Shown: positions 1-23,372 of the stretch, one piece after another
How positions within the stretch are numbered: position 1 is the first letter of the stretch
Layout of the letters: every line of letters starts with the position of its first letter
Virus record (IMG/VR): IMGVR_UViG_3300000224_000013
Location: 1 to 23,372 of that record
Direction: 5' to 3' (one strand)
Length of the DNA: 23,372 nucleotides
Origin: a virus
Translations under genes and position numbers: made by a program
Notes under the pieces: model-generated
Told to the model about the DNA's origin: nothing
Seen by the model: the letters and a program-made list of their open reading frames with translations, nothing else
The model's database searches: none

Positions 1-1
1 A

Positions 2-184
2 ATTGAACCCCAAGAAACCCCCGCCGATCTTGATCACTTGAAAACCCACGGTCACAGGATCACGTATTGCCCCTATAGGTCGGGTTCTTTTCAACGGTAT
101 GAATCCGACGGTTCTTTGAGCGATATTGAAACCGCCGAATCCCTGATCTTGGACACCTTGGGCAACCGATACGCCATGACCTGA
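2..184 (+). CDS. 3' end of an unrecognised gene (5' end outside window)
   Basis: This frame is open from the first bases of the window to TGA at 182-184, giving the last 60 residues of a protein. The peptide is hydrophilic and mixed in charge, with no membrane segment and no motif I recognise. It contains CPYRSG (codons tgc-ccc-tat-agg-tcg-ggt), which echoes the TPYRGI coding sense of the repeat array that starts 70 bp downstream. The local sequence is somewhat richer in G+C than the genes that follow. It could be a chance frame, since only 60 codons are visible, but the absence of stops and the abrupt change to repeats right after the stop favour a real gene end. Confidence 0.45.
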   Translation: MEPQETPADLDHLKTHGHRITYCPYRSGSFQRYESDGSLSDIETAESLILDTLGNRYAMT

Positions 185-209
185 TCATCACCGCCTGATC
201 ATCACCGCC
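182..209 (+). repeat. Two perfect 14-bp tandem repeats at a gene end
   Basis: TGATCATCACCGCC occurs twice in a row (182-195 and 196-209), and a third partial copy (TGATTTTGACC) follows. The first TGA is the stop codon of the preceding reading frame. The stretch from here to 250 holds no gene that I can support. Confidence 0.7.
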
Positions 210-250
210 TGATTTTGACCGATTCCACCCGATTCACGGGATCAAAAGGG

Positions 251-544
251 ATGACCCCCTACAGGGGAATTAGAGCGGCAACCCCCTACAGGGGAATTAT
301 AGAGGTGACCCCCTACAGGGGAATTATAGAGGTGACCCCCTACAGGGGAATTATAGAGGCGACTGGAAAGATTTTGTCGTGATCCCCTACAGGGGAATTA
401 TAGAGGCGACTGGAAAGATTTTGCAGCGACCCCTACCAGTGGAAATTAGAGAGGCGACTGGTGAGATTTTGTAGTGGCCCCTACCAGTGGAAATTAGAGA
501 GGCCACCAGCGAAATTAGCCGTTGCCCCTAGCGAGGGAGTTATG
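251..544 (+). repeat. Tandem array of eight hairpin-bearing units (27 then 47-48 bp)
   Basis: Eight units start at about 254, 281, 308, 335, 382, 429, 477 and 524. Spacing is 27 bp for the first three steps and 47, 47, 48 and 47 bp after that. The core is CCCCTACAGGGGAATTATAG, in which CCCC and GGGG can pair around a TACA loop. Later units read CCCCTACCAGTGGAAATTAG, and the last reads CCCTAGCGAGGGAGTTATG, which keeps a CCCT/AGGG stem by paired changes. The 20-bp insert in the longer units (gactggaaagattttg plus four bases) is nearly the same each time. From 185 to 579 there is no gene I can support. The array may be a regulatory, packaging or replication site. It is related to the dispersed motif seen elsewhere in the window. 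Confidence 0.85.
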
Positions 545-579
545 TACGGTACCTCAAAGAAGCAAACAATGGAGTTTAA

Positions 580-759
580 ATGATGTTTGATGATGATGAA
601 GACAAGACACAGTGCTACTTGTGTGATGCTTACTGTAAAGATTCTGAAGTGGTCACGACGGAATGTGGCGAGAGCGTTGGTGAGTGTTGTGTCCGTGATC
701 TGCACGTTACTGGGTATGAAACAGAACACGACAGCGAGACGTTCTACCACCTACCATAA
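580..759 (+). CDS. Small acidic Cys-rich protein, possible zinc-binding (59 aa)
   Basis: ATG at 580 is preceded by a GGAG Shine-Dalgarno at 571-574 and the frame runs to TAA at 757-759. A second ATG follows directly, so the protein may begin one residue later. The product is acidic, starts MMFDDDEDK and has six cysteines: C12, C15, C19, C29, C36 and C37, with histidines at 42, 50 and 57. The CxxC and clustered cysteines suggest a zinc-binding knuckle, but I recognise no family. Position as the first gene after the repeat array, among other tiny genes, fits an early host-takeover protein; that is inference. The antisense frame over this stretch has no supporting start signal and is a shadow. 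Confidence 0.7.
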   Translation: MMFDDDEDKTQCYLCDAYCKDSEVVTTECGESVGECCVRDLHVTGYETEHDSETFYHLP

Positions 760-778
760 CCCCCGCAGTGGAAATTAA
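759..778 (+). repeat. Intergenic copy of the dispersed CCCC-AGTGGAAATTA motif
   Basis: ACCCCCGCAGTGGAAATTAA begins on the last base of the preceding stop codon and lies 37 bp before the next start codon. It matches the second-half units of the 251-544 array at the AGTGGAAATTA core. Confidence 0.6.
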
Positions 779-815
779 TAGTAGCACAGCTACGCAGTGA
801 AACAGGAGAAGACAA

Positions 816-1016
816 ATGGAAAAGACAGGTTGGCAGCGTGAGATCGGAGAGCAGGTCACAGCGGAATATTGTGGTCATGTTGTTACTGGTACTATTACTG
901 ACAAGAGGGTAGCTTACGGAAACTACGTGAAGTTATATCTTGAAGTCCCCGCAGGTTTTGATATGTACGGACAGACAAGATTTCAATGTGTCGTAACAGA
1001 AAAGGAAGTGATCTGA
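816..1016 (+). CDS. Hypothetical phage protein (66 aa)
   Basis: ATG at 816 follows AGGAGAAGACAA, a strong Shine-Dalgarno at good spacing. The stop TGA (1014-1016) shares its A with the next ATG, so the genes are translationally coupled. The product has alternating hydrophobic residues through its middle (HVVTGTITDKRV, YVKLYLEV), which suggests a small beta-barrel. I recognise no family. Confidence 0.75.
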   Translation: MEKTGWQREIGEQVTAEYCGHVVTGTITDKRVAYGNYVKLYLEVPAGFDMYGQTRFQCVVTEKEVI

Positions 1017-1303
1017 TGGAAAACTTTATCAAAGAACTCGAAGCTATCATGTTCGACGTGAAAGATGCCACAGCCCGTACAGGGGAATATAAGAACGACA
1101 TTGATCGTGGTATCAACGTGAACCACCACCGTGAAATTGAGAATGTACCAAAGGCCAAGACCATTGAGAACCTGTTCGAGTATCTTACAGATGCTAAAGA
1201 TGACATGGATCGTGTGCAGGACAGTCTCAAGGACATCACAGATAAACTTGACACCCTGCTTGATATGGTCGAGTATGAAGCAGTAGCAAAGGAGATTCGC
1301 TGA
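1016..1303 (+). CDS. Hypothetical helical protein (95 aa)
   Basis: I chose ATG at 1016, which overlaps the previous stop by one base and has AAGGAAG about 5 bp upstream. The frame is open 30 bp further up, but only inside the previous gene. The protein is strongly charged and looks almost entirely helical. Residues from about 55 to 90 have heptad-like spacing of L, I, V and M, which suggests a coiled coil. No catalytic motif is visible. It lies in the run of small coupled early-type genes. Confidence 0.75.
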   Translation: MENFIKELEAIMFDVKDATARTGEYKNDIDRGINVNHHREIENVPKAKTIENLFEYLTDAKDDMDRVQDSLKDITDKLDTLLDMVEYEAVAKEIR

Positions 1304-1304
1304 T

Positions 1305-1583
1305 ATGTCTAAAGTAAACGCACTGTTCCAAGAAGCAGAAGAAGCTAAGTTTGATCGTCAGACTGAGATCATGGTCGATGTTGATGTCGAGATGATGTTC
1401 CACTGTGGTGAAATCGAGAGTTTCCGCATCAGTAACATCCCCTGCACATGGGTATGGGACGAGTCATCAAGAGATGCAGCAGAATACTGGGCTGCATTGG
1501 ATCACATCAGCGAGAACTACATGTTTGACTGGTTCACAGTTAAATCTTGGACAGGGTCACCAGTAAAGAAAGGAGAACACTAA
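1305..1583 (+). CDS. Hypothetical protein (92 aa)
   Basis: ATG at 1305 begins one base after the previous stop, with AAAGGAG about 13 bp upstream. The stop shares its last base with the ATG of the next gene. The product is acidic with many aromatic residues (four Trp between about 49 and 82) and no motif I recognise. A soluble cytoplasmic protein of the early block is the most that can be said. Confidence 0.75.
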   Translation: MSKVNALFQEAEEAKFDRQTEIMVDVDVEMMFHCGEIESFRISNIPCTWVWDESSRDAAEYWAALDHISENYMFDWFTVKSWTGSPVKKGEH

Positions 1584-1777
1584 TGTTATTTATAGTATCA
1601 CTCAAGGCACCGAAGGGATGGGAAGATTCAAAACCCACACTCATAGGGGCTTTCCTAATGAAGACAGACGCAGAGAACTTTCTTAACGCACACAGCCTGA
1701 AAGATAATTTGGTGCTTGCAGAAGTCGATAACGTCTGGCAACACTGGGAAGCAATCAAAGCTGGAGAAGCACAATGA
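1583..1777 (+). CDS. Hypothetical protein (64 aa)
   Basis: ATG at 1583 is preceded by AAAGGAGAACACTA, the same ribosome-binding cassette that precedes the starts at 3125 and 15151. This decides the start, although the frame is open 36 bp further up. The product begins MLFIVSLKAPKGW and has a beta-like N-terminus and a helical C-terminus. It resembles many small phage proteins that begin with a hydrophobic strand, but I cannot name a family. It overlaps the next gene by ATGA. Confidence 0.75.
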   Translation: MLFIVSLKAPKGWEDSKPTLIGAFLMKTDAENFLNAHSLKDNLVLAEVDNVWQHWEAIKAGEAQ

Positions 1778-1974
1778 ACAACACTTTCACATCAGAAGCA
1801 GAAAACTACATCGTGGGCATCCTCACACAGTATGGGGTCACACGTCTGGACACAGGCAAGGCGTATACCATGTCAGGCGCACTAGCCCGTGCCAACGAAA
1901 TGAACGAGACCTGTGAGGCTGAACTGAAGGCCATACGTGGAAATAAGTTTGTCGCTATCAAAAGATATGATTGA
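1774..1974 (+). CDS. Hypothetical protein (66 aa)
   Basis: The start ATG lies in an ATGA overlap with the preceding stop, with GGAG 8 bp upstream. The product begins MNNTFTSEAENYIVGILTQY and has helical segments followed by a basic, beta-like end (NKFVAIKRYD). No family is recognised. The stop TGA at 1972-1974 runs straight into a copy of the dispersed CCCC-AGTGGAAAT motif. Confidence 0.7.
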   Translation: MNNTFTSEAENYIVGILTQYGVTRLDTGKAYTMSGALARANEMNETCEAELKAIRGNKFVAIKRYD

Positions 1975-1990
1975 CCCCCGAAGTGGAAAT
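1974..1990 (+). repeat. Intergenic copy of the dispersed CCCC-AGTGGAAAT motif
   Basis: ACCCCCGAAGTGGAAAT overlaps the stop codon of the gene to its left, exactly as the copy at 759 does. The remaining gap to the start at 2054 shows no clear promoter or terminator. A related sequence, TGACCCCCG..TGATGAAAA..TACTGAAG, lies at the end of the gene stopping at 3411. Confidence 0.6.
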
Positions 1991-2053
1991 ATGTTACTGA
2001 AGTGTATAGACGCAGAATCACCTGCATCACACTGATCTAAAAGGATTATTAAA

Positions 2054-2323
2054 ATGACTACCTCAAACACAATGACCCCTGAGCAAGTTAAATGCATGAT
2101 CGAAGGCAAAGGTACAAAGATTGCTACTGTGTCGTTCATCAAAGCTGACGGTACGATCCGTGTTATCAACGGTCTGTTCAAGCCCTCTTCCAAGATCGTA
2201 GGCTCTGAGCGTGGTGTGGCCCAAGGAGAGGCTATGAAGGCACGGGGGCAGGTTCCTGTGTACGAGCTTACCAGCAAGCGGTGGAAGAGCTTCTACGCTG
2301 ACAAAGTGCTGGAGATTAAATGA
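2054..2323 (+). CDS. Putative SH3-like beta-barrel phage protein (DUF2693-like)
   Basis: ATG at 2054 follows AAAAGGATTATTAAA. The 89-residue product contains TVSFIKADGTIRVINGLFKP (about residues 25-44) and ends in YELTSKRWKSFYADKVLEIK. The layout of a V-x-F-x-K-x-D-G-x-x-R strand pair and a final W-K-S-F strand resembles the small SH3-fold proteins annotated DUF2693 in many phages. I recall this from the family pattern and have not tested it by search. Function in that family is unknown. The stop overlaps the next ATG by one base. Confidence 0.6.
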   Translation: MTTSNTMTPEQVKCMIEGKGTKIATVSFIKADGTIRVINGLFKPSSKIVGSERGVAQGEAMKARGQVPVYELTSKRWKSFYADKVLEIK

Positions 2324-2403
2324 TGACCGACTATTGGGAAGACGATTGCCCTGCTGATGTAGCAGAAGACATACGTAAGTGGCTAAAGGAGAATAACAGA
2401 TGA
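2323..2403 (+). CDS. Tiny acidic ORF (26 aa)
   Basis: ATG at 2323 shares its A with the stop of the previous gene, and the frame ends TGA at 2401-2403, overlapping the next ATG by four bases. The peptide is acidic at its N-terminus (MTDYWEDD) and amphipathic at its C-terminus. The exact fit between two genes by start-stop overlaps is the main evidence. At this length chance cannot be excluded. Confidence 0.45.
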   Translation: MTDYWEDDCPADVAEDIRKWLKENNR

Positions 2404-2735
2404 CATACGAAGAGTATGGGAACTACTTCCCTTATCAAACAAATTATAGAAATGATGAGCTTGTGAAAGCTGCAAAAGAGTTTGTGAAGTCTATGAGCTT
2501 TAGTGAAATAAAGGATCATGTAAAAGAGTATTGCTTGGAGGATGAAAACGAAGGCAAAAACTGGGATGAAGATTGGAATGAAGATCAGGCGCAAAAAATT
2601 AGAGCAATGAACGAAAAAGTCTTGTCTCTCTCAGAGCCTAAACTAAGAGAGTTTGCTTTTAAGGATCAAAAGCACCTTATGATGTGCCACGAAGATAAAG
2701 ACATTGACCAATTCATAGAGGACTATTTGAAATGA
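2400..2735 (+). CDS. Hypothetical acidic helical protein (111 aa)
   Basis: ATG at 2400 is preceded by AAAGGAGAATAACAG, a strong Shine-Dalgarno. The product is rich in Glu, Asp and Lys and looks fully helical, with an unusually acidic centre (about residues 46-62, Asp/Glu/Trp/Asn). Local A+T is higher than in the flanking genes. I recognise no family. High acidity could fit a DNA-mimic or inhibitor, but nothing in the sequence demonstrates that. It overlaps the following hydrolase gene by ATGA. Confidence 0.7.
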   Translation: MTYEEYGNYFPYQTNYRNDELVKAAKEFVKSMSFSEIKDHVKEYCLEDENEGKNWDEDWNEDQAQKIRAMNEKVLSLSEPKLREFAFKDQKHLMMCHEDKDIDQFIEDYLK

Positions 2736-3109
2736 CCCCACTCTTGTGTCTTGCTACTGCTGTCTACTTTGAGGCCCGTGGAGAGAACCACATGGGACAG
2801 ATGGCAGTAGCACAGGTGGTAGTCAATCGGATGCACGACGACAGGTATCCTGATACCATCTGTGATGTCGTGTGGGAGCCTAAAGCCTTCTCGTTTACCC
2901 ACGATGGAAAGAGTGACCGCATGAAGCACCCTGAGAGCCGTTCTAAAGCCCTAGAGGTAGCCAAGGATACTCTTGATGGGGAAGGCTTAGGGATCACCAG
3001 TACGCATTATCACACGGTCAGTATAAGAGTTTACTGGAGTAAGCACTATCAGCTTGACGGGCGTGTCGATGGACATTACTTCTACACAAACGATACACCA
3101 TACAAATAA
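2732..3109 (+). CDS. SleB/CwlJ-like cell wall hydrolase
   Basis: The 125-residue product has the Hydrolase_2 (SleB/CwlJ, PF07486) signature: ATAVYFEARGE at 8-18, GQMAVAQVVVNRM at about 22-34, YPDTICDVVW at about 39-48, then an AFSFT segment. In this family the Glu of the YFEARGE motif (E14 here) is the likely catalytic acid in a lysozyme-like muramidase or transglycosylase fold. There is no signal peptide or membrane segment, so export would need a holin, or the enzyme could be carried in the virion. It starts at ATG 2732 in an ATGA overlap. Its place in the early block rather than the lysis cassette is unusual, because the window has a second endolysin at 17556-17930. Confidence 0.85.
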   Translation: MTPLLCLATAVYFEARGENHMGQMAVAQVVVNRMHDDRYPDTICDVVWEPKAFSFTHDGKSDRMKHPESRSKALEVAKDTLDGEGLGITSTHYHTVSIRVYWSKHYQLDGRVDGHYFYTNDTPYK

Positions 3110-3124
3110 CAAAGGAGAAGACTA

Positions 3125-3256
3125 ATGACCCCACAGATGGAAAATGCAGTGGAAAGCCTTTGCATTTACCCAATGCAATTCATAAGGCTTGCTTTGATGC
3201 ACGTTGTTGACGTATCTGAGGTAGTGATAACACATAATAAAGGAGAACTACAGTGA
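3125..3256 (+). CDS. Small hypothetical protein (43 aa)
   Basis: ATG at 3125 follows AAAGGAGAAGACTA at ideal spacing, the clearest ribosome-binding site in this stretch. The frame ends TGA at 3254-3256, overlapping the next start by four bases. The peptide begins MTPQMENAVESL and has a short hydrophobic centre, too weak to call a membrane helix. Its first codons contain the CCCC..GATGGAAAA form of the dispersed motif and a CAGTGGAAA at 3147-3155. Confidence 0.6.
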   Translation: MTPQMENAVESLCIYPMQFIRLALMHVVDVSEVVITHNKGELQ

Positions 3257-3411
3257 CGCTACAGATGGAACGAGACCTACAAGAGATGGGCATATTACCA
3301 GAAACTCTACTGGAAGACCTGAGTGAAATACTCTATCGCTCATGCTCAACACCAGCCAAGGGTTACTTTAGTGACCCCCGTGATGAAAATACTGAAGAGG
3401 TTCCTTACTGA
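3253..3411 (+). CDS. Small hypothetical protein with GTG start (52 aa)
   Basis: The only well-placed start is GTG at 3253, preceded by AAAGGAGAACTACA. The stop TGA at 3409-3411 shares its last base with the ThyX ATG. The product is acidic and helical (LPETLLEDLSEILYR in the middle). It begins MTLQMERDL, resembling MTPQMENAV of the preceding gene, so the two starts may share ancestry or a shared start-region element. No family is recognised. Confidence 0.6.
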   Translation: MTLQMERDLQEMGILPETLLEDLSEILYRSCSTPAKGYFSDPRDENTEEVPY

Positions 3412-4079
3412 TGATGAAAGCTAAACTAATCGCTTACACCCAGCCAGTGGAAAATGAGATCATAGGACTAACTGATGTCCAAGACCTGATTGCCTACTGT
3501 GCCAAGGTGTCAAACCCAAAGGGTCAGGCAGACCTATCAACGAGCGAGAGCCTGTTGAGCTACCTCATCAAGCACCAGCACTGGTCGCCGTTTGAGATGG
3601 CTACAGCTACAGTGGAAATTGAGACAACACGCGATATTGCTAGGCAGATGCTACGCCACCGATCATTTGCTTTCCAAGAGTTCAGCCAACGATACGCTGA
3701 TCCACGGGACATGGAGAATACGTTCGTTTTGCGTGAGGCTCGACTGCAAGACACAAAAAACCGTCAGAACAGCGTAGAGGTTGACAACCCAGCACTGTCT
3801 GGAGAGTGGCGGATGAGACAGCAGGATGTCATTGACGCAGCTAAGGCGCACTACAACTGGGCTATCCTTAACGGCATCGCTAAAGAGCAGGCCCGTGCAG
3901 TACTGCCAGAAGGTAACACAGTCTCTAGGCTGTACGCTCAGGGGTCTATTCGATCTTGGATACACTATGTGGCACTACGGTCAGCTAACGGCACTCAGCG
4001 TGAGCATATGGACCTAGCAGTAGAAATTGGAAAAGCGATCTCTAAGATATTTCCCATGATTGGAGAGCAGAATGACTAA
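3411..4079 (+). CDS. thyX: FAD-dependent thymidylate synthase ThyX
   Basis: The 222-residue product carries the ThyX signature RHRx7S (R82-H83-R84 ... S92, RHRSFAFQEFS). It also has the upstream HWSPFE segment (57-62) and EQARAVLP (159-166), all landmarks of the flavin-dependent enzyme. ThyX methylates dUMP to dTMP with methylenetetrahydrofolate, FAD and NADPH, and acts as a homotetramer in the cytoplasm. Length is normal for the family. Translation may begin at ATG 3411 or 3414. It overlaps the sigma-like gene by 8 nt. With NrdJ and glutaredoxin in the same arm, it shows the phage makes its own dNTPs. Two copies of the dispersed CAGTGGAAA motif lie in this gene (3445-3453 and 3610-3618). Confidence 0.95.
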   Translation: MMKAKLIAYTQPVENEIIGLTDVQDLIAYCAKVSNPKGQADLSTSESLLSYLIKHQHWSPFEMATATVEIETTRDIARQMLRHRSFAFQEFSQRYADPRDMENTFVLREARLQDTKNRQNSVEVDNPALSGEWRMRQQDVIDAAKAHYNWAILNGIAKEQARAVLPEGNTVSRLYAQGSIRSWIHYVALRSANGTQREHMDLAVEIGKAISKIFPMIGEQND

Positions 4080-4632
4080 GCTAACCACAGATGAAATCGT
4101 AACGATGTGTGAGAGGCTGGCGCGTAAGTACCGACGACCTCACATGAATGACGATCTGGTGTCGGAAGGTGTCTTGTCTATCTATGAAAGACTTGAGGTT
4201 AAACCAGATGAGTACCCTGCAAGCCTGTACAGACGTGCTAACAAGGCCATGCACGATTTTATCAATAGGAAGTCTAAAGTTGTACACATACCATACACAC
4301 GCACCTCTGAGAGCTTATCAAAGGGTGTAGGTTACAAACACGGCACATACTCTGAGAAAGGCAAAAAGGAACTGGCAAGAGCTTTGTCAGCTACCTCAGT
4401 TAACTTTGATGACACCTTCTCTCTTTACGTACAAGATTGTACTCAAAAGTATGAGACTGATGACTTCATATCAAAAGCATTTAAGTTACTTGACGACATA
4501 GATGCGGAAATCATACACAAGAGGTACTTTAATGAGATGAAACAAGAGGATGTAGCGGCAGAATGTGGTATGTCTCAACAGGCTGTATATAAGCGTGAAG
4601 TTTCTGCTTTAAATAAAATGTCACGGCTGTAA
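4072..4632 (+). CDS. Sigma-70-family-like transcription factor
   Basis: I chose ATG at 4072, with GGAG 7 bp upstream, over a TTG at 4060. The 186-residue product has a region-2-like N-terminal half: DDLVSEGVLSIYERLE at 27-42, then AMHDFINRKSKVVHIP at 59-74, which matches the 'dylRrrsrlvriP' pattern after sigma region 2.4. Its C-terminus is region-4-like, with EIIHKRYFNEMKQEDVAAEC and GMSQQAVYKRE forming a helix-turn-helix at about 157-176. No region 1.1 or clear region 3 is present, as in ECF-type factors. I infer that it redirects host RNA polymerase to phage promoters, possibly the late minus-strand genes. A non-sigma DNA-binding regulator with similar helices is the alternative. It ends just before a promoter and the control region at 4644-4821. 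Confidence 0.65.
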   Translation: MTKLTTDEIVTMCERLARKYRRPHMNDDLVSEGVLSIYERLEVKPDEYPASLYRRANKAMHDFINRKSKVVHIPYTRTSESLSKGVGYKHGTYSEKGKKELARALSATSVNFDDTFSLYVQDCTQKYETDDFISKAFKLLDDIDAEIIHKRYFNEMKQEDVAAECGMSQQAVYKREVSALNKMSRL

Positions 4633-4643
4633 CAAATCGTGAG

Positions 4644-4671
4644 TTGTTAGAACTCTAAAAAGGTCTATATA
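4644..4671 (+). promoter_or_regulatory. Promoter copy 1 (TTGTTA-N16-TATATA)
   Basis: TTGTTA at 4644-4649 and TATATA at 4666-4671 are separated by 16 bp, with AAAAAGGTC directly before the -10. The same arrangement recurs at 8550-8577, with the block AAAAAGGTCTATATA identical. It points to the primase-helicase gene about 165 bp downstream. Confidence 0.65.
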
Positions 4672-4686
4672 AGTAAGTGTAGCCCT

Positions 4687-4821
4687 CTTAAGTTACCTCT
4701 AGAGTTACGCTAGAGCTATTAAACTACTACATCAACCAATAAAAGAGTTACTCTAGAGTTACTCTGGTGTTACCCTTTTTAAGGTTGATGTAGTAGTTGT
4801 TAGACTTAAGACACCTCTAGA
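4687..4821 (+). repeat. Control or origin-like region: phased GTTAC repeats and 16-bp inverted repeat
   Basis: The non-coding stretch 4633-4836 holds several ordered elements. AGTTAC (or TGTTAC) recurs at 4691, 4703, 4746, 4757 and 4768, so neighbours are 11-12 bp apart, about one helical turn. A perfect 16-bp inverted repeat has arms AACTACTACATCAACC (4722-4737) and its complement (4783-4798), with 45 bp between that contain three of the repeats. CTTAAGNNACCTCTAGA occurs directly repeated at 4687-4703 and 4805-4821, flanking everything. This organisation resembles iteron-type origins or operator clusters. Its place upstream of primase-helicase fits either role. No initiator gene is identified. 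Confidence 0.6.
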
Positions 4822-4836
4822 TAAAGAAAGATAAAT

Positions 4837-6408
4837 ATGAGTGACAATAGTAATCTACCGTGTCCTTTTGTGTCGTGCGGCTCCTCAGATGCCTTTAGTT
4901 TTAATAGCAATGGCTATGGTAAGTGCCACTCGTGCAATACAAACTATCCATCTCGTGCAAAGACTTTTGATTGGGCCAGAGAGGAATACCCTACAATAGA
5001 AAGAGACAAACCTAAGTTTACTCCTAAAGCTATTGAGCCTTTTGTTGTGGTAGACCCCAGCAGTGGAAAGTATGAAAGTATGCGGGGTATTGATGAAGCA
5101 ATAATGACGCAATACAACGTACTAACTTTTCCAGATCGTCAGGAGTATGTGTACCCCAGCGGGGGAATTAAAGTCCGTAAGTTGCCAGACAAGGCTTTCT
5201 TTGCTAAGTCTGGGTTTAAGGCTGATGAACTGTTTGGGATGAACTTATTTACCGCTGGTTGCAGTAAGATGATAACTATCACTGAGGGTGAGTTAGATGC
5301 TCTTTCGGTGTATCAAATGGTTCAGAGTAAGTTCCCTACGCCTGTGGTGTCGTTGCCTTCTGCTACGCCCTCTAGGAAGCTGTGGGAGAATTGTGCGGAT
5401 TGGCTAAACAGTTTCGAAAAGATTGTCTTATCCGTAGATAACGATGACGCAGGTAACGCACTCGCAGACAGCGTTGCTAAGATGTTTCCTAATAAGGTCT
5501 ATCGTGTTGACCACAGACCTTACAAGGACGCTAACGAGTTCTTACAGGCGGGTAAGGGGGGTGACTTCAAGGGGGCTTGGTGGGCAGCTAAGAAGTACAC
5601 ACCTGAGAATGTTCTAAATGGTGTAGATGATTTCTTGTCGTTATATCAGAACGCACCAGAGCATGAATACGTGCCTACAGGGATTGAAGCACTAGACGCT
5701 AAAATATTGGGTCTAATGCAAGCGCACTTCACAGTGATTAAAGCACCCACTGGGATAGGCAAGACGGAGATTATGAGGTACTTGGAATACAACATGCTGC
5801 AACGTAAAGTGCCAATCGCTGCAATGCACGTAGAGGAAACCAAGCTACGCTCCCTGCTTGGTCTTGTATCTTATGAGTGTAATGACAACCTGACACGCAG
5901 GGATTTGATTGAACAGAAGGGGGCAAACGAACAAGTGGTTTCTGCCATTGAGAGTCTCAACAAAGACGAACTTTATTACCAGTTCTTCATGGGTGATGGT
6001 CAAGGTTCTGATGAGTTGTGCGACCAGATCAGATACTTCAGTCAAGCCTGTGGTTGTAAGTTTGTATTCTTTGAGCCTATCCAAGACGTAGTAGTAGGAT
6101 CATCTGCGGAAAGTAAGGAGGAAATGCTTGCTGATCTATCTATTCGACTATCTAAGTTGGCAGCAGAACTTAATGTGGGTATCGTTACTATCGCCCACAC
6201 TAATGATGATGGAGACCCGAAGTACTGCAAGATGATTGGACAACGAGCTTCTGTCGTTATTGACTTATCACGGGAGAAAGAAGCAGATAACTTAGAAGAA
6301 CGGAACACGACACACATCCGCGTTGAGAAGAACCGACCATGCTCAGAAGAGGGCAATGCAGGTACAATGCGTTTTAACTTAGATACGTTTACATTAAGGG
6401 AAGTATGA
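4837..6408 (+). CDS. T7 gp4-like primase-helicase
   Basis: The 523-residue product has all three parts of T7-type primase-helicase. An N-terminal zinc ribbon uses C9, C14, C30 and C33. A TOPRIM primase core has ITITEGELDAL (E150) and SVDNDDAG (D201, D203). The C-terminal RecA/DnaB-like helicase has Walker A APTGIGKT (303-310) and a later IAHTNDDGDPK segment. It unwinds duplex DNA 5' to 3' on the lagging strand and makes RNA primers for the phage polymerase. Length is close to T7 gp4 (566 aa). It starts at ATG 4837 after AAAGAAAGATAAAT, a weak Shine-Dalgarno, downstream of the promoter and repeats at 4644-4821. It contains one CAGTGGAAA (5061-5069) and one GGGGAATTA form (5153-5172) of the dispersed motif. 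Confidence 0.93.
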   Translation: MSDNSNLPCPFVSCGSSDAFSFNSNGYGKCHSCNTNYPSRAKTFDWAREEYPTIERDKPKFTPKAIEPFVVVDPSSGKYESMRGIDEAIMTQYNVLTFPDRQEYVYPSGGIKVRKLPDKAFFAKSGFKADELFGMNLFTAGCSKMITITEGELDALSVYQMVQSKFPTPVVSLPSATPSRKLWENCADWLNSFEKIVLSVDNDDAGNALADSVAKMFPNKVYRVDHRPYKDANEFLQAGKGGDFKGAWWAAKKYTPENVLNGVDDFLSLYQNAPEHEYVPTGIEALDAKILGLMQAHFTVIKAPTGIGKTEIMRYLEYNMLQRKVPIAAMHVEETKLRSLLGLVSYECNDNLTRRDLIEQKGANEQVVSAIESLNKDELYYQFFMGDGQGSDELCDQIRYFSQACGCKFVFFEPIQDVVVGSSAESKEEMLADLSIRLSKLAAELNVGIVTIAHTNDDGDPKYCKMIGQRASVVIDLSREKEADNLEERNTTHIRVEKNRPCSEEGNAGTMRFNLDTFTLREV

Positions 6409-6409
6409 T

Positions 6410-6685
6410 ATGACACTTACACAAAAGTTTGATGATTGGGACGAAGAAAACCCAGAGGTTTATGAGCTTTTCTGTAGATTCTCCCTGCAAGCCGCCGAAA
6501 AGGGACACAAAAGGCTGTCGGCTTGGATGATCGTTAATCGTATCCGATGGGAGACAAAGGTTGTTACTACTGGTAATGACTACAAGGTTAGTAACGATTT
6601 TATTGCCTTATACGCAAGAAAGTTTATGAAAGATTATCCACAACACGCAGGGTTCTTCTTAATCAAAACAATGAAAAGAGCATAA
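6410..6685 (+). CDS. Conserved-looking phage protein of unknown function (91 aa)
   Basis: ATG at 6410 lies two bases after the primase-helicase stop. The product has FDDWDEENPEVYELFCRF at its N-terminus, a central helix and SAWMIVNRIRW, then YKVSNDFIALYARKFMKDYP. I recall similar short proteins in many phages and prophages (pattern NPxVY..F....G...S...IxxRIRW...YKxxN...YYAR.F...YP), where the function is unknown. Its place between primase-helicase and polymerase suggests a replication or recombination accessory role. The aromatic and basic residues would suit nucleic acid binding, but no motif proves it. Confidence 0.75.
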   Translation: MTLTQKFDDWDEENPEVYELFCRFSLQAAEKGHKRLSAWMIVNRIRWETKVVTTGNDYKVSNDFIALYARKFMKDYPQHAGFFLIKTMKRA

Positions 6686-6687
6686 CA

Positions 6688-8535
6688 ATGACAACAGTAT
6701 TCGACATTGAAACAGACGGTCTATTGGATGAGTTGACCAAAATTCATGTCATGTCTTGGTCTAACGACATGGGTGAAGTAAAGCACACGCATGACTATGA
6801 CGAGATGCGCTATGTATTGCTTAACAGTGAAACACTCGTAGGTCACAACATTATCCGCTTCGACATCCCCGCAGTGGAACGTGTGCTGGGCATCAAGGTT
6901 ACATCACGTTTGGTAGACACCTTGGCCCTGTCTTGGTATCTCAACCACGGACGTATGAAGCATGGGCTTGAGGGCTACGGATTGGACTATGGGGTTCCTA
7001 AACCTGTCATTAAGGACTGGAACACCCTGACGCCTCAAGAGTATGCTCACAGGTGCGATGAGGACGTTAAGATCAACAACCGTCTATGGCGTGACTTAGA
7101 CCTTAAGCTAAACAAACTATACAAAGACACACCAGAAGACAAAGACCGTCTGATTGATTATCTGTCGTTCAAGTTAGACTGCGCCAGAGAGCAGGAAGAG
7201 CTACAGTGGAAATTAGACGTACCAAAAGCACAAGCAGCCTACGATGAGATTAGCCGCCTCAAAGAGGATAAGGTTGAGCAACTAGCAGAGGCTATGCCTA
7301 AGCGTATCCTAGAGCGTATGGCGGCTCGACCAAAGGTTATGCACAAGAAAGACGGAGAGCTGTCATCACACGGTGAGAAGTGGGTGGCTCTCTGCAAGGA
7401 GTACAAGCAGTCTGTCACTACGATAGGCTTCAAGGTAAAGACAGGTGAGGAACGCGGCAACCCTAACTCTAACGATCAGGTTAAGGACTGGCTGCGGTCT
7501 TTAGGTTGGGAGCCTCGTACATTTAAATTCGTAAGGGATAAGAAAAGTGGAGACACAAGACAAATCGAACAAGTACGAAAAGATGGAGACCTATGCCAGA
7601 GCGTTCGTGATCTTTCTTCTGTTGATGCTGCTGTTGACATCCTTGATGGTCTCACTGTTCTTACTCACAGGGCTGGCATCTTAAAGAGCTTCCTTGAGGG
7701 CCAAAAGGATGGATACCTACAGGCTAGTGTAGCAGGGCTTACGAATACGTTCCGCTTCAAACACTTCAAGCCACTGGTGAACCTACCTAGCGTAGACAAG
7801 CCCTATGGTGATGTGATCCGTGGATGCCTGATTGCACCAGAAGGTTATGTGCTATGCGGTGCTGATATGACATCACTGGAGGATACGACAAAGCGTCACT
7901 ACATGAAGCCACTAGACCCTGACTATGTGCAGGAGATGAGCCGTGAAGGTTTTGACCCTCACTTGGACTTGGCACTACACGCTGGTGTTATTACCCAACA
8001 GGACATCGATAAGCACAACTCAGGGGAACGGTCCCTCAAGGAGTTGCGTAAGAACTACAAGGTTGTTAACTACAGCGCCACGTATGGCATTAGGGCAGCA
8101 GCACTTGCGCGAGGTACTGGCATGACGCAGAAAGAGGCTAAGACCCTCTTAGATGCCTTCTGGTCCCGTAACTGGGCTATTGAGAAGGTAGCTAGTGGGG
8201 CTACGACGAAGGAAGTGCTAGAGGGTATGTGGCTTAAGAACCCAGTGTCAGGTTTCTGGCATAGCCTACGAAGTGACAAAGATCGTTTCAGTACGCTAAA
8301 TCAAAGCACTGGAGTATTCTGTTTTGATACATGGGTTCAACTGTGTCGTGAGAACGGAATTAAGTGTGTCGGGCAGTTCCACGATGAGGTGATTGCTCTA
8401 GTCAAGAAAGGAGATGAAGGACATGTAGAAAGTATCATGTACGATGCCGCTATGAAGTTGAATCAAAAGTTAAAACTTAATGTTCCACTAGGCACAGATG
8501 TGCAGTTCGGCAACACTTATGCCGATATTCACTAA
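6688..8535 (+). CDS. Family A DNA polymerase (T7 gp5-like) with 3'-5' exonuclease
   Basis: The 615-residue product has an N-terminal DnaQ-like proofreading domain (FDIETDG with D6 and E8; LVGHNIIRFDIP at 50-61; CDEDVKIN at 123-130) and a C-terminal polymerase domain. Motif A is CGADMTSLED (D393). The O-helix is R454-xxx-K458-xxx-Y462-xxx-Y466-G467. Motif C is QFHDEV with H565-D566-E567. The residue equivalent to E. coli Pol I 762 is Tyr (Y462), as in T7; in viral metagenome studies Tyr or Phe here is associated with virulent phages. T7 gp5 has 704 residues, so this is a compact version. It has its own promoter-bearing gap after it and lies two genes downstream of primase-helicase. CAGTGGAAA copies of the dispersed motif lie at 6872 (one mismatch) and 7204. 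Confidence 0.95.
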   Translation: MTTVFDIETDGLLDELTKIHVMSWSNDMGEVKHTHDYDEMRYVLLNSETLVGHNIIRFDIPAVERVLGIKVTSRLVDTLALSWYLNHGRMKHGLEGYGLDYGVPKPVIKDWNTLTPQEYAHRCDEDVKINNRLWRDLDLKLNKLYKDTPEDKDRLIDYLSFKLDCAREQEELQWKLDVPKAQAAYDEISRLKEDKVEQLAEAMPKRILERMAARPKVMHKKDGELSSHGEKWVALCKEYKQSVTTIGFKVKTGEERGNPNSNDQVKDWLRSLGWEPRTFKFVRDKKSGDTRQIEQVRKDGDLCQSVRDLSSVDAAVDILDGLTVLTHRAGILKSFLEGQKDGYLQASVAGLTNTFRFKHFKPLVNLPSVDKPYGDVIRGCLIAPEGYVLCGADMTSLEDTTKRHYMKPLDPDYVQEMSREGFDPHLDLALHAGVITQQDIDKHNSGERSLKELRKNYKVVNYSATYGIRAAALARGTGMTQKEAKTLLDAFWSRNWAIEKVASGATTKEVLEGMWLKNPVSGFWHSLRSDKDRFSTLNQSTGVFCFDTWVQLCRENGIKCVGQFHDEVIALVKKGDEGHVESIMYDAAMKLNQKLKLNVPLGTDVQFGNTYADIH

Positions 8536-8549
8536 ATTAAACAGTTTGG

Positions 8550-8577
8550 TTGTTAAAAAGCCAAAAAGGTCTATATA
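8550..8577 (+). promoter_or_regulatory. Promoter copy 2 (TTGTTA-N16-TATATA)
   Basis: TTGTTA at 8550-8555, a 16-bp spacer ending AAAAAGGTC, and TATATA at 8572-8577 reproduce the element at 4644-4671. It lies in the 77-bp gap between the polymerase stop and the ssDNA-binding protein start at 8613, so a transcript would have a short leader. The match over the last 15 bp is exact, although the flanks differ. Confidence 0.7.
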
Positions 8578-8612
8578 GTATAGTACAAACCCCGACAAAA
8601 AGGAAGATTACA

Positions 8613-9125
8613 ATGGGTAAAACAGTAGTAGTAGAGTGCGAACTTGAGTGGGCAAAGTTGCGGGAAGATGACCGTGACATGGGACCACGAGACGGTTCTG
8701 AAATGGCGATCAACATGGAAGCAAAGCAAGGTGTCTATGTCGTAAACCTAATGCTTACTGAGGAGAGTAAGGCTAAGATGATTGCTGATGGTGTGCCTAA
8801 CAAGGGTCTACAGGCTCAGTTGTTTAAGCAAACCAAAGAGGGTCGTCTGTACTACAAGGCAACTCGACCCCACTTTAACCCTAAGTTCCGTAACATGGAA
8901 ACGAATGAGCAAGGTGTGACTATTGGAGAACCTGCAATGTTTAAGCAGGTCGGTGAAGATCACGTCCCTTGGGACTGGGAAGTTGATGGACTAATTGGTA
9001 ACGGCTCGAAGGCTATCGTAAAGCTAGACGTTTGGGAAGGTAAGATCACGCAACTAGAGAAAGTGTCTATCACTAACCATGTCGTTTATGAGGGTAAAGA
9101 TTCAGATGATCGGAGTGTCTTCTAA
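8613..9125 (+). CDS. Putative single-stranded DNA-binding protein (T7 gp2.5-like role)
   Basis: I chose ATG at 8613 because AAAAAGGAAGATTACA precedes it; the open frame above it overlaps promoter copy 2. The 170-residue product is acidic and beta-rich, with basic-aromatic stretches (GRLYYKATRPHFNPKFRNM) and a C-terminus GKDSDDRSVF, an acidic tail ending in Phe. T7 gp2.5 also ends in an acidic tail with a terminal Phe that contacts the polymerase and helicase. Similarity to gp2.5 is by architecture and position between polymerase and exonuclease rather than clear sequence identity. It has its own promoter, which suits a protein needed in quantity. Its first 17 coding bases are identical to those of the gene at 11326. 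Confidence 0.65.
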   Translation: MGKTVVVECELEWAKLREDDRDMGPRDGSEMAINMEAKQGVYVVNLMLTEESKAKMIADGVPNKGLQAQLFKQTKEGRLYYKATRPHFNPKFRNMETNEQGVTIGEPAMFKQVGEDHVPWDWEVDGLIGNGSKAIVKLDVWEGKITQLEKVSITNHVVYEGKDSDDRSVF

Positions 9126-9325
9126 TGCAAGTATCTATTACTTTTACAACAGACTGTGAAGAGGATGGTTTCGACGGTAGTACAACAGTAGTACGTGGAA
9201 ACGTTGATGATCTGTACAGTCTAGGCCAAGCTTTCGCAGATGCAGCACGAGCAGGGGGGTTCCCCTACGTAGAAGATGTTGGCTTCGAGAAAGGTGACGG
9301 AACAGTGGTCTTTGGTGGGCTGTAA
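9125..9325 (+). CDS. Hypothetical acidic protein (66 aa)
   Basis: ATG at 9125 shares one base with the preceding stop, and its stop region shares one base with the exonuclease ATG, so three genes are coupled in a row. The product begins MQVSITFTTDCEEDGFDG and is acidic, with beta strands followed by a helix (YSLGQAFADAARAGGF) and a final strand pair. I recognise no family. Its position suggests an accessory replication factor, which is inference. Confidence 0.7.
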   Translation: MQVSITFTTDCEEDGFDGSTTVVRGNVDDLYSLGQAFADAARAGGFPYVEDVGFEKGDGTVVFGGL

Positions 9326-10113
9326 TGGAGATCGGCAAGGTTTTAATTGATGGAGACATCGTAGCCTATGCAGCAGCGGCCTCTCTGGAAAAGGATTACT
9401 TCAGAGAGGTCGATACCACCTTAAAATTGTACAAATACAAACAAGATTGTTACGAAGAGTTTGTAAAAGGTTACAAGTTTTGGGCGGCAGATAAAACTAG
9501 CCTAGAACCTCATATAGACAAAGGTATGAAGTTTATAATCGACAAGACAGTTAGGTTTCCTGAAGACGGTTTGTATCAGGTTTACTTAACTGGCTCTACT
9601 AACTTCCGCTACGAAGTTGCCAAGTCTCATCCCTATAAGGGGTTAAGAAAGTTAACACCCAAACCAGTAGATTTACCAAAGGCAAGAGCCTACATGGTAG
9701 AAAAGTATGGGGCTATCATTAGTGAAGGAGAAGAAGCAGATGACCTGATTGCAATAGAGGCAACTAGATGTGGTCCTACAACGATTGTCGCTTCTATAGA
9801 CAAGGATATGTTGCAAATACCATGCAGGCACTTCAACATTAACAAGGGTAGCTGGACTACAGTTACTGAAGAAACTGGTCTTAAGTTCTTTTATACCCAA
9901 TTGTTAACTGGAGATGCTGCTGACAACATCAAGGGTGTACACGGTATTGGCCCCAAGACAGCACAAAAGTTGTTAGCTGATCTTAATACTGAGGAGGAGT
10001 TCTGGGACGTTTGTGTTGAAAAGTACAAGGGTGATATTCAAAGGGTGGTGGAAAATGCCAGATTACTTTGGCTTAGACGGGAAGTAGGTGAGATGTGGAT
10101 ACCTCCAAAATAA
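9325..10113 (+). CDS. 5'-3' exonuclease (FEN-like, T7 gp6 role)
   Basis: The 262-residue product has the acidic metal-binding clusters of 5' nucleases: LIDGDIVAY (D9, D11), EGEEADDLI (E137, D139, D140) and SIDKDM (D159, D161). These are followed by LTGDAADNIKG (D197, D200) and the helix-hairpin-helix GVHGIGPKTAQKLL at about 204-217. Enzymes of this type remove RNA primers and resect 5' ends for recombination and, in T7, for host DNA breakdown. It begins at ATG 9325, overlapping the previous gene by one base, and overlaps the next gene by 19 nt. It completes a T7-like set with primase-helicase, polymerase, ssDNA-binding protein and endonuclease I. Confidence 0.92.
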   Translation: MEIGKVLIDGDIVAYAAAASLEKDYFREVDTTLKLYKYKQDCYEEFVKGYKFWAADKTSLEPHIDKGMKFIIDKTVRFPEDGLYQVYLTGSTNFRYEVAKSHPYKGLRKLTPKPVDLPKARAYMVEKYGAIISEGEEADDLIAIEATRCGPTTIVASIDKDMLQIPCRHFNINKGSWTTVTEETGLKFFYTQLLTGDAADNIKGVHGIGPKTAQKLLADLNTEEEFWDVCVEKYKGDIQRVVENARLLWLRREVGEMWIPPK

Positions 10114-10856
10114 AAGACAAGCACATTGCCGTATGGTTCTCTTGTGGGGCAGCTTCATCCGTAGCGGCTAAGTTAACCTTAGATTTATATGGTAAGGACA
10201 ATAAAGTAAGTATAATCAACAATCCCATTAAAGAGGAGCATCCAGACAATCAAAGGTTCTTAAAGGATGTTGAGGTTTGGTTAGACTTTCCTATTGAGTT
10301 TGCCGTTAGGTCTAAGTACCCCGATCAATCCTGTGAAGAAGTTTGGGCTGACCGTAAGTTTATGTCTGGTCCTATGGGCGCTCCGTGTACCTTAGAGCTT
10401 AAAAAGAAGGCACGGCAAGAATGGGAGAAAGTTAACAAACCTGATTATACTGTACTGGGATTTACTGCTGAGGAAGTTAAACGTGCAGATCGTTTTAGGT
10501 TAACTGAACGTGATACACTCCTAACACCCTTAATTGACGTAGGGTTTACCAAAGAGGATTGCTTTCGTGTTCTTCAAGGTGATGGCATAACACTGCCTCT
10601 CATTTACACTTTGGGTTACCCTAACGCTAATTGCATTGGTTGTGTTAAGGCTAGTTCAGCTACTTATTGGAACTTAGTTAGAGAGACCTTCCCAGAGGTC
10701 TTTTTGTCTAGAGAGAAGCAGTCAACTGAGATAGGCGCAAAGTTAGCCTACTATAAAGGAGAGAGAGTAATGCTAAAAGACTTACCGCCTGATGCAAAAG
10801 GTCATAAGTTAAAAGACTACGACTTTGAGTGTGGTATCTTCTGTGAAGAAAAGTAG
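10095..10856 (+). CDS. PAPS-reductase-like adenine nucleotide alpha hydrolase
   Basis: The frame has no suitable ATG; GTG at 10095, with TAGGTGAG upstream inside the exonuclease gene, is the likely start. The 253-residue product has a PP-loop FSCGAASSV at 15-23, PMGAPCTLELKKKAR near the middle, CIGCVKAS and a C-terminal FECGIFC. PAPS reductases have a PP-loop and a conserved C-terminal ECG(L)H whose cysteine is catalytic; here C246 sits in ECGIF. Family members reduce PAPS or APS, but relatives such as DndC and tRNA thiolases activate other substrates, and phage versions have no proven role. Placement inside a DNA-metabolism operon points to nucleic acid modification rather than sulfate assimilation. 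That is inference. Confidence 0.8.
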   Translation: MDTSKIKDKHIAVWFSCGAASSVAAKLTLDLYGKDNKVSIINNPIKEEHPDNQRFLKDVEVWLDFPIEFAVRSKYPDQSCEEVWADRKFMSGPMGAPCTLELKKKARQEWEKVNKPDYTVLGFTAEEVKRADRFRLTERDTLLTPLIDVGFTKEDCFRVLQGDGITLPLIYTLGYPNANCIGCVKASSATYWNLVRETFPEVFLSREKQSTEIGAKLAYYKGERVMLKDLPPDAKGHKLKDYDFECGIFCEEK

Positions 10857-11238
10857 TGAGCGCAGACGGCATGCTATAAAGAATGGCTACCGATCAGGGC
10901 TTGAAGATGACATATCTGTTGACTTGAAGGGAAGGGGTGTGATTTTCGAGTACGAGACCATGAAGATTAAGTGGGTCTTAAACGAGAACAAGAGTTATAC
11001 CCCAGACTTCATCTTACCAAATGGTGTTATCATTGAGTCAAAGGGACGGTTTGTAGCCGCTGACAGAAAGAAACACTTGAAGGTTAAGGAGCAACACCCC
11101 AAGTTAGACATACGATTCGTCTTTAGTAACTCTCGTGGTAAGATCAACAAAGGTTCTAAAACTACATACGGTGACTGGTGTGATAAGCACGGGTTCATCT
11201 ACTCAGACAAAAGGATACCCGACGAATGGTTGAAGTAG
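10843..11238 (+). CDS. T7-type endonuclease I (Holliday junction resolvase)
   Basis: The 131-residue product matches T7 gp3 along most of its length, including RSGLED, YTPDFILPNG, ESKG, DRKKHLKVKEQHPKLDIRFV and KHGF. The catalytic residues of T7 (E20, D55, E65, K67) correspond to E21, D55, E65 and K67 if translation begins at GTG 10843. That near-identical numbering supports this start over the in-frame TTG 10825 or GTG 10831, although none has a clear Shine-Dalgarno. The enzyme cuts four-way junctions and branched DNA as a domain-swapped dimer, resolving replication intermediates before packaging. It overlaps the PAPS-reductase-like gene by 14 nt. Confidence 0.93.
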   Translation: MKKSSERRRHAIKNGYRSGLEDDISVDLKGRGVIFEYETMKIKWVLNENKSYTPDFILPNGVIIESKGRFVAADRKKHLKVKEQHPKLDIRFVFSNSRGKINKGSKTTYGDWCDKHGFIYSDKRIPDEWLK

Positions 11239-11333
11239 TGGAAGCAATACAAAAGTTAAGTAAAGAGGAGCTACAGCGAGTAGACTTTGAAATCAGACTG
11301 GCTTTGATGGAGATGGAGGCAGAAAATGGGTAA
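11226..11333 (+). CDS. Tiny helical ORF (35 aa)
   Basis: ATG at 11226 lies inside the end of endonuclease I (13-nt overlap), and the frame ends TAA at 11331-11333, overlapping the next gene by 8 nt. A GTG at 11238 is an alternative start. The peptide (MVEVVEAIQKLSKEELQRVD...) is acidic and looks like one long amphipathic helix. It bridges an otherwise empty gap of about 90 bp, as expected of a gene in a tightly packed operon. There is no clear ribosome-binding site. Confidence 0.45.
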   Translation: MVEVVEAIQKLSKEELQRVDFEIRLALMEMEAENG

Positions 11334-12105
11334 AACAGTAGTGGTCTTTAGCTGCGCTCACGTAGACCCCTCAGTGGGAAATGAGCGTTTTAACTGGTTG
11401 GGTGAGTTCTTGTATGACCTCAAGCCTGATTATGTTGTTGACCTTGGGGATGGCGCTGATATGCGGTCATTAAATACATTTGACACTCGTTACCCAGAGG
11501 CAATCGTTAGCCAGAACTATGAGGCTGACATCGAACACTACAATGACGCGCAAGAGCGCCTACGGTGGAAGTTTCGTCACCACAAGCGAAAACGACCAAG
11601 TTTCTTTGGGTTTGAGGGGAACCATGAGCATAGAATTAAAAAAGCTATCAAGACAGACCCAAGACTTGAGGGATCAAAATACGGGATTTCCTTCGGGCAT
11701 CTTCAAACCAAAAGCTGGTTCGACGAGTACCACGAATACGAAAATGGCGCCCCCGCCATCTTTGATTACGATGGGGTATCTTATGCTCACTTCTTTAGTA
11801 GTGGTAACTTTGGGTCAGCTATGTCTGGTCTTCATCATGCTAACGGGCTACTCGCTCACCGCCACCACAGTTCTACTTGTGGTCACAGTCATAAACGTGA
11901 TCTTAAGTTTAAAGATTCTTCGCACCCTAACGGGACTATTGGCCTTGTCGCGGGCTGTTACAAAGGGGCAGAAGAAGGGTGGGCAGGGCAAGCCAATCGT
12001 GAGTGGTGGTCAGGTGTTGTAGTTAAGCGGGAGGTATCTAACGGTATGTATGAGCCGCAGTTTATCTCACAGGCGGCACTAAGGGGGATGTATGGGGAAA
12101 CGTAG
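11326..12105 (+). CDS. Calcineurin-like metallophosphoesterase
   Basis: The 259-residue product has the metallophosphoesterase motif series: SCAH at 9-12, DLGDGAD at 39-45 (GD 41-42), FEGNHEHR at 96-103 (GNHE 98-101), then GHSHK at 186-190. These residues bind the two metal ions in the family. The usual first motif is D-x-H; here the Asp position is Cys10, which may change metal binding. Substrate is unknown; phage relatives include phosphatases, 2',3'-cyclic phosphodiesterases and Mre11-like nucleases. AAAATGGGTAAA gives the start at 11326. The gene overlaps the methyltransferase by 14 nt. Dense His residues at 169-189 (LHHANGLLAHRHHSSTCGHSH) are typical of the third metal motif region. Confidence 0.85.
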   Translation: MGKTVVVFSCAHVDPSVGNERFNWLGEFLYDLKPDYVVDLGDGADMRSLNTFDTRYPEAIVSQNYEADIEHYNDAQERLRWKFRHHKRKRPSFFGFEGNHEHRIKKAIKTDPRLEGSKYGISFGHLQTKSWFDEYHEYENGAPAIFDYDGVSYAHFFSSGNFGSAMSGLHHANGLLAHRHHSSTCGHSHKRDLKFKDSSHPNGTIGLVAGCYKGAEEGWAGQANREWWSGVVVKREVSNGMYEPQFISQAALRGMYGET

Positions 12106-12631
12106 TAACTTCGAGAGGATTGAACGTGACTACTACCCGACACCAATAGCTGCTGTAGAGCCTCTGATCCCGCACTTGCCTTACGCGTTTGATTACGTAG
12201 AGCCATGTGCGGGTGACGGTAGGTTGATTGAACACATTAAACACCTTACGGATGGACACGGGGAGTGCCTTTATGCTTGCGACATTGAGCCTAGACATCC
12301 CAGTATCTTTCGCCATGATGGTCTTGATCTTGACCTTGGTGGAACTGGAGTAGTTGACTTTTGTATTACCAACCCGCCTTGGGACAGGAAGTTTCTTCAC
12401 CCGTTTATGACACATTGGATGCAGAGGTGTCCCACATGGTTATTGTTTGATGCAGATTGGATGCACACAAAGCAATCAGCCCTTTACATGACCTACTGCA
12501 CTAAGGTAGTAAGTGTGGGGAGGGTCAAGTGGATCGAAGGAAGTAAGAGCGTAGGTAAAGACAACTGCGCTTGGTATTTGTTTGACGCTCATAGTGAAAC
12601 GCAAACAGAGTTTTATGGAAGGACTATATAA
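12092..12631 (+). CDS. Putative DNA N6-adenine methyltransferase
   Basis: The 179-residue product begins with DYYPTPIAAVEPLI (13-26), a segment common at the start of phage methyltransferases. It has motif I EPCAGDGRL (37-45) for S-adenosylmethionine, an acidic residue at D64 (ACDIEP) and catalytic NPPW at 94-97. NPPW is typical of N6-adenine (or N4-cytosine) DNA methylation. It is short and lacks an obvious target-recognition domain, so its specificity cannot be read. No restriction endonuclease partner lies nearby, so an orphan anti-restriction or regulatory role is likely. Its place among PAPS-reductase-like and phosphoesterase genes may make this a DNA-modification cluster. Confidence 0.8.
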   Translation: MGKRSNFERIERDYYPTPIAAVEPLIPHLPYAFDYVEPCAGDGRLIEHIKHLTDGHGECLYACDIEPRHPSIFRHDGLDLDLGGTGVVDFCITNPPWDRKFLHPFMTHWMQRCPTWLLFDADWMHTKQSALYMTYCTKVVSVGRVKWIEGSKSVGKDNCAWYLFDAHSETQTEFYGRTI

Positions 12632-13002
12632 TGATTACAGGGGAAGACTTGGAGGAGATGGGTTACTACACTACATACCACAATAAAGAGCTTACCTTGA
12701 ATTTGTACCAAGATAAGGCAGTAAAGACTGCTATCTACCCACACACGGCACAGATTACTTACCCTGCTATGGGTTTGGCTAATGAAGCTGGTGAGGTTCT
12801 TGGGAAGGTAAAGAAGATCGTACGTGACGGTACGTTTAATCGGTCTGACATTATAGATGAGCTTGGGGATGTGCTGTGGTATGCCGCAGCTTTGGCCCGT
12901 GATCTTGACGTTACACTCTCTGAGGTGGCTTCAATTAACTTGAACAAGCTAGAAGATCGTGCTAAACGGGGTGTACTAAAGGGTAGTGGAGATAAGAGAT
13001 GA
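12631..13002 (+). CDS. MazG-like nucleotide pyrophosphohydrolase
   Basis: ATG at 12631 shares one base with the methyltransferase stop. The 123-residue product has the MazG ExxE...ExxD metal motif: LANEAGEVLGK (E52, E55) and IIDELGDVLWY (E77, D80), followed by the helical LNKLEDRAKRG. Such enzymes hydrolyse NTPs or dNTPs to monophosphates and pyrophosphate. Phage MazG is often cited as a modulator of (p)ppGpp or of the dNTP pool; its true substrate here is unknown. It is coupled by ATGA overlap to the DUF1127 gene. Confidence 0.9.
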   Translation: MITGEDLEEMGYYTTYHNKELTLNLYQDKAVKTAIYPHTAQITYPAMGLANEAGEVLGKVKKIVRDGTFNRSDIIDELGDVLWYAAALARDLDVTLSEVASINLNKLEDRAKRGVLKGSGDKR

Positions 13003-13181
13003 CGTGGTTTTGGCGATACATGAACTACTTGGCTACTTGGCGGGAACACCGCAAAGCTATTAAGCAACTAAACACACTGACCAACAGGCAGTTAAAAGAT
13101 ATAGGTATAAACAGATGTGACATAGACCGTTTGGTATGGCTTAAAGAAGACAAAGATGCAAGTGGAAGAGAGATAAAATGA
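12999..13181 (+). CDS. DUF1127 (YjiS-like) small protein
   Basis: The 60-residue product matches the DUF1127 pattern: LATWREHRKAIKQLNTLTN at 11-29, then RQLKDIGINRCDID at 30-43. Both the length and the 'L-x-D-I-G-I-x-R-x-D-I' ending are typical. These proteins are abundant in Alphaproteobacteria; one from Rhodobacter sphaeroides (CcaF1) binds RNA and affects sRNA maturation and RNA turnover. The protein here is basic in its first half. It is joined by ATGA overlap to MazG before it and to NrdJ after it, so it is expressed with the nucleotide genes. I infer a host origin and a role in altering host RNA metabolism. Confidence 0.85.
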   Translation: MTWFWRYMNYLATWREHRKAIKQLNTLTNRQLKDIGINRCDIDRLVWLKEDKDASGREIK

Positions 13182-15085
13182 GCAACAACTATTTACCAAC
13201 AGACTACCAGACATTCATTGCTACCTCACGGTATGCACGGTGGTTGGATGATGAAGGCCGACGAGAGAATTGGGGCGAGACAGTAGGTCGCTACATGGAC
13301 AATGTGGTTAAACCTGTTGCTGGAGACGACAGCTACACTAAGTCTATCGAAGAAGCTATCTTGAACCTTGAGGTTATGCCTTCGATGCGAGCTTTGATGA
13401 CTGCTGGACCAGCCCTCTCCCGTGACAATACTGCTGGTTACAACTGCAGTTACCTGCCAGTAGATGACCCAAAGTCCTTCGATGAAGCCATGTTTATCCT
13501 TCTTTGTGGTACAGGGGTGGGCTTCTCAGTAGAACGTCAGTACGTTAAGAAGCTGCCAGATGTGCCAGACAACCTGTTCCAGAGTGATACGACAGTGATC
13601 GTAAAGGATAGTAAAGAGGGTTGGGCTAAATCACTACGTCAGGTTATCGCCCTGCTATACAGTGGTGAAATTCCTAAGTGGGATGTGTCTAAGGTTCGTC
13701 CAGCAGGGTCTAAACTAAAGACGTTTGGTGGTCGTGCATCAGGTCCAGCACCTCTTGTTGACCTGTTCAGCTTTGTCATCCGTGTGTTTGCTAATGCTAA
13801 AGGTCGTAAACTCTCCTCTATTGAGTGCCACGACATCATGTGTAAGATTGGTGAAGTTGTGGTTGTCGGGGGTGTTCGTCGCTCTGCTATGATCTCTCTG
13901 AGCAACTTGAGTGATGACCGTATGCGTCATGCTAAGAGTGGTGCATGGTGGGAGAACGATCCACAACGGGCGTTGGCTAACAACTCTGTGAGCTACACAG
14001 AAAAACCTGATGCTGTGTCGTTTATGCGGGAGTGGATGTCTCTGGTAGAGAGTGGCTCAGGGGAACGTGGTGTCTTCAACCGTGAGGCTTCTGTAGCACA
14101 AGCTAAGAAGAATGGTCGTCGTGACCCCAATTTTGAGTTCGGGACGAATCCTTGCAGCGAAATTATCCTGCGTCCGTATCAATTCTGCAACTTAACGGAG
14201 GTAGTGGTACGTACATCAGACACTGTGGAATCTCTTGAACGCAAAGTTCGTATGGCAACTATTTTGGGAACTGTACAATCTTCCTACACAAAGTTTCCCT
14301 ATCTACGGAAAGTGTGGACAGACAACACAGAAGCAGAAAGATTGCTGGGAGTGTCTCTCACGGGCATCATGGATAACCCACTGACCACCACAAAGAACGC
14401 TGGTTTGGAGAAAACACTTGAACGGCTCAAGGAGGTTGCTGTTGCTACTAACGCTGAGTGGGCTGAACGACTTGGTATTCCTGTGTCTACTGCTATTACT
14501 TGTGTTAAGCCTTCGGGGACTGTCTCTCAACTCGTGGACAGCGCTTCTGGTATTCATGCCCGTCATAGCCCATACTACATCCGAACTGTTCGCGGTGATA
14601 ACAAAGACCCACTGACACAGTTTATGAAGGATCAAGGTATCCCTAGTGAACCTGACGTGATGAAGCCAGATGCTACGACAGTGTTTAGTTTCCCAATGAA
14701 GGCTCCAGAAGGGGCTATTACTACGTCAGACTTGACAGCTATCGAACAACTGGAGATGTGGTTGGCCTATCAACGATCATGGTGTGAACACAAGCCCTCC
14801 GTGACAATTAACGTAAAGGGGGATGAGTGGTTTGAGGTGGGTGCTTTTGTCTACAAGCACTTCGATGAGATGTCTGGTGTGTCGTTCCTACCGTACAACG
14901 AGCATACGTACCAACAGGCTCCTTATCAGGAGGTAGGCAAGTTTGACTACGAGGCGCTTCTGTCTTGTATGCCTACGGACATTGACTGGAGTAAGCTATC
15001 GGACTATGAAGCAGAAGACAACACAGCAGGCAGTCAGACATTAGCTTGTTCTGGCGATAGCTGTGAGATTGTTGACTTGACCTAA
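13178..15085 (+). CDS. nrdJ: Adenosylcobalamin-dependent (class II) ribonucleoside-triphosphate reductase
   Basis: The 635-residue product has the class II monomeric reductase residues in the right order: C90 (GYNCSYLPV), GTGVGFSVE at 111-119, FGTNPCSEIILRP with N324, C326 and E328, and C337 (QFCNLTE). The spacing equals that of Lactobacillus leichmannii RTPR (C119, N406, C408, E410, C419). The C-terminal pair C624/C629 (ACSGDSCE) also has the five-residue spacing of the RTPR shuttle cysteines. The enzyme reduces NTPs to dNTPs with a thiyl radical made by coenzyme B12, so it needs no oxygen or second subunit. It is shorter than RTPR (739). It overlaps the DUF1127 gene by ATGA. Confidence 0.95.
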   Translation: MSNNYLPTDYQTFIATSRYARWLDDEGRRENWGETVGRYMDNVVKPVAGDDSYTKSIEEAILNLEVMPSMRALMTAGPALSRDNTAGYNCSYLPVDDPKSFDEAMFILLCGTGVGFSVERQYVKKLPDVPDNLFQSDTTVIVKDSKEGWAKSLRQVIALLYSGEIPKWDVSKVRPAGSKLKTFGGRASGPAPLVDLFSFVIRVFANAKGRKLSSIECHDIMCKIGEVVVVGGVRRSAMISLSNLSDDRMRHAKSGAWWENDPQRALANNSVSYTEKPDAVSFMREWMSLVESGSGERGVFNREASVAQAKKNGRRDPNFEFGTNPCSEIILRPYQFCNLTEVVVRTSDTVESLERKVRMATILGTVQSSYTKFPYLRKVWTDNTEAERLLGVSLTGIMDNPLTTTKNAGLEKTLERLKEVAVATNAEWAERLGIPVSTAITCVKPSGTVSQLVDSASGIHARHSPYYIRTVRGDNKDPLTQFMKDQGIPSEPDVMKPDATTVFSFPMKAPEGAITTSDLTAIEQLEMWLAYQRSWCEHKPSVTINVKGDEWFEVGAFVYKHFDEMSGVSFLPYNEHTYQQAPYQEVGKFDYEALLSCMPTDIDWSKLSDYEAEDNTAGSQTLACSGDSCEIVDLT

Positions 15086-15150
15086 CGGAAACACCTGAGC
15101 ATGTGATTAAACTGCTCACCTTGACTTTAACCACTAAAGGAGAAAGACTA

Positions 15151-15339
15151 ATGTTTACTGCACTAGCTATTATCTGCCTGATTGGCGACACAGACCAGTG
15201 TGAAGCTGTTTCCAACAGTCAAATCTTTATTACAGAGGAGGCTTGCCTCCAAGATAAACCAAACGCTGATGCTTTTGCAAACTCTGTGGGCGGGTTTGTA
15301 CTAGACTATGCTTGCTATAACTGGGGGGTTCGTACGTGA
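15151..15339 (+). CDS. Small Cys-containing hypothetical protein, possibly exported (62 aa)
   Basis: I chose ATG at 15151 because AAAGGAGAAAGACTA precedes it, the same cassette as at 1583 and 3125; the frame is open 48 bp further up without such a signal. The N-terminus MFTALAIICLIGDTDQCEAV is hydrophobic for about 12 residues but lacks a Lys or Arg, so a signal peptide or short membrane anchor is only possible. Four cysteines (9, 17, 32, 54 approx.) could form disulfides. No family is recognised. The TGA stop overlaps the GTG of the glutaredoxin gene. Confidence 0.7.
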   Translation: MFTALAIICLIGDTDQCEAVSNSQIFITEEACLQDKPNADAFANSVGGFVLDYACYNWGVRT

Positions 15340-15572
15340 GATACGTGGTCATAACGAGAGACCAATGTAATTTCTGCGATGTAGTTAAGGCACTTTTAGA
15401 GGGTTCAGGTTTCGATTATACCGTCTACAACATACAACGACCTGAGAACAAGTGGCTACTTACCCTAGTCAAACAAGCGGGACACACCACAGTCCCTCAA
15501 ATCTATGCCCCTGATAGTAGTTATATTGGTGGTTACACAGAACTAAAGGAACACCTTAATGGAGGGAACTGA
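15336..15572 (+). CDS. Glutaredoxin
   Basis: The 78-residue product begins at GTG 15336 in a GTGA overlap with the previous stop. It has the redox motif C11-N-F-C14 after a first beta strand, the cis-proline segment TTVPQIY and a GGYTEL segment near the end, as in glutaredoxins (usual length 75-90). CNFC differs from the common CPYC but keeps both cysteines. Placed two genes after NrdJ, it is a likely electron donor for ribonucleotide reduction. Confidence 0.9.
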   Translation: MRYVVITRDQCNFCDVVKALLEGSGFDYTVYNIQRPENKWLLTLVKQAGHTTVPQIYAPDSSYIGGYTELKEHLNGGN

Positions 15573-15575
15573 GTA

Positions 15576-16286
15576 ATGAGAGACCTTGAGCCACCAAAGA
15601 AGCAATCAAAAACTCGACGCCAGACCAACTACAAAGGCGCTGCAAATAAAAAGACTTCTGGTATTGTACCCAAGACACAAAAACAGGGTGAACTTATAAA
15701 GGCTCTACAAGAAAGTAAACAGGTCTTTATCCTTGGACCTGCTGGTACTGGCAAGACGTATGTTACAGCAACGTATGCTTCTGACCTGTACACGACCAAA
15801 GAGATCGACAAGATCGTCATTACCCGCCCTCATGTGGCTGTAGGGAAGGAACTAGGGTTTCTCAAGGGTGATCTAACAGAGAAGACTATGCCTTGGGCCT
15901 TGCCTGTTCTGGACGTACTGGAGAAGCACTTGGGTAAGGGGGCAGTGGAAACTGGCATCAAGAACGGTAACATTGAGATGGCCCCCCTTGCTCTCATGCG
16001 AGGTAGATCGTTTGATAATGCCTTCATCATTGTCGATGAAACACAGAACATCACGACACATGAACTTAAGATGCTGCTGACCCGTGTAGGGGAAGGGACC
16101 ACTATCGTGCTAAACGGGGATGTGCAACAGTCTGACCTAAAGGAAGCAGATGGGTTGACAAAGGTAATACATATTGCTAAGAAGCATATGCTACCTGTAC
16201 CTATCATTGAGTTTGGTGTTGAGGATATTGTCCGTAGTGACATCACAGCTATGTGGGTAAAAGCATTTATGAAGGAGAAGCTGTAA
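15576..16286 (+). CDS. PhoH-like ATPase
   Basis: The 236-residue product has a basic, low-complexity N-terminus (1-35), then a PhoH P-loop domain with Walker A GPAGTGKT at 54-61, KIVITRPHVAVGKELGFLKG (79-98) and Walker B FIIVDETQN with D154 and E155. A GDVQQSD segment follows. PhoH-like proteins are common in marine phages; the family is predicted to be ATP-driven and is proposed to act in RNA metabolism or phosphate stress, but the phage role is unproven. GGAGGGAACTGAGTA precedes ATG 15576. It shares one base with the next gene. Confidence 0.92.
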   Translation: MRDLEPPKKQSKTRRQTNYKGAANKKTSGIVPKTQKQGELIKALQESKQVFILGPAGTGKTYVTATYASDLYTTKEIDKIVITRPHVAVGKELGFLKGDLTEKTMPWALPVLDVLEKHLGKGAVETGIKNGNIEMAPLALMRGRSFDNAFIIVDETQNITTHELKMLLTRVGEGTTIVLNGDVQQSDLKEADGLTKVIHIAKKHMLPVPIIEFGVEDIVRSDITAMWVKAFMKEKL

Positions 16287-16570
16287 TGGCTAAATGGAAC
16301 TTGGAAAACCTAGCATATGCAGATAGGGAGTTTGAGATGCACGAGTATGACCCCGTGGAAAAACCAGCACACTATAACCAAGGTGGGATTGAGTGCATCG
16401 ACTACATTAAACAGGTGTTAGGTCTGGATGGGTTTATCGCCTACTGTCACGGTAACATGATTAAGTATCAGCATCGTTATCGCTACAAACAGAACCCTGT
16501 AGAGGATATGAAGAAAGCCCAGTGGTATCTCAACAAGATGAACGAAACACTAGAGGAGAAGCACCAATGA
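16286..16570 (+). CDS. DUF3310 protein (T7 gp1.7 C-terminal-like)
   Basis: ATG at 16286 follows AAGGAGAAGCTGTA. The 94-residue product has DPVEKPAHYNQGGIECIDYI at 22-41, CHGNMIKYQHRYRYK at about 54-68 and EDMKKAQWYL at 73-82, the full DUF3310 pattern. T7 gp1.7, a dGMP/dTMP kinase, carries this domain, so a role in nucleotide metabolism is plausible, but the domain alone is not shown to be a kinase. The first 20 residues vary between phages. The bases encoding DPVEK contain the CCCC-GTGGAAA motif, here probably fixed by the protein. Confidence 0.85.
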   Translation: MAKWNLENLAYADREFEMHEYDPVEKPAHYNQGGIECIDYIKQVLGLDGFIAYCHGNMIKYQHRYRYKQNPVEDMKKAQWYLNKMNETLEEKHQ

Positions 16571-16716
16571 CTTGGGTGGAGATGGTTGTAGTAGCACAGC
16601 TTGTTGTATCTTTGTATTTAACCTACAGGGTAGGGAGACTGCAAGATGAAGTTGACGACACTCAAATGGTCCTTGGTAGTGTCCTGATGGAAAGGGCTAA
16701 CGAGAAGACCCCCTAA
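16567..16716 (+). CDS. Small single-pass membrane protein (49 aa)
   Basis: ATG at 16567 lies in an ATGA overlap with the DUF3310 gene. The product has one hydrophobic segment (WVEMVVVAQLVVSLYLTY, about residues 3-20), then RVGRLQDEVDDT, a short amphipathic helix. This is the last + strand gene and ends 10 bp before the terminator. No family is recognised. A membrane anchor or accessory lysis role is possible, but neighbouring genes give no direct hint. Confidence 0.7.
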   Translation: MTWVEMVVVAQLVVSLYLTYRVGRLQDEVDDTQMVLGSVLMERANEKTP

Positions 16717-16725
16717 AACGAAAAT

Positions 16726-16757
16726 AGCCCACCTTAGTTTTTACACTAGGGTGGGCT
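16726..16757. terminator. Bidirectional intrinsic terminator between convergent operons
   Basis: AGCCCACCTTAG (16726-16737) and CTAGGGTGGGCT (16746-16757) form a 12-bp stem with one G-T pair around the loop TTTTTACA. The stem is preceded by AAAACGAAAAT and followed by TCTTTGTATTT, giving imperfect T runs in both directions. It lies exactly where the + strand arm (ends 16716) and the minus strand arm (ends 16783) meet. Confidence 0.85.
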
Positions 16758-16782
16758 TCTTTGTATTTATAACTTGGTTCTA

Positions 16783-17118
16783 TTACTTGCGTCTAAATAA
16801 TTTCAGTATGTTTCTGCCCATTTCACTGGGGGATGGGGCTAACCAACCAAGCACAAGAATCAACAACAAGAGAGGATCAACCTCAGTGTTCTTTGTTGTA
16901 CTGTTGTCTTGTACGACAGTATCTACTGGACCTTCAGGTCTAAGCACAGGTCGGATCGAGTTATTTACCCCGATAGTCTGGGTGTTCTCTTTGCCTATCT
17001 GGGTGTTGGCTGCTACGTTAGTACCCCCCGACAGGAATGACAGGGGGTTTAGCTGGCTACAACTACTTAAGAGAAGTGTCGCTGTGAGTAGTGCTGATAG
17101 TGTGCGTATTTTTACCAT
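16783..17118 (-). CDS. Lipoprotein with C-terminal membrane helix, candidate unimolecular spanin
   Basis: I chose ATG at 17118. The 111-residue product has a lipoprotein signal (MVKIRTLSALLTATLLLSSC) with lipobox L17-S18-S19-C20, so the mature protein starts at C20. After a polar Asn/Thr/Gln-rich stretch (30-80), a hydrophobic helix DPLLLLILVLGWLAP (81-95) and a basic end (KLFRRK) follow. A lipid anchor at one end and a membrane helix at the other is the layout of u-spanins such as T1 gp11, which fuse inner and outer membranes at lysis. It is the last gene of the lysis cassette and begins within the preceding holin-like gene (56-nt overlap). An o-spanin or other lipoprotein is the alternative. 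Confidence 0.65.
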   Translation of the reverse strand: MVKIRTLSALLTATLLLSSCSQLNPLSFLSGGTNVAANTQIGKENTQTIGVNNSIRPVLRPEGPVDTVVQDNSTTKNTEVDPLLLLILVLGWLAPSPSEMGRNILKLFRRK

Positions 17119-17314
17119 TGACGTATATCCCAAAGAAGCCAGCCCCTGCACCAACTATGACAGAAACAAACCCAGCTTGTGCGTTAGTTGGGTCAGGCAG
17201 AGCCATGAACCATGTTGTCGTGCTGTAGAAGGCATAGCCATACAAACTAATAATAAATCTAGGCCATACCCTCCACTTGTCAAGCCACTCAGGAGTAATC
17301 ACTTGTTTGACCAA
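17063..17314 (-). CDS. Holin-like two-helix membrane protein
   Basis: The 83-residue product has two hydrophobic segments, IISLYGYAFYSTTTWFMAL (about 21-39) and GFVSVIVGAGAGFFGIYV (48-65), joined by the short loop PDPTNAQA. A charged N-terminus and a polar C-terminus complete a class II-like holin layout. I recall similar WxDKWRxxPR...QAxFVSxxxG proteins in marine phages annotated as holins, though I cannot check here. It lies downstream of the M15 endolysin and another membrane protein, and it overlaps both neighbours. Holins form the inner-membrane lesion that times lysis. Confidence 0.7.
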   Translation of the reverse strand: MVKQVITPEWLDKWRVWPRFIISLYGYAFYSTTTWFMALPDPTNAQAGFVSVIVGAGAGFFGIYVNGKNTHTISTTHSDTSLK

Positions 17315-17559
17315 TGTTCAGCCATAGTTCTTATGGCTTTAATGTTTTCATCTATACGTGCCATAGATACAGCTTGATTCTGAACTGATTTTTCAAGTAT
17401 CTCAATACGAGCCTCATCCCTAATGATACGCTCTTTGTTTACGGCTACATCGTTCTGCAAGTCTGCAAAGAACCATATTGCGGTAACTGTATAAGCGCCA
17501 ATAGCAACTATTGCAGTTACGGGGACACTCTTACTTACGCCCCAAGGTTCTTCACTCAT
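17299..17559 (-). CDS. Membrane-anchored coiled-coil protein of the lysis cassette
   Basis: The 86-residue product has an N-terminal hydrophobic helix (VPVTAIVAIGAYTVTAIWFF, about 12-31) and then a long charged helix (NKERIIRDEARIEILEKSVQ and on to MARIDENIKAIR) with heptad spacing, predicted to be a coiled coil. This shape suits an inner-membrane i-spanin (Rz-like) or a holin partner. It overlaps the endolysin by four bases and the holin-like gene by 16. If it is an i-spanin, its partner would be the lipoprotein at 16783-17118. If the lipoprotein is a u-spanin, this protein may be an antiholin. Confidence 0.65.
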   Translation of the reverse strand: MSEEPWGVSKSVPVTAIVAIGAYTVTAIWFFADLQNDVAVNKERIIRDEARIEILEKSVQNQAVSMARIDENIKAIRTMAEHWSNK

Positions 17560-17930
17560 TTGTATTTCTTCCTGTCTAATTCAAAGTGTGGGCCATCAGG
17601 AAAGTTTTTCCAATCTCCACCCCACTTAAGGTCAACCTCTAGCTCCTCAGCAGCTTGCTTCATAGCATCTGCGATAGGGTAGAAGCCTTCCCACTCCCAT
17701 GAGATAGGCCAAGGCGCTAAGTCTACAGCGTGACCCGTTAGGTGTCGTGAGTTCATTGTGGTGGACTTACCAGTCTTAACAAGCTCTCGTTGACGGTTAA
17801 TGTTACGGATACCCTCAAGGACAGTGAAGTCTTGCTCAGAGATTTCTATTGCCTTCTTAACTACAGCAACAAGGTCGGGGTGAACCCCCGATAAGTTCTG
17901 CAAGCTGCGTGTACCTAGTTTATATGACAT
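17556..17930 (-). CDS. Endolysin, M15-family L-alanyl-D-glutamate peptidase
   Basis: The 124-residue product has the M15 zinc motif SRHLTGHAVDLAPW (S61, H63, G66, H67, D70) and the second motif GPHFEL with H115. H63, D70 and H115 are the expected zinc ligands. Enzymes of this type, such as T5 and A500 endolysins, cut the L-Ala to D-Glu bond or related peptide bonds in peptidoglycan. No signal peptide is present, so release needs the holin. It starts ATG at 17930. It is the first gene of the lysis cassette, downstream of the tail genes. Confidence 0.92.
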   Translation of the reverse strand: MSYKLGTRSLQNLSGVHPDLVAVVKKAIEISEQDFTVLEGIRNINRQRELVKTGKSTTMNSRHLTGHAVDLAPWPISWEWEGFYPIADAMKQAAEELEVDLKWGGDWKNFPDGPHFELDRKKYK

Positions 17931-17933
17931 ATT

Positions 17934-18167
17934 TTAAGACCTCTTAGTAAAGTTACTTACGGCTAGGTTTCCTGTAAGAAGGTTGCCTCCAGATAAAGAC
18001 AACTGCTCTCTAATAGCCTCAGAATCCATGTGTGGCCCAGAGACATTAAAGTCGTAAACATCTGCACCCTCAATTGTAACCACGTCAAAGGTAATTTCAT
18101 TGCTGTTGGAGTTTACAAAGGGGATTCCCCCACCCTCTACCCAAACCCTTACATAAGAATTACTCAT
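17934..18167 (-). CDS. Hypothetical structural-type protein (77 aa)
   Basis: The start at 18167 overlaps the tail fibre stop by four bases and the gene ends 3 bp before the endolysin start. The 77-residue product has beta-type sequence (SYVRVWVEGGGIPFV, ITFDVVTIEG) and a serine-rich end (LSLSGGNLLTGNLAVSNF). The position between tail fibre and endolysin and the strand-rich, Gly/Ser/Asn composition suggest a small virion or fibre-associated protein. No family is recognised. Confidence 0.7.
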   Translation of the reverse strand: MSNSYVRVWVEGGGIPFVNSNSNEITFDVVTIEGADVYDFNVSGPHMDSEAIREQLSLSGGNLLTGNLAVSNFTKRS

Positions 18168-18874
18168 GATCTAATATACCTCCATTTAACTGATCCAGAG
18201 ACGGTCCCAGTACTACTATGTGTCAGCGTTATAGCTGGAGCGTCCGCACTTGTCCCTGTAATACTACGTTCAGCACCCCCAGTAACGGCTGGTAAAAAGC
18301 CGTACGCATCCAAGGTTACAGTCTTAGTTTTAATCTGACCCTGACTAGTATTAGTCAAAGAATAGGAGACTGAGTTTGTTCCTGTATATATCGCATCCCT
18401 TCGCACTGAATTAGTAGCAAGTTTACCAGAGGTTACTGCACCATTAGCAAGTTTATTAGTGGTTACTGAAAGGTCTGGGATAGATGTGCTTACCTGAGCA
18501 GAGATAGCCGCTGCAAGTTTAGCGGGAGACACAAGGCTTTCTGTCGTGCTTGTACCAGTCTCCCAAGCCAAATCTTCTTGATCTCCTATTAAACCAGTCT
18601 GATTACCAGAGGTATCAACCACTTGCGTGTCATCAAGAATTTGAAACTCGTCATTAATCTGATCTATATAAACGAGATTAATCCAAGCGTCATTAGGTTC
18701 CGCCCTCATTTTGAGGATGTTGTTTAGGGTATCATACCAAAGCATGTTGGCATAAGTAGTTGAGGGTGCAGCATCCCCGCTACTAAGACTTGCTAACGCC
18801 TGTAAAGCATCGTTAATGTCAGCACGGGTTGCGGGGAAAGTTTGGTTAGCTATGTTCATGTCGTGTTGAGACAT
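18164..18874 (-). CDS. Tail fibre-like protein
   Basis: The 236-residue product begins MSQHDMNIANQTFPATRADI, followed by NDALQALASLSSG and YANMLWYDTLNNILKMR. I recall this N-terminal layout from many tail fibre and tail-associated proteins, where it attaches the fibre to the tail. The middle has 'NKLANGAVTSGKLATNSV' type repeats (about 141-160) that form stalks, and the C-terminus is Thr/Ser/Gly-rich and beta-like. It shares one base with the tail-tip gene upstream and is probably part of host recognition. No chaperone gene is visible nearby. Confidence 0.8.
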   Translation of the reverse strand: MSQHDMNIANQTFPATRADINDALQALASLSSGDAAPSTTYANMLWYDTLNNILKMRAEPNDAWINLVYIDQINDEFQILDDTQVVDTSGNQTGLIGDQEDLAWETGTSTTESLVSPAKLAAAISAQVSTSIPDLSVTTNKLANGAVTSGKLATNSVRRDAIYTGTNSVSYSLTNTSQGQIKTKTVTLDAYGFLPAVTGGAERSITGTSADAPAITLTHSSTGTVSGSVKWRYIRS

Positions 18875-21555
18875 CAGTTGTACTCCACATAAGCTGTTAG
18901 GTTAGATATAGAAGGCGTTACATTGTTACTAGTAGACTTAAGTTGTACCTTAAACCTAAAGGCTCTAGCGCTAATGTCTGCCACCTTAATCAGAGTGTAG
19001 TTTGACCAACTGGGATTACCAGAGGGGTCATCTTGAGTTGTAGAAACGTAAGCCTCAATGTCAGTGTCTGCAAACTGGGAAGCACCACCTAAATCATCAA
19101 AAAAGCCAACACCCCCGTCAAACAATGCAGGGGCCGAATCAAAGAGACCAGAGCCATCGTCCTGCCTTAAGGTTAGCGCTGTGACGTACACACGACACCT
19201 CTTGACAGTATTGTCTAAAGTTTCGATGTAGTTGCTGAATAAGTACTCTCCAGTGGAGGGTGCTGTGGCATAGTTATCCAACCTAAGTCTGTTAACAACA
19301 ACCTCAACTCCGCTCTTTGTCCCCGTAAAAGTGGGGCTATCGGTTAGTGTGATCGTGTTAGCCAAAGGTTGAATGTTAGCTTCTGGTACAATGACAGTGG
19401 TGTAGTTTACAGAACCAACCTGAGATTTGTCGTAGGCTCTCACTAAGTATGTACCCGCCTTAGCTGGAACCGATACACTAGAGGCTGGTCTAGGTACTTT
19501 GTCAACATAGGTGGTTGAGTTAGCCCATGTAGCGCCCGTCAAGTCAGGGGAGTGCCTGATGCGATAAAACGACAAGTCTAAATCTGGTACAGGTTGCCAA
19601 TCAAGGTTAATAACTGAACCATTAACTTCCGCAGTAAAACCTGTCACATCAGCGGGGGGAGCAAGTAGTCCACTGGCACTAACATTAAAGAGATACGCAA
19701 ATTGTGCGGATTTAATACCGAAGGTGTTGATAGCCCTAGCTCTAAAGTCATAGTCCCCGTCTTCTAGATCAAGAGCTTTAAAGATACCAAGTTGACCTGA
19801 ACCAAGGCTAACCCATTCTGTATCAGGTTCAGAAGACAACTTAAAGTCAGCTTCTACGTGGTCGATCCTCTCAGGGGAACCAGAAGATACGGTCAAGTTG
19901 ATGATGTTGGTCAACTTCTCACGGATAACCTGAGTCTTAACCGTAGAGGAAAGGCCAACAGATGGTACATCAAAAGGTGACAGTAGTTCAGTGTTGTCCT
20001 TCTCGTAAACGACACCATCATTTACTTCATCATAGACAGATTCAGCAGTCTCTCTCAAGGTCATGTTGACTTGTAAGTCTAACCCGTCAGTAAGCCCAAA
20101 GGACCACGCTAAAACTTGAAACTCTTTGTCAGTCCAGCCAAAGCGTGTATTACTCAGCTTTACGTTATCCCCAACCTGCAACGCTAAGGTACTAAGGCCA
20201 AACGATGCTTGGACTGTAAGTTGTTGACGATTACCCTCCAGTGAAATCCTAGCGAGACGCCTAGCTTCAATGGTGTTATCGGTGAAGGTTAAGTCTACGT
20301 CAGCCACAGACTCTTGCCCATTATCAGCATCAAGAAAAGCACTGTTAGTAACTTGTGGGTAATCTGTGAGCTGCCAATTAGACTCTGCCCCACGGAAGGT
20401 TCCTTTAATCACGTTAAAGTTATCCCTACGAGAGTGGCGCGTAGAAACACTTATACCTGATCGTAAGTCATCTTCATTTAGACTCATCACGGGGGCCGTC
20501 CAATAGGCTGGCTTCATGCGCCACTTACCCTGAGAGTACCACAACGAACCACCCATAGAGGAAAGAAGGTCAGTCAGGAGATCAGAGGGCGTCAAGGCGG
20601 TAGTAAAAGCTCCATTACAAGTAAACTTTTTTGTCTCTACTACCCCAGTAAGATAAACCCCGCTTGGTCTACTTGTCGCTATAAACTCAGTGCCTACGTT
20701 GTTGTTAGGCGCACCATAAAGTGTGAAGTCTGTGTTCCCTACAGTTTTAATCCTGTAGTCGCCCCCAACAAACATCTTGCTTGCAGGGCTTTCTAGGAAC
20801 TCATCACAAACAGTCGCAGCAGAAATTACCAGATCATCGTCAATGTTAGCTGCTGCTTCGCCAATCCCGTAGGTAGCAACGCTCAGGTAGTCTCTCAAGC
20901 ATAGCGCGGGGTTGTCTGACCAAGCAGTTATTGATGTGGTGGGGTTGTAAACCCTCTTACCTTTTACTGTTGCTGTAATAGTAGGGATGCCATTGGGGAA
21001 AACATCTGCATCAAAATTAAGTCTGACGTAGAGATAGGCGATACCACGAAGCCTGTGGTTGCTAGTCCATTTGTTAGATTCGGAAACTAGTGCGGTATCA
21101 GCTTGTTGGTCAGGACTACCTCTGTGTTCCCTAATTCTTATCTTACCGCTGTACTTACTAGGACTAGTGACGTTACCATCTCCGCTGAGTGTAACCAATT
21201 CGTCGTTGATGTAGATTTCACTAAAATCTTCTATTTGATGTCCAGCAAAAGCTATAATACGGTGAAGGTACTTGTTGTTACTTCCCGTAGCTTCATCATA
21301 GACAATAACACCCCCAACACGCACTTTACCATAGATAATCTGATGATCTAGCGCACTACCCTTAGTGTTTGCCTGATAGCCACGACTTTCTTGTTGACCC
21401 AGTTTAGGGATAGAGGGCTTAGGAGAAAGGGCATTAAGGGCAGCACCTAAAACAAAACTAAGTGCGGCTTGCGTTGCAAAGGCAGCAAAACCTCCCGCTG
21501 CTATAACCCCTGATATGGCCCCACCGATCGCTGTAGCGACTGTTACAATAACCAT
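18874..21555 (-). CDS. Tail tip / host specificity J-like protein
   Basis: This is the largest gene (893 residues). The N-terminus is hydrophobic and Ala/Gly-rich (about 1-45), typical of this family. It is followed by GSALDHQIIYGKVRVGGVIVY and a long baseplate-hub region with a VRLNFDADVFPNGIPTI segment. From about 510 to 720 there are two fibronectin type III-like domains (DYDFRARAINTFG; FYRIRHSPDLTG). The C-terminus is beta-rich and probably reaches the receptor or carries fibres. It corresponds to lambda gpJ and GTA gp15 in role. The gene is last in the hub cluster, directly after the GNAT gene, and precedes the tail fibre gene. Very long siphovirus J proteins exceed 1,100 residues, so this is compact. 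Confidence 0.88.
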   Translation of the reverse strand: MVIVTVATAIGGAISGVIAAGGFAAFATQAALSFVLGAALNALSPKPSIPKLGQQESRGYQANTKGSALDHQIIYGKVRVGGVIVYDEATGSNNKYLHRIIAFAGHQIEDFSEIYINDELVTLSGDGNVTSPSKYSGKIRIREHRGSPDQQADTALVSESNKWTSNHRLRGIAYLYVRLNFDADVFPNGIPTITATVKGKRVYNPTTSITAWSDNPALCLRDYLSVATYGIGEAAANIDDDLVISAATVCDEFLESPASKMFVGGDYRIKTVGNTDFTLYGAPNNNVGTEFIATSRPSGVYLTGVVETKKFTCNGAFTTALTPSDLLTDLLSSMGGSLWYSQGKWRMKPAYWTAPVMSLNEDDLRSGISVSTRHSRRDNFNVIKGTFRGAESNWQLTDYPQVTNSAFLDADNGQESVADVDLTFTDNTIEARRLARISLEGNRQQLTVQASFGLSTLALQVGDNVKLSNTRFGWTDKEFQVLAWSFGLTDGLDLQVNMTLRETAESVYDEVNDGVVYEKDNTELLSPFDVPSVGLSSTVKTQVIREKLTNIINLTVSSGSPERIDHVEADFKLSSEPDTEWVSLGSGQLGIFKALDLEDGDYDFRARAINTFGIKSAQFAYLFNVSASGLLAPPADVTGFTAEVNGSVINLDWQPVPDLDLSFYRIRHSPDLTGATWANSTTYVDKVPRPASSVSVPAKAGTYLVRAYDKSQVGSVNYTTVIVPEANIQPLANTITLTDSPTFTGTKSGVEVVVNRLRLDNYATAPSTGEYLFSNYIETLDNTVKRCRVYVTALTLRQDDGSGLFDSAPALFDGGVGFFDDLGGASQFADTDIEAYVSTTQDDPSGNPSWSNYTLIKVADISARAFRFKVQLKSTSNNVTPSISNLTAYVEYN

Positions 21556-21556
21556 G

Positions 21557-22000
21557 TCATACTACCTTTTCGTACTTAGTTTCTATTTCATTGTACCCCA
21601 TCCTGCTAAGGAACTTGCCGATAGGATTTTTAACGGAGGATGATGCTATAATACGGTAGATACCGTCCTCTTTTATGCAAGACTCTACAAACTGAAACAG
21701 ACGCCTAGCCACCATAGATTTACGATAGTCTTTATGAACGTAAACCGCATCGTAGGAAGCCACTAACTCCCCTTTTGTCGTCAGGGGGCTGCTGATAATC
21801 ACGACAAAATACCCAATCAGCTTGTTGTCACTTCTAGCGGTAAAGAACTTTAACATCCCAAGCTCCTCCAACTTAAAGTAAGCCTCCCAATCTATAACAA
21901 GTGGCTCAGTAGGGTGTCCTGATTCCTCCCACTCCATAGCAGCCAAAGGTGTAACTTCATGCTCTGCGTGAAATAAGAACTCTTGTTGATACTTATTCAC
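21557..22000 (-). CDS. GNAT-family N-acetyltransferase
   Basis: The 147-residue product shows the GNAT fold order: an N-terminal variable helix, strand FFTARSDNKLIGYFVVI (52-68), motif A strand-helix DAVYVHKDYRKSMVARRL (84-101) with a variant RxxxxA acetyl-CoA loop, and a C-terminal IIASSSVKNPIGKFLSRMGY that resembles motif B. GNATs move acetyl groups from acetyl-CoA to amines. The substrate is unknown. It is embedded between two tail genes with 4-nt and 1-bp junctions, so it is made with virion proteins. A GNAT domain has also been noted in T7-like phage virion-region genes. Confidence 0.85.
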   Translation of the reverse strand: MNKYQQEFLFHAEHEVTPLAAMEWEESGHPTEPLVIDWEAYFKLEELGMLKFFTARSDNKLIGYFVVIISSPLTTKGELVASYDAVYVHKDYRKSMVARRLFQFVESCIKEDGIYRIIASSSVKNPIGKFLSRMGYNEIETKYEKVV

Positions 22001-22626
22001 CCCTTACGCCCCCATGATATTTGTTTATCTTGGAGACTTTCCACAAAGTCAAGCCCACGATCACCACTGTACACAGACTTTTGATAAGCTGAAGTGAACC
22101 GTGCAACTCTGGCTCTTTCCAAGTCAATCAGCTTATTTTCTACCGTAAGTTCAATAGTAGAAGTGTCAGCCCCCTCAGAGATATTCATCTGGTCCATGTA
22201 ACCAGAGAAGATTTCATTAAGAGTTTTTGAACTCTCTTGTAGGTAGATTCTACCCCCGTCCTGAAGGAGTATATAAGAGTCATTTTCCTGTTGGATAAAA
22301 CCTTTTAGTAATGTCCCAAAGTATATGTTGCACACACGCCCCTGATAAGGCTGATTGAGGGCTAAAGAAAGAGTTTCTGAAGCCACACCAGTCAAAGTTA
22401 AGACTGCACCTTTGACAGCTATCTCTGAGGTTTCCTCAACAGTTGAGATGTTCAGGAGTGTGCCTAAACCAACCCACTGAGTACCATCCTGTAGTACGAG
22501 TGTCCCTTGACCTGTCCACATGCGTAAAGTATTTTGATTGTCAAACAACAACTCCACAGCAAAGAAAGGGTACACAACATCTTCTTTGATGGCCTCTAGG
22601 GTTTGTGCGGTCAGGTCTCTGGACAT
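21997..22626 (-). CDS. Minor tail / baseplate hub protein (DUF2163-like)
   Basis: The 209-residue product begins MSRDLTAQTLEAIKEDVVYP, then FFAVELLFDNQNTLRMWTGQ and WVGLGTLLNISTVEETSEIA, followed by a duplicated beta-barrel-like remainder. This matches what I recall of DUF2163-type hub proteins in siphoviruses and in RcGTA gp13, where it lies just upstream of the peptidase and the gp15 tip protein. It therefore probably forms part of the tail-tip hub that links the tube to the J protein. Start ATG at 22626 has AAAAAGGCTTAAGTA upstream on this strand. Confidence 0.75.
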   Translation of the reverse strand: MSRDLTAQTLEAIKEDVVYPFFAVELLFDNQNTLRMWTGQGTLVLQDGTQWVGLGTLLNISTVEETSEIAVKGAVLTLTGVASETLSLALNQPYQGRVCNIYFGTLLKGFIQQENDSYILLQDGGRIYLQESSKTLNEIFSGYMDQMNISEGADTSTIELTVENKLIDLERARVARFTSAYQKSVYSGDRGLDFVESLQDKQISWGRKG

Positions 22627-22716
22627 TACTTAAGCCTTTTTGTTATATTTTAGCGGTTATACGTCTTCTAGCGTTCTGATTAGGAAGTGCAACGTAGTCT
22701 TTGCCTTACTTATAGG
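22627..22716 (-). other. Non-coding gap between tail-region genes
   Basis: Ninety bases separate two minus-strand genes, the largest gap in this arm. On the minus strand CCTATAAGTAAGG resembles the -10 side of the promoter copies at 4666, but no matching -35 or AAAAAGGTC block is present. I see no terminator hairpin. A weak promoter or leader cannot be excluded. Confidence 0.35.
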
Positions 22717-23067
22717 TTATTCCCCCAAGAGATGTGCGAGAGCTAAGGCTTTGAGTTCTTCAGGTGTAGTAGCCGCAGCAAGACGTGTATCGTCTGTGAT
22801 GTCACGCAGAGCTTTCTTCTTAGCTGCAACAGCTACGGTGTCTCCACCTGTCTCTAGGGCCAACATGAACTCTACGTCCAGAGCATCAAGGCGTGGCTTA
22901 CGTTCAGCACGGAGAGTATCCTTGTGGATAGCTAATGCGTTGGTCATGTCAACCTCAACGGCATCACCGTTAAACTGCCATGCGCCACGGAAGGTGCGGT
23001 CTTGTGGTACTGTAAGAGATGATGCCTCACGGACATCACCGTTGATATTGATGTATGTTTTGGTCAT
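22717..23067 (-). CDS. Phage protein with DRTFRGAW motif, unknown function (116 aa)
   Basis: I chose ATG at 23067, in an ATGA overlap with the gene upstream, rather than the open frame extending 33 bp further. The product has TVPQDRTFRGAWQFNGD at about 24-40, a helical centre VDMTNALAIHKDTLRAERKP and an Ala-rich helical end. The DRxFRxAW motif is also in the next gene upstream (DRSFRNAWKIN), so the pair are related. I recall such proteins in marine phages near tail genes, without a proven role. A helical, acidic, tail-assembly-like or fibre-associated protein is a guess. Confidence 0.75.
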   Translation of the reverse strand: MTKTYININGDVREASSLTVPQDRTFRGAWQFNGDAVEVDMTNALAIHKDTLRAERKPRLDALDVEFMLALETGGDTVAVAAKKKALRDITDDTRLAAATTPEELKALALAHLLGE

Positions 23068-23372
23068 GCTGCCAACTCCATTTCTTGATTGATCTTCCAC
23101 GCATTACGGAAGCTGCGATCACTTGGGATCATTTCTACTGGTACGATCTTCATGATGCACCTGTTGCCTTTGTAGTCACGCCAAACCTGTGTCGAGATGT
23201 CTTTCATTACGAGATACTCAATAGCTTCTTCTTCAGTCATAGGACCGATAGGCTTGGCATACGGATGCTCTTTAGGCTGTCCGTCTGGTACGTTCTGGTC
23301 ACGAAGGTATGTGTCGATGGGTGGTAGTACGTTACCAGCCAGTGCAGCAGCCATCCAGTTAGGATCAGGGCA
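23064..23372 (-). CDS. Phage protein with DRSFRNAW motif (start outside window or uncertain)
   Basis: The frame is open from the window's right edge on the minus strand. An in-frame ATG lies at 23354, giving 96 residues, but six more sense codons precede it to the edge, so the true start may lie outside. The product has LPPIDTYLRDQNVPDGQP, a charged EEEAIEYLVMKDIS helix, then WRDYKGNRCIMKIVPVEMIP and DRSFRNAWKIN. The end resembles the start of the next gene (22717-23067). No catalytic motif is visible. Confidence 0.65.
   Translation of the reverse strand, partial: CPDPNWMAAALAGNVLPPIDTYLRDQNVPDGQPKEHPYAKPIGPMTEEEAIEYLVMKDISTQVWRDYKGNRCIMKIVPVEMIPSDRSFRNAWKINQEMELAA

Follow-up and report, generated by a model that had tools for sequence, protein, structure and literature searches.

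A one-directional family of 18-bp sites in the early genes of CRP-6-type roseophages: a possible operator/stoperator-like network with a sigma-like candidate binder

The early genes of a virus contig related to Roseobacter phage CRP-6 carry an asymmetric 18-bp site in many copies, all oriented with transcription, which form an array ahead of the early module, extend into a predicted early promoter and recur inside the genes downstream. This site family and its association with a gene for a sigma-like protein are well supported. For its function we put forward, tentatively and at somewhat less than an even chance, an operator/stoperator-like network that would be bound by the sigma-like protein and would regulate, probably shutting off, early transcription.

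The window analysed here (23,372 nucleotides) is a 23-kb virus record in full, itself a fragment, with early genes on the + strand and structural genes on the − strand. Its primase-helicase is 71% identical to that of CRP-6 and 55% identical to that of the Cobavirinae phage ICBM2, and its gene layout is common to CRP-6; judged by sequence, the contig is a member of the CRP-6-type roseophages. CRP-6 lacks an annotated integrase. The mosaic nature of its genome and the ubiquity of its group in the ocean have been described (PMC6918029); the words 'promoter', 'repeat' and 'sigma' are absent from the main text of the paper describing it. A scan of viral contigs for the exact 20-mer was empty because the units vary in sequence, and megablast against named phages also gave no match. 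Given this variation, a protein-based search was required to reach relatives. Searching with the primase gathered about 130 related loci, and a second search with the sigma-like protein gave 56 further loci, some of which overlap earlier contigs (L136 with L010).

All eight units of the array reported in the initial annotation at 251–544 were recovered, with CCCCTACAGGGGAATTA starting at 256, 283, 310, 337 and 384, CCCCTACCAGTGGAAATTA at 430 and 478, and CCCTAGCGAGGGAGTTATG at 526. Expressed as 18-mers on the + strand, units 1–5 (GGGGAATTA class) span 255–400, start at 255, 282, 309, 336 and 383 and include a 27-bp tandem duplication block; units 6–7 (GTGGAAATT class) span 430–495 (430–447 and 478–495), and unit 8 occupies 525–542, the successive spacings being 27, 27, 27, 47, 47, 48 and 47. 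The motif excess in the window alone is not due to chance: allowing up to two mismatches, CAGTGGAAATTA has 11 occurrences where 2.4 are expected, and allowing up to three, the 19-mer CCCCTACCAGTGGAAATTA has two where 0 are expected. Direct repeats of another kind (CCTGATCATCACCG, 2.4 copies, 180–221) lie just upstream of the array.

The array is a recurrent feature of the group, lying between the late module and the early one. In CRP-6 the homologous position, immediately ahead of the first early gene, is occupied by five units of CCCCTCCGATGGAAAA type, and about 20 further contigs found through the primase have arrays of three to seven units in the same place. An assembly artefact was rejected, since arrays with different unit sequences stand at this position in CRP-6 and in the close relative L010, whose primase is 97% identical. 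Close relatives with dispersed copies and no array, which would have spoken against the initial annotation, did not appear, and 56 sigma-bearing loci have arrays. CRP-6 also has several copies of a second repeat, of TTGCARRAATGTCAC type, upstream of its array (L005, 44504–44732), which was not seen in the window. A distant relative, L158, has a sigma-like gene and an array of shifted subtype (CCCCCACGAGGGAATTGTTCG; 715–833), and dispersed copies beyond this array were not found. L158 shows that the L157 lineage does have an array; a different motif considered in L157 and L152 proved to consist of coding repeats or two-copy elements only. Since the L157/L158 lineage has kept the array with few dispersed copies, dispersed sites are not essential everywhere.

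The earlier proposal that the array and the scattered copies form one family is borne out by an 18-bp asymmetric motif, ACCCY-N-M-C-R-R-K-GGAA-W-W-W, shared across the roughly 130 loci. A two-class weight matrix of 18 positions, applied to these loci at a score of 12 or more, gave 650 matches in the sense orientation of the early genes versus 4 antisense (610 on the + strand once overlapping one-base shifts, which the 650 include, are merged); the reversed control gave 5 and the complemented control 0. The second set of 56 loci, some overlapping contigs of the first, gave 394 sense matches versus 1 antisense. These loci are related and the counts are not independent events; clustering reduced the dispersed sites to 61 groups. 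In the window all 17 copies at this score are on the + strand and none on the −; other loci, mostly fragments, hold up to 16, and the complete CRP-6 genome 9. Whole contigs show the same near-total single orientation, with isolated matches in late genes, and four motif-less Cobavirinae (ICBM2, CRP-5, CRP-4 and T5S1) gave no matches. Within the motif GGAAW is nearly invariant, and the variation around it fits two site subtypes, TGGAAA and GGGAAT.

Sites occur at about 0.2–1 per kb over some 9 kb downstream of the arrays, and none were found in up to 4 kb upstream of them. This distribution bears on the suggestion that the array marks a genome end or serves replication or packaging. Its location between the modules is where Cobavirinae termini are annotated (ICBM2), which would suit such a signal; against it, the sites track early transcription and occur only in the early-gene orientation, the contigs run unbroken through the array on both sides, and the motif matches nowhere in the ICBM2 genome or its terminal repeats. 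We therefore regard a replication, packaging or end signal as very improbable. A separate long-stem hairpin (ACTACTACATCAACC / GGTTGATGTAGTAGT) around GTTACTCT repeats lies between the sigma-like gene and the primase gene (window 4633–4836; z −6.2). It is 99% conserved in L010, which has a second, inverted copy at 3492–3652, and is a candidate replication origin or mobile hairpin.

Most of the dispersed copies lie within early genes and not ahead of them, and several coincide in part with a ribosome-binding site or start codon. On the + strand of the window they comprise a copy at 759–776, upstream of the gene at 816; one at 1974–1991 (score 17.7); one directly behind an ATG at 3128–3145 (19.7); two within thyX, at 3438–3455 (21.6) and, more weakly, 3603–3620 (12.2); two within the primase-helicase gene, at residue 77 (5054–5071; 25.8) and residue 110 (5153–5170, codons PSGGIK; 25.3); and weak copies at 11366–11383 (13.3) and in the ribonucleotide reductase gene at 14793–14810 (12.8). 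The second primase copy is the one noticed at the outset as ACCCCAGCGGGGGAATTAAA at 5153–5172, and it is indeed a member of the same family.

Selection on these in-gene copies is evident from their excess over synonymous-codon shuffles: ORFs of at least 100 aa contain 447 matches, versus 58.7 ± 7.0 (maximum 75) in 50 shuffles, an enrichment of about eightfold that holds in every frame, with 2 matches antisense. Coding constraint alone is thereby ruled out as their origin, and the motif must have been selected as nucleic acid. Its codons go some way towards favouring the copy at primase residue 110, which 152 of 169 genes contain; motif-less relatives have other codons or residues there. A second primase site is found at 41, 54, 55 or 77, positions that almost exclude one another, a pattern suggesting that sites turn over while a need for them persists. 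The idea that the array was the source of the scattered copies did not hold up, since those within genes are a product of codon choice in coding sequence that is conserved.

The units had been described as hairpins with a paired change from CCCC/GGGG to CCCT/AGGG stems; that change is literally present in the window, and the family shows no covariation to go with it. Across 179 distinct 18-mers the stem is neither maintained nor covarying: the −8/−1 pair is formed in 46 cases versus 45 expected under column independence and is broken in three quarters of units, the −7/−2 pair is formed in 102 versus 107 expected, and most single units fold no better than shuffles. The strongest mutual-information coupling, −1/+4 (T..A or G..T around GGAA), was considered as a pair closing a GGAA tetraloop; the adjacent pair −2/+5 is uncoupled, and the two site subtypes are the better reading. 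Although a short C/G hairpin can be sketched for each unit, as for N4 early promoters, the units differ from these in that the stem is not conserved, and no phage RNA polymerase was noticed in the window. A site in early mRNA for a phage or host RNA-binding protein would agree with the constant sense-strand orientation and with the copies on ribosome-binding sites and start codons. We nevertheless think an RNA role improbable, given the absence of conserved structure or an Rfam match and the fact that the upstream and promoter-spacer units are not transcribed from the predicted promoter.

That promoter ties the array to early transcription. In the window it reads TTGCCC (522–527)-N17-TACGGT (545–550) on the + strand, and relatives have the same architecture with the consensus TTGACC-N17-TANGGT, a predicted host-type promoter whose spacer is the motif. 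The last array unit overlaps the −35 element and fills the 17-bp spacer in a fixed register: of 42 units preceded by TTG, 28 have TANNNT at the distance of a −10 element, versus 9 of 683 other units. The view of the array as a main cluster of presumed binding sites, connected with early transcription, is supported. Just past the −10 element most relatives (L087, L099, L101, L108 and others) have GATTC, a GANTC site and as such a target of the alphaproteobacterial CcrM methylase; it is absent in the window.

A promoter-spacer site would also suit the main rival to repression, in which the sites load a factor that promotes elongation. Polymerase would be engaged at the spacer site by the sigma-like protein, or by some other factor of the phage, and re-loading or polymerase pausing along the operon would keep the long early unit transcribed. 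The lambda Q site lies between the −35 and −10 elements and RfaH acts at ops; both elements are orientation-dependent, as here, and the Q site is likewise in a promoter spacer. The strict orientation with transcription, the spread of sites across about 9 kb of early genes and a candidate protein of RNA-polymerase-binding type all fit this explanation. The multi-unit cluster upstream, outside the promoter's transcript, is unexpected under it, and Q and ops have single or few sites, unlike the arrays and many in-gene copies here; we know of neither using a dozen in-gene copies. On balance we consider a positive elongation role unlikely. Considered as a whole, the orientation of the sites, the unit in the promoter spacer, the cluster ahead of it and the copies within genes are best matched by an operator plus stoperator network.

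The candidate binder is encoded at 4072–4632 (+) and consists of a sigma-2 domain, a short linker and a sigma-4 domain. Pfam identifies region 4 (E 7.5e-7) and, weakly, region 2 (0.008); the family profile aligns along residues 41–252 of the Staphylococcus aureus sigma factor 8x6g_H (E 2.3e-11); and the sigma-4 domain is matched in structure by region 4 of E. coli sigma-E on its −35 DNA (2h27), with Z 10.2 and rmsd 2.4 over 65 residues. By sequence and fold the product is thus assigned to the sigma-70 family. An L5-type repressor was not among the matches listed in the fold comparison, which has no bearing either way.

Further evidence for a connection between protein and sites is their co-occurrence. 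In intact intervals from array to primase the sigma-like gene is present in 40 of 40, as is the primase, ThyX in 39 of 40, and no other ORF family in all 40; some of these loci are one contig fetched twice (e.g. L010 and L136), so that distinct genomes are somewhat fewer. The sigma-like gene was not found in eight motif-less genomes or contigs (L006–L009, L123–L125 and L130), and ICBM2, CRP-5, CRP-4 and T5S1 have primase homologues with no sigma-like gene detected by blast or iterated profile. L123, L124, L125 and L130 nest within a motif-bearing primase clade (support 100/99) and have neither a sigma-like gene in the stretch examined nor the motif, even within the primase, a joint absence that counts as one event. 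Motif-bearing loci without a blast-detected sigma-like gene have short upstream stretches, three of them with the 3' part of the gene at the contig edge, and L053 and L152, which have the gene and few sites, are short contigs. The co-occurrence may reflect a single shared lineage. Near thyX, L123 (2734–3678) and L124 (21–458), both with a CRP-6-like primase and no motif, have a tyrosine-integrase-like gene, which suggests a temperate branch.

The same protein raises the alternative that a phage sigma holoenzyme recognises the motif as its promoter or −35 element, which would give many middle promoters. In support are the strict association with a sigma-family protein, the match of its sigma-4 domain to sigma-E region 4 on DNA, and the motif core GGAAW, which resembles ECF −35 elements such as the GGAAC core of sigma-E. 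The combination of sigma-2 and sigma-4 is likewise that of ECF sigma factors such as E. coli sigma-E and alphaproteobacterial EcfG. In contrast to ECF-type promoters, the dispersed sites have no −10 element and lie mostly within genes rather than ahead of them. A search of 45–55 nt on either side of the 61 independent dispersed sites revealed no further conserved element at constant spacing, and the motif itself comprises two blocks one helical turn apart, the C block upstream, which do not form a −35/−10 pair. We rate this alternative as quite improbable.

We instead favour, with the reserve stated at the outset, a network in which the array would serve the early promoter as its operator region, with the scattered copies repeating this asymmetric DNA site in one orientation down the early transcription unit. 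Host RNA polymerase would begin early transcription at TTGACC-N17-TANGGT right after infection, and an early gene of the same unit would yield the sigma-2/sigma-4 protein. This protein would bind, presumably as duplex DNA, the promoter-spacer site, the upstream cluster and the sites inside early genes, where it would block new initiation and halt or mark elongating polymerases. Early transcription would thereby be shut down in favour of late genes, as with the operators and stoperators of mycobacteriophage L5. Sigma factors normally bind DNA within the holoenzyme, which counts against the sigma-like protein as binder. That a phage sigma-factor homologue became a sequence-specific elongation-control protein, reading an asymmetric site repeated in early genes, is possible, if doubtful.

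The stoperator literature found concerns mainly phages of actinobacteria, the characterised systems being those of temperate mycobacteriophages. The L5 repressor reads its asymmetric site as a monomer, by means of two DNA-binding domains; one copy of the site lies in the early promoter and others along transcription units, and reversal of the site abolishes its effect (PMC9283540, PMC6550527). The present sites resemble those of cluster A mycobacteriophages (L5, TipsytheTRex) in being many, asymmetric and in one orientation with transcription, with a copy at the early promoter and the others spread over transcription units, and the candidate binder is again a small two-domain DNA-binding protein. 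The site length differs (18 bp versus 13 bp). L5-type genomes have 20–30 sites each; the 23-kb window, a fragment, has 17 and complete CRP-6 has 9. Unlike in the L5 system, several units stand in tandem ahead of the promoter and within it, the dispersed copies are mostly in genes rather than in short intergenic spaces, the sites are confined to early genes, and the candidate binder is a sigma-2/sigma-4 protein. CRP-6 also differs in having no annotated integrase, so that one would not expect repression in a lysogen of the kind seen with L5, and the host here is a marine alphaproteobacterium. We propose that the system works like a stoperator system in function and do not file it as a member, as site placement differs.

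If a sigma-factor homologue does read sites within early genes, the coding sequences themselves would hold the off switch for the early programme of a lytic phage, or else the signal for re-loading, and a stoperator-like arrangement would now be placed in abundant marine roseobacter phages of CRP-6 type without an annotated integrase (PMC6918029). With sites mostly in coding sequence and one candidate binder, a precise and cheap test is possible, and the system offers a handle on how CRP-6-type phages may time early and late transcription.
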